47,355 nt of DNA. Origin: Bacteroidota bacterium. Its GTDB lineage: Bacteria > Bacteroidota > Ignavibacteria > Palsa-1295. The position numbers and the translations under genes are program-made. Each line of letters starts with the position of its first letter. The stretch's first letter is position 1. The notes under the pieces were generated by a model. The model saw only the letters and a list, made by a program, of their open reading frames with translations, was not told the DNA's origin and ran no database searches. Location: contig JAFDZW010000010.1 in NCBI GenBank assembly GCA_018266755.1, forward strand, positions 1-47,355, given 5' to 3'. This document shows, piece after piece, positions 1 to 47,355 of this stretch.

Positions 1-1
1 C

Positions 2-682
2 TGCGAGAAGTCAACCGATGCGGGACTTACATGGAAGCAGGTGTACACCGGGATACCTGCCGATATTTGGTACTGCACAGCGTTGTCTGATCAATTAGTT
101 TATGTTGCAGGTGCCGAAGGCTATATCGGAAGAACCACAGACGGAGGCACAACATGGGATACGGTTCATATACTTCCGAAACCATTACTCGGCCCCATCT
201 CATTTCGTGATGCTGCTCACGGTGTAATTGTCGGATCGGGAGGTCGAGTGTTGCTAACATCTGATTCAGGCACGACATGGAAACAATTACCATTCCCTGT
301 GTCAGCACAGCTAAATGGTGTCGCTATGCTCAACGATAGTGTTATGGTCATTTGCGTAGGTAGCAATATTTACCGCACGACCACCGGCGGTCTGCCATCG
401 GGTGTGCCACAGCAACCTATGATTGATCTGAGTGTCCAGGTCTATCCAAACCCCACTCCGGGGGCTTCCACGATTCAGTATGTGCTGCCTTCGGCGACTA
501 CGGTCTCGTTCACCTTCACCGATGCGCGAGGGGTTATCGTCTCCAGTACCGCGCCACAACTCCAGGATGTCGGAACGCACACACAGCCGTTCGATGCTAC
601 GCTGCTTCCGAACGGAGTGTATTATTTCACCTTGTCCACCACGCAAGGTAGAGCTACCGGTTCGATCACGGTCCAACGATAA
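2..682 (+). CDS. Beta-propeller-like T9SS-exported protein, 3' part only
   Basis: The reading frame is open from base 2, so the 5' end lies outside the window and only about 226 residues remain. Three Asp-box/BNR-type turns are visible (STDAGLTWKQ, TTDGGTTWDT, TSDSGTTWKQ), as in sialidase-like and YCF48-like beta-propellers. After a short linker, a C-terminal sorting domain begins at VYPNPTPGASTIQY and ends GRATGSITVQR, which is typical for export by the type IX secretion system and surface attachment. The stop is 13 bases before the start of the next, much longer T9SS protein, whose ribosome binding site (AAGGAG) follows directly, so the two are probably one transcript. The ligand or enzyme activity cannot be inferred. 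Confidence 0.85.
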   Translation, partial: CEKSTDAGLTWKQVYTGIPADIWYCTALSDQLVYVAGAEGYIGRTTDGGTTWDTVHILPKPLLGPISFRDAAHGVIVGSGGRVLLTSDSGTTWKQLPFPVSAQLNGVAMLNDSVMVICVGSNIYRTTTGGLPSGVPQQPMIDLSVQVYPNPTPGASTIQYVLPSATTVSFTFTDARGVIVSSTAPQLQDVGTHTQPFDATLLPNGVYYFTLSTTQGRATGSITVQR

Positions 683-695
683 GGAGAACATACAC

Positions 696-3600
696 ATGAA
701 AACGATTAACTGCGCACTGCGCCTAACGGTAGTATTGTCTGTAGTGCTACCACTCATTCTTGTTTCCGGATCGTCGGCCCAAATTGTCGTACCGAAGGGC
801 TGGGAGAATAAACATGCCATTCGATTTGCGATGTTTCTCGCAGGCAGCGAAGTTTGGCAATCCTCGGATACGGCACAACTTCACCGACAGCTCGACTCAC
901 TCGGCGTCAACTGGGACGGAGAGTGGAGTACCCTTGTGGCCAACCCGGGATATAGCAATAGTATTGTGGGCTCCACAACGGCAGGTGTCGACCCGATTGC
1001 TCCCGCACCATGGGATGTCGCCCGGTTCAAGCAGCTCCCGTATTATGCGCTCCCGTATCGCATCCCCGACCGATTCCTCAATGGTCTGATGTGGAGGTAT
1101 AACGATGCAAATGGGATCAACCCCGATGCGAGGTCATTCAATAACACCTACGACTCAAACGATATCTCACCCTTTAGTCTCTACCCTGCGAAGCATGCGT
1201 ATGTTATCGATACATTTCATACGTATCGGTATGGCGGGGTGGATCAACGGGTCAACTATGGCGATGAAGGGAGAGTCATTCTGGGTATGTCCGATATTCG
1301 CAATGCCAATGGCCAGTTCATCGAGTCCAGCAATCGATATTTCTACCCGATCTCCGGTGGGTATCGGCGAGTGTTAGGGCCATACCATTACCCTGACACC
1401 AACACATTCTTCGACTACGCCCGAGGGTTCTCTGTTACGGCAGTGTTCAATGTTGCGAACGAAATCGACACTGCACTTGCAAATGGACGACCCACGGACA
1501 GCCTTCCTTTGGTTCGATTGCAAGTATTGTTCAAACACGGTGTTGTACCGTTAAGCTTTCCAACAGGTCAATCGGTGCTGCCAATGGTACCCTATAGAAC
1601 TGCCGCGCAACCGAGTAATCCCGGATGGTATGCTCTGATTGATACAGTCATAACGAAGTCGATCTATAATTCGCTCGATGACGACTGGCGTGTTCAGGAT
1701 ACCCTTGCAAATGGGACAGCCGCTCGCTCGTGGAAATTTAAGCAGTTGCATCTCATTTTGAAGAATCTCCCAAGTGATTTGCTCTCACTCGCTGATGGCG
1801 TTCGACTGAATAACGACAATAACTTTCAAAAATTCGGAGATGGCTCTGGAAATGCATATTCGACGTACATTCATCCCGATTCGTTGGTTGACGACCCTCT
1901 TGATACTGCACTTCAGAGGCTTCCAATATTGGAGATCCGTCTCCTCTCGACATACCGAGACTCGGTCCGAGTTCGTTCACTTGCATTCGAGGATACGACA
2001 GCGGATAAATTCTATTACCGGAAGATGATCGGGGACACGTCGCATTCACGCGAGCCGAACGGCGCCGTCGGCGGATTCGACGACGTACTCGATTCTACCA
2101 TGAGCCAGATTGCCGCCGCCGTTTCGCCCCGTCTTTGGGAGTGTTTCGGCTTCGATACGTGGCAACCGTTCCATGCATACTCGCAACCGGCATTCGCACT
2201 GATCGATTTTATCGGATCGAAGTACCACCTCTATAGCCATATCCACGAGCAGGACATGGGAAATTACATTCTTCATTACCGGCGAGACCGGTTGAGCTAC
2301 GACGGCAGGGTACCGTCGATGTATGAGAACGAAGCGACCCCATGGTACAATATTGGTGTGTGCCCGGGCGATTATGTATACTACGGGCATACCAATACGA
2401 TCGCTCCCGCGTTAGGGTGGCCGAATACGGCCGATACGACGATGGGCGTACTCTACACGCGTCGCACGAGCAGTGACCCCTATAAATCGTACCGGGCATT
2501 CGATACGCTCAATAACGGCTTGGACTTTCTCAGTTCCACGCTTCGACTCTCAACGCTGATCGCTCGCGCCCATCCGAAGGGGAAGCAATTTGCGGTCGAG
2601 TTCGGTATCCCTGCATGGGGAGAACTACACATTGCAGACGGCTCTGTGAAGACGCCTGCACTCTACTGGGACTCGGTGGCACATCACTGGGTCTTCTTGC
2701 CGAAGAATGTGGAGTGGCATCAACAGATCATGTTTCCCGAAGCCATCTCTGGCCTCACCTACGGAGCACTCGCCAATGGCATTACGGCGTTCAACGATGC
2801 GCAGGGGTTTGACGATGCCCGGATGCGAGTGAATGCACCGGGGCTGTTATGCCCCGAGAGTTGGTCGTCGACCCTCGGCGGCAAATACACCTTCCGATGG
2901 TCTCACGACTTCAATTTCGGACATGCAAGGGGTAGTAATAACAACGACAGTGGGCATGTGGTGTTCATCAACGACACGAACGATGTCAACGGCGGCTTCC
3001 CGGCATATTACCTCGGGTACTCGAACACGTTCCGCACGGTTGCGCGCATCATTAGCAGAATCAATTCCGCGTACGATACGCTTGCGCGTATGACATGGCT
3101 CGGAGCGTATACGCATTTCAAGACGGCACCCGGTCATTATACCTACTCTCCGTCTGACAGTGCGACCGAGGCGAGTGCGTTCCTGAAAGTGCTCTCCACG
3201 TCTTCGGTCAAACTCTGGCAACGAGGGCGAGGCAAAACGTTCGTCGACTCGGCCGCCATCGATTCGGCGAATCGTACCTTCGTCGAGGTCGGACTCTTCT
3301 TCGACTCCGTCACGACTGCCCGAAAGAACTATGCCGCGCTTCTGGTCAACACACGCGTCTACCCATCGATCCGCGACGATGACGACAGCCTGTTCTTTAA
3401 CAAGGGCTTCGAGGCCAGTAACAAACAAAACCAACGAGCCCGCTCGATCTACGGGGATATCGACGTTCGGAAGGTCACGCTGAAGATCGACACGACTATG
3501 ATGCCGACGTCGATGCGAAGCCATTACTACGTGGTGCATGACCTGTGGCGAAAAGACACCAACTGGCTCGTGACGCCCGACTCGTCGTTCTCGGTGTATA

Positions 3601-5933
3601 TCAAACCGGGCGATGCGAAATTTCTCTACTTCGAGCCGGGTATCTCCATCCGGGCGTCGACGGGCGCGGCTACCTCCGGGATGGATTTCGCATATAACAA
3701 CGGTCGTCGCGTCGCCGAACGCATGAAAGGAACACGTACAATCGAGGCATATACACGGGGCGGAAAGCTCTTTGTCAGCAACGCCTCGCGCGGACTCGCG
3801 AGTGCGTCGATCCAGATCGAGTCCGACGGCGACAACACCGCCACCGGCGGAGAGACGCTCATAGACGGCACGACGACGTGCGCGCGTCCGTCCGTCTGTG
3901 TCGCCCGTAACGATACGGCTGTCGCACTGGTGTATTGGAAGAACAACCAACTCTTCGCAGCCTATCAGAGCCATCCCGACAGTGCATGGATTACGAGCTT
4001 TGCGAACTTCACGTATAACGCGATCGATACCTCGTCGGGATTATGGGAGGTGACACCAGTACTGACTCCTGCATCCGATAACCTCTGGATGGTAGCGGCC
4101 GGCTTCAACGGAGATGCGGCGGCAGGGAAACTGCCCGGTATCGTGGGAGCCCGCTTCAAACTCGATACCGTCGGGGGGATTACGCAGGTCGTCTGGGTGA
4201 ACGATCCGTTTACGTATCTCTTTCAGGACGGCGTGAAGGACACGACTGACTTCCTGAAATCGGAGTATCCGACCGTCTCCTCGCGTCCGATCCCAGACAG
4301 CCTGTGGCCCATTCGTCTGGCATGGCAGAAGGCCGGGAATATTCTCTACCGCAGAATTAAGTGGAGTATCGACTCGCTTCCCCCGGTACTCGACGGCATG
4401 ACGATTATTTCACGGGGATTGCCGAGCTACTGCACGAACCAGCATCCAAGTATCGCAACCATCGGGTATGAGAACGATATACCGACCGCATGGAAGAACG
4501 GGGTGCCCACTCCGATACCGTCGAATACCTCGATCAACGACTACGTGACGTGGGAAGCACAGATCAATGCACCCCCGCGATACACGTCGAATACGAAGTC
4601 GTATCCCGTACTCAAAACGCGGACGCAGCCGATCAATACGATAACAGGCTCGTGGGCACGCAGTTTCCTGGTGTTCAAACCCGATACGACCTCGACCGGA
4701 TACCGCTATCCGATTGTGACGGCCGAGAACCGGGCATTTGCACTCAGCGATGTGATGGTGGTCGGCAAACCGAGAGGGAGCATCATCTCCCCACGGAATA
4801 ATCTCGATTATGTTCGAGTGATGTGGCAAAACTTCACCTCGCACCGCCTGGATCTCGCATCGTGGTTATGGGGCTGGACACGCGGCGGTCTTCGTGAACG
4901 CGGACTCGCTCCCTCGCTTGCGCTCTCGACCGACAGTATTTCCCACCGAACGCATACATCGAGCGTCCCGCGCTCGATCGTGTTTGTCGGCGAACAATCG
5001 TCGGGCTCCGATAAGCAACTTCGCATTACCAATGGATGGGTACCATACATCGATGTGACGGCTCCGATGGTATCGCGGTTGCAGTTCTCGCTTGACAGTA
5101 CGGGAGTATCCTCGTGCACGTCGATCAAAAGCAGTATTGTCGGCGTCGTCCCGACGGTGACGGTGCAGAAGTCCGGCGGTCCGGCCCTTGCCCGTTCGTG
5201 GGCTCAGATCGATGTGACCGATCCGACGATTCTCGGCGAGAGTTGGCCGACGACAGCCCCGAATCCCATCGAGGTCTATTCCGATACCTTCTCCGTACAG
5301 AGCGGCGACTCAATCCTCGTACCGAGACGCTACGATCTCAACGACATCACGATCATTCGTAACTCGCTGGCAAGTGGGACGGATACGCTCTCGCTCGATC
5401 TGATACTGCGCAGTTTCCGTGACTCGTCGGTCATCGGGACGGTCGAGCATGCATGGATCACGAAGACGGCGATCAACTTCCCGGGGTACGGACTTGATAC
5501 GAGTTCAACACGGTATATGTACACAGGCCCAGCAGATAGTGCATTTATTACGATGGAGGTGAAGCGGTCGCAGACGGATAGTTTGGTACAGGCGTATATC
5601 GAATATGAAGACAACGACTCGTTGCCGGTGACGTCATATAAACGCCCGACGACTCAGCCATCGGTTACTGCGACCGAACCACTCGGGGTGTCTATCGTCC
5701 CGAACCCACTCTCGCTCACGGCGGCGGTGAACATCTCACTTCCGGCTGAGGCGGTAACGACGGTCGAACTCTATGACATCGGCGGGAAACGGATGCAGGT
5801 ACTGTACTCGGATGTTGCAAACGGTGAACTGCATCTGACGCTCGACGGAAGCACTCTTGCATGTGGGATGTATTTACTACGAGTACAAAGCGGTAGTACT
5901 GTTGTCACACGGAAGGTCGAACTGATGAAATAA
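696..5933 (+). CDS. Giant T9SS-exported protein, family A
   Basis: A 1745-residue protein. The start at 696 is chosen because AAGGAG lies 9 bases upstream and the N-terminus is a clear signal peptide (MKTINCALRLTVVLSVVLPL ... SSAQ); the frame is open further upstream but overlaps the previous gene. The C-terminus is a T9SS sorting domain (VSIVPNPLSL ... VELYDIGGKRM ... GMYLLRVQSG). The N-terminal half has stretches such as EAISGLTYGALANGI that recall glycosidase-type TIM barrels, but I see no assignable catalytic pair, so this is only a suggestion. The segment around AYNNGRRVAER and the later beta-rich region resemble the minus-strand protein at 10612-16221, so the two form a divergent family. 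An intrinsic terminator follows. Function unknown; probably a surface or secreted enzyme or adhesin. Confidence 0.85.
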   Translation: MKTINCALRLTVVLSVVLPLILVSGSSAQIVVPKGWENKHAIRFAMFLAGSEVWQSSDTAQLHRQLDSLGVNWDGEWSTLVANPGYSNSIVGSTTAGVDPIAPAPWDVARFKQLPYYALPYRIPDRFLNGLMWRYNDANGINPDARSFNNTYDSNDISPFSLYPAKHAYVIDTFHTYRYGGVDQRVNYGDEGRVILGMSDIRNANGQFIESSNRYFYPISGGYRRVLGPYHYPDTNTFFDYARGFSVTAVFNVANEIDTALANGRPTDSLPLVRLQVLFKHGVVPLSFPTGQSVLPMVPYRTAAQPSNPGWYALIDTVITKSIYNSLDDDWRVQDTLANGTAARSWKFKQLHLILKNLPSDLLSLADGVRLNNDNNFQKFGDGSGNAYSTYIHPDSLVDDPLDTALQRLPILEIRLLSTYRDSVRVRSLAFEDTTADKFYYRKMIGDTSHSREPNGAVGGFDDVLDSTMSQIAAAVSPRLWECFGFDTWQPFHAYSQPAFALIDFIGSKYHLYSHIHEQDMGNYILHYRRDRLSYDGRVPSMYENEATPWYNIGVCPGDYVYYGHTNTIAPALGWPNTADTTMGVLYTRRTSSDPYKSYRAFDTLNNGLDFLSSTLRLSTLIARAHPKGKQFAVEFGIPAWGELHIADGSVKTPALYWDSVAHHWVFLPKNVEWHQQIMFPEAISGLTYGALANGITAFNDAQGFDDARMRVNAPGLLCPESWSSTLGGKYTFRWSHDFNFGHARGSNNNDSGHVVFINDTNDVNGGFPAYYLGYSNTFRTVARIISRINSAYDTLARMTWLGAYTHFKTAPGHYTYSPSDSATEASAFLKVLSTSSVKLWQRGRGKTFVDSAAIDSANRTFVEVGLFFDSVTTARKNYAALLVNTRVYPSIRDDDDSLFFNKGFEASNKQNQRARSIYGDIDVRKVTLKIDTTMMPTSMRSHYYVVHDLWRKDTNWLVTPDSSFSVYIKPGDAKFLYFEPGISIRASTGAATSGMDFAYNNGRRVAERMKGTRTIEAYTRGGKLFVSNASRGLASASIQIESDGDNTATGGETLIDGTTTCARPSVCVARNDTAVALVYWKNNQLFAAYQSHPDSAWITSFANFTYNAIDTSSGLWEVTPVLTPASDNLWMVAAGFNGDAAAGKLPGIVGARFKLDTVGGITQVVWVNDPFTYLFQDGVKDTTDFLKSEYPTVSSRPIPDSLWPIRLAWQKAGNILYRRIKWSIDSLPPVLDGMTIISRGLPSYCTNQHPSIATIGYENDIPTAWKNGVPTPIPSNTSINDYVTWEAQINAPPRYTSNTKSYPVLKTRTQPINTITGSWARSFLVFKPDTTSTGYRYPIVTAENRAFALSDVMVVGKPRGSIISPRNNLDYVRVMWQNFTSHRLDLASWLWGWTRGGLRERGLAPSLALSTDSISHRTHTSSVPRSIVFVGEQSSGSDKQLRITNGWVPYIDVTAPMVSRLQFSLDSTGVSSCTSIKSSIVGVVPTVTVQKSGGPALARSWAQIDVTDPTILGESWPTTAPNPIEVYSDTFSVQSGDSILVPRRYDLNDITIIRNSLASGTDTLSLDLILRSFRDSSVIGTVEHAWITKTAINFPGYGLDTSSTRYMYTGPADSAFITMEVKRSQTDSLVQAYIEYEDNDSLPVTSYKRPTTQPSVTATEPLGVSIVPNPLSLTAAVNISLPAEAVTTVELYDIGGKRMQVLYSDVANGELHLTLDGSTLACGMYLLRVQSGSTVVTRKVELMK

Positions 5934-5967
5934 GCAGTTCGACATCCGACTAACCGGAAAAGGAGGA

Positions 5968-6000
5968 GGCCGGGGCGGTGTTGATGCGTCCCGGTCTTTT
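5968..6000 (+). terminator. Intrinsic terminator after the family A gene
   Basis: A GC-rich hairpin with arms GGCCGGGGCG and CGTCCCGGTC (two G-U pairs) and a 9-base loop is followed at once by TTTT. It sits 35 bases after the stop at 5933 and should end the transcript of the two upstream T9SS genes. Confidence 0.8.
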
Positions 6001-6390
6001 CTGTTGGAACCCCAGGTAAGCGGGTACGATTATACACTCACACTTTCTACCTATTGAGGAAGTTCTCACCACCTGCCTTTGCATGTTTCGGCAGGTCAAC
6101 AAAGCAACGCAAAAGCCAAGTCAGCAAGGGTGCTTTGACCCCGCTTTTGTACGCATATGCAGAAAAATCGAAAGCCATAGTCCTTAAAAAGTTCTTATTG
6201 TTGGCTATGTAATGCACCTCATCACTTGGGGTCGCGGTTGAGGTTGCTACATCAATAGTGCAAGCGAAGAACGAGTATCTCCATACCTTATTAAGGTCAC
6301 GGGTAAATACTTCACGATCATTGTGCATGTATGAGTACTCTGCCTATTTCCGACACGAGCAGAACTTACCATACGCTATAGACAGCAGAT
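6001..6390. other. Gap before the transposase fusion
   Basis: About 390 bases without a convincing intact gene. At 6016 there is GTAAGCGGG, which resembles the GTAAGCG-type ends of IS66 elements, but no matching inverted copy was found on the far side of the fusion gene. From about 6258 a different frame encodes a Cas4/RecB-like looking stretch (DSRFETGGFSVLIHYEPV), which may be the detached first half of the nuclease domain of the next gene. No promoter of the TAnnTTTG type was seen. Confidence 0.4.
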
Positions 6391-9300
6391 TTGAAACCGG
6401 AGGCTTTTCTGTGCTCATTCATTACGAACCAGTCAATTCGGCAGGTAGATTGTGTTCCCACATACTTCCAGAACATTTCTGTGGGACATCTGAGTATGTA
6501 CTATGAACTCCAAAACTATATCCCTATGCAACTGAAAGTACTACAAGCTATAGCTGACTGCCCCTACAAGGCATGGCAGTTATCACGTGGACCGTCACTA
6601 CAGGAATCTGTACCACCAACTACACTCGGCGGTTTATCTGTCAACGAAAGAATCTCTCTTTCAGCATGGGTGATTGAGCACTCCGAGGCCTCGTTCTCAC
6701 ATAAAGATACCAAACTCTTAACCAAGTATATAACAAAGGCTCAGGAGTTGATTCGTACAACGTATGCCATAGTATCAAACGGAAGCCCACCACCGTTCTA
6801 CAAGATCGCCCATTGTTCGGAGTGCCAGTATCGAAACAAGTGCCATACCCAACTGCAAGAGCGCGATTGCATCAGCCTCCTTCCCGGCATGACACCGACC
6901 GTACGAGAGAAGTACCACCGTAAAGGCATCACAACAATCACTCAACTTGCCCACCTGTTCCGTCCCCGCAGGCGAAGTCGTGCTCTGCATATCACTAATC
7001 GTTATCAGTGGGAGCTAAAGGCACTTGCTATTAGGGATAAGAAAACTTATGTCATCCAAGCGCCGGATATTCATTCGCAAGGAGTCTCGATCTTCATTGA
7101 CTTCGAAGGCCTTCCAACAGAGCAGTCATACTATCTGCTCGGCTGTCTGGTCGTTTCTACGTCTCAAGAACCCAAATATTATCACTGGTGGGCCGATACC
7201 CCATCACAAGAACAAGAGTGTTTCATTCAGCTCCTTAGTCTTCTGCATCAGTATCCCGATGCACCGATCTACCACTACGGAAGCTACGAGTCCAAAGCAC
7301 TGCGTTCGGTACTAAAAGCACTCGGAAAGTCATACCAACAGCAATGGGCTCTGCTCGAACCCCGATTGGTGAACCTGCTTGGCTATCTCAGAACTCACGT
7401 CTATCCGCCTACCTACGGAAACGGACTCAAAGAAGTGGCAGGGTTTCTCGGGTACACGTGGTCCGACTCGATAGCAGACGGCTATAGCAGTACCGAGTGG
7501 CGTAAGGCTTGGGAAGCGACAAACGAAGTATCGGTGCAAGAAGCCCTCATCCAGTATAACAGGGACGACTGTATGGCCTTGAGTCTCTTACACCACTGGT
7601 TCCGTCAACTGACGGAGGGAGCGATTACCGATAGCGTTCAGCAGGTGTCCGAGATGAAACGGCACTCTCCATTTCGGCTCCAGAGCAATCCGGAGTTTGG
7701 GGAAGATTACGACCGGATCAGTAAAGCCTCCTATTTCAACTATCAACGGGAAAAGATCTACTGGCGAGGACAGCCAAAGAAGAACACACCCAAAGAGAGC
7801 CCTTTAAGCCGAAGGCCTCAAAAGACGTCCAAAGGCCTGATGGTCTGGCAGCCAAAGCATGTCCATGAAATATCGGTAGCTCCGCCACTGAAACGATGCC
7901 CGAGCTGCGGCTCACGATCTCTGCGTCAAGGAGCCAAACTTTACAAGACCATTCAAACCGACCTTGCGTTTACCCGTACGGGAGTCCGTCAGCACGTCAT
8001 TGAACATCGTACACGGTACTCGGATTGCCTCGAGTGCGACGGACGAACCAATAACCGTAGCCTGAGAATGATGCACTACGGGGATAACCTCTTTGCTCTG
8101 GCAGTCCATTATTACGTGAACTACCGACTCAGTAACGCCCTGATCAGCCAACTCATCCAAGAGCAGTTCGGCATCTGGATCAGTCCGCAATACCTCGTGA
8201 TGAATAAATATACGTGGTGGAATAAGTCATGGAAACAGGAAGCGGAGTATATACAGCGGATCGTACTCAATAGTCCGTTCATCCATATCGACGAGACTCC
8301 GGTCAGACTTGCCCGTGAGAACGGATATGTTTGGGTCTGTGCTACTCCTGATTCGGTATTCTACCACTATTCGCCGACACGCTCTGCGGATGTGATTAAA
8401 GAGATACTCGGAGACTATAAAGGGATAGTGATCTCCGATTTCTTCCCGGCGTATGAAGCGATCAACGTTCAGAGACAAAAATGTCTGATTCATCTCATTA
8501 GAGATCTCAACGACGACCTGTTCAAGAGCCCGTTCGATACTGAGTTCGGTGAGATGGTATCGGAGTTTCGGACGCTCTTACGGCAGATCGTAGAGACAAT
8601 CGAGAAGTACGGACTGAAGCAATCGCGTCTGAAAAAGCATGTATCCGATACCGATCGGTTCTATCGGAAGCAGGTCGATTGTGCTCATTCGAGCGAATTA
8701 GCCTCTAAATATGCAAAACGCTTCCAGAAACACTGGGACGAGCTCTGGACCTTTCTTCATCACGATAATATCCCTTGGAATAACAACAACGCCGAGGCGG
8801 CGATCAAGGCATTTGCACAGCACCGGCGTGGGTTCAAAGGGGTCATGCATCCTCGGGGACTGCGTACCTACTTAGAGATGCTCTCCCTCTCGCAAACCTG
8901 TCGGTATCGGAATATCCCATTTCTAGGGGTATTACGCCGTAAACGAGGGATATGGGAGCATGCACGGGAAAAGAGTCTCCCGCCCTTTCTGCCATTCGCT
9001 CAGGCGAGGCTCTATGTTCATAGACTTCACTTCGAGCGTAAGCGAGAATGGATGCAGTGGGTTCAATCGGGAAAACGACCGCCGTTCATTCCCTATAACC
9101 CACACCTGACCTATCGAGGTGAAGGATGGAAGGGTTGGCAGGATTGGATTGGGTTTGAGTTCTTACCGTTCGCGAAGGCTCGGGTCTATGTTCGGTCACG
9201 AAAGATCAAGACCATGCGGGAGTATGACAAATGGTCGAAGAGCGGAAAACGTCCGAGAAATATCCCGGCAGACCCTGCCCAGATATACAAGAATACGGGT

Positions 9301-9750
9301 TGGGTCGATATTAACGATTGGTTAGGGACGAAGTCGAGAAAGAAGATGCGACTCTCGTATGAAGAAGCAAAGAAATATATGCGCTCAACGAACGTACGGA
9401 CGCAGCATCAGTTCTTCAAATGGCGGAAAACCGGTAAGCGACCGGATACCATTCCGTCCGATCCCGTTAAAACGTATCCTGAGTTTGAAGGCTGGGGAGC
9501 ATTCCTCGGTACAGGACGAATCGCAAACCAACGAAAGCGATACTGGGACTACGATCTGGCCAAGTCGTTCTTTCGGATTCTCAACGTTGACTCAAGAAAA
9601 CACTTTCATGCACTTTGTCTGGACGGGAGGATACCACCGGAAATCCCGAGAAATCCTGAGGCCTATTACCGGAAGAAAGGGACGTGGAAAGGGTATCGGG
9701 ATTTCTTGCACTTGAAAGGCGCGCTTAAGTCTATTCAAAAAGAATACTGA
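6391..9750 (+). CDS. TM0106-like nuclease / RNase H-like / IS66 transposase fusion with integrase-type repeats
   Basis: A single 1119-residue frame with four parts. Residues about 45-215 look like the C-terminal half of a Cas4/RecB-type nuclease, with a cysteine cluster (C142, C145, C151, C160) and an HhH-like segment (LLPGMTPTVREKYHRKGI), as in the TM0106 family. Residues about 230-410 are an RNase H-like exonuclease domain with D237 and E239 in FIDFEGLP and D392/D393 in YNRDDCMAL. Residues about 495-845 are an IS66-type transposase: zinc ribbon C503, C506, C546, C549, then a DDE triad D634 (HIDETPV), D683 (ISDFFPAY) and E802 (NNNAEAAIK). Residues about 866-1108 hold four repeats of about 60 residues (SGKRPxxIP core). 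The usual IS66 helper genes are absent. The start is uncertain: 6391, 6496 and 6526 are in-frame ATGs, and the nuclease part lacks a visible PD-(D/E)XK core. Either a mobile element gene or a domesticated transposase. Confidence 0.8.
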   Translation: MKPEAFLCSFITNQSIRQVDCVPTYFQNISVGHLSMYYELQNYIPMQLKVLQAIADCPYKAWQLSRGPSLQESVPPTTLGGLSVNERISLSAWVIEHSEASFSHKDTKLLTKYITKAQELIRTTYAIVSNGSPPPFYKIAHCSECQYRNKCHTQLQERDCISLLPGMTPTVREKYHRKGITTITQLAHLFRPRRRSRALHITNRYQWELKALAIRDKKTYVIQAPDIHSQGVSIFIDFEGLPTEQSYYLLGCLVVSTSQEPKYYHWWADTPSQEQECFIQLLSLLHQYPDAPIYHYGSYESKALRSVLKALGKSYQQQWALLEPRLVNLLGYLRTHVYPPTYGNGLKEVAGFLGYTWSDSIADGYSSTEWRKAWEATNEVSVQEALIQYNRDDCMALSLLHHWFRQLTEGAITDSVQQVSEMKRHSPFRLQSNPEFGEDYDRISKASYFNYQREKIYWRGQPKKNTPKESPLSRRPQKTSKGLMVWQPKHVHEISVAPPLKRCPSCGSRSLRQGAKLYKTIQTDLAFTRTGVRQHVIEHRTRYSDCLECDGRTNNRSLRMMHYGDNLFALAVHYYVNYRLSNALISQLIQEQFGIWISPQYLVMNKYTWWNKSWKQEAEYIQRIVLNSPFIHIDETPVRLARENGYVWVCATPDSVFYHYSPTRSADVIKEILGDYKGIVISDFFPAYEAINVQRQKCLIHLIRDLNDDLFKSPFDTEFGEMVSEFRTLLRQIVETIEKYGLKQSRLKKHVSDTDRFYRKQVDCAHSSELASKYAKRFQKHWDELWTFLHHDNIPWNNNNAEAAIKAFAQHRRGFKGVMHPRGLRTYLEMLSLSQTCRYRNIPFLGVLRRKRGIWEHAREKSLPPFLPFAQARLYVHRLHFERKREWMQWVQSGKRPPFIPYNPHLTYRGEGWKGWQDWIGFEFLPFAKARVYVRSRKIKTMREYDKWSKSGKRPRNIPADPAQIYKNTGWVDINDWLGTKSRKKMRLSYEEAKKYMRSTNVRTQHQFFKWRKTGKRPDTIPSDPVKTYPEFEGWGAFLGTGRIANQRKRYWDYDLAKSFFRILNVDSRKHFHALCLDGRIPPEIPRNPEAYYRKKGTWKGYRDFLHLKGALKSIQKEY

Positions 9751-9835
9751 AGGATTTGAAATGCAAAAGTCACCGTTAAGAATTATTGAGAGTAAATTCA
9801 CTATTTGAACTGCTGTTACATAGTTTACTAAAGGT

Positions 9836-10417
9836 ATGGAATATCTTGAATTTGAGGATAGGCCTCATCCGTATGATGATCAATATTACGAGTATTTTGA
9901 CCAATTTGAGCGAGGTGAACTAATCCAACTGATGGATCTTCTCAAAGAGCTGGATAAGTTAGACCCTACGTACATGCATCCTATTTTGTCGATTGCAGAT
10001 CTGTTATACGAGATAGGCAACGAAAAAGAAGGCGATGCTCACATTGCGGAGGCATACCGTCGTGTTGTTGAGATAGTTTGTGTGAATGGCAAGTGGCCAG
10101 ATAGATTAATATGGGGGTGGTTAGAGAATCGACACCTACTGCGTGCAATCGAGGCGTACGGTGATATGTTATGGAGACGGGGCACTCCAAACGAAGCACT
10201 GGCAGTATATCGACAGATGTTGCAACTTAATCCGTACGATAATCAAGGCGTTCGGTTCAAAATGCTGGCAATACGGATGAACTTCACGTTTCTGGAGCAC
10301 GAATCTCATAACGAATCGGATAACGATTCTGCTAATTTTTGGATGCGCCAGTTTGATACGTATGCGTCTGAATTCCCTAACGATTTTCAAGATTGGCTAG
10401 CAAAATATGGAGATTGA
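9836..10417 (+). CDS. TPR-like protein
   Basis: A 193-residue soluble, acidic protein with no signal peptide. The stretch from about residue 105 (HLLRAIEAYGDMLWRRGTPN followed by EALAVYRQMLQLNPYDNQG) matches a tetratricopeptide repeat pair ending in the common NPxDNQG turn, so a protein-interaction role is likely. An earlier helical pair (ELIQLMDLLKELDKLDP) may be another repeat. It follows the transposase fusion by 85 bases on the same strand, but base composition is AT-richer and there is no sign of a shared function. AAGG lies only one base before the ATG, so it is a poor ribosome binding site; the start is set by the first ATG of the frame. Partner unknown. Confidence 0.65.
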   Translation: MEYLEFEDRPHPYDDQYYEYFDQFERGELIQLMDLLKELDKLDPTYMHPILSIADLLYEIGNEKEGDAHIAEAYRRVVEIVCVNGKWPDRLIWGWLENRHLLRAIEAYGDMLWRRGTPNEALAVYRQMLQLNPYDNQGVRFKMLAIRMNFTFLEHESHNESDNDSANFWMRQFDTYASEFPNDFQDWLAKYGD

Positions 10418-10543
10418 GTAACGATGTTAATAGGCATTAATTGGAGTTAGCGAACAAGTATTTATGCCGTTATATCATGTATTGATCTTTGAGTTACTGA
10501 ATATTAAATGAGAATTAATTATCATTTGTCTATCCATGTATAC

Positions 10544-10576
10544 AAAAAGTGACCGAAGAAAAACAACTTCGGCCAC
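10544..10576 (-). terminator. Intrinsic terminator of the minus-strand A'-B' operon
   Basis: Read on the minus strand, GTGGCCGAAG and CTTCGGTCAC form a 10-bp stem (one G-U pair) with an 8-base T-rich loop, followed by TTTTT. It lies about 36 bases beyond the stop of the 1869-residue gene. Confidence 0.85.
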
Positions 10577-10611
10577 TCCTTCACTTTAAAATATCTATAA
10601 AATGGATATGA

Positions 10612-13600
10612 CTATTTTTTTACCTCCAATTTGATTGTTTTTACAAAATTGCCCGATTGAGCCCTTAGGTAATAGTTGCCACTCGCAAAGTAACTCGCAT
10701 CAAGTATAAACCTCAAGTTGGGATTATCGATGACATCGTTGAAGATGCCTTTAACTTCTCTGCCTAAGAGGTCATATATGCCAATAGTAAGGGGCATCCC
10801 CTTGGCGCCACTAACATCAACGGCTGAAAGCAACGTAAATGGATTTGGATACACACTGATCTCAAGAGGATTGGTAATGTATGAAACACTCGGTGTTGAA
10901 GGTTTCTTAAAACCGGTATCTGTTACAGGATATACATAGTTATCCTGGAATGTTCTATCGTGCTCCTGTATCTGGGACAAGTATAGAGTGCTGGATGTAT
11001 CCTTATTAGAAATAATCGTTAGATAGCCTTTGCCAGAAGTAGGAATACGAGATGGATTATCTACTGGATGTGTAATTGAGACATGTGCGAGTTTTGCAAT
11101 CGGGGGACAATCCACTGGTGGTGCAGGAACCGGAGGTGGGAATGGTACTTTAATAGAGGTGATCGTCGGAGTAGTCCCACCTTGTATAATGATTCCATCT
11201 AATGTGTCGACAACTTGATGTGAAACGGAATCCTTCAATACGAGCAACATCGAAAGAGTATCAATTTGAGAAGGGAAAGTCTCTGAAATCCACGCCGAAT
11301 CATCAATTGCCAGTTCTCGTTCAAACCGAATTGAATCACCTAGCTGGACTGTGAACATATTTGTACGTATTGAATCCTCTGTCCTAGGCCAATATTTTGC
11401 AGGAGGAGGGTATACTTGAAACATTCCGACATGGGTAATGTCTGTTGTGTTGTATTTCCATTTATGATTGGTATCCGGCGGATTGGTTGTTGGGCAAGTC
11501 GAACACCCTCCTCCATCACCAATCGAATATGTCAACCCTTTATTACATGAGGATTGGCTACTCGACACAGAAATTGTTTGAGTGAGAGATGAACGAATTG
11601 AAGTCTCATCTCCGACATTCCTAGCGTTAATTCTGACGGCAAATAAGCCATCATCTTCAGAATTACTTGAATATGTTCGATCAATTCCCCGGAAAGCGAA
11701 AGTGCGAGCATTCCCCCCGTCCACCTTGTCGAACTGCAAAGACTGATTTGGGTAAAGCCCCTTATCCCGAAGTTGGTGATGTTGCCAAAGTGAGTTGTCA
11801 CTCGGTGTTGATTCTGAAGAAATGCGTTCCATATGAATCTGTCGGGTGAACGTATCTTGGAATACAACAGCCTGATCATCGCTAGGATCAAGCGAAGAAG
11901 CACCGGTTGTCTTGACCCGAATTTGAGGCAATGGAAGATTATCCTTTTTTGGATAAAATGTTGTGAAGGACCCCCATGCAAACTGAACGGGGGGTAGTGC
12001 ATCCCTCGATCTGAGTGCCACTACTACATTATTCGTTGCATTGCCAAATTCAAGTTTAGAATTGCATCGACTTTCAACCATTTCCCACGTAACAATGGGT
12101 TCGCCCGGTGCCGGCGCAATAACATACTCTTGTTGGCCACCAACTATGATCGGTTGCCACTTCCTACTATCAACGACGGCGACATTCGGGTGATGGTGTT
12201 CACAATAAGGAGCGTCTTTTGTAACACGCTCCGGCTGAGAGTATTGTGAAAGGAAAGCATTATTTACTGCATTATAGTCAAACCGTTGATAATAAATTTG
12301 AGAATTTGGTTTTGAACCATTTGGGTTGAATTGTTCTTCCCAAACCAAATACAACCGCTCAGGGTCGTTAGGGAAGTCAGCCCAATCTCTTCTGCTCGCG
12401 ACACTCGGAAATAATGCACAGAGTGAATTAGGATCGGCATGTTGTGTATTTAGAGGGAAACTACTAATAGAATTGCCTCCCGAAGATGAGATTGTAACAA
12501 CCATTGGACGAATATCGCTTGTGGAGGGATCAGACCAAGCAAGGAAGAAACCATCTTTGGTCGGGACGACCGAAGGTGTCGGGAATCGATCCGGATGATT
12601 ACTATCATGGCAAGGATCGCCATTTGATGGTGTGAAAACGACCTTACTTCCTCGCCAGGTTACATCCACAGTAGAGGTGCCCGATGAGACTGGTCTGACC
12701 CCCCACTCAAAAAGCACCGCTTGCTGAGTGCCATTTTGTATACCATCACTGAATACAATCGCGACAGTATCATAGCATGTACCAGAAGTACATGTCGATT
12801 GATGCTTTACCGCTACAGATGGATTTCTTGCATCCGAGAAATTCCCAAATGAATTTGCATTTGCTTCTTCGGAATAGTTGTCTTCTGTAGATTGATGTGG
12901 ATTATTGGTGATGTTATACTGAATATTCCCTTTACGTTCCCAAACAATAATCCGTTGATTGTTCTTAAAATCCGCAATACGATGGCCATTGTTATATGCC
13001 ATCCCAAGAGGCGAACTCTTACCAACAGGAAAACTCGTTGCAGGAGATATACGTAATAGTGTCCCCTCTCCTGGCTCGAAATCTATCGAGTGTGATGGAT
13101 GGTTGGAGTTGTCAGAAAATTTCTTTACTTCTTCAACTCCTGTACGAAGATTCGTTACTGAATAATAAGTATACAACTGAGATGGATCAAGCACATTCCG
13201 ATATGGCTCGAATGTAAATCTTCTTGCATCTACAGCACCAAGCATATTTTGCCATAGGCTTGAGTTTGTGGCACTAGCAGACTTATCTAACATCACTACA
13301 GAACCGTCTGAAGCGTAATTGATAGGCCACATTCTCCTGTTGAGTACAAGTATGAAATGGGCTAAATCTTCAGTAGGGTCAGAGAATTGGGTTAATGTAT
13401 AATAACTCTTAGACTGTACATCTTCTGCTCCACTTTCTGGTAACAAGGATTCGCTTCCTGTAGCGAGGGTTCTATTTTGGTAGTCGTCAGGCTCAAATTT
13501 AAGGCTATGTATACTCGTAATTGGAAAATCTGTCGGCAATGATGTTACTTGAGAGTAATTGACAACCTCCTGCCAACGAAGTTCAGAAAGCCGTTTGCCG

Positions 13601-16221
13601 ACGGGAATGACATCCGAAACTGATTGCTTAGCTCCTATCCATCGTTCATGAAAGCCGTAGAAGGTTGGAATTGGAACTTTGAATTGTACGTGGGAATATG
13701 GGTAATAATTTGGCCAAGTGCCGTTAACTACCCGAGGGTCTGAGACGTCAAAAAAATAGGCTAGTTTTGCTCGGTCGGTGCTGCTTGTGTGATCCCCACA
13801 TCCACCCCAATTTTTGTCCCAAAAATCTCCGAGTGTTGTTGGAGCCCATCCATCTATGCATGGAAGTTTTGATGGAGTTGGGTTCACATCACGCTGCGGA
13901 TTGCCACTGACTTTGTTAATCACGTTTATATTATTGTTGTCTAAATAGTAGCCGAGAGTGTGCTGGGAGAGATCGAATGACACTGGAACCCATTGTTCAT
14001 CCCATACTCCGTCATAGTCTGTGTTCCCAGTGCAAGAGGATGGAAATGTTTTGTGAATCAAATAGTGCGTGAATGAACTCTGCGGAATAAAAGGGTTGTT
14101 ACAATCACCGGAGCCGTACCAAATTAGGCCCTTTTCAGTACTCGAACCCTGAATATTCCCGTCATAATCCGTATTAAATACATTATCACTTATTCCAATC
14201 TGTTCACCGCCATCACTTCCAACATTATTGAAAAACAACCCTGTTGCTCCCCACGCTAGGGCATCCCAAGTTTCTGCCCTTATCTCACTTTTCGACGGAC
14301 CCCGTGAAGAAACCAGCATATCACAACCACTACCCCAATACTGCAGGCCAAGGTGATCCGTCTTCCATATCCATGAGTAATCGATGTGGTGGTTCTGTTC
14401 CAAATAATCAGTAATATTTCCTGACTTAGCACCTTCGATTATTCGATCAAGTAGAGTTTTGCCCCCACCAATATCGGTAGAACGAATCGTCGACATTGGA
14501 TATGTTGGGCTTGTACTTCCATTGCAATCTTTCGAATCACCCGAATTCCTAAAATTTAGAATAGTTGAAAGTAACGTGTACCATTTAGTTGCTGGTGCTT
14601 TCTTGAACGCGGCATCTGCTGCTGTTCCAAAAAGTTCATCAAACTTACTCAAATATCCCTGCATGTTTGATGTATAATCCAAATAGCCTTGAAATCTATC
14701 CGTTCCGGAACCAACAACCCCCTGCTTGATCGGGAAGCCTAAATCTATAAAGTTAGATCCTGACTGGCGATACGCAAAAGGGATGGCGTCGGAAGCTACA
14801 AATGGAGGATCGTCACTCGATTGTCCCTTTTGAAACATTTCGAAATTTTCTTGCATAATTGTGGTGGGCGGTTTATCTGTTTGATCTTCATATATTGCTC
14901 TATACCACGGGTAATTATTATGAGTGATATTTGTGCTCAGAAAAGAGTAGTCAAATTCCCTTATTTGTTTTGCTACAATTTGATCGACATATGCAAGTGT
15001 TCTAAAACCCTCATAAGTCATTTCTCCTCCAAGAGCAATCCCCCGTGTATGATCCCATGCAGAACTAGACACGGATTTTACAGCAGTTTTGATAGCGGAA
15101 GCATCCTTTCTGATTTGATAATCCCACCCGCCTGTTAATATCTTATCAGCTACTTTTGATCTGATTCTAAATCCCCTTACATATATCCCAGGTGATTGAC
15201 TTGTAAGTATTGTAAGAACGAGGTGGTTTGCCTGCGTTATATCTATTTTCATCCTGGCTATTGCATAATTATATGGTTGAGATGCAATCCCAGCTTTGGG
15301 GGCAGGAAACTTTGTCAGATACGGACTTTCTTTGGGCGCATAGCTTCCGGAATTGATTTGATCAAGGTACTTTTGGTACGTAATGATTATCTGCCTGTCT
15401 GATGTCGTCGGTAGGCTCGCATCATAATTAACTGCAAAAAGCGGGTCATTCGGCCTGGTGCTAATTGCATTGCTAGACGGCTGTGAACCATCTAATCGGT
15501 AAATAAAATCAACATAGGCATATTTGGGCCCGTGATCAGCCACAAAATTTCCATTGTCGTCGGTTTCAATAATGTCGTGATCGTGAGTATACCGATAATC
15601 ATAGTCACCACCATAATAAAACAGGTCTTGCTGTGGCCCGTGGTATTGATCTGATTTTGAAAGATCTAGATCAAGCAATGTGCCACTTGTACTCCGATCG
15701 ATAAGCCACTCGCTCCCTACCGCAGACCCTTTTACGGTAGTCCAATACGAAAAATGTCCACTCTGCAAAAATTCATTGAGCCAATTTCTTTCAACATCAA
15801 ACTCATTGTCGTTTTCATATGAAGCTAAGAAATCGCGAATCTCAGCGCCTGGAATCCCGAACCTGTTGCCAATGTACTTATACTCAAATTCAGAATAGGT
15901 TGCCCCTAGGTAGATATTCATCCCCTTAGGAAAGTAAGTAGCATCCTGCGTTTGCCAATTAGTCCATCCTCCTGGTCGGTTTCCCGAATAGAAGAGATTG
16001 AATCCAGCTTCATTCATCTTTTGAAAAAGAATCGTTGGGTGATTGTCTGCGCTATAATCAACAGATCCCCAATTTAGAGTTGAAAGTTCGAATGGTCCGA
16101 TAGGAAATTCATCGGAAGATAGGGGCGGAGGGTCAACTTGTGGTTGCGCATATAATTGATCTGAAAACAACCAGAATAATATTGCAATACAAAGGACAGG
16201 TAGTGTTTGTGTTAGTCTCAT
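10612..16221 (-). CDS. Giant T9SS-exported protein, family A'
   Basis: A 1869-residue protein starting MRLTQTLPVLCIAILFWLF ... YAQ, a good signal peptide, and ending in a T9SS sorting domain (SVYPNPFTLLSAVDVSG ... YDLLGREVKG ... YLRAQSG). It resembles the plus-strand protein at 696-5933 in overall layout: an N-terminal part with a barrel-like motif (AETWDALAWGATGLFFNN), a middle MAYNNGHRIAD segment, beta-rich repeats with VWEE and HPNVAVV strands, and a similar tail. Its coding DNA is clearly AT-richer than that of the plus-strand relative. It lies 36 bases downstream of the family B' gene at 16258-18069 in the same direction, and the pair ends in one terminator, so they are probably an operon. 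No Shine-Dalgarno sequence is seen. Role unknown. Confidence 0.85.
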   Translation of the reverse strand: MRLTQTLPVLCIAILFWLFSDQLYAQPQVDPPPLSSDEFPIGPFELSTLNWGSVDYSADNHPTILFQKMNEAGFNLFYSGNRPGGWTNWQTQDATYFPKGMNIYLGATYSEFEYKYIGNRFGIPGAEIRDFLASYENDNEFDVERNWLNEFLQSGHFSYWTTVKGSAVGSEWLIDRSTSGTLLDLDLSKSDQYHGPQQDLFYYGGDYDYRYTHDHDIIETDDNGNFVADHGPKYAYVDFIYRLDGSQPSSNAISTRPNDPLFAVNYDASLPTTSDRQIIITYQKYLDQINSGSYAPKESPYLTKFPAPKAGIASQPYNYAIARMKIDITQANHLVLTILTSQSPGIYVRGFRIRSKVADKILTGGWDYQIRKDASAIKTAVKSVSSSAWDHTRGIALGGEMTYEGFRTLAYVDQIVAKQIREFDYSFLSTNITHNNYPWYRAIYEDQTDKPPTTIMQENFEMFQKGQSSDDPPFVASDAIPFAYRQSGSNFIDLGFPIKQGVVGSGTDRFQGYLDYTSNMQGYLSKFDELFGTAADAAFKKAPATKWYTLLSTILNFRNSGDSKDCNGSTSPTYPMSTIRSTDIGGGKTLLDRIIEGAKSGNITDYLEQNHHIDYSWIWKTDHLGLQYWGSGCDMLVSSRGPSKSEIRAETWDALAWGATGLFFNNVGSDGGEQIGISDNVFNTDYDGNIQGSSTEKGLIWYGSGDCNNPFIPQSSFTHYLIHKTFPSSCTGNTDYDGVWDEQWVPVSFDLSQHTLGYYLDNNNINVINKVSGNPQRDVNPTPSKLPCIDGWAPTTLGDFWDKNWGGCGDHTSSTDRAKLAYFFDVSDPRVVNGTWPNYYPYSHVQFKVPIPTFYGFHERWIGAKQSVSDVIPVGKRLSELRWQEVVNYSQVTSLPTDFPITSIHSLKFEPDDYQNRTLATGSESLLPESGAEDVQSKSYYTLTQFSDPTEDLAHFILVLNRRMWPINYASDGSVVMLDKSASATNSSLWQNMLGAVDARRFTFEPYRNVLDPSQLYTYYSVTNLRTGVEEVKKFSDNSNHPSHSIDFEPGEGTLLRISPATSFPVGKSSPLGMAYNNGHRIADFKNNQRIIVWERKGNIQYNITNNPHQSTEDNYSEEANANSFGNFSDARNPSVAVKHQSTCTSGTCYDTVAIVFSDGIQNGTQQAVLFEWGVRPVSSGTSTVDVTWRGSKVVFTPSNGDPCHDSNHPDRFPTPSVVPTKDGFFLAWSDPSTSDIRPMVVTISSSGGNSISSFPLNTQHADPNSLCALFPSVASRRDWADFPNDPERLYLVWEEQFNPNGSKPNSQIYYQRFDYNAVNNAFLSQYSQPERVTKDAPYCEHHHPNVAVVDSRKWQPIIVGGQQEYVIAPAPGEPIVTWEMVESRCNSKLEFGNATNNVVVALRSRDALPPVQFAWGSFTTFYPKKDNLPLPQIRVKTTGASSLDPSDDQAVVFQDTFTRQIHMERISSESTPSDNSLWQHHQLRDKGLYPNQSLQFDKVDGGNARTFAFRGIDRTYSSNSEDDGLFAVRINARNVGDETSIRSSLTQTISVSSSQSSCNKGLTYSIGDGGGCSTCPTTNPPDTNHKWKYNTTDITHVGMFQVYPPPAKYWPRTEDSIRTNMFTVQLGDSIRFERELAIDDSAWISETFPSQIDTLSMLLVLKDSVSHQVVDTLDGIIIQGGTTPTITSIKVPFPPPVPAPPVDCPPIAKLAHVSITHPVDNPSRIPTSGKGYLTIISNKDTSSTLYLSQIQEHDRTFQDNYVYPVTDTGFKKPSTPSVSYITNPLEISVYPNPFTLLSAVDVSGAKGMPLTIGIYDLLGREVKGIFNDVIDNPNLRFILDASYFASGNYYLRAQSGNFVKTIKLEVKK

Positions 16222-16257
16222 TGTAGTAGTTCTATGTGTTTGTGGAAGAAAGGAGAA

Positions 16258-18069
16258 TTACCAGTTAAAAATTCTTGATTGTGGAATGTTGTTACGAGTC
16301 AAGACGCAGACATAGGTACCTTTCGGCAGATTTAAAAATGGGATCTCAATAGAAGACATGTTTGATTCTTGACTATTGATTGACTGGCTATATATACATC
16401 TCCCCAATAAATCAAACACTCTGACGACGGACGAGGAGAGGATCGGTTTATCGACCTCAATTAAGAGTGCCGAACGAGACCTCAAAGGTACAACATTGAA
16501 ATTGTCATCCAGAATGGTTGTATTTAACGGCACGCCATATTTGGGGTTGGGTCGGGATGGAATTAAATGCGATCCGAAAATGACGCGTATAGAACCAATC
16601 TGTTCGCGAAGTGAACTCATGTCAGAATATGAAGGAAACCCCAAAAGCACATCGTCAAGGGTGTCATCATTTGCGCGGACGAATACCGGCGAGGCTTCAT
16701 CGTTAATGAAGTTCGGGTCATAAAAAAGGTCTGCCTTACTATCGCTGGAACTTCCAAGTACATATAAATAGTAATAGTGCTCAGAACTAGTTTTCATAGC
16801 GTGCACTAGCAAAGTCGGATTATCCGAACCATTGACATCTCCTCCTGCGTACAAATCATGCCCGTTGAATGAAGGTGAACCATCCCCATTTGCCAATTCA
16901 TCAGCGGATTCGAGAACTAAATCCATATGTTCTAATTTTAATCTTTGGTCGCCAAAGTCAGCGCCACCCTGCTTGATTGCAATTCGATAATAGCCAGTAT
17001 TGCTTTTGTATTGGAAAACTAAATCCTGTGAAATATCCTTAGAAAGTTTAGGAAGACAAGTTACAGCTAAAGCCCCATCCAGCCTTATTCTGGATAAGTT
17101 TTGACTGCTATAAGTGCCCAGTTCAGGATTTTCCCATCCAGCTAGAAGTGTGTCATGTATAATCGATTCAGCTAAATTCGAAAGTGAAAACTTGTATGTG
17201 TTCCTAAAGAAGAATAGATTAGCAGGCTTGTCAGCAATAATAATGTCTTTCATACCACTACCGCGCCAATCTCCAACTGCAGTTGTCCAACTTAAGTAAC
17301 TTTCGGAAGGTTTTTCAGCTAGGAAATAAACTGAATCCGGGAACAGTATTGCCCTGTCAATAATAGTAGTTTGACCTCCGCGATAAAACATAAGAAAAAC
17401 TGAATCAGGCTTATTACCCGGATAAGGTCCTATGTCAGCCCCAAGGACAATGTCATCTAGTCCATCACCATCAAGATCACAAATAATTGGGTTCTGGAGT
17501 GCGGTAAGATCATAACTTACTCCTGAAGTATGAAAACTAAGAGTGCAGTATCGTGCTGTGTCAACATTCCCAAATTCATCTGACAGGTAGACCTGTTTTG
17601 TATCGTTCCGAAAGAAGTCAACCACAGTTGTTGAATGAAAGTGACAAGGGATAAGCCTGTCATAATATGGAGGTTTGAGATACGTCTCTTTGGGTAAGTG
17701 TTCATACTGAACAGTAGGGACTAATGAATGTATATTTAATGGTGATGTATTCTTGATAGCAGAATAATTACTATTGAGTGGTAACATGCCAGTTGTGAAT
17801 AAATAAGGGAAGTTACTGGTCATGCCTAAATTAAGATTAACAATATGCAAATTTTCTCCCAATAATTGATTTTGCACGTCACCACAAACAGAGTCTATCT
17901 CTGAAGGATAAACGAGGGATGGGAAATAGCAGTTAGAATCATATACTGATTCACCAACTTGACAACTACAACGCCCAGGGAATATGCCTATACAGATAAT
18001 AGAGAAAATTGTCCCCAAAACCAAGGTAATGGGTAGGGCAATTTTTGTAACATGATGAGTCCCGCTCAT
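16258..18069 (-). CDS. FG-GAP-like T9SS-exported protein, family B'
   Basis: A 603-residue protein with an N-terminal hydrophobic export segment (ALPITLVLGTIFSIICIGIF). It contains a calcium-binding FG-GAP/VCBS-like motif (CDLDGDGLDDIVLGAD) and further beta-propeller-like strands (GDVNGSDNPTLLV), and a C-terminal sorting-like region (RVFDLLGRCIYSQSI ... GTYVCVLTRN). It is a paralogue of the protein at 19352-21136: both begin the mature part with xDxNCYxPS/T, have a GxxxIPxxxNPxYGV segment near the end, and are about 600 residues. Just upstream on the minus strand is TAACTTTC (18087-18080), one base off the TAnnTTTG promoter element. It is first in an operon with the A' gene. Ligand unknown. 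Confidence 0.8.
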   Translation of the reverse strand: MSGTHHVTKIALPITLVLGTIFSIICIGIFPGRCSCQVGESVYDSNCYFPSLVYPSEIDSVCGDVQNQLLGENLHIVNLNLGMTSNFPYLFTTGMLPLNSNYSAIKNTSPLNIHSLVPTVQYEHLPKETYLKPPYYDRLIPCHFHSTTVVDFFRNDTKQVYLSDEFGNVDTARYCTLSFHTSGVSYDLTALQNPIICDLDGDGLDDIVLGADIGPYPGNKPDSVFLMFYRGGQTTIIDRAILFPDSVYFLAEKPSESYLSWTTAVGDWRGSGMKDIIIADKPANLFFFRNTYKFSLSNLAESIIHDTLLAGWENPELGTYSSQNLSRIRLDGALAVTCLPKLSKDISQDLVFQYKSNTGYYRIAIKQGGADFGDQRLKLEHMDLVLESADELANGDGSPSFNGHDLYAGGDVNGSDNPTLLVHAMKTSSEHYYYLYVLGSSSDSKADLFYDPNFINDEASPVFVRANDDTLDDVLLGFPSYSDMSSLREQIGSIRVIFGSHLIPSRPNPKYGVPLNTTILDDNFNVVPLRSRSALLIEVDKPILSSSVVRVFDLLGRCIYSQSINSQESNMSSIEIPFLNLPKGTYVCVLTRNNIPQSRIFNW

Positions 18070-18214
18070 AATATCTTAGGAAAGTTAGGACGCCTATAAT
18101 AACGAAAACAGATTGCCTATAATGCCCTCTCAAGAACCAATCGATGACTTAACAAAGGCACTGTATATAGCTGATCATAGTGAATTCCAATCATCAATAG
18201 ATTTCTCTAAGAGA

Positions 18215-18267
18215 CACCTGTTCTTGAAAAAAGTTGCATTTTCTTATAGAACAGGTGGTCACTTTTT
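18215..18267 (+). terminator. Terminator-like hairpin without an obvious gene
   Basis: CACCTGTTCT (18215-18224) pairs perfectly with AGAACAGGTG (18248-18257) across a 23-base loop, and TTTTTT follows within a few bases. The large loop makes it a weak candidate. No intact plus-strand gene ends here; it could belong to a lost gene or small RNA. Confidence 0.4.
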
Positions 18268-18462
18268 TATCTCCACAAGTTATTCTACAGAGAACGATTC
18301 GAATGCATGAAAGTTACTGCCATTCTAAAGGGACATCTATGCATACACTTGATGACCACAATGACGTGTGTAGACAACAGCCAAAGTCATGTGCTTCCTC
18401 ATCTTTCACATCACAAACTCCGGCTACTTGATGTGTATTTTTCGTGCTGCAACCGTGATACT

Positions 18463-18780
18463 TCAAGTTTTGTTTGTAGTCATTCGCCCTTGAGCTTTTG
18501 CAATGAGACTAGGTGTTCTTCTCTTAACTGACTCAAGGTATTCCCATATTATATGGTGAATGCCGAGGTCGTCTTGAAGCGATTGGAACCAATGTCTCAA
18601 TGCACTTAAACTGAGATAGTCAAGACAACGAATTCGGTCAGAGTCCTCACCCCAAAAGCAGCACAGATATTCCGATTCAATTTGTGGCTAACACTGCCAT
18701 TACAGTAGGGGTATTTGACAGCGAACTCAATCAACTTAGGTTCAATCACAATCCTCGAATACTCAACCATCTACCACTTT
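18463..18780 (-). pseudogene. Possible gene remnant, unidentified
   Basis: On the minus strand, 18463-18687 is open for 75 codons and reads as plausible protein (RIRCLDYLSLSALRHWFQSL, then LGIHHIIWEYLESVKRR) ending at a stop. Immediately upstream, another frame reads RIVIEPKLIEFAVKYPYC with no start that joins the two, so a frameshifted or eroded coding region is likely. I do not recognise the family. Confidence 0.3.
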
Positions 18781-19099
18781 TTCGTATTCCGAGTGAAAAA
18801 TCGAGGCAATTCATTGAGCGGTAGGTTGAGGACCTACTTCGAGAGATTTTCTTCTTGACCATGTAGGTCTTTCTCAATTAAAACTATTTCTAAGCACATA
18901 GACAACCATGCCGTTTGGCAAGCTATTAACTGTTATTAAGTTATAGGTTGAATGATATTGTAATTTCATTAAACTCAGTAAATTACTGGGCGCAACTCTT
19001 GATATTTATTCATAATCAATCACAATGACTTAAGCCTTTTACACTTTGAATCGCGCAAAATAAAGGACTTAGTCGCGCACTTTTACACAAATAAGAGAG

Positions 19100-19120
19100 C
19101 CCCTCCTTTACAAGGAGGGG
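19100..19120. repeat. Palindromic repeat, CCCCTCCTT type
   Basis: Perfect 9-bp inverted repeat CCCCTCCTT-TAC-AAGGAGGGG, followed by GTGGGGTGG. From memory this resembles a short intergenic repeat common in unrelated bacteria. It is the first of three different palindromes within 240 bases. Confidence 0.6.
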
Positions 19121-19175
19121 GTGGGGTGGTTCTTTCGCACACCACTCAATCAATCATTGGCATTATCCGAACGTA

Positions 19176-19197
19176 GAGACGCGCGCATGCGCGTCTC
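19176..19197. repeat. Palindromic repeat, GAGACGC type
   Basis: GAGACGCGC and GCGCGTCTC form a perfect 9-bp stem around GCAT, preceded by GTA. It matches the GTAGAGACGCG...CGCGTCTC intergenic repeats I recall from cyanobacteria and Bacteroidota. Confidence 0.6.
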
Positions 19198-19264
19198 CTC
19201 CTTCATCCGGTCACTGCGTGGGGATGGTCTCTGCTGTCGGGCCCCTCTGTGCGACTCTGTGTGC

Positions 19265-19319
19265 CCTCTGTGTACCTCTGTGGTTAAAGAATCTGTCTAA
19301 CCACAGAGGTACACAGAGG
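19265..19319. repeat. Palindromic repeat, CTCTGTG/CACAGAG type
   Basis: A perfect 22-bp inverted repeat (19265-19286 with 19298-19319, 11-base loop), flanked by further CTCTGTG and CACAGAGG units (19251-19340). Translated junk from such DNA gives the NHRGTxxxxxE strings that I recall from many phyla. It lies 33 bases beyond the stop of the family B gene at 19352 and may also act as its transcription terminator. Confidence 0.7.
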
Positions 19320-19351
19320 TATGCACAGAGGTTCACAGAGGAAATCGAGGC

Positions 19352-21136
19352 TTACCGCTCGATCACCAGACTCCCGCCACAGGCACGCTCGCCGCTACGG
19401 ACTCGTAGGTAATACACCCCATTCGCAAGCCCGCCCAGATCGAGCCGGATCATCGCATCGCCATTCGGAATATTCTGCTGTTCCTGCCAGACAACCTCGC
19501 CGAGCGTGTTGACCACCTCAATCTCGCTCGCTCCGCCGCGAGATTGGTGCATCGTGAGCACGACGCTGCCCGCCATCGCCGGGTTTGGGCTAATCAGCAG
19601 CGACTCCTCGTCGGATCCCTGCCCCTGTGCTACTCCGTACAACGGATTCAGATGCACTGGGATCTTCGACGAGCCGTGCAATAGTGCGAGTCCTGTCCAA
19701 CTTGGCCACAACGAATCACCAGCCAGTGTTTGATAACTATATATCACATCCCCAAAACGGTCGCCATCTGCATCTACAGGAACCACATCCGCATCTGCGT
19801 ACCCGTCGCCGCGTTGGTGTATGATATCGATCTTGTCGTCGAGTGCTTTACCAAGAACATAATACAGTTCGTATTCGCCAACCACCGTCTGAGTAAATGC
19901 CACAAATTTCACTACCGGATTTCTCGTGCCGGTCATATCCCCACAGAATCCTATGCCGCCAAACGTCATGGAAGAACTAAATCCGCCATAGTGGTATGGA
20001 GGATATAATCGAAAGAAGGCGCTGTCAAAAAACAATCGCTTCGTTCCGAACTCAGGCCCGCCTTTATAGAACTCATACGCATCCTTGCGATCATCCGGAG
20101 CTCCGCTGCGAAGGATTAGATCGACAGAATGATCCCAGTCTTCTTTCGGTAGAACTCGCATCGCATACTGAGCATCAAAGCGCGAAGTACTCATCTGCGG
20201 ATTCTCCCACCGAGTCATCAGGGTATCGTAGTACACACTCTTGGCAAATGCCGCCAGCGAGAACGGTGCGGTATTGGGGTAGAATAACCAATTACCATAC
20301 ATATCACCTGCGATCAGGCTTTGCCGGCCAGAATTGCGGAAGTCACCCGTCACAACCACGTCACGACGATCCGAATAGGAAGAACTGTCGATCGGGTCGA
20401 TTCGCAATGCAATCCCACAATCGTATGAGGAATCATTGATCAAATATGGTGACTGACTCGCCGCGGAATACAACCCATCACCACGAAAGAGTTCGATAAC
20501 ATTCCTTCCGCTATCTCGCTGCATCTGAAGAGGCTGCCATTTAGTGAGTCCGAAGAGAAGAATATCGTCCAGCGAATCACTCACCAATTTTGCAATGTAG
20601 GGTCGACCTAAGACAAACCCGAAAAAAAATCCTCCCCCCGTCTCGGTTGTTCCTTCATTCCCATTTACCGAAGACCGGAGATAGGTATAGCGGCTGGAGT
20701 CATAATTCCCATCTTCGTCGGCCCAGTAAATTCTCAACTGATACGATTGTACCACCAAAGCATCCAGCAATTTAGGTGAGTGAAAGTGGCCAAAGTAGGT
20801 GGGCAAGTTAGTAAGACTAATGTTCCATCGTTTTGTAACTTGCAAGTGGTGGAGATCGACAAGTGGGCCAGAGCTAAGAACGGTATTTGTCAACCGACTT
20901 CCCGGTACGCCTCCGCAGATCACACGTTGGTCACCTGTCTGAGGATTCGGCCCAAGGTCGATAAGATTGTATCCAAAGAACGAGGAATCCGTATGCTCGT
21001 CGTAGATGGTATCGATCCCGTTGCCGATCGTCGGATAGTAACAGTTAGGGTCGAGCGCACCCTGGGCCATAGCGGAGCGGCCCGACAAGGCGAGGGCTAC
21101 CAAGAGGATGCACAGCGAGCTGACCGAGATACGCAT
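19352..21136 (-). CDS. FG-GAP-like T9SS-exported protein, family B
   Basis: A 594-residue protein. The ATG at 21136 (MRISVSSLCILLVALALSG, cut near SAMAQ) gives the best signal peptide; a GTG four codons upstream is also possible. The mature part starts DPNCYYPTIGNG and has beta-propeller-like strands with acidic loops (VVPVDADGDRFGDVIYSY, GDFRNSGRQSLIAGDMYGNW). A T9SS sorting domain ends the protein (LLISPNPAMAGSVVLTM ... NTLGEVVWQEQ ... GVYYLRVRSGERACG). It is a paralogue of the AT-rich gene at 16258-18069, but has higher GC, like the core genes to its right. It is divergent from the acetyl-CoA synthetase gene, with a G-quadruplex-forming tract between the two. Ligand unknown. Confidence 0.85.
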   Translation of the reverse strand: MRISVSSLCILLVALALSGRSAMAQGALDPNCYYPTIGNGIDTIYDEHTDSSFFGYNLIDLGPNPQTGDQRVICGGVPGSRLTNTVLSSGPLVDLHHLQVTKRWNISLTNLPTYFGHFHSPKLLDALVVQSYQLRIYWADEDGNYDSSRYTYLRSSVNGNEGTTETGGGFFFGFVLGRPYIAKLVSDSLDDILLFGLTKWQPLQMQRDSGRNVIELFRGDGLYSAASQSPYLINDSSYDCGIALRIDPIDSSSYSDRRDVVVTGDFRNSGRQSLIAGDMYGNWLFYPNTAPFSLAAFAKSVYYDTLMTRWENPQMSTSRFDAQYAMRVLPKEDWDHSVDLILRSGAPDDRKDAYEFYKGGPEFGTKRLFFDSAFFRLYPPYHYGGFSSSMTFGGIGFCGDMTGTRNPVVKFVAFTQTVVGEYELYYVLGKALDDKIDIIHQRGDGYADADVVPVDADGDRFGDVIYSYQTLAGDSLWPSWTGLALLHGSSKIPVHLNPLYGVAQGQGSDEESLLISPNPAMAGSVVLTMHQSRGGASEIEVVNTLGEVVWQEQQNIPNGDAMIRLDLGGLANGVYYLRVRSGERACGGSLVIER

Positions 21137-21210
21137 GATGCGATACACTATCGTACTGAGTAGACACCCGAACGCCGCGAACGATATGAGGGTGCCGAAG
21201 ATGTGACCTT

Positions 21211-21228
21211 GGGTAGGGTAGGGTAGGG
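21211..21228 (+). other. G-quadruplex motif in a divergent intergenic region
   Basis: GGGTAGGGTAGGGTAGGG: four runs of three G with identical TA loops, the classic pattern for a stable quadruplex. It lies between the start of the family B gene (21136, minus) and the acetyl-CoA synthetase start (21350, plus), about 105 bases upstream of the predicted acs promoter. Confidence 0.75.
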
Positions 21229-21316
21229 TTGTGCCAGGGGTATGTCAATTGCACTTCGTAGTTATGATGATCATCCCCAACCGACCTGTTTCCAACGCAG
21301 CCACATTTCGTCGCGG

Positions 21317-21324
21317 TATTTTTG
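21317..21324 (+). promoter_or_regulatory. Predicted acs promoter, -7 element
   Basis: TATTTTTG matches the Bacteroidota consensus TAnnTTTG exactly and lies 25 bases before the ATG at 21350. A T-rich stretch sits about where the -33 element is expected. Confidence 0.55.
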
Positions 21325-21349
21325 TCCCATAAGCAGGATACAGCAAATT

Positions 21350-23341
<1,992 letters not shown>

Positions 23342-23361
23342 AAATGTTGGTGGCCGAACAG

Positions 23362-23532
23362 GTGTCATTGCGAGCCGCCGCCAGAGCGAACTCTCGTCAA
23401 CCACAAATATTTTGGGACGCGCGAAGCAATCTAAGAACTTCCGCGCTCCTGAAGCTTTTTAGATTGCCACGGACTGCGCGGGAAGATTGTTGTGTAGTCA
23501 AGCGTAGAGCGGCGCAGTCCTCGCAATGACAC
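23362..23532. repeat. Palindromic repeat, GTCATTGCGAG type (171 bp)
   Basis: GTGTCATTGCGAG at 23362 and its exact complement CTCGCAATGACAC at 23520-23532 bound the element. Inner arms GCAATCT (23426) and AGATTGC (23461) form a second hairpin. This is the repeat whose translation gives strings like VIASEAKQS and RNDG in many genomes. It fills most of the gap before the DinB-like gene. Confidence 0.8.
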
Positions 23533-23585
23533 TGCCGAGGCACTCGCAGACTAGGTATCACCCGTCATACACAAGTCGATACATC

Positions 23586-24062
23586 ATGCTACATCCCGAA
23601 AAACTCTCCCTGCTGAAACGTACGCACAACGCGGTGCAGGAATTTGCGCAGTCGATCCCCGAGAACCTCCGGACTGTCAAGCCCGATGCAGTTGCATTCA
23701 GCGCAAACGAGATTATCCATCACTTGCGTGACGTCGAGAAGCTTTGGCACGAACGCTTCGAAGAGATGCGTAAGAAGAAGGACGTAATCTTCGAGCCCAT
23801 GGACCCAGACCGCACCGCACACGACGGGCAGTATAATACAAAGCACATGCACGATGCGCTGCAGCAGTGGGGCGAACTGCGCGAACGAACGCTCGATGTC
23901 GTCGAGTCGATGGAGGATGAAGAACTCGACATCGAAGCCGAGCATCCGCGCTATGGCAAGATGGATGTGCGCCGCATTCTCGACGTCATGGCCAATCACG
24001 ACATGCAGCATCTCGAACAATTGAAGCGCACGGTCGATACCGTTTCGAACAAGAAGAAATGA
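23586..24062 (+). CDS. DinB-like four-helix protein
   Basis: A 158-residue soluble protein of the DinB/YfiT-like metal-binding fold. Histidines sit at the positions expected for the metal triad: HH at 45-46 in EIIHHLRDVEKLW, then H138 and H142 in ANHDMQHLEQL. The family includes thiol-dependent S-transferases and many members without known substrate. The ATG at 23586 is preferred because earlier in-frame sequence lies in the palindromic repeat. Its stop overlaps the start of the LysE-type exporter gene by four bases (ATGA), so both are probably translated from one message. Confidence 0.85.
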   Translation: MLHPEKLSLLKRTHNAVQEFAQSIPENLRTVKPDAVAFSANEIIHHLRDVEKLWHERFEEMRKKKDVIFEPMDPDRTAHDGQYNTKHMHDALQQWGELRERTLDVVESMEDEELDIEAEHPRYGKMDVRRILDVMANHDMQHLEQLKRTVDTVSNKKK

Positions 24063-24802
24063 TCCTTGCGCTCATCGTCGGGTTCGTCACTGGGTGGGCT
24101 ATCTCAATGCCGATCGGCCCGGTCAATGCGACGGCCATCTCCAAGACGCTGCAGTATGGCTTCCGTTACGGCTTGTTCGTCGGCATTGGTGCGGCGATCA
24201 TGGACCTCATCTATTGTGCCGGTGCCGCGCAGATCCACCAATTCCTTTCGCATTCACCCATCATCAATCTTTGCTTTCAGCTCGTCGGTTTCGTGCTGCT
24301 CGTCTGGCTCGGCATTCGCACGCTTCGCACGAAGAACGACACGAAGCCGCTGGTGAGCGATGCTCAGATACACCATAAAGAAGAAGTCGCCGAGCATCGG
24401 TTGCAGCAGCTACATGTGAAGGAATCGAGCCTTATCGGTTCGTTGCTTATCGGTATCGTGCTCTATGCATCGAACGTGGCGGGTGTGCCGGAATGGATAT
24501 TCATCTCCGGTTTCTGGCGCGAGCGGGGGATTCTCGGCGAAGGGTTCGACTACAATGTGGTCTTCGCCAGCGGTGCGGCGCTCGGCACGGCGGGGTGGTT
24601 CACGACGCTCGTGCGGTTCTTCTCAAAGCGTCGGCAGGGGTTCAAACCCAAGACGATCCAACTGATCAACCGCATCTCAGCGTATGCGATGCTTGCCTTC
24701 GGTGTGTACTTCGGGTATCAGATCCTCTTCGGCACCGATTGGGCGCGCGTGAATACGAGGATGAAAGAAGGTATGCGCGACACTGTCGGCGAGGTCCGCT
24801 AA
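24059..24802 (+). CDS. LysE/RhtB-family exporter
   Basis: A 247-residue inner-membrane protein of the amino-acid exporter family. The N-terminal signature is typical: MPIGPVNATAISKTLQYGFR followed by YGLFVGIGAAIMDLIY, then further hydrophobic segments (INLCFQLVGFVLLVWLGI, SLLIGIVLYASNVAGVPEW, VVFASGAALGTAGWFTTL, AYAMLAFGVYFGYQIL). It is longer than the usual 190-215 residues because of a charged loop after the third segment (about residues 88-120). Its ATG overlaps the stop of the DinB-like gene. The convergent LptE gene ends one base beyond its stop, leaving no terminator. Exported substrate unknown. Confidence 0.85.
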   Translation: MILALIVGFVTGWAISMPIGPVNATAISKTLQYGFRYGLFVGIGAAIMDLIYCAGAAQIHQFLSHSPIINLCFQLVGFVLLVWLGIRTLRTKNDTKPLVSDAQIHHKEEVAEHRLQQLHVKESSLIGSLLIGIVLYASNVAGVPEWIFISGFWRERGILGEGFDYNVVFASGAALGTAGWFTTLVRFFSKRRQGFKPKTIQLINRISAYAMLAFGVYFGYQILFGTDWARVNTRMKEGMRDTVGEVR

Positions 24803-24803
24803 C

Positions 24804-25289
24804 TTACCAGTTCGAGATCACCCCGAGCAACAGGTCATCCGAGAGCTTATCCTCGGCTTGCTTAATCGCATTGTTGAGCGCGTCGAGTCCGCCGGAGATG
24901 GGGTAGTCGGCCGATTGCGAGAAGCCGCGCTGCCAGATGGTCTTCTGTTTCTTTTGATCTTGATAAATGGCATCGACCGAGATCGTTACGCGCTTGTTCG
25001 TGAGCTGGTCGCCGGCGCGAACAGCAACAGCCTGGTCGGTGATCGTGGTAACGGTCACTTCGAGCAGCGCATCGGCGACAGCGCGGTCGCGCACTTGCAG
25101 CGAACCGTCGCGCGTGAACTTCGTGACGAGCTGGTTCGTGAGGTCCTGACGGATCTGCGATTGACCGTAGCCGGAGTTGTCCTGCACGAGCGGAATGCCG
25201 ATGGTATGCAGATGCGCAGGGATGCTGCTTCCGGTGAAACTGTAGCACCCGGCGAAGGCCAACGCGATGATGACAAAGAGTGCTTTCAT
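24804..25289 (-). CDS. lptE: LptE-family outer-membrane lipoprotein
   Basis: A 161-residue lipoprotein with signal and lipobox MKALFVIIALAFAGC, processed at Cys15. The sequence after it (YSFTGSSIPAHLHTIGIPLV ... GYGQSQIRQDLTNQL ... DALLEVTV ... DAIYQDQKKQKTIWQRGFSQ) matches the LptE family, which plugs the LptD translocon that inserts lipopolysaccharide in the outer membrane. Its ATG overlaps the stop of the sigma-54 regulator gene (ATGA). I recall this regulator-LptE order from other Bacteroidota, which supports the call. LptD itself is not in the window. Confidence 0.85.
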   Translation of the reverse strand: MKALFVIIALAFAGCYSFTGSSIPAHLHTIGIPLVQDNSGYGQSQIRQDLTNQLVTKFTRDGSLQVRDRAVADALLEVTVTTITDQAVAVRAGDQLTNKRVTISVDAIYQDQKKQKTIWQRGFSQSADYPISGGLDALNNAIKQAEDKLSDDLLLGVISNW

Positions 25290-26455
25290 TGTCCGTCTCC
25301 CATCTCTTTGATCTTCCGATAGAGTGTTCGTTCGCTGATGCCAAGCGCCGCAGCGGCTTTCGCGCGGTCGCCGCCGAAGCGAGCGAGTGCATCGGTAATG
25401 AGCCGCCGTTCGTGCGTCTCGATGTTCAGGTCGTCTGCAGAACTTGTCGACGCAGGCAGCGCGATCACGGATTGCGGCGATGCGACCGTCGCACCGAAGA
25501 GGTGTGACTTAATATCCGCAAGATCCGCACGAAGCTCAAGCAGTGCGCGATACACAAGCGCCAGTTCACTTGCGGGCTGCGTTTCTCGTGCGGATGCGAC
25601 GAGCGGTAACTGCGAACCGATGGGTGCACCTTCGATATTCCACTCGTATTGCTCTTGGATGGCGATTACGGCATCGACATCGTCGCCCGTGATCGCGCCG
25701 CGCTCCTTCGTCGCACCGGGTGCGAAGGCCATGACGGCGAGTTGTTCGAGTGTGTTGCGCAACTCGCGGATGTTGCCGCGCCATTCGGCGTTCGTCAGGC
25801 GCTCGATGGCGTCGCTCGTGATGTGTGGTTTGTGTGGCAGCGAATGTCTTGTCGTCATGTCCGCGAGCATGCGGTCGGCGAGCATCGGGATATCTTCGCG
25901 ACGGTTGCGAAGCGGTGGCAGGCGAAGCATCACGGCTCGCAGGCGGTAGTAGAGATCTGCGCGGAAGCGTCCGGCCCGTACTTCGAGTTCAAGATCGCGA
26001 TTCGTAGCGGCAACCACTCGTGCATCGGTCGTGCGCTCGTTGCTCGAACCGACGCGGGTAAACTTGCCCGTCTCGAGCACGCGCAGGAGTTTCACCTGTG
26101 CGGCGAGCGGCATTTCGCCGATCTCGTCGAGGAAGATCGTCCCACCTCGGGCGGCCTCGAAGAAACCCTTGCGTTCGGCCGAGGCTCCGGTGAAGGCGCC
26201 TTTCTCGTGGCCGAAAAGCTCGCTTTCGATCAGTCCTTCGGGGATGGCGCCGCAGTTGACGGTGACGAACGCACCATCGGAGCGCTGGCTCCAGTCATGG
26301 ATCAGGCGGGCAAAGACCTCTTTCCCGGTGCCGGATTCGCCGGTCAGGAGCACGGTGATCTGCGTCGGGGCAACAGCCCGGACGACACCGACAAGCTCGC
26401 GCATTTCATCGCTCGAAGCGACGATCCCACGCGGCAGCTCTGACAAGGAGTGCAT
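25286..26455 (-). CDS. Sigma-54-dependent Fis-family activator without sensor domain
   Basis: A 389-residue transcription activator acting with RNA polymerase sigma-54. The AAA+ domain starts almost at the N-terminus: Walker A GESGTGKE, the sigma-54 contact loop GAFTGA, Walker B GGTIFLDEIG, and the RADLYYRLRA and WRGNIRELRN segments. A Fis-type helix-turn-helix ends the protein (DRAKAAAALGISERTLYRKI). No receiver, GAF or PAS domain is present, so control is probably by partner protein or level. ATG 26455 is chosen; a TTG at 26500 is the alternative. It overlaps lptE by four bases and is divergent from the M1 peptidase gene across a palindromic site. Confidence 0.9.
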   Translation of the reverse strand: MHSLSELPRGIVASSDEMRELVGVVRAVAPTQITVLLTGESGTGKEVFARLIHDWSQRSDGAFVTVNCGAIPEGLIESELFGHEKGAFTGASAERKGFFEAARGGTIFLDEIGEMPLAAQVKLLRVLETGKFTRVGSSNERTTDARVVAATNRDLELEVRAGRFRADLYYRLRAVMLRLPPLRNRREDIPMLADRMLADMTTRHSLPHKPHITSDAIERLTNAEWRGNIRELRNTLEQLAVMAFAPGATKERGAITGDDVDAVIAIQEQYEWNIEGAPIGSQLPLVASARETQPASELALVYRALLELRADLADIKSHLFGATVASPQSVIALPASTSSADDLNIETHERRLITDALARFGGDRAKAAAALGISERTLYRKIKEMGDGQ

Positions 26456-26503
26456 ACTCACAGCCACCGTAGAACTTCTTTTTGGAGGAATTGGGTTCAA
26501 CTT

Positions 26504-26518
26504 CTGACATTTTGTCAG
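26504..26518. promoter_or_regulatory. Palindromic operator-like site between divergent genes
   Basis: CTGACA-TTT-TGTCAG is a perfect inverted repeat with 6-base half-sites. It lies 49 bases from the regulator start (26455) and 17 bases before the M1 peptidase start (26536), the right place for a dimeric regulator to control both. The binding protein is unknown; the adjacent regulator is a candidate. Confidence 0.5.
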
Positions 26519-26535
26519 TTCCTACGGAGATGGGT

Positions 26536-28539
26536 ATGAAGTTGTTGCAAAAGATAATTGTGCTCGTTGTGATCCTCGCGACTGTCCCGGTCCGTGCACA
26601 GGACAAAGGCTACGATGTGACGCAGTATGACGCAACACTTACGATTGAGCGTGCGCGTAACTTTCTGGCAGGTCACGTAACGATGAAGGCCGTGGCAACG
26701 ACCGATAGTCTCAGCGCCATCCTCCAGCATTTGAAGGGGCTGACGATCGATAGCATCTTCGTCGGTTCGCTAAAGGCCGGCCTCACGCAGAGGGATTCAA
26801 CGGATGGTTCTTACTTCGTAACGGGCTTCACACCGATTGCACTACACAGTGCATTCGAACTAACAACCTATTATCACGGTAATCCCGGAAACGAAGGCGG
26901 CACGAATCCATGGGGTGGCGTCACAAATGACGGCAAGATGATGTTCGCAATGGGCGTTGGCTTCAGCGCACCGTTCGTATCGACAACACGATTCTGGCTT
27001 CCATGCTACGATGAGCCTGACGACAAGGCGGACACCGTTACGCTTCGGTTCACGGTTCCCGATTCCGATGTTGTGGCTTCGAACGGTGTCATCGAGTCCC
27101 ACCTGGATGCGATTGCGCGTACCCGAATCTCGGTATGTCGAGTGACGCATCCCATCGCGAGCTACTTACTAACGTTTGCCGTCGGACCGTTTTCGTTGGT
27201 TGTTGACAAGGGACCGTCGTCTCTCCCGATCATCGGGTATTGCTATTCTTCTGATTCCCTTAGGCTTCGCACTCTGTTCGACCGTCGCATCGTCCGGACG
27301 ATCGCACTCTACGACTCGCTCTTCGGTCCGTATCCGTTCGAGAAGGTCGGCTATGTCGTCGCGCCGATCGGTTCGATGGAGCATCAGACGATGATCACGC
27401 TCATCAATCAGGCGATCGATACTAACTCGACAACGCCACAGCACGAACTGGCGCACATGTGGTGGGGCGATTGGGTGACGTGCAAAGATTTCAACGACCC
27501 ATGGCTTAACGAAGGGTTCGCGACCTTTTGCGAATCGCTCGTGCTCGAACATGATGTCAGTACGGCGCGCTACTGGCAGAAGCAGAAGGCGAACATCACG
27601 GGTGCTTTGACTTCCCGAGGCGCGTCGATCGCAATGTACGGTGCACCATTTCACACCACACCACGAGACAACTACCCGTACGAGGTGATATACCAAAAAG
27701 GAGCGGCGGTACTCGGGATGCTCCGCTACATGCTTGGCGATTCGATCTTCTTCCCCGCATTGCGTGCATACGGCAATGCTCATCGCTATGGTAATGCAAC
27801 GAGCTACGACCTGCAACACGATCTCGAACAATTCACCGGGCAGGATTTGCATTGGTTTTTCAAGCAGTGGGTCTTCGGGACGTGGTATCCACAGATCAAA
27901 GTGAGCTATAGCCGTGCCGGTGCGTCCTACACGCTCAATTTGCAGCAAGTACAAGATCCGGCGAAGTACCAATACTTTCGTGTGCCGTTCGTCGTCGAAG
28001 CGCGAACGAAGGGTGGGCTCACTGACCGTACGGTCGTTTGGATGGATTCGGTCGCATTTACGACCGTGAACGTGTTCTGCGCCTTCGCGCCGGACACGAT
28101 CGTCGTAGATCCCGACGGTGCGGTCATCAAAAAGATTACGAGCGTGACGACACTCGATGTTCCGCCGACGCAGCCGGTGTCGATGGATATCCGTTATTCG
28201 GTTCAGTTCATGCCGAACCCTTCGAAGAGCACGACGCCGAAGCTCGTCGTGAGTGCATTGCCATTTGTTCATACTGACTTGTTCGACGAAACGACGTACC
28301 AGCTTCAGCGTCTGAACGAATTGACCGGTGAATCGGCCGAGTTGTTGCTCTTCGACTCGAACGGCCACAAGGTGGTCGGCGGGCCTCTTTCGCGGCCCGA
28401 ATCGGTCTCTCGTCGTGGCAATGACGTTTCCTACGTGTTCGGACTGCCGTTTGCACCACTTTCGAGTGGGACATATTTCGCCAAGGTCGTGTTAAATAAT
28501 ACCGTCGTCGGCGAAGCCCAGCTCGTCGTGACGAAATAG
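26536..28539 (+). CDS. Secreted M1-family metallo-aminopeptidase
   Basis: A 667-residue zinc aminopeptidase with signal peptide (MKLLQKIIVLVVILATVPVR, cut near AQD). Zinc ligands are H303, H307 and E326 in HELAHMWWGDW ... NEGFATF (HExxH-x18-E), the exopeptidase motif is GSMEHQ instead of GxMEN, and the catalytic tyrosine is in IYQKGA. A T9SS-like tail follows (SVQFMPNPSKS ... GTYFAKVVLNN), so it is probably exported to the surface. GGAG at 26526-26529 gives a six-base spacing to ATG 26536; an ATG at 26530 is also possible. The H in place of N in the GxMEN motif is worth noting, as the asparagine contacts the substrate N-terminus in relatives. Confidence 0.9.
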   Translation: MKLLQKIIVLVVILATVPVRAQDKGYDVTQYDATLTIERARNFLAGHVTMKAVATTDSLSAILQHLKGLTIDSIFVGSLKAGLTQRDSTDGSYFVTGFTPIALHSAFELTTYYHGNPGNEGGTNPWGGVTNDGKMMFAMGVGFSAPFVSTTRFWLPCYDEPDDKADTVTLRFTVPDSDVVASNGVIESHLDAIARTRISVCRVTHPIASYLLTFAVGPFSLVVDKGPSSLPIIGYCYSSDSLRLRTLFDRRIVRTIALYDSLFGPYPFEKVGYVVAPIGSMEHQTMITLINQAIDTNSTTPQHELAHMWWGDWVTCKDFNDPWLNEGFATFCESLVLEHDVSTARYWQKQKANITGALTSRGASIAMYGAPFHTTPRDNYPYEVIYQKGAAVLGMLRYMLGDSIFFPALRAYGNAHRYGNATSYDLQHDLEQFTGQDLHWFFKQWVFGTWYPQIKVSYSRAGASYTLNLQQVQDPAKYQYFRVPFVVEARTKGGLTDRTVVWMDSVAFTTVNVFCAFAPDTIVVDPDGAVIKKITSVTTLDVPPTQPVSMDIRYSVQFMPNPSKSTTPKLVVSALPFVHTDLFDETTYQLQRLNELTGESAELLLFDSNGHKVVGGPLSRPESVSRRGNDVSYVFGLPFAPLSSGTYFAKVVLNNTVVGEAQLVVTK

Positions 28540-28544
28540 GCTGG

Positions 28545-28552
28545 TATATTTG
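28545..28552 (+). promoter_or_regulatory. Predicted promoter, -7 element
   Basis: TATATTTG, an exact TAnnTTTG match, 25 bases before the ATG at 28570, with GGAG at 28563-28566 between them. It would drive the operon of the two small genes and the PhnP-like hydrolase. Confidence 0.55.
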
Positions 28553-28569
28553 TAGAAATTCTGGAGATC

Positions 28570-28860
28570 ATGTCGCTTCACATTTCGAAACCGGAAGATA
28601 ACGAACTTGCCGAGAAGGCGTATGCTTCGGTGAAGGCGGTCCCGACCGTCGAACCGAACGACCGTAACCGCTTGGGCTATCACGTGTGGCTCTACCTGCG
28701 CGGCGAACTGCCGACGCTCGAAGAGGCTGTGCGTGTTGCGCGTTCGCGCTTTTCGCCGAAGACACTCCCGATCGAGGATGTAGTCGCTCATATTCAGGAG
28801 CAACTCGACCTGCTCTCGAAAGGATTGGTCTCGATTGACACCGAAGGAAAGCTTGCCTAA
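28570..28860 (+). CDS. Small conserved-looking protein, unknown function
   Basis: A 96-residue soluble protein rich in charged residues (MSLHISKPEDNELAEKAYAS ... LGYHVWLYLRGELP ... IQEQLDLLSKG). No motif is recognised and no export signal is seen. A good ribosome binding site and a TAnnTTTG promoter precede it, and the next gene starts 12 bases after its stop, so it heads a compact three-gene operon with the 92-residue protein and the metallo-hydrolase. The YHVWLYLRGELPTLEEA stretch looks like a folded helical domain. Function not inferable. Confidence 0.7.
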   Translation: MSLHISKPEDNELAEKAYASVKAVPTVEPNDRNRLGYHVWLYLRGELPTLEEAVRVARSRFSPKTLPIEDVVAHIQEQLDLLSKGLVSIDTEGKLA

Positions 28861-28872
28861 CCCTGCCCACCG

Positions 28873-29151
28873 ATGACCGGCGAAGAATTACTGGATGAAT
28901 TGAAAGCACTGGCCTCCGAGATGGGGCTGAAAGTCCGCAGCGAAACCGGAAATTTCGAAGGTGGGTACTGCCTGCTTCGCGAGCAGCGAATGCTCGTGAT
29001 CAATCGTCGCACGAGCGTCCCGCGCAAGATCCGAACCCTGGCCCTCGGTTTACACGAGTTCGGGCTTGACAGCGTATATGTTGCGCCTGCGCTTCGCGAA
29101 GCGATCGAAGACGAGGTCAGCAAATCGTTTGCCGAAAAGCGCGCCGCATAA
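28873..29151 (+). CDS. Small conserved-looking protein, unknown function
   Basis: A 92-residue soluble protein (MTGEELLDELKALASEMGLK ... GGYCLLREQRMLVINR ... PRKIRTLALGL). It resembles a short hypothetical protein I recall from Chlorobi and Ignavibacteria with a CLLRxxxxxxINRR strand, but I cannot name the family. It is the second gene of the operon and is followed 16 bases later by the PhnP-like hydrolase, suggesting a shared but unknown context. Confidence 0.7.
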   Translation: MTGEELLDELKALASEMGLKVRSETGNFEGGYCLLREQRMLVINRRTSVPRKIRTLALGLHEFGLDSVYVAPALREAIEDEVSKSFAEKRAA

Positions 29152-29167
29152 GCGGTACCTCTGATCC

Positions 29168-29935
29168 ATGCGTATAACCCTGCTCGGCACCGGAACGTCT
29201 ACTGGCGTCCCGATGATCGGGTGTCAGTGCCGTATCTGTACGTCGAGCGATCCGCGCGACAAACGATTGCGCGTGAGCGCACTGATCGAAACCCCGGAGA
29301 CCACGATCCTCATCGACACGACACCGGACTTCCGCCAACAGATGCTCAACCGCGGCATCCGCAAACTCGATGCGATCCTCTATACACACCGCCACTTCGA
29401 TCACATCGCCGGTTTCGACGATCTTCGTGCATTCCAATTTCTGCGCCTTGGCGTGCCGATGTGCTATGCCAATCAGGATACCTACGATGGTATTCGCCAG
29501 ACCTTTCCCTATGCGTTCGACCTTGTAAAGAATACAGGCGGCGGCGGGGTGCCGCAGGTGCCGTTTACGGTGATCGAACAAACGCCATTCGCCGTTGGCG
29601 ATCTGCTCATCGAACCCGTCCGCATCGATCACGGCATGATGGATATTCTCGGTTTTCGCATCGGGGGCTTTGCATATCTGACCGATTGCAAGCGTATCCC
29701 AGTGGATTCAAAAGAGAAGCTGAAGAGCCTGGATGTGATGGTGCTCGATGGATTGCGTCACACGCCCCACCCGACGCATCTGGCTATCGACGAATCGATT
29801 GCGTACGCAAAAGAGCTCAGGCCGAAGATGACCTACCTCACGCACATGAACCACGATGTGCTGCACGCCGAAACCGAGTCACGGTTGCCGCCGAACATTC
29901 GGCTTGCCTACGATGGTTTGGCGATCGAGTTATAG
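29168..29935 (+). CDS. PhnP-like metallo-beta-lactamase-fold hydrolase
   Basis: A 255-residue metal-dependent hydrolase. It has the N-terminal GTGTSTGVPMIGCQCRIC segment with cysteines typical of the PhnP subgroup, the metal motif THRHFDHIAGFDD, and later ligands in RIDHGMMD, YLTDCKRI and LTHMNHD. PhnP acts as a cyclic phosphodiesterase in phosphonate breakdown, but no phn genes are here, so the substrate may be another phosphodiester. It closes a three-gene plus-strand operon. Confidence 0.85.
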   Translation: MRITLLGTGTSTGVPMIGCQCRICTSSDPRDKRLRVSALIETPETTILIDTTPDFRQQMLNRGIRKLDAILYTHRHFDHIAGFDDLRAFQFLRLGVPMCYANQDTYDGIRQTFPYAFDLVKNTGGGGVPQVPFTVIEQTPFAVGDLLIEPVRIDHGMMDILGFRIGGFAYLTDCKRIPVDSKEKLKSLDVMVLDGLRHTPHPTHLAIDESIAYAKELRPKMTYLTHMNHDVLHAETESRLPPNIRLAYDGLAIEL

Positions 29936-30173
29936 CAGCATCGCCATCATGATATCGCTGAGGTACTCGGCGTCCTGGTAGAGAGACTTTCTGCGGGTAC
30001 CCTTCATCGACAAAGCCCACTGCTTCAGAGAGATTGAGTCCTATGTGTCAACCTGTCGGATGATGACGTTCATCTGTTCATTACAAATTATTCAGCGAAA
30101 GATCGTGGGATATCAATGTTCTCTGACACCGCAATTTCCCCCAAAAGTTACGACCCGTAACAACTCTACTGCT

Positions 30174-30950
30174 ATGAAGACCAACTCGATATTTCGTTGC
30201 CTTTCGCTGCTCGCATTTGTCGGTGCAATCCTCTCTGGTTGTGGCTCACCCAATCAGGCAAGTTGGTACACCACCCAGCCACTGACGATCAACGGACAAG
30301 ATGACGATTGGGACGGCCGGCTTGAGTATCACGAGAAAGAGAAGATCGGAGTGGGGATAGCGAATGATGGGGACAATCTCTATATCGTGTTGAAAACGAT
30401 TGATCGTCCGACAATGCTCAAACTTGTACGAACCGGCACCACCATCTGGTTCGATTCGACCGGTGGTACAAAAAAAATCTTCGGGATTCGTTTTCCGCTG
30501 GGTGTCGAAGATATAGGCATAACACGTGGCAGGCGTCCCGATATTAGCGCGATGGAGGATGACGGCGCCGAAATACAAAGCATCCGTGAGCGTTTTCGTG
30601 AAACTCTGAGAGAGGTCGAGGTGATCGGTCCGAATCCTCTCGATCGTAAGAGGCTGCCGGTTGTCTCATCGTTTAACACGAACGGTATCAAAGTAGGACT
30701 GAGCGATTCGTTGGGGACGCTTGTCTATGAACTTGTCGTGCCCTTGCACCCATCCGCTTCTGCGCCGCTTGCGATCGGTACCGCCGTAGGAAAAGAGATC
30801 GGCGTCGGGATCGAGACGACAGATATGCGAGAGCAAATGCGACAGCGACGACCGGAGAACGACGGGGGCGAAATGCCTCGTGGTGGCGGGATGGGCGGTG
30901 GAATGGGTGGTGGTATTGGCGGGATGGGTGGAGGCATGCGAGGCGCTTGA
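30174..30950 (+). CDS. Lipoprotein with DOMON/CBM9-like domain, possibly cut short
   Basis: A 258-residue lipoprotein: signal MKTNSIFRCLSLLAFVGAIL with lipobox LSGC. The mature part (LTINGQDDDWDGRLEYHEKE, then VGIANDGDNLYIVLKT) matches the beta-sandwich seen in CBM9/DOMON-like proteins, which bind sugars or haem. A glycine/methionine-rich tail (PRGGGMGGGMGGG) precedes a TGA at 30948. The same frame continues for 27 codons after it (GRGGFSQQNQESMEPLKLWL then DVKLANR) to a TAG at 31032, and the last stretch looks like a missing beta-strand. The TGA may be a recent nonsense mutation or a readthrough site. ATG 30174 is chosen for the signal peptide. Confidence 0.75.
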   Translation: MKTNSIFRCLSLLAFVGAILSGCGSPNQASWYTTQPLTINGQDDDWDGRLEYHEKEKIGVGIANDGDNLYIVLKTIDRPTMLKLVRTGTTIWFDSTGGTKKIFGIRFPLGVEDIGITRGRRPDISAMEDDGAEIQSIRERFRETLREVEVIGPNPLDRKRLPVVSSFNTNGIKVGLSDSLGTLVYELVVPLHPSASAPLAIGTAVGKEIGVGIETTDMREQMRQRRPENDGGEMPRGGGMGGGMGGGIGGMGGGMRGA

Positions 30951-31088
30951 GGTCGCGGCGGGTTCAGCCAACAAAATCAAGAGTCGATGGAACCGCTCAA
31001 GCTGTGGCTTGATGTGAAGTTGGCTAACCGGTAGCTGCATACCGGTCTTTGCCGGAAGAAATCCGAGTGCAGAAGTGTTCTTCCCTCT

Positions 31089-31493
31089 ATGCAGTCAACG
31101 ATCCATTACAGTTTGAACGATCATCCGACCGTCGACGAGGTCATTGAGTTGTACGATGATTCCGGTCTGCGGCGTCCGACATACGATCGGGGAAGGATCG
31201 CCGAGATGCTGCGGCACGCCAACCTCACCGTGAGTGCACGCCTCGACGGCAAGCTGGTTGGGCTTGCGCGGTCGCTCACCGACTTTTCCTACTGTTGTTA
31301 TCTATCCGATCTGGCTGTCTCCAAAGCGTTGCAGCATCAGGGCATTGGCACGGAGCTCGTCCGATTGACGAAGCGCGAGATCGGCGATCGTGCGATGCTT
31401 CTGCTGTTGTCGGCTCCCGATGCAATGGAGTATTACCCAAAGATCGGGATGGAGCGTGTGGAGAACGGATTTATCATCAAGCGGACCATCTAG
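31089..31493 (+). CDS. GNAT-family N-acetyltransferase
   Basis: A 134-residue protein with the acetyl-CoA binding motif QHQGIGTEL in the expected position after the central strands (LVGLARSLTDFSYCCYLSDL), and a typical end (AMEYYPKIGMERVENGF). It probably transfers an acetyl group to an amine of unknown identity in the cytoplasm. It stands between the lipoprotein and a HAD hydrolase that has its own promoter, so it may be monocistronic. Confidence 0.85.
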   Translation: MQSTIHYSLNDHPTVDEVIELYDDSGLRRPTYDRGRIAEMLRHANLTVSARLDGKLVGLARSLTDFSYCCYLSDLAVSKALQHQGIGTELVRLTKREIGDRAMLLLLSAPDAMEYYPKIGMERVENGFIIKRTI

Positions 31494-31518
31494 AGAGTGC
31501 GAAAGCACGGACGCCTCG

Positions 31519-31526
31519 TATCTTTG
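31519..31526 (+). promoter_or_regulatory. Predicted promoter, -7 element
   Basis: TATCTTTG, an exact TAnnTTTG match, 26 bases before the HAD hydrolase ATG at 31545. The next gene overlaps the HAD gene, so this promoter probably serves both. Confidence 0.55.
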
Positions 31527-31544
31527 TGAGACATACCTAACTTC

Positions 31545-32213
31545 ATGATCAAAGCAATCGTATTCGATCTCGACAACACGCTCGTTGACTTCATGACGAT
31601 GAAGCGACGCGCCATCGATGCGGCCATCGACGCCATGCTCGATGCCGGTCTGGATTTGCAGCGCGAAGAGGTCGCTTCCCGCATCGATGCCATCTACAAA
31701 GAGCGCGGTATCGAGTACCAGAATATTTTCGACGACCTGCTGTTCAGCTTGCTCAATAAAGTCGATCATCGCATTCTTGCTTCGGGCATCGTAGCCTACC
31801 GCCGTGCGCGTGAGGCAGCGCTTAAACCTTATCCGCATGTGACGGCGACGCTCATGGAGCTCATTCGGCGTGGGACGAAGCTTGCCGTCTTGAGCGATGC
31901 GCCCAGCCGCGAAGCATGGCTGCGTCTGTGCTTTATCGGCTTTCATCATATCTTTACGACGGCCGTGACCTTCGACGATACCGGCGAGCGCAAACCGTCG
32001 GAAAAACCATTTCGAAAAGTGTTGGAGTTACTCGAGGTGAAGCCGGAGGAGGCGCTCATGGTCGGTGATTGGCCCGAACGCGATATCGTCGGCGCCAAGA
32101 AGGTCGGGATGAAGACTGCCTTCGCACGCTACGGCGACACGTTCGGTACGACGACGCACGATGCGGATTTCGAGCTTAACGATATTTCCGAACTTTTGAA
32201 GATCGTCGTGTGA
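31545..32213 (+). CDS. HAD-family hydrolase
   Basis: A 222-residue haloacid dehalogenase-like enzyme, probably a phosphatase. Motif I is VFDLDNTLVDF with the nucleophile and acid aspartates, motif II is VLSDAPS, motif III lies in ERKPSEKPF, and motif IV is VGDWPERDIVGAKKVG. A helical cap domain (about residues 15-95) follows motif I, as in the YjjG-like group that includes nucleotidases. The substrate cannot be read. Its stop overlaps the GTG of the pentapeptide-repeat gene. Confidence 0.85.
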   Translation: MIKAIVFDLDNTLVDFMTMKRRAIDAAIDAMLDAGLDLQREEVASRIDAIYKERGIEYQNIFDDLLFSLLNKVDHRILASGIVAYRRAREAALKPYPHVTATLMELIRRGTKLAVLSDAPSREAWLRLCFIGFHHIFTTAVTFDDTGERKPSEKPFRKVLELLEVKPEEALMVGDWPERDIVGAKKVGMKTAFARYGDTFGTTTHDADFELNDISELLKIVV

Positions 32214-32785
32214 GAGCAACAGAATACATAGAGGAGAAGACATTTGAGGCGAATGATTTGCCGGATGGCAAACTCGGGCTTGCCAATTACGAGCGATGCG
32301 AATTTCGTGGGATCGATTTTTCCGACAAGCATCTCGGCGGTCGGGTGTTCAGCGAATGCACGTTCCGCTCGTGCAATCTGAGCAACGCCGTGGTGGCGAA
32401 TGCAAGCTTCCGCGAAACGGCGTTCATCGACTCGAAGCTGACCGGCGTTGATTTCAGATCGTGCAATGAGATGCTCCTATCGTTCTCGTTTAGCGGCTGC
32501 ATTCTTGATTATGCAGTCTTCTCCGGCCTGACACTCAAGCAGACGATCTTTCGCAAGTGCTCGATGATCCGTACTTTGTTCGAGGATACGGACCTCAGCG
32601 GTTCTACGTTCGACGAATGCGAGATCGCAAGCGCCGTGTTTATCGGTACGAACCTGCAGAAGGCAGACCTCTCGACCTGCAACGAGATTACGCTCGACCC
32701 CGAGCGCAACAAGATAAAGAAAGCGAAGTTCTCACTCGCCGGAGCGTTGGGGCTCCTTGGCAAATACGATATTATCATCGAATGA
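32210..32785 (+). CDS. Pentapeptide-repeat protein, Qnr/MfpA-like form
   Basis: A 191-residue protein. From about residue 30 it shows pentapeptide repeats of the A(D/N)LXX kind (CEFRGIDFSDKHLGGRVFSE, CTFRSCNLSNAVVANASFRE), which fold into a right-handed quadrilateral beta-helix. The end, TLDPERNKIKKAKFSLAGAL, is like the C-terminal dimer region of Qnr/MfpA-type gyrase-protecting proteins, but most such proteins have other or unknown roles. GTG start at 32210, overlapping the HAD stop by four bases; no ATG is closer in frame. Confidence 0.8.
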   Translation: MRATEYIEEKTFEANDLPDGKLGLANYERCEFRGIDFSDKHLGGRVFSECTFRSCNLSNAVVANASFRETAFIDSKLTGVDFRSCNEMLLSFSFSGCILDYAVFSGLTLKQTIFRKCSMIRTLFEDTDLSGSTFDECEIASAVFIGTNLQKADLSTCNEITLDPERNKIKKAKFSLAGALGLLGKYDIIIE

Positions 32786-32793
32786 AACAGTAC

Positions 32794-32892
32794 GTCATTC
32801 TGAGCGAAGCGAAGAATCCCTTCGGGTACAAATGCACCGTTGAACTGCACCCGAAGAGATTCTTCACCTTGCAATGGTTCGTTCAACATGAC
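32794..32892. repeat. Palindromic repeat, GTCATTCTGAG type
   Basis: Starts GTCATTCTGAGCGAAGCGAA. Two 17-base arms (32811-32827 and 32849-32865) pair with one mismatch, giving a long hairpin. Its translation gives VILSEAKNP, which I recall as a junk peptide in many genomes. The outer end (ATGAC near 32892) is eroded. Confidence 0.75.
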
Positions 32893-32927
32893 AGACAATC
32901 CATGAACGCGCAGCAGAGACTGGATTC

Positions 32928-33314
32928 ATGATCTTCGGCATCGGCATCGATACCATCGAAGTGCGTCGCATTCAAGAAGCGATCGAACACTATGGCGCAC
33001 AATTTACCGACCGCATCTACAGCGAGGTCGAGTTTGCCTACTGTATGAGCCGCGCGAAGAAGTACGAGCATTTTGCGGCGCGCTTTGCAGCGAAGGAAGC
33101 ATTTGCAAAAGCGTTGGGGACCGGAGTGCGCCGTGGGTTTCGGTGGAAAGAGGTTTCGGTGCGAAACCAGATGTCCGGTCGCCCGCAGATCGAGCTGACC
33201 GGCTACATGACCGACCGGGCGAAGAATGTGATCGGCTCGCACTTTCGGGTGCACACGTCACTGACACACACTGCCGAGATCGCCGAGGCGATCGTGACGA
33301 TCGAGTTGCTATAG
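32928..33314 (+). CDS. acpS: Holo-[acyl-carrier-protein] synthase
   Basis: A 128-residue 4'-phosphopantetheinyl transferase that moves the pantetheine arm of CoA to acyl carrier protein for fatty-acid synthesis. The family motifs are clear: GIGIDTIEVRRI with the metal-binding aspartate and ARFAAKEAFAKALGTG with the glutamate, and the end SLTHTAEIAEAIVTIE matches the usual SLSHxxxYAxA strand. Length is normal for AcpS. It follows a palindromic repeat that fills the gap after the pentapeptide-repeat gene. The start is the only good ATG. Confidence 0.95.
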   Translation: MIFGIGIDTIEVRRIQEAIEHYGAQFTDRIYSEVEFAYCMSRAKKYEHFAARFAAKEAFAKALGTGVRRGFRWKEVSVRNQMSGRPQIELTGYMTDRAKNVIGSHFRVHTSLTHTAEIAEAIVTIELL

Positions 33315-33447
33315 ATCGTCGAGCGTAGATCTGAATACCAAGCGTCGTATCTCACTGAGTATCGCCGAGGAATGCGGAATCTTCCATCCGCTTCTGTCAT
33401 TTGTAGCTGTAGAAGAGATGCGTTGAACCAAACCCCCTCAGACGACT

Positions 33448-33960
33448 GTGCAAGGTGAATTCTTCGATGTTGGCGACCCGAAGCCGGGTGACGAACTACC
33501 CGAACCGGTAATGGCGGCCGAACGGACACGCCGCGGACTCAAGGATTTCACGATCCCGAAGCTCTATCACTCGATCTCCGAGGTGAGCGCGATGACCGGG
33601 ATCGAGCAGTATGTATTGCGCTATTGGGAAACTGAGTTCGAGGAGTTGCGTCCGCATAAGAATCGCGCCGGCAACCGCATCTACGCAGAGAAGGATATCA
33701 AGCTCATCTTCCGCATCAAAGAGCTGCTGCGCAACGAGCGCTATACGATCGAAGGAGCAAAACAAGTACTCAAGGAAGAGCGTGAAGAAGAGCGCCGCAT
33801 GGCGACAGTCCCGCCGCCGAAGCGTATAGAAGTGGACGAAGCCCAGCTTGCCATCATCCCGCCTCCGCCGCCGAAAGAGCTGGCCATCAAACGCGAATCG
33901 CTCACGGACCTGCGTAAAGAACTGGTCGAACTCCGAGAGTTATTGGCAAAGCAGTCGTAA
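33448..33960 (+). CDS. MerR-family regulator
   Basis: A 170-residue DNA-binding protein. The helix-turn-helix and wing are LYHSISEVSAMTGIEQYVLR then YWETEFEELRPHKNRAGNRI, followed by the second helix pair (IFRIKELLRNERYTIEGAKQ). A proline-rich linker (IIPPPPPKE) leads to a short coiled coil (DLRKELVELRELLAKQ), so it is probably a dimer. There is no effector-binding domain with conserved cysteines, so metal or redox sensing is not suggested. The GTG at 33448 is the longest start; ATG 33511 would begin just before the HTH and is equally possible. Targets unknown. Confidence 0.85.
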   Translation: MQGEFFDVGDPKPGDELPEPVMAAERTRRGLKDFTIPKLYHSISEVSAMTGIEQYVLRYWETEFEELRPHKNRAGNRIYAEKDIKLIFRIKELLRNERYTIEGAKQVLKEEREEERRMATVPPPKRIEVDEAQLAIIPPPPPKELAIKRESLTDLRKELVELRELLAKQS

Positions 33961-34081
33961 AACCATTTAGACCGCCACGATTCGGGGCGATTGAATCAGC
34001 AAACGAGGTGTATAGCACTGCGTCGGACTCACAGTCCGATCCAGTCCTCTTCGAGCGTAGAACCTGAAATAGAGTCGCCGT

Positions 34082-34372
34082 TTAGCGCGAGCGGACGGGC
34101 TCGATCTTGACGACTTTGATCTCTTTCTTGAGCTTGTCGATGACCTCGCTGCGCTTGAGGCCGACTTTCGCCTGGAAGAGCGTCACTTTATACAGTGGGC
34201 GAATGCTCGTGTTCGTCATGTGCGAATGGAGATGATCGGAATGCTTCCAGCCGGTGTCGCGGAGCATTTCCTGAATCGACGAAACCTGAAGGCGCGAAAG
34301 GGGGGTCGCAATCTTAATAGACGGTTCCTCAGAGCCGGGGGTTAGCTCTTTTTCCTTCGGTACCATTCTCAT
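34082..34372 (-). CDS. Small basic protein, unknown function
   Basis: A 96-residue lysine/arginine-rich soluble protein (MRMVPKEKELTPGSEEPSIK ... MLRDTGWKHSDHLHSHM ... RPLYKVTLFQAKVGLKR, ending IEPVRSR). AAGGAG lies 13 bases before the ATG at 34372, which fixes the start even though the frame is open for another 180 codons, where it overlaps the divergent plus-strand gene. I do not recognise the family; the basic C-terminal half could bind nucleic acid. It converges with the MerR gene across a 121-base gap that holds a 7-bp hairpin (34023-34039). Confidence 0.65.
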   Translation of the reverse strand: MRMVPKEKELTPGSEEPSIKIATPLSRLQVSSIQEMLRDTGWKHSDHLHSHMTNTSIRPLYKVTLFQAKVGLKRSEVIDKLKKEIKVVKIEPVRSR

Positions 34373-34484
34373 TATTCTGTGTCTCCTTCTCTGTTTTGTG
34401 ACGCAAGGCAATGAGCGTCCTTGCAAATTCCGGTTTTCAACAGTGTCCGGCGTCCGAAAAGTGCCGTATTTTCGTCCGGTGAAA

Positions 34485-35249
34485 ATGCTCCGACTATGCC
34501 GGGTGGTGGCTAACCTATTATTTTTCAGTTGTTTAATGACTGAGGCTCTATTTGCCCAGCCAGCAGGATCCGTCGGCATCCTGCCAAAGAAGATCACAAT
34601 CCTCACCGGCAACCTCGACTCTCTTGTTCGCTCATACACTAAAAAGGGATTTTCTGTACAGATCGGTAAACGTGAACCATCGGGTATCTTTAGCGATAAT
34701 ATATACTTAGAGAGTGGGTTCGAGATCGAACTCGCTGCTGCATCCCCAGCGAATCCGGGTGGCTGGCAACGAGCGGCGGTTGCTCGGTACGGGGCGCATA
34801 TGTCCGCGCTTACGTTCGAGGTAAATGATCCGGACTCTCTGTATAAGCTATTGCGTAATAATGGGATAGCATGCAGGATACTCGGCAGGTCTTCTGCCGA
34901 CACGAATGCTGCGGTCATGAGCTTTGCGCTGGACTCTTGTCACCCTCTCGATATCGTCTTTGAGCCAACTCACCGTCTCTCTCGTCGTGACGAGGCAACG
35001 AGGCATAAAAACGGTGTCTACCGGCTTGATTGGATTCTACTGTCATGTGGGGAGCGGATGAAACAGGTCATGGAGCGGATTCTCACGCTTACAGAGGCAA
35101 ACAAGGCGCATCAGGGATGCTGCGATTACTGGCACATGGGCAGTGGCAACGACTTCACACTCACGCGGTTCGAGCCGATTCCGCTAAAGGTCGGCAACGA
35201 CCCGTACTGGTTCTCGGTCGAAGTAGATAATTTCTATTGGGCGTATTGA
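34485..35249 (+). CDS. Exported glyoxalase-like (VOC-fold) protein
   Basis: A 254-residue protein with a signal peptide (MLRLCRVVANLLFFSCLMTE, cut near FAQ). The mature part looks like two vicinal-oxygen-chelate modules (KKITILTGNLDSLVRSYTKK, AHMSALTFEVNDPDSLYKLL), as in glyoxalase/dioxygenase-like proteins, but the four metal ligands cannot be assigned with confidence. Being exported is unusual for the fold. ATG 34485 is chosen for the signal peptide; the frame is open to 34398. It is divergent from the small basic protein. Confidence 0.7.
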   Translation: MLRLCRVVANLLFFSCLMTEALFAQPAGSVGILPKKITILTGNLDSLVRSYTKKGFSVQIGKREPSGIFSDNIYLESGFEIELAAASPANPGGWQRAAVARYGAHMSALTFEVNDPDSLYKLLRNNGIACRILGRSSADTNAAVMSFALDSCHPLDIVFEPTHRLSRRDEATRHKNGVYRLDWILLSCGERMKQVMERILTLTEANKAHQGCCDYWHMGSGNDFTLTRFEPIPLKVGNDPYWFSVEVDNFYWAY

Positions 35250-35301
35250 TTGTTCACATGTCTTGAAGTACTGGGGGTACTACCCTGAGGTCGGGTTGTA
35301 G

Positions 35302-35859
35302 TTATTTCCAGGTACCCTTCTCTTTGTCGAAGTTCTTGAACATCATCGATTCTACAGGCTTGACGGTGCGAGCGTTGTACTTGGCGCTCGACTTCGAATC
35401 GTATGGATTGATACACTCGCCCTGCACGACGAAATAGATCAACTGGCCGATCGGCATGCCGGCATAGATACGTACCGGCTGTTTCACCGAAATTTCAAGC
35501 GTCCAGGTATTGCAGAACCCGACGTCGCCTTTTCCGGCAGTCGCATGAATATCAATGCCAAGACGGCCGACGCTCGACTTGCCTTCGAGAAACGGGACAT
35601 GCGCGTGCGTCTCGGTGTACTCTTCAGTTACTCCGAGATAGAGCGTGTCCGGCCGCAACACGTACCCCTCGGGTGGGATGGTAAAGTGTTCGATCTCGTT
35701 ATGCTCGCGAGCATCAAGGACCGCCGTTTTGTACGTTGCGAGTGCTGCACCGAGATGGACGTCATAGCTGTTCGAACCGAGGTTATCACGGTTGTAGGGC
35801 TGTATCACAATGGTGCCGCGTTCGATCTCGCGGAGAATTTCGGCGTCAGTCAGAATCAT
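35302..35859 (-). CDS. dcd: dCTP deaminase
   Basis: A 185-residue nucleotide-metabolism enzyme that converts dCTP to dUTP for thymidylate synthesis. Key motifs are VIQPYNRDNLGSNSYDVHLG at the N-terminus, the FLEGKSSVGRLGIDIHATAG loop with the catalytic arginine, and GFCNTWTLEISV with the catalytic glutamate. Whether it also hydrolyses dUTP cannot be told by eye. ATG 35859 fits the family N-terminus (MILTDAEILREI) and lies 12 bases after an exact TAnnTTTG element, which gives a nearly leaderless message. It converges with the VOC-like gene. Confidence 0.9.
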   Translation of the reverse strand: MILTDAEILREIERGTIVIQPYNRDNLGSNSYDVHLGAALATYKTAVLDAREHNEIEHFTIPPEGYVLRPDTLYLGVTEEYTETHAHVPFLEGKSSVGRLGIDIHATAGKGDVGFCNTWTLEISVKQPVRIYAGMPIGQLIYFVVQGECINPYDSKSSAKYNARTVKPVESMMFKNFDKEKGTWK

Positions 35860-35870
35860 AGATGTGGCTG

Positions 35871-35878
35871 CAAAAATA
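35871..35878 (-). promoter_or_regulatory. Predicted dcd promoter, -7 element
   Basis: On the minus strand TATTTTTG, an exact TAnnTTTG match, reading toward the dcd ATG at 35859. TTT in GTGTTTAA lies upstream near the -33 position. The predicted 5' leader is only a few bases. Confidence 0.55.
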
Positions 35879-35929
35879 CTTCGATTTAAACACACCAACA
35901 GCGAAACGAACGTATATGTCACCGAAGGA

Positions 35930-37441
35930 ATGAGCACAGTGGCACAGACGATCGTTATCGGCAGCGGGATCGGCGGGTTGGCAACCGCGGCATTGCTGCA
36001 ACACCGCAGACCGGACGAGCATGTCCTCGTTCTCGAAGCGCATACCGTTAGTGGCGGTTGCGCGTCGGCGTACGATAGGTATATACGAATCGATAAGAGC
36101 GAACAGAAGCTCCGCGTTCGGCTCGATGTCGGTGCAACTACGTTGAGCGGTCTCGGTGGTACTCGCCCCGTCCAACGACTCCTTGATGAACTCGGTCTTG
36201 CACTCGATGCAGTTCCGATGGATCCAGGCATTAGTATTATGCTTCAAAACGGTACGATTGTCCGCCGTCACGCCGATCCTGCCCGATGGTACGACGAATC
36301 CTCTCGTGTGTTCGGCGAGCGCAGCATCGGGTTCTGGAAGGAGATCGATGCGATTGCAGCACGGGCGTGGGAGGTGTCCTCACGGTATCCACGCTTTCCG
36401 TTTGCTTCCGCTACGGATATTATCGCGTCGGGCCTGCGATTTCGTCTCTCGGACCTACGACTCCTTCATTTCGCTCGTACGCCACTGGTGACGATACTCC
36501 GCAACCACGGCCTGGCAGAGGACGCGCGTTTTCGGGAATTCGTCGATCAGTTATTGATGATCTCCGTTCAATGCACAAGTAGCGAAGCAAGCACCCTCGT
36601 GGCCGCGCTCGGCCTCGAATACCCGGCGCATACATTCTATGTAAACGGCGGGTTATATGCATTCGCCGAACTGCTCGAACGATCGCTTGTCGATCGAGGA
36701 GGAGCAATCCAACATAAAACCAGAATAACGGCGATTGACTACGATCGATCTCGGAAGAGGTTCATAGTAACCGATTCGAAAGAGCGAAGGTATGAGTGCG
36801 ATCGTCTTATCAGTAATGCAACGATCTGGAACACTGCTGAGCTACTTCGCACCGTGCCGCAATCGTTGAAGCAGCAGTTGCAGCGAGCCATATCCAAGCC
36901 CTACGGCGAGCACTGGGGGGCGATGATGATGACCGGGGTCATTGGGGATAGTATCGACGACGGCGGGTCGCTCTATCATCAGTATCATACATCGTTCGGC
37001 TCGCTCTTCATCTCGCTTTCGCACCGAGGCGATACGCTTCGCGCACCGCTCGGGTATCGTACCATCAGTGTTTCGTCGCACGAACCGAATGCCTCGCGCT
37101 GGCAAATGATGGATAACCAAACGTATGCACGCACACAACAAGAGGTGCTTAAACGATTTGATAGAGTGCTTCGTGAACGGTTACCCGGATACGCGGATGC
37201 AGAAAAACTACTGCTTGAAATGGGTACTCCAAAAACGTTTGAATTTTATACGCACCGCAAGCATGGCTGGGTTGGCGGGATCGCACACTCTGTGAAGAAT
37301 TGGATGCCACGGTGGCAGCCGAATGTCACGGCGCTGGATGGGTTTTATCTTGTCGGTGATACCGTATTCCCGGGTCAAGGGACTCCGGCCGTTGTACAGA
37401 GTGCGATGAACCTCTGCGATCGCATTGCCTCGAGAAATTAA
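35930..37441 (+). CDS. CrtISO/phytoene-desaturase-like FAD oxidoreductase
   Basis: A 503-residue flavoprotein. The FAD-binding dinucleotide fold is GSGIGGLATAALLQ ... VLVLEAHTVSGGCAS, and the C-terminal FAD motif GFYLVGDTVFPGQGTPAVVQ matches carotenoid isomerase (CrtISO) and related desaturases or retinol saturases. It could act on a carotenoid or another polyene lipid; no crt gene is nearby. ATG 35930 places the FAD motif 12 residues from the N-terminus. Its TAA shares a TTAA with the stop of the convergent giant gene. Confidence 0.85.
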   Translation: MSTVAQTIVIGSGIGGLATAALLQHRRPDEHVLVLEAHTVSGGCASAYDRYIRIDKSEQKLRVRLDVGATTLSGLGGTRPVQRLLDELGLALDAVPMDPGISIMLQNGTIVRRHADPARWYDESSRVFGERSIGFWKEIDAIAARAWEVSSRYPRFPFASATDIIASGLRFRLSDLRLLHFARTPLVTILRNHGLAEDARFREFVDQLLMISVQCTSSEASTLVAALGLEYPAHTFYVNGGLYAFAELLERSLVDRGGAIQHKTRITAIDYDRSRKRFIVTDSKERRYECDRLISNATIWNTAELLRTVPQSLKQQLQRAISKPYGEHWGAMMMTGVIGDSIDDGGSLYHQYHTSFGSLFISLSHRGDTLRAPLGYRTISVSSHEPNASRWQMMDNQTYARTQQEVLKRFDRVLRERLPGYADAEKLLLEMGTPKTFEFYTHRKHGWVGGIAHSVKNWMPRWQPNVTALDGFYLVGDTVFPGQGTPAVVQSAMNLCDRIASRN

Positions 37442-40400
37442 TGTCCTACCAGGATCAATTTCTGAGTCGCACGGTACTCCAACGATTCGAGAACATAGTA
37501 ATACTCGCCATTCGGCAGATCATTGAGTGATGCGCTCAGCGTATGCTTGCCGATCCCACGGTCCGCATCCAACAATGTTCGTATGTGTCGACCGAGTTGA
37601 TCGTAGAGTTCTATACGCACTCTGGCCGCAAGCCCGAGTTCATACGGAATCGTTACGACTCTGCCGGCGGGGTTTGGAGTTGGTGTCGAGAGCGAATACG
37701 GTCCGACGAACACGATGCCGCCTCGGTAATTGCCGCAATCGGTCACGATGAACGAACCGGCAGATTCCGCGAGTGTCGCTGCATTGCGCGGGTTACTTGC
37801 CGTGACGACAAGCCCGGTGGAGTCGTGCGGTCCGAGCAGCGCTTCGGCGCGTACACGAAAGAGAGGGAGCGTAAGGTCGAGTGTATCGACGATTTTCGGT
37901 CCGCGGCCCGTGATCCGGATTGTATCCGTTGCTCGGCGCTCGAACGAAAGCGTCCAACCTACTGTGAGGTCCGTCGTATGAAGCGAGTCGCGGAAGTAAA
38001 CCACTGTCGGGTCGTAGTTGATATCGACGGTGAATGTATCGATCGTTACCAGATCCAGATCAGTACCGCCAAGCGATACCGGCACATCGACGACGTCGCC
38101 GACACGTGCTCCGAGATGCGGGAGCGAGTAGGTAATCATCGGATACCCGAACGGAGCGAACACACCATTACCACGAAGGACGATGCGTGCTTGGCGCTCC
38201 GGCGCATCGGCAACGATTGTGAGTGTGTCGGTATAGGCGATATCGGTGCGAGGTTTGAAGCTCACAACGATCGATGTGTCGCTGTGCGGCTCAATAGGTC
38301 CGATCCGCAGCGAATCGGTCGTTGCGCCGAAGACGGGAAGAACATGCGTGCTGTTTGCGATCGTCAACGGGTATCCGCCGGTATTTGCAATTCGCAGTAA
38401 GCGCGTTGCAGGCGTTGACCGCAGTGCAACATCCCCGAAGTCGATCAGCGAATCGCTCACCGAAAGATGTGCTTCAACCCCGTCGCCGCTTACGCCGAGC
38501 GTGACATCATTCGATGTCGTCGTCGAAAGAACGATTGTCGTGCTATCGTGCGTCTCCGTTAACGGAGTATAGGTGATTGTGTAGTGAATCGTATCGAGCG
38601 AATCTCGGATCGTTCGAGAACCCGTGGGGTAGATGCTGAACACGCTCTGGGCACCTGCAAGGCTTACATTGGTAATATTCGTCGGTTTGTCGGCAGTGAC
38701 ATCGATCCCCAACGTTCGTTGGGTATGGACGCGTACCGGTCCAAAATCAATATCCGAAACAGAGAAAAGTGGCCCCGGACCGACGCCTCTTCCGCGCAAG
38801 GAGATCGTATCGTCGATATTATCATAGTGGATCGGTACGAGCACAGACTGCAAACCGAATGTGGTCGGGGTAAACTTCGTGGAGTCTGTCAGGATCAACG
38901 AAGCGGATGGAACATCGAGAACGCGAGGTTGTATATCGAAGGGCCCGATCGGTGGGGTAAACGATATGGTCGTACTTGTATCACCAATATTCTGCACCGC
39001 GAAAACCCGAGTGTGCGGTGAGCCGAGTGGGACGGACCCAAAATCGACGACATGGGCATATTGGAGCTTCGGGGCTCTTGCCTTGCCATGCAGACCGAGA
39101 ATGACCCCATATCCCGCACTTCGGATGGTGTCGAAATATTCGGATGTCCCATTAGCCGTCGGCGAGAATGCGATGCACATTTCAAGCGGATGAGCACTGT
39201 CGATCGCTGTCGCCAACGAGATCGACGCATACGAGAACGGTGCGGGCAGCGGAGGGAACATCCCCGGCATTACAGGGATCGGTATGCAACTCGGATTGGT
39301 CAATGTGAGGCATAGTGTATCCGGGTATCCGACTTTGACTGTTCCGAAATCAAGCATAGAAGGAGTAGCAATGATCGTCGGTTTTGGTCCACCGCTTCCA
39401 TGCAACGTATAATAGGCGGTATCGTTACACGGTCCGAAGATCACTTCGAGTATGCCTGCATACTCTAGTGTATCGTTCGGCAGAAAAGCAAGGGGGATAT
39501 CACGCGACTCGCCACGCGCGAATGAAGTCGTGGGTATCGACACTACCCTGAATTGTGAGTCGCCGATCACCGCTGCACCGACGATCTGCACCGAACCATA
39601 ACCGTGGTTGGTCAACGTAACGGAGGCATACGACGTGTCCGACGGGCATGTGCGACCGAACTCAATGAAGTTGCTGTCAGCGACGACAGTTGCATGTTCG
39701 CGAACCGCCTTTGCAACCAATGTTTTCACATAGCATCCATCCTCACTCAAGGTAATCTCGCCACGTTCTGCACTCAGTGTTGTCGGTGCGTAGCGGATCG
39801 TTAATGTCTTTTCTTCACCACTGGTCATTACAAATGGTAATGTCGGATCGACGAGCGTGAACGAACCCGAATGAGCGATTGTGGTATCGTTCACGAGTAT
39901 GGTTCTGCCGGCAAGATTCCGAAGTCGGATGGTTCGGGTCTGCGGAACGAGATCGCATCCGCTGCCGAAGTCGATGACGCTGTCGGATACCGACATCTTG
40001 CCGACACCATAGATCGCACGGAAATTCAGCACCCGGTCACCACACGGATCAAGTCGCAGACGAGCAGTAAAGTCGTACTCTCCGGGCTTATTTGGCGCAA
40101 AGTGAAAGCGGAGACTTACTGAGTCGCCATCGACGAGGGTACGGGGCAACGGCGTTGACGCGGAAAGAAAAAGGACGCTGTCGAGAGAAAACGCAGGCGG
40201 ATAGATCGTGACGGTACGGCCGCTTCGGTTATGCAGAACGATGGTCGTATCGCGGTCATAACAGCCCGCACCAAGATCGAATGAATCAGATACCGTTGCG
40301 AGATCCGGTTCCAGTACTGTCGCACCAATCGAAATGGATGTATCGAGCGGGCAATTCCTGCTATCTTGTAAATGAAGTGTCAGAGTGGCTTGATAGGAGC

Positions 40401-42042
40401 CACACTCAATCACATGGAACTGGATGACGATTCGCAGTATCGAATCGGGCCGGACCACAGCGAGCCCGTTTGTCGGTGTGATCAGCCGAAATCCGGACGC
40501 ACCGAATAACTGCATTGCGGGACTAAAGATCAGATCTGTTGTACCCGTATTGTGCAACTGGATCGTGTCATAAAGGAAATACGGCGTCGGGGGATCGTGA
40601 ACAATTGGGAAGAGAATGTTCGTCGGGAAGGTAAAACTCTGTGATACTCGTTCGCCGATGAATTGCATTGTCGTTTGTACCGGACACTCTTGGACAACTG
40701 CTCGCAGCGTTGCATTGATCATTGCCGGTGGTCCGGGATTGACACGAAACTTGATCTCTTGAGACGATCCACTATCGATCGTGAACGGCACGGACGGAGA
40801 AATGATCGTGATCGGTCCGCTGCCCGTAGTAAAACTCAGAGCGGTGATCGTGACTTTTTTCGTGCCTCGATTCTCCAAACGCGTTTGGCGCTCGATGGGC
40901 AGATTGCAATTGAGAAGTTTGTAGGGTTTATTCAGGTAGAAGATACTATCCTGAAAGCCGACAGCAATGACGTCTTTACGCAGCGATACAGGAATACGCA
41001 CTTCACCGCCGCAGACAGTCGAGCTGACTACAACCAGCGTATCGACATAGAGGCCCGGTTTCGAGACGTTGGCTTGAATGATGATCAACGCGGTTTTTGT
41101 CGAATCGCCAGCCGGCAGTGGGAAGCCGGTCGTCGATGCAACGCTGAATACCTTGCCACTGAGAAATCCGATCAACCCGATCTCGATGCTCTCGTCTCCG
41201 CGGTTGTACACGCGTACGGTATCAGTTGTCGTCTCGCCACAGGCAAGCGTCGGAAATGTGAGCGACGACGTCCGCGAAGCGATCATATAGCCGTTCGGCG
41301 CAGAGCCTTGTATCGGTGCGGTACTGGTAGTCAGGAATGCACTTCCTGTATACGTTGCATTGTTGTCGTTGCCGCTAAAGTCGTGTATGTGTATTGCGCC
41401 AGGATCGTCGTCGAACTTAAAGTAGGTGACGAGTCCTGTCTCTGACCCACTGAGCGGTTGGGCCATCGATGCAGAGATCTGTCCGGCGGTGCGCGCCGTG
41501 TTCCAGATCCGCAGTTCGTCGATATCGCCGACAAAGCTCACCCCTCCGGCTGGGCTTCGTCCGATAAAGAGCGTATTGTACGAACCAGCGAGCGATGTGC
41601 CGCTTACCGGCGTGCCTGCGATCAAATTGCCATCGACATAGAGACAGATACTGTCGCCAGGAATGAACGTCACTGCATAATGATGCCATGAACCCGGGCT
41701 TGCAATGCTCGGGCCAAGCAACGTCACAATCCCATTGTTCAGCCGAAGCGTCGTGACGATGCGATTATTATCGCCGAAACGCAGACTAAATGCGCCGGTA
41801 TCCGGTGCGTCGCCATATTCAATCAATCCGGAGCCGCTTGTCACTGCGCCAGTTGCAAACGCCCAGCATTCGAGCGTGAGCGCACCGGTCGGCATTCGCT
41901 TCGGAAGATCGACCGAGACATAGGAGTCGGCATCCGGGATCACAAGCATATTCTTGTGACACGGTTCTGCACACGCAGCGATGCTCATCAGCACGAATGC
42001 AACGACCAGAGCAGAGCGATATTTCAGTCGCGTTCGGATCAC
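37438..42042 (-). CDS. Giant LamG/choice-of-anchor-D T9SS protein
   Basis: A 1534-residue exported protein. After a signal peptide (SALVVAFVLMSIAACA) comes a LamG/concanavalin-like domain (residues about 35-195: LTLECWAFATG, WHHYAVTFIPGDSICLYVDG, GDIDELRIWN). Then follow many choice-of-anchor-D/HYDIN-type Ig repeats marked by strands like VSDSVIDFGSGC, IATPSMLDFGTVKVG and VDFGSVPLGS. Near the end is a cohesin-like module (VGDVVDVPVSLGG ... TVDINYDPTVVYF) and a T9SS sorting domain (STPTPNPAGRVVTIPYELGL ... YDQLGRHIRTL). GTG start at 42042 overlaps the stop of the OmpA-type gene. Probably a cell-surface adhesin or scaffold. Confidence 0.85.
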   Translation of the reverse strand: MIRTRLKYRSALVVAFVLMSIAACAEPCHKNMLVIPDADSYVSVDLPKRMPTGALTLECWAFATGAVTSGSGLIEYGDAPDTGAFSLRFGDNNRIVTTLRLNNGIVTLLGPSIASPGSWHHYAVTFIPGDSICLYVDGNLIAGTPVSGTSLAGSYNTLFIGRSPAGGVSFVGDIDELRIWNTARTAGQISASMAQPLSGSETGLVTYFKFDDDPGAIHIHDFSGNDNNATYTGSAFLTTSTAPIQGSAPNGYMIASRTSSLTFPTLACGETTTDTVRVYNRGDESIEIGLIGFLSGKVFSVASTTGFPLPAGDSTKTALIIIQANVSKPGLYVDTLVVVSSTVCGGEVRIPVSLRKDVIAVGFQDSIFYLNKPYKLLNCNLPIERQTRLENRGTKKVTITALSFTTGSGPITIISPSVPFTIDSGSSQEIKFRVNPGPPAMINATLRAVVQECPVQTTMQFIGERVSQSFTFPTNILFPIVHDPPTPYFLYDTIQLHNTGTTDLIFSPAMQLFGASGFRLITPTNGLAVVRPDSILRIVIQFHVIECGSYQATLTLHLQDSRNCPLDTSISIGATVLEPDLATVSDSFDLGAGCYDRDTTIVLHNRSGRTVTIYPPAFSLDSVLFLSASTPLPRTLVDGDSVSLRFHFAPNKPGEYDFTARLRLDPCGDRVLNFRAIYGVGKMSVSDSVIDFGSGCDLVPQTRTIRLRNLAGRTILVNDTTIAHSGSFTLVDPTLPFVMTSGEEKTLTIRYAPTTLSAERGEITLSEDGCYVKTLVAKAVREHATVVADSNFIEFGRTCPSDTSYASVTLTNHGYGSVQIVGAAVIGDSQFRVVSIPTTSFARGESRDIPLAFLPNDTLEYAGILEVIFGPCNDTAYYTLHGSGGPKPTIIATPSMLDFGTVKVGYPDTLCLTLTNPSCIPIPVMPGMFPPLPAPFSYASISLATAIDSAHPLEMCIAFSPTANGTSEYFDTIRSAGYGVILGLHGKARAPKLQYAHVVDFGSVPLGSPHTRVFAVQNIGDTSTTISFTPPIGPFDIQPRVLDVPSASLILTDSTKFTPTTFGLQSVLVPIHYDNIDDTISLRGRGVGPGPLFSVSDIDFGPVRVHTQRTLGIDVTADKPTNITNVSLAGAQSVFSIYPTGSRTIRDSLDTIHYTITYTPLTETHDSTTIVLSTTTSNDVTLGVSGDGVEAHLSVSDSLIDFGDVALRSTPATRLLRIANTGGYPLTIANSTHVLPVFGATTDSLRIGPIEPHSDTSIVVSFKPRTDIAYTDTLTIVADAPERQARIVLRGNGVFAPFGYPMITYSLPHLGARVGDVVDVPVSLGGTDLDLVTIDTFTVDINYDPTVVYFRDSLHTTDLTVGWTLSFERRATDTIRITGRGPKIVDTLDLTLPLFRVRAEALLGPHDSTGLVVTASNPRNAATLAESAGSFIVTDCGNYRGGIVFVGPYSLSTPTPNPAGRVVTIPYELGLAARVRIELYDQLGRHIRTLLDADRGIGKHTLSASLNDLPNGEYYYVLESLEYRATQKLILVGH

Positions 42043-44207
42043 TTCAAGTTGCGTTCGATCGAGACTCGTACCGTGCGCGAGAGCATGCGACCTTCGGCGA
42101 CGCTGTTATCGAAGAGCAGGTCCTTCGAGCCTCGTGCTTCCAGTTGGAGCGAAGGGATACTGCGGCCCATTGCGCGAAGTTTGCTGCCAAGCAAAAGCGC
42201 CGCGCGAGACGCGCGCTGATACGAAAGCTTTTCGTTGAATGCCGCATCTCCGGTGATATCGGTATGACCGGTGATGGTAATCTCCGCATCCGGCGTGACG
42301 GAGGCGGCAAGCCGGTTCAATACCGATTCGCTATTTTGCCCGAGTTCCGAACTCGAGGAGTAATCGAACAGCAGCAGATGGAACCGTTCGAGCGACTTGT
42401 CGGCATCACTGGTATCGATTGCGTGCGTTGTCGTCGTGTGCTCCTGTGGTTTGATGCGTATGATGCCCGAGACTTCGGCTGTTTCACCGATGGAGTCGGT
42501 AACCACCATTGTCCAGGAAACCGAATCGCTGCTCTTGAGCGCGTCGCCGTCGGTAATATTCCACAACCATTCCGACCGGGTATCGCCGCTGAGTTGATCT
42601 CGTGTTTGCAAGACGCGGTCGCCTTGACGGATAATAATCTTGTTGGAGGCGATTCCATGCGAGGTGTAGATATCCTGGTGGAACATGATGCGAGGCGGAG
42701 TCGCCGTTTGCTCGAATTTCCGCGTCTCGACAGGTTCGAGAATCTCACGCGAGTTCGATGTGATCTCGACTCGCCGGTTTTCTGCCTGTCCCGATTCGTT
42801 GTTATCGTCCGAACTGAGCTCGGGCAACGCGCGCGATCTGGTGCGAATACGTTGTGGGGCGATCTGCCAAACCGATTGCAGGTATTCTGCCACCCGCTGT
42901 GCTCTGGCGAACGCGATCGTATCGCTCGTTGCGGAATCCAGTGGAGAATGGATGCTGCGCGTTCCGGTCAGTGTGATGGTTGCTTTCGGGTGATCCTGTA
43001 ATCGTTTCCCGATGATATTCAGCAACTCATGGTTGATTCCTTCGGCATTGAGCGAATAAAATTGTTTCGTAGAGAAGCTGCTTGTCGATGACGCACGTTC
43101 GTAGCAGTGGTAACGGTGCGGGATGTTCGACGAGCCATCGTCGAAAAACACGTAGCCGAGCATGGGCGATACGTCGGTGACGAGTACGTTCTCGATGGCG
43201 ACGACCGGCTGCGATACTTCTTCGTCATGGTCGGTCAACCCGACGGCCCGCACTTCGAGTCGCAATGGCTTCGGTCTCGGAGCAGGCGTTGCAGTGGCAA
43301 CCGGTGGCGTTGCTTTCGGCTCTGGCGCTGGTGGTGGAATAATGATCGGTTCTACGGGGCGTTCGACATTCTCTGACGGGAACGTATAGACAAGCGCTAC
43401 CCCGCCATTCACGCTGTATGCCCGATACGGTGCGCCCGCGACATTTGCAAGTGAGGTCAGGCCGATGACGCCTTCGGCATACGCTCGGGCCGCCATCCTC
43501 GATGAGACAGGCAAATCGTACCCTGCTTGTAGCTCGAGAGCGCTCGCTATATGATTCGTCGGCAGCAAACCGTTTGCTACGGGTCGCGTCGAAAGCAGAT
43601 TATCGGTGTATACAACTCCACCGGTGATGAGGTGCTCGCTCTGCACATAGGATGCATTGGGCACCGCATAGAGCGCCATCGATGCACCGAGCGAGACCCT
43701 CGATAACGGATGCCAACTTGCGCCGATGCTCGGACCGATTGCATTCATCGAGACATCGTAGATACGCTCACGATTGATGGTGACCGGCGAACCGGTCGTC
43801 GGATACAGAGCTCGTTCGTTGTTGAACGGTGCTGTCGTGTATCGGCTCGAAAGATTTCGGAAGGAAAGACCGACAAGCAATCCGAATGCGCTCCCAAACG
43901 GCGACTCGTACTGGGCCCGCAGACTGAAATGGCCGCCATTGCCGCTGGTGAACACTCCGCACAGGATATCCCCGCTGTAGGCGTCTATCGAAGTACGGGT
44001 AAAGTTAGAACTATACGTCCCTCCCAGTAGCAGCGACGGGCGGATAGCTTCATCGTTCGACGCAGTCGGTTGATGCAATTGTGCGACTGCAGTGGCGCTG
44101 ACAAGATACAATACAATACTCGCCGCGTACAGTGCGCGGAGCTGCCGGACCACAAGGCCTCGGGTCTGTGTGTTGCGTGTACCCCCGTTCGTCGTACAGG
44201 ACTTCAT
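42039..44207 (-). CDS. Outer-membrane protein with two OmpA-like domains
   Basis: A 722-residue envelope protein with signal peptide (LYAASIVLYLVSATAVAQ). The first 250 residues have alternating strands of a beta-barrel (SLLLGGTYSSNFTRTSIDAY, YALPNASYVQSEHL-like patterns). A proline-rich linker (PVEPIIIPPPAPEPKATPP) leads to an OmpA-like domain (LNIIGKRLQDHPKATITLTG, AENRRVEI) and then a second one (LNRLAASVTPDAEITITGHT, with YQRASRAALLLGSKLR), which would bind peptidoglycan. Two OmpA domains in one chain are uncommon. The next gene starts inside its stop codon, so it is co-transcribed with the giant surface protein. Confidence 0.8.
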   Translation of the reverse strand: MKSCTTNGGTRNTQTRGLVVRQLRALYAASIVLYLVSATAVAQLHQPTASNDEAIRPSLLLGGTYSSNFTRTSIDAYSGDILCGVFTSGNGGHFSLRAQYESPFGSAFGLLVGLSFRNLSSRYTTAPFNNERALYPTTGSPVTINRERIYDVSMNAIGPSIGASWHPLSRVSLGASMALYAVPNASYVQSEHLITGGVVYTDNLLSTRPVANGLLPTNHIASALELQAGYDLPVSSRMAARAYAEGVIGLTSLANVAGAPYRAYSVNGGVALVYTFPSENVERPVEPIIIPPPAPEPKATPPVATATPAPRPKPLRLEVRAVGLTDHDEEVSQPVVAIENVLVTDVSPMLGYVFFDDGSSNIPHRYHCYERASSTSSFSTKQFYSLNAEGINHELLNIIGKRLQDHPKATITLTGTRSIHSPLDSATSDTIAFARAQRVAEYLQSVWQIAPQRIRTRSRALPELSSDDNNESGQAENRRVEITSNSREILEPVETRKFEQTATPPRIMFHQDIYTSHGIASNKIIIRQGDRVLQTRDQLSGDTRSEWLWNITDGDALKSSDSVSWTMVVTDSIGETAEVSGIIRIKPQEHTTTTHAIDTSDADKSLERFHLLLFDYSSSSELGQNSESVLNRLAASVTPDAEITITGHTDITGDAAFNEKLSYQRASRAALLLGSKLRAMGRSIPSLQLEARGSKDLLFDNSVAEGRMLSRTVRVSIERNLK

Positions 44208-44292
44208 TCCAGACGATAACTATCCGTTAACTACAACTCCCTCAAATCCTGCAAGGTTCGTGTAGTTGCTCGTTGTCCGAAGGCCCCAAACA

Positions 44293-44323
44293 GAAGCGGC
44301 CCGCCGTAGTGGCGGGCCGCTTC
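44293..44323 (-). terminator. Perfect 13-bp hairpin, terminator of the sigma/anti-sigma operon
   Basis: GAAGCGGCCCGCC and GGCGGGCCGCTTC pair perfectly around a 5-base loop, 30 bases beyond the anti-sigma stop (44353). On the minus strand the hairpin is followed by TGTTTG, a weak U-tract, so it may need the stem strength alone. Confidence 0.7.
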
Positions 44324-44352
44324 AATCTTACTGAAGGAAGTATCGCTTATTC

Positions 44353-45018
44353 TTACTTGGAGGAATCGTCTCCGCTATGCACGTTCGTGTGCACTTGGAT
44401 CGGTGCGCTGTTCGTCTTTGTGACGATCGGCAGCGCATCCTTCTGCGGCTTCGTCGTCTTCGATACAACGCGCTGATGCGGAGCCGAGAACGTCGCAGCC
44501 GGGGCCGTAGTGTTCGGCGTTTCGACGGCGTGGGTTTCCTGTTGTGGCGTCGGCGCCGGAATTTCGATCGTCGCAGGTGCGCTGATCACGGGCTTCGACG
44601 CATTGTGGTTCTGTGTGGTTGTGCCGTTCGGTACGATCGAGTACACGATGGCAGCACCGGCCAAGAGGCCGGCAACGAGCATTGCCGCCGGACGCCGGAC
44701 GAATGACCATAGCCGGGAGCCATTCGAGACCGGCATCGCAGCGGACTGAGCAACTTCTTGTTCTTTTTCTTTGAGCGCATTCGGTAGCAGCGAAGCGCCG
44801 AGGCCGAGCGCGGAAAGCGTATGCGAACGAACCAACGCGGCGGTAACCATCGTGGCATCCTTATCGGCACGCAACGCTTTGAGGAGTTCGAGCTGGGAGC
44901 GGAAGGCCAGGCGCATATCGTCGCGCGCGGCAATGTCGATGAGGAAATTCTGTTCCTCGCCGGCACTCATCTTGTGCTCAAAATAGCGTTGCAGTTGTTC
45001 TTCGTCGCGAAGGTTCAT
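44353..45018 (-). CDS. Membrane-anchored anti-sigma-like protein
   Basis: A 221-residue protein with a cytoplasmic N-terminal helix bundle (DEEQLQRYFEHKMSAGEEQN, then FLIDIAARDDMRLAFRSQLE), one transmembrane segment (AAMLVAGLLAGAAIVYSIV, about residue 110-130) and a low-complexity Pro/Thr-rich outer part (ATIEIPAPTPQQETHAVE). This is the layout of an anti-sigma factor that holds an ECF sigma factor at the membrane. It starts 21 bases after the ECF sigma stop, which is the usual arrangement. No zinc-binding HxxxCxxC motif is seen. The signal it senses is unknown. Confidence 0.75.
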   Translation of the reverse strand: MNLRDEEQLQRYFEHKMSAGEEQNFLIDIAARDDMRLAFRSQLELLKALRADKDATMVTAALVRSHTLSALGLGASLLPNALKEKEQEVAQSAAMPVSNGSRLWSFVRRPAAMLVAGLLAGAAIVYSIVPNGTTTQNHNASKPVISAPATIEIPAPTPQQETHAVETPNTTAPAATFSAPHQRVVSKTTKPQKDALPIVTKTNSAPIQVHTNVHSGDDSSK

Positions 45019-45039
45019 GGCAGTATCCTTTGTATCAAC

Positions 45040-45711
45040 TTATAGTGGGCGTTTCAGAAGGGATGACGGGAGGTGCGGATGCTCGTCGTGTTCGCCGAGC
45101 CCAAGCCAACTGGCAACGAGTTGGCGAAGGCGAACGCGCGAGCGAAACGCGGTGGTTTTGACGTTTGTCAATGTCCGGCCCAGCATGGTCGCGATCTCAT
45201 CGTAGGTGAAATTGCAGTACTCATGCAGGACGAACACTTCGCGCCACTCGACGGGGAGTTTGCCCAGCGCGCGCGATAGCAATGCACGGAGTTCTTCGTC
45301 TTCATGCAGGTGCTCGGGCGGTGCACCGATCTCGACACTGTCGGCATTGACGGTGTCGCGTTTACGGACACGCTCGCCTCGCAGCGCATTCAAGCAGATG
45401 TTCCGGGCAATGCGGAACAACAGCGGCTGGAAGCGGGTGACCGTCCCTTGTTTGGACCGCAATTCGAAGATCTTCGTCCAGGCTTCCTGGAACGCGTCTT
45501 CGGCTACCCGGTGGTCCGGGCACATCTTCATGCAGTAGTGGAGCAGGGGCGCTTCGTATCTGGCGTAGAGATCGAGGAACGCACGATCGTCGCCCGCAAT
45601 GAACGCCGAAATGCGCTCGAGATCTCGGCGCTCTTCTTCGCTCTGCTCCGCCGAGATCGCATCGGGTGCGTCCGGTAATGCTGCAGGGATGGTCTGTACG
45701 TGCTTTGACAT
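45040..45711 (-). CDS. ECF-type RNA polymerase sigma factor
   Basis: A 223-residue sigma-70-family extracytoplasmic-function factor. Region 2 is FLDLYARYEAPLLHYCMKMC then DHRVAEDAFQEAWTKIFE, with the core-binding and -10-recognition helices; region 4 is LPVEWREVFVLHEYCNFTYD then EIATMLGRTLTNVKT, the -35-recognition helix-turn-helix. The first 35 residues are an acidic extension (ALPDAPDAISAEQSEEERRD). It is followed by the anti-sigma-like gene and close to the OmpA and T9SS surface genes, so envelope stress is a likely theme. No clear own promoter of the TAnnTTTG type was found; AATATTTTG lies upstream. Confidence 0.9.
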   Translation of the reverse strand: MSKHVQTIPAALPDAPDAISAEQSEEERRDLERISAFIAGDDRAFLDLYARYEAPLLHYCMKMCPDHRVAEDAFQEAWTKIFELRSKQGTVTRFQPLLFRIARNICLNALRGERVRKRDTVNADSVEIGAPPEHLHEDEELRALLSRALGKLPVEWREVFVLHEYCNFTYDEIATMLGRTLTNVKTTAFRSRVRLRQLVASWLGLGEHDEHPHLPSSLLKRPL

Positions 45712-45880
45712 AGAGTTTCGTCTACTTAGAAGACACCTGACCCTTCAATTGGTTACAAAATATTTGTGTGAAAGTTGTGGGTAATCCCCAGTCCCTAAGT
45801 CCGAATCCGCGAAGATGTACCGTTAACCCATTACATATCAACGTCCTAATTGTGCACTCCCGCACCGTCTCCCCCATACA

Positions 45881-45906
45881 CAAGAGCCGGCAAACGCCGG
45901 CTCTTG
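45881..45906. terminator. Perfect 11-bp hairpin without a U-tract
   Basis: CAAGAGCCGGC and GCCGGCTCTTG pair across AAAC. Neither strand has a T-run after it and no gene ends here, so it may be a small-RNA end, a repeat or a structured leader rather than a terminator. Confidence 0.4.
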
Positions 45907-45929
45907 GTAACGATTCATCTCTCCAGTGT

Positions 45930-46035
45930 GTCATTCCGACCAACGGGAGGAATCCGTGACGATACCGCTCTTTCAGTCGCGTGGATGCCCGTAAGTCGGC
46001 CCCAACCCCAGATTCCCCGCTCCGCTCGGAATGAC
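45930..46035. repeat. Palindromic repeat, GTCATTCCGA type (106 bp)
   Basis: GTCATTCCGA at 45930 and TCGGAATGAC at 46026-46035 are perfect 10-bp ends; GGAATC and GATTCC form inner arms. The translation VIPTNGRNP is one I recall from many unrelated genomes. Confidence 0.75.
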
Positions 46036-46177
46036 AAGTGGAATGGAGTACAAATATACGGAATTATGTCCTTTTTAGCAACATGCTAACTCCTTATTTT
46101 TGGAAATTTAACATTACGGGCACCTATCTCCTAAAAATAAGTGTGAATCACCTATTGCATACTATGAAAAATCTTTA

Positions 46178-46185
46178 TATATTTG
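46178..46185 (+). promoter_or_regulatory. Predicted promoter, TTG and TAnnTTTG
   Basis: TATATTTG matches TAnnTTTG exactly, with TTG at 46155-46157 exactly 20 bases upstream, close to the -33 position. It is the best promoter of this type in the window and faces the gene at 46354, leaving a leader of about 165 bases. Confidence 0.6.
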
Positions 46186-46353
46186 CAAACCCTACGATAT
46201 TGTCCGACATTTGCCGATGCCGCTACTCTATCTGGTCAGGAAAGCTGGTTTCTATCAACGCATTTCCATTAGAGAAACTGATACTATGAAAACAACGAAC
46301 CCGAACCATCGTGTGGGGCGCCCACAAGACACACACACAACTTAAGCCGAGCG

Positions 46354-47355
46354 ATGTTCTTGCATCTCATTGGCGCACTCTTTGCGATGTCCCTGCGGCC
46401 GGCACCTTCGGCTGCACAGCCGTGGTCGTACACGTCAACACCAACCGAGTACCAGAATACCGTGCAGTACGAGGTTGATGACGATGCGGCGTTCAATCCG
46501 TCTACCGATCCACGAGTCAATTTGACGATGAACTGTCTCGCAGCCAATGGCTACGGACAATGGACAATGACGACGAATGTTGGCAGTAATGCGAACATCT
46601 CCGGGCACGATTGGAATGCAAGCCCCGCGGGAAGCTTCACGAATGGTCAAAGCGGATGGTTCTTACTCGGCAATACGCTGGCAAAACCTGCATGGAATGC
46701 CTCCAGCGGCGCTCCCGATTGCCAGCCACCCGGAGTCGTGAGTGGCGGTTCGTTCTCGGGTACTTTGGGAAGTCCGAAGGCAACGGCGAACCTTAACGGT
46801 GCGGTTCGGTATGTCTGGCCAGCAAGCGATAATTTGAGCTTCATCGTGCAGGGTCTCAGCGATATACGCTCGGCCGGAGGTGGACACTCTCCCGAACTTG
46901 ATATCAAGGTCGATTCCTTGCCTGTCCCGGCAATTGAGCTCCAGATTGTCAAGAATGGTATCTATTCCTATCCAAATGCAACTGTTCAAGATCATGCCGT
47001 TCCTACACCGCTAAACCATACAATTGACAACACGGAGGCAGACACACGCGACGAGTTCGATATTGCATGCGACGTCTATCGTCTCTATATCGTGTGGTCG
47101 TCCAAGACGAATACGGCGATCGGCGTAACCGAGGAGGTTTGGGCTACTGTGATCGACATGGTCGACGGTACCCAAGTGAGCGGTTTCCCGATCAAAGTCT
47201 CGACAACGGGTTCCTCGGGAATGCGCCCCACGGTGGCATGTGATGTTCGAAATTCCGGTATCACACCGAAATTTGACGTTGCGTATATCGACAAAAGCTC
47301 GAACGCCGTCGTCTTGCAGGAGTTTTCCGGTACGACCGTTGTGACCGGGCACTCG
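46354..47355 (+). CDS. Exported protein, 5' part only
   Basis: The frame from ATG 46354 is open for all 334 codons to the window edge. It begins with a short export segment (MFLHLIGALFAMSLRPAPSA, cut near AQP) and continues as beta-rich sequence (NTVQYEVDDDAAFNPSTDPR ... GQWTMTTNVGSNANISG ... GQSGWFLLGNTLAKPAW), as in secreted FCB-group proteins; a sorting domain would lie outside the window. The N-terminus lacks basic residues: an ATG at 46286 with better n-region residues (MKTTNPNHRVGRPQ) is in another frame and stops at 46343-46345, so a one-base indel could have separated the real start. A strong promoter lies at 46178. Confidence 0.7.
   Translation, partial: MFLHLIGALFAMSLRPAPSAAQPWSYTSTPTEYQNTVQYEVDDDAAFNPSTDPRVNLTMNCLAANGYGQWTMTTNVGSNANISGHDWNASPAGSFTNGQSGWFLLGNTLAKPAWNASSGAPDCQPPGVVSGGSFSGTLGSPKATANLNGAVRYVWPASDNLSFIVQGLSDIRSAGGGHSPELDIKVDSLPVPAIELQIVKNGIYSYPNATVQDHAVPTPLNHTIDNTEADTRDEFDIACDVYRLYIVWSSKTNTAIGVTEEVWATVIDMVDGTQVSGFPIKVSTTGSSGMRPTVACDVRNSGITPKFDVAYIDKSSNAVVLQEFSGTTVVTGHS

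Follow-up and report, generated by a model that had tools for sequence, protein, structure and literature searches.

The window analysed here, a stretch of 47,355 nucleotides from a Bacteroidota bacterium (contig JAFDZW010000010.1), contains an open reading frame on the forward strand (6391-9750) that runs without interruption for 1119 codons from a TTG codon. The relative L002 begins with MQPNLQTLQATIHCPYKSW, and because this start aligns with the window ATG at position 6526, the latter is probably the true start. The probable coding sequence (6526-9750, +) then encodes a fusion protein of 1074 amino acids. Residues are numbered here from the Met at 6526, i.e. the numbers of the original prediction minus 45.

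It had been predicted that a nuclease and an IS66 transposase are joined in a single chain with both active sites kept, and this is borne out by curated models as well as by 54 fusions from other genomes. The N-terminal module is matched by TIGR03491 (TM0106 nuclease) with 197.3 bits (cut-off: 97.45; residues 91-403 in the numbering of the called frame), the match covering only profile positions 147-461 of 462. The C-terminal module is matched by NF033517 (IS66) with 186.6 bits (cut-off: 180; residues 487-849 in the same numbering). PF13482 (89.5 bits, cut-off 22) and PF03050 (115.1 bits, cut-off 23.1) are likewise well above their thresholds. Of the four profiles that had been named for domain searches, only PF14882 finds no match, on the tail of the window protein. 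The fusion is the sole TM0106 match and the sole IS66 match of its own genome, where it is present in one copy.

Residues 1-120 (6526-6885, +) form a Cas4/TM0106-type Fe-S frame. Four cysteines (C12, C97, C100 and C106) are 98-100% conserved in the 54 relatives and correspond to the Fe-S ligands of Cas4-like nucleases. Together with the DEDD-type exonuclease, these four cysteines are features of the TM0106 family, with Fe-S and metal binding predicted. Three of the ligands had been recognized from the start (C97, C100 and C106, then numbered C142, C145 and C151). The fourth candidate, C115 (then C160), lies outside the conserved columns and has to be replaced by C12 (C57 in the older numbering). 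The idea of an active Cas4-type nuclease is not supported: the PD-(D/E)xK core of the TM0106 family is wholly deleted in the window clade, and the (D/E)xK residues are absent from the fusions outside this clade, including the Calothrix relative. Because of these losses, the Fe-S cysteine frame is all that is left of Cas4. The N-terminal part of the longer Calothrix relative still displays a Cas4 fold (Foldseek 8d3l, E 3.9e-6; also Dna2).

The frame is followed by a predicted 3'-5' exonuclease of the DEDDy or DNA polymerase B proofreading type (residues 185-374; 7078-7647, +), with D192, E194, E255 and Y344xxxD348 as its motifs. The region is covered by PF13482 and superimposes on the proofreading exonuclease of a family B DNA polymerase with a Z-score of 15.5 (168 residues aligned, 2.8 A). 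D192, E194, E255 and D348 are found in 100% of the 54 relatives. D192 and E194 (then D237 and E239) had been proposed correctly. From the pair D392/D393, only D393 (D348) is the catalytic one, since the exonuclease motif reads Y344-x3-D348, and E255 has to be added to the catalytic set. The Glu in the second exonuclease motif is also present in the stand-alone TM0106 family.

The two modules are connected by a linker of low predicted confidence (residues 379-439; 7660-7842, +; pLDDT under 50). The region in which a frameshift or an assembly join had been suspected (7640-7890) corresponds to this low-confidence linker of the structure model. Relatives from isolates (Pedobacter, Flavobacterium) and from complete plasmids (Calothrix, Acaryochloris) are continuous across it, and therefore such a join is excluded. 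That two genes were merged by an assembly or frameshift artefact is hardly credible in general, as no point in its favour was found and the same architecture recurs in isolates, in complete plasmids and in many independent assemblies.

The IS66 part starts with a zinc ribbon (C458, C461, C501 and C504; 7867-8040, +), located inside the NF033517 match. C458, C501 and C504 are invariant in the 54 relatives, and C461 is invariant in 4. The IS66 DDE transposase domain follows (residues 520-805; 8083-8940, +), as supported by PF03050 and NF033517. The intact catalytic triad that had been read as D634, D683 and E802 is confirmed as D589, D638 and E757, with conservations of 100%, 100% and 94% in the 54 relatives. 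The best Foldseek match of this half is the ISCth4 transposase (IS256 family; 6xgx/6xg8) with an E-value of 4.5e-7, the structure of which was solved in a strand-transfer complex. ISCth4 shares 14% identity with the DDE half, however, and does not contain an exonuclease. The C-terminal tail (8983-9729, +) is made up of four repeats of the INT_rpt-like type, each about 50-60 residues long. These repeats occur in 1-4 copies in the Bacteroidota clade of the window and are absent elsewhere. The tail of the relative L011 scores 20.9 bits against PF14882 (INT_rpt), which is under the cut-off of 26.5. The repeats are likely to bind DNA.

Scanning genomes with a small alignment yielded 70 loci, the majority of which span both modules. 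When stop-to-stop frames of 770 residues or more are taken as near-full-length, the architecture that was to be looked for in other genomes is found in 54 fusions. The bacterial hosts are Bacteroidota, Cyanobacteria, Acidobacteria, Planctomycetes, Ignavibacteria and Deltaproteobacteria (Myxococcota, Thermodesulfobacteria), and the archaeal hosts are Methanoperedens/ANME-1 and Thermoplasmatota. Isolates or complete plasmids are the source of several fusions. Nearly all strong TM0106 matches of 25 genomes fall within these long frames. The annotated records examined name the protein by one half only, either as 'transposase IS66' or as 'TM0106 nuclease'. The gene is rare: it was detected at the DNA level in 9 of 391 genomes of one cyanobacterial sample, and in 2 of 61 for the window and its relatives. 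A search of viral contigs returned no relatives, and in phage records only the IS66 half was matched.

In the trees of both modules the fusions are placed on one side of a branch and the stand-alone proteins on the other (SH-aLRT 100), with a modest stand-alone sampling of six TM0106 and thirteen IS66 sequences. This grouping fits a single event, and the fusion was apparently made once. For 11 close pairs the dN/dS ratio amounts to 0.17-0.35 in the N-terminal half and 0.08-0.20 in the C-terminal half, while a twelfth pair is saturated. Judged by these ratios, both halves are under purifying selection. In two close pairs the dS values of the halves are unequal, which suggests recombination between the modules.

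No operon partner emerges from the gene neighbourhoods: no partner is conserved across loci, and no neighbour family occurs at more than 9 loci, a number reached by the tyrosine recombinases. Defence-type neighbours are present at some loci, namely Gabija GajB, the TOTE primase-helicase, AbiEi, a Wadjet JetD-like protein and YhcG. The TOTE gene adjoins the fusion at two loci, L043 and L056, the latter holding a fusion fragment. At L043 a 69-bp imperfect direct repeat (1537-1605 and 4341-4409) lies ahead of the fusion gene and of the adjacent TOTE gene, as if the two were regulated together. It was considered as a target duplication, but since it precedes two neighbouring genes, a shared upstream element is more likely. 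The curated defence systems of PADLOC gave only weak Cas4 tail matches (window protein: best E 0.0038), so the protein matches none of these anti-phage defence proteins or systems. In Acaryochloris the fusion gene belongs to the variable cargo of a conjugative plasmid. In the window, the region 6000-19000, which encodes the fusion protein as well as large proteins of the T9SS type, has a lower GC content (about 0.38-0.47 from 10 kb) and lies between GC-richer sequence.

In most close pairs, homology ends at the gene edges or no more than ~200 bp from them, and the flanks are unrelated. Three loci narrow one left boundary down to about seven bases immediately ahead of the ATG. An Aulosira plasmid carries, beside a tyrosine recombinase, a remnant (L105:4960-5236) of an internally deleted fusion gene with both ends retained, namely 42 bp surrounding the start codon and the final 236 bp. 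The gene moves between lineages, and the mobile unit would be the gene itself, bounded at or close to the edges of its coding sequence. Two candidate empty sites were rejected. In Calothrix NIES-4101 the upstream gene is present and the fusion is lacking, but the right side does not match, which leaves a single visible edge. The left-hand window gene has a paralogous locus (G000:C1), but homology to it breaks off at 5999 and there is no empty site.

The marks of an active IS66 element were also sought. Terminal inverted repeats and target duplications, including the 8-bp duplication of the IS66 family, show no clear excess over swapped controls within 700 bp of the gene at ~50 loci. A 25-bp inverted pair at L068 is presumably a dispersed intergenic repeat, and integron attC ends were looked for by eye and dropped. 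No near-identical copies were seen within any of 50 genomes, in assemblies that can collapse identical repeats, and the co-resident pairs compared share no more than ~72% identity over long stretches. Some hosts contain several diverged and broken copies. One contig (L065, G106:C133) holds two divergent copies that point the same way and are separated by about 14 kb. In Calothrix PCC 7103 the gene is split between the two ends of a single contig (L063 and L112), and its parts overlap by 6 bp; were the contig circular, this would be consistent with another insertion.

Compared with TnpC of the IS66 family, the fusion resembles the ISBst12 group in particular, with which it shares the DDE domain, the zinc ribbon and the lack of tnpA and tnpB. 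The absence of TnpB, as originally noted, is confirmed: TnpB (PF05717) is missing from 23 of 27 fusion genomes (its own and 22 others). It is not unusual, however, and carries little weight as an argument, because the ISBst12 group consists of single-gene IS66 elements that need neither helper gene (PMC12898284). In contrast to these elements, the fusion is about twice as long, contains the exonuclease and Fe-S module at its N-terminus, displays no detectable inverted repeats or 8-bp duplications and has a low copy number. With TM0106/COG2251 (TIGR03491, PF13482) it shares the Fe-S Cas4-like frame followed by the 3'-5' exonuclease domain, whereas the Cas4-like core is deleted or degenerate and a C-terminal transposase has been added. 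COG2251 was described as a predicted 3'-5' exonuclease that occurs together with DUF83 or AAA domains, with IS66 placed in another clade (PMC3985635). In the part of that work covered here, the two are listed apart and no IS66 fusion of COG2251 is mentioned. The main text of a Cas4 survey (PMC5704561) does not contain COG2251, TM0106 or IS66. No description of IS66 joined with TM0106 was found in the open-access literature searched, within which the fusion enzyme is thus undescribed.

The reading proposed here, to which we give about an even chance, is that of an IS66-derived DDE recombinase that acquired a TM0106-type module once and spread as one horizontally moving gene, encoding an enzyme with two active sites that works on DNA ends. 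The Fe-S Cas4-like frame, having lost its own nuclease, would grip or gauge a DNA end. Subsequently, the polymerase B-type exonuclease would trim the 3' strand, and the DDE site would then cut the trimmed 3' end or join it to another DNA. During this process, the zinc ribbon may bind DNA, as may the C-terminal repeats of the window clade. End trimming would hence be coupled to strand transfer. An IS66-derived end-processing enzyme is supported by the curated model matches and fold matches of both modules, the conserved active-site residues, the fused architecture, the purifying selection, the grouping apart from stand-alone proteins and the spread across phyla. The loss of homology at or near the gene edges and the Aulosira remnant count for mobility. 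The missing repeats and duplications, the lack of near-identical copies and the rarity count against this reading, and the cargo position on the conjugative plasmid is equally well explained by passive carriage.

The same observations can be read as domestication, which seems plausible without being the probable outcome. In this case, the transposase would no longer move DNA and, together with the exonuclease, would act as a nuclease directed at foreign or damaged DNA, spreading like defence genes on plasmids and islands. The low dN/dS and the defence-type neighbours, with TOTE adjacent at two loci, agree with this, as do the absent repeats, duplications and recent copies and the variable plasmid stretch. 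However, all DDE residues are kept, no partner is conserved across loci, and divergent and broken copies within one genome are transposase-like too. On the original choice between a mobile element and a domesticated protein, the observations are divided: divergent copies without conserved ends argue against a classical mobile element, while mostly unrelated neighbours argue against domestication in a fixed context. An ordinary ISBst12-type insertion sequence with an extra N-terminal domain is decidedly improbable. The IS66 score above the cut-off and the single-gene organization without TnpB are in line with it, but the known active member of that group measures about 450 residues and has 14-bp repeats and an 8-bp duplication (PMC12898284), neither of which was detected at the fusion loci, where fresh copies were not seen either.

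A bolder version of the two-active-site reading, which we regard as unlikely, is a single-chain capture-and-integrate machine, in which the Fe-S frame would gauge, the exonuclease trim and the DDE integrase insert. It would be an independent one-protein counterpart of Cas4, a DnaQ-type exonuclease and Cas1 in CRISPR adaptation, or else a transposon with trimmed ends in place of inverted repeats. By analogy alone, both systems combine a Cas4-like frame, a DnaQ/PolB-type exonuclease and an integrating enzyme on DNA ends, whereas the fusion uses a DDE transposase in place of Cas1, is a single chain and has no array. Across bacteria and archaea, this widespread family keeps both active sites in one chain that would unite the trimming of ends with strand transfer. 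An active member would reveal how transposases join up with exonucleases that process ends, a step on which CRISPR adaptation and DNA repair both centre, and could provide a new integrating enzyme without inverted-repeat ends.
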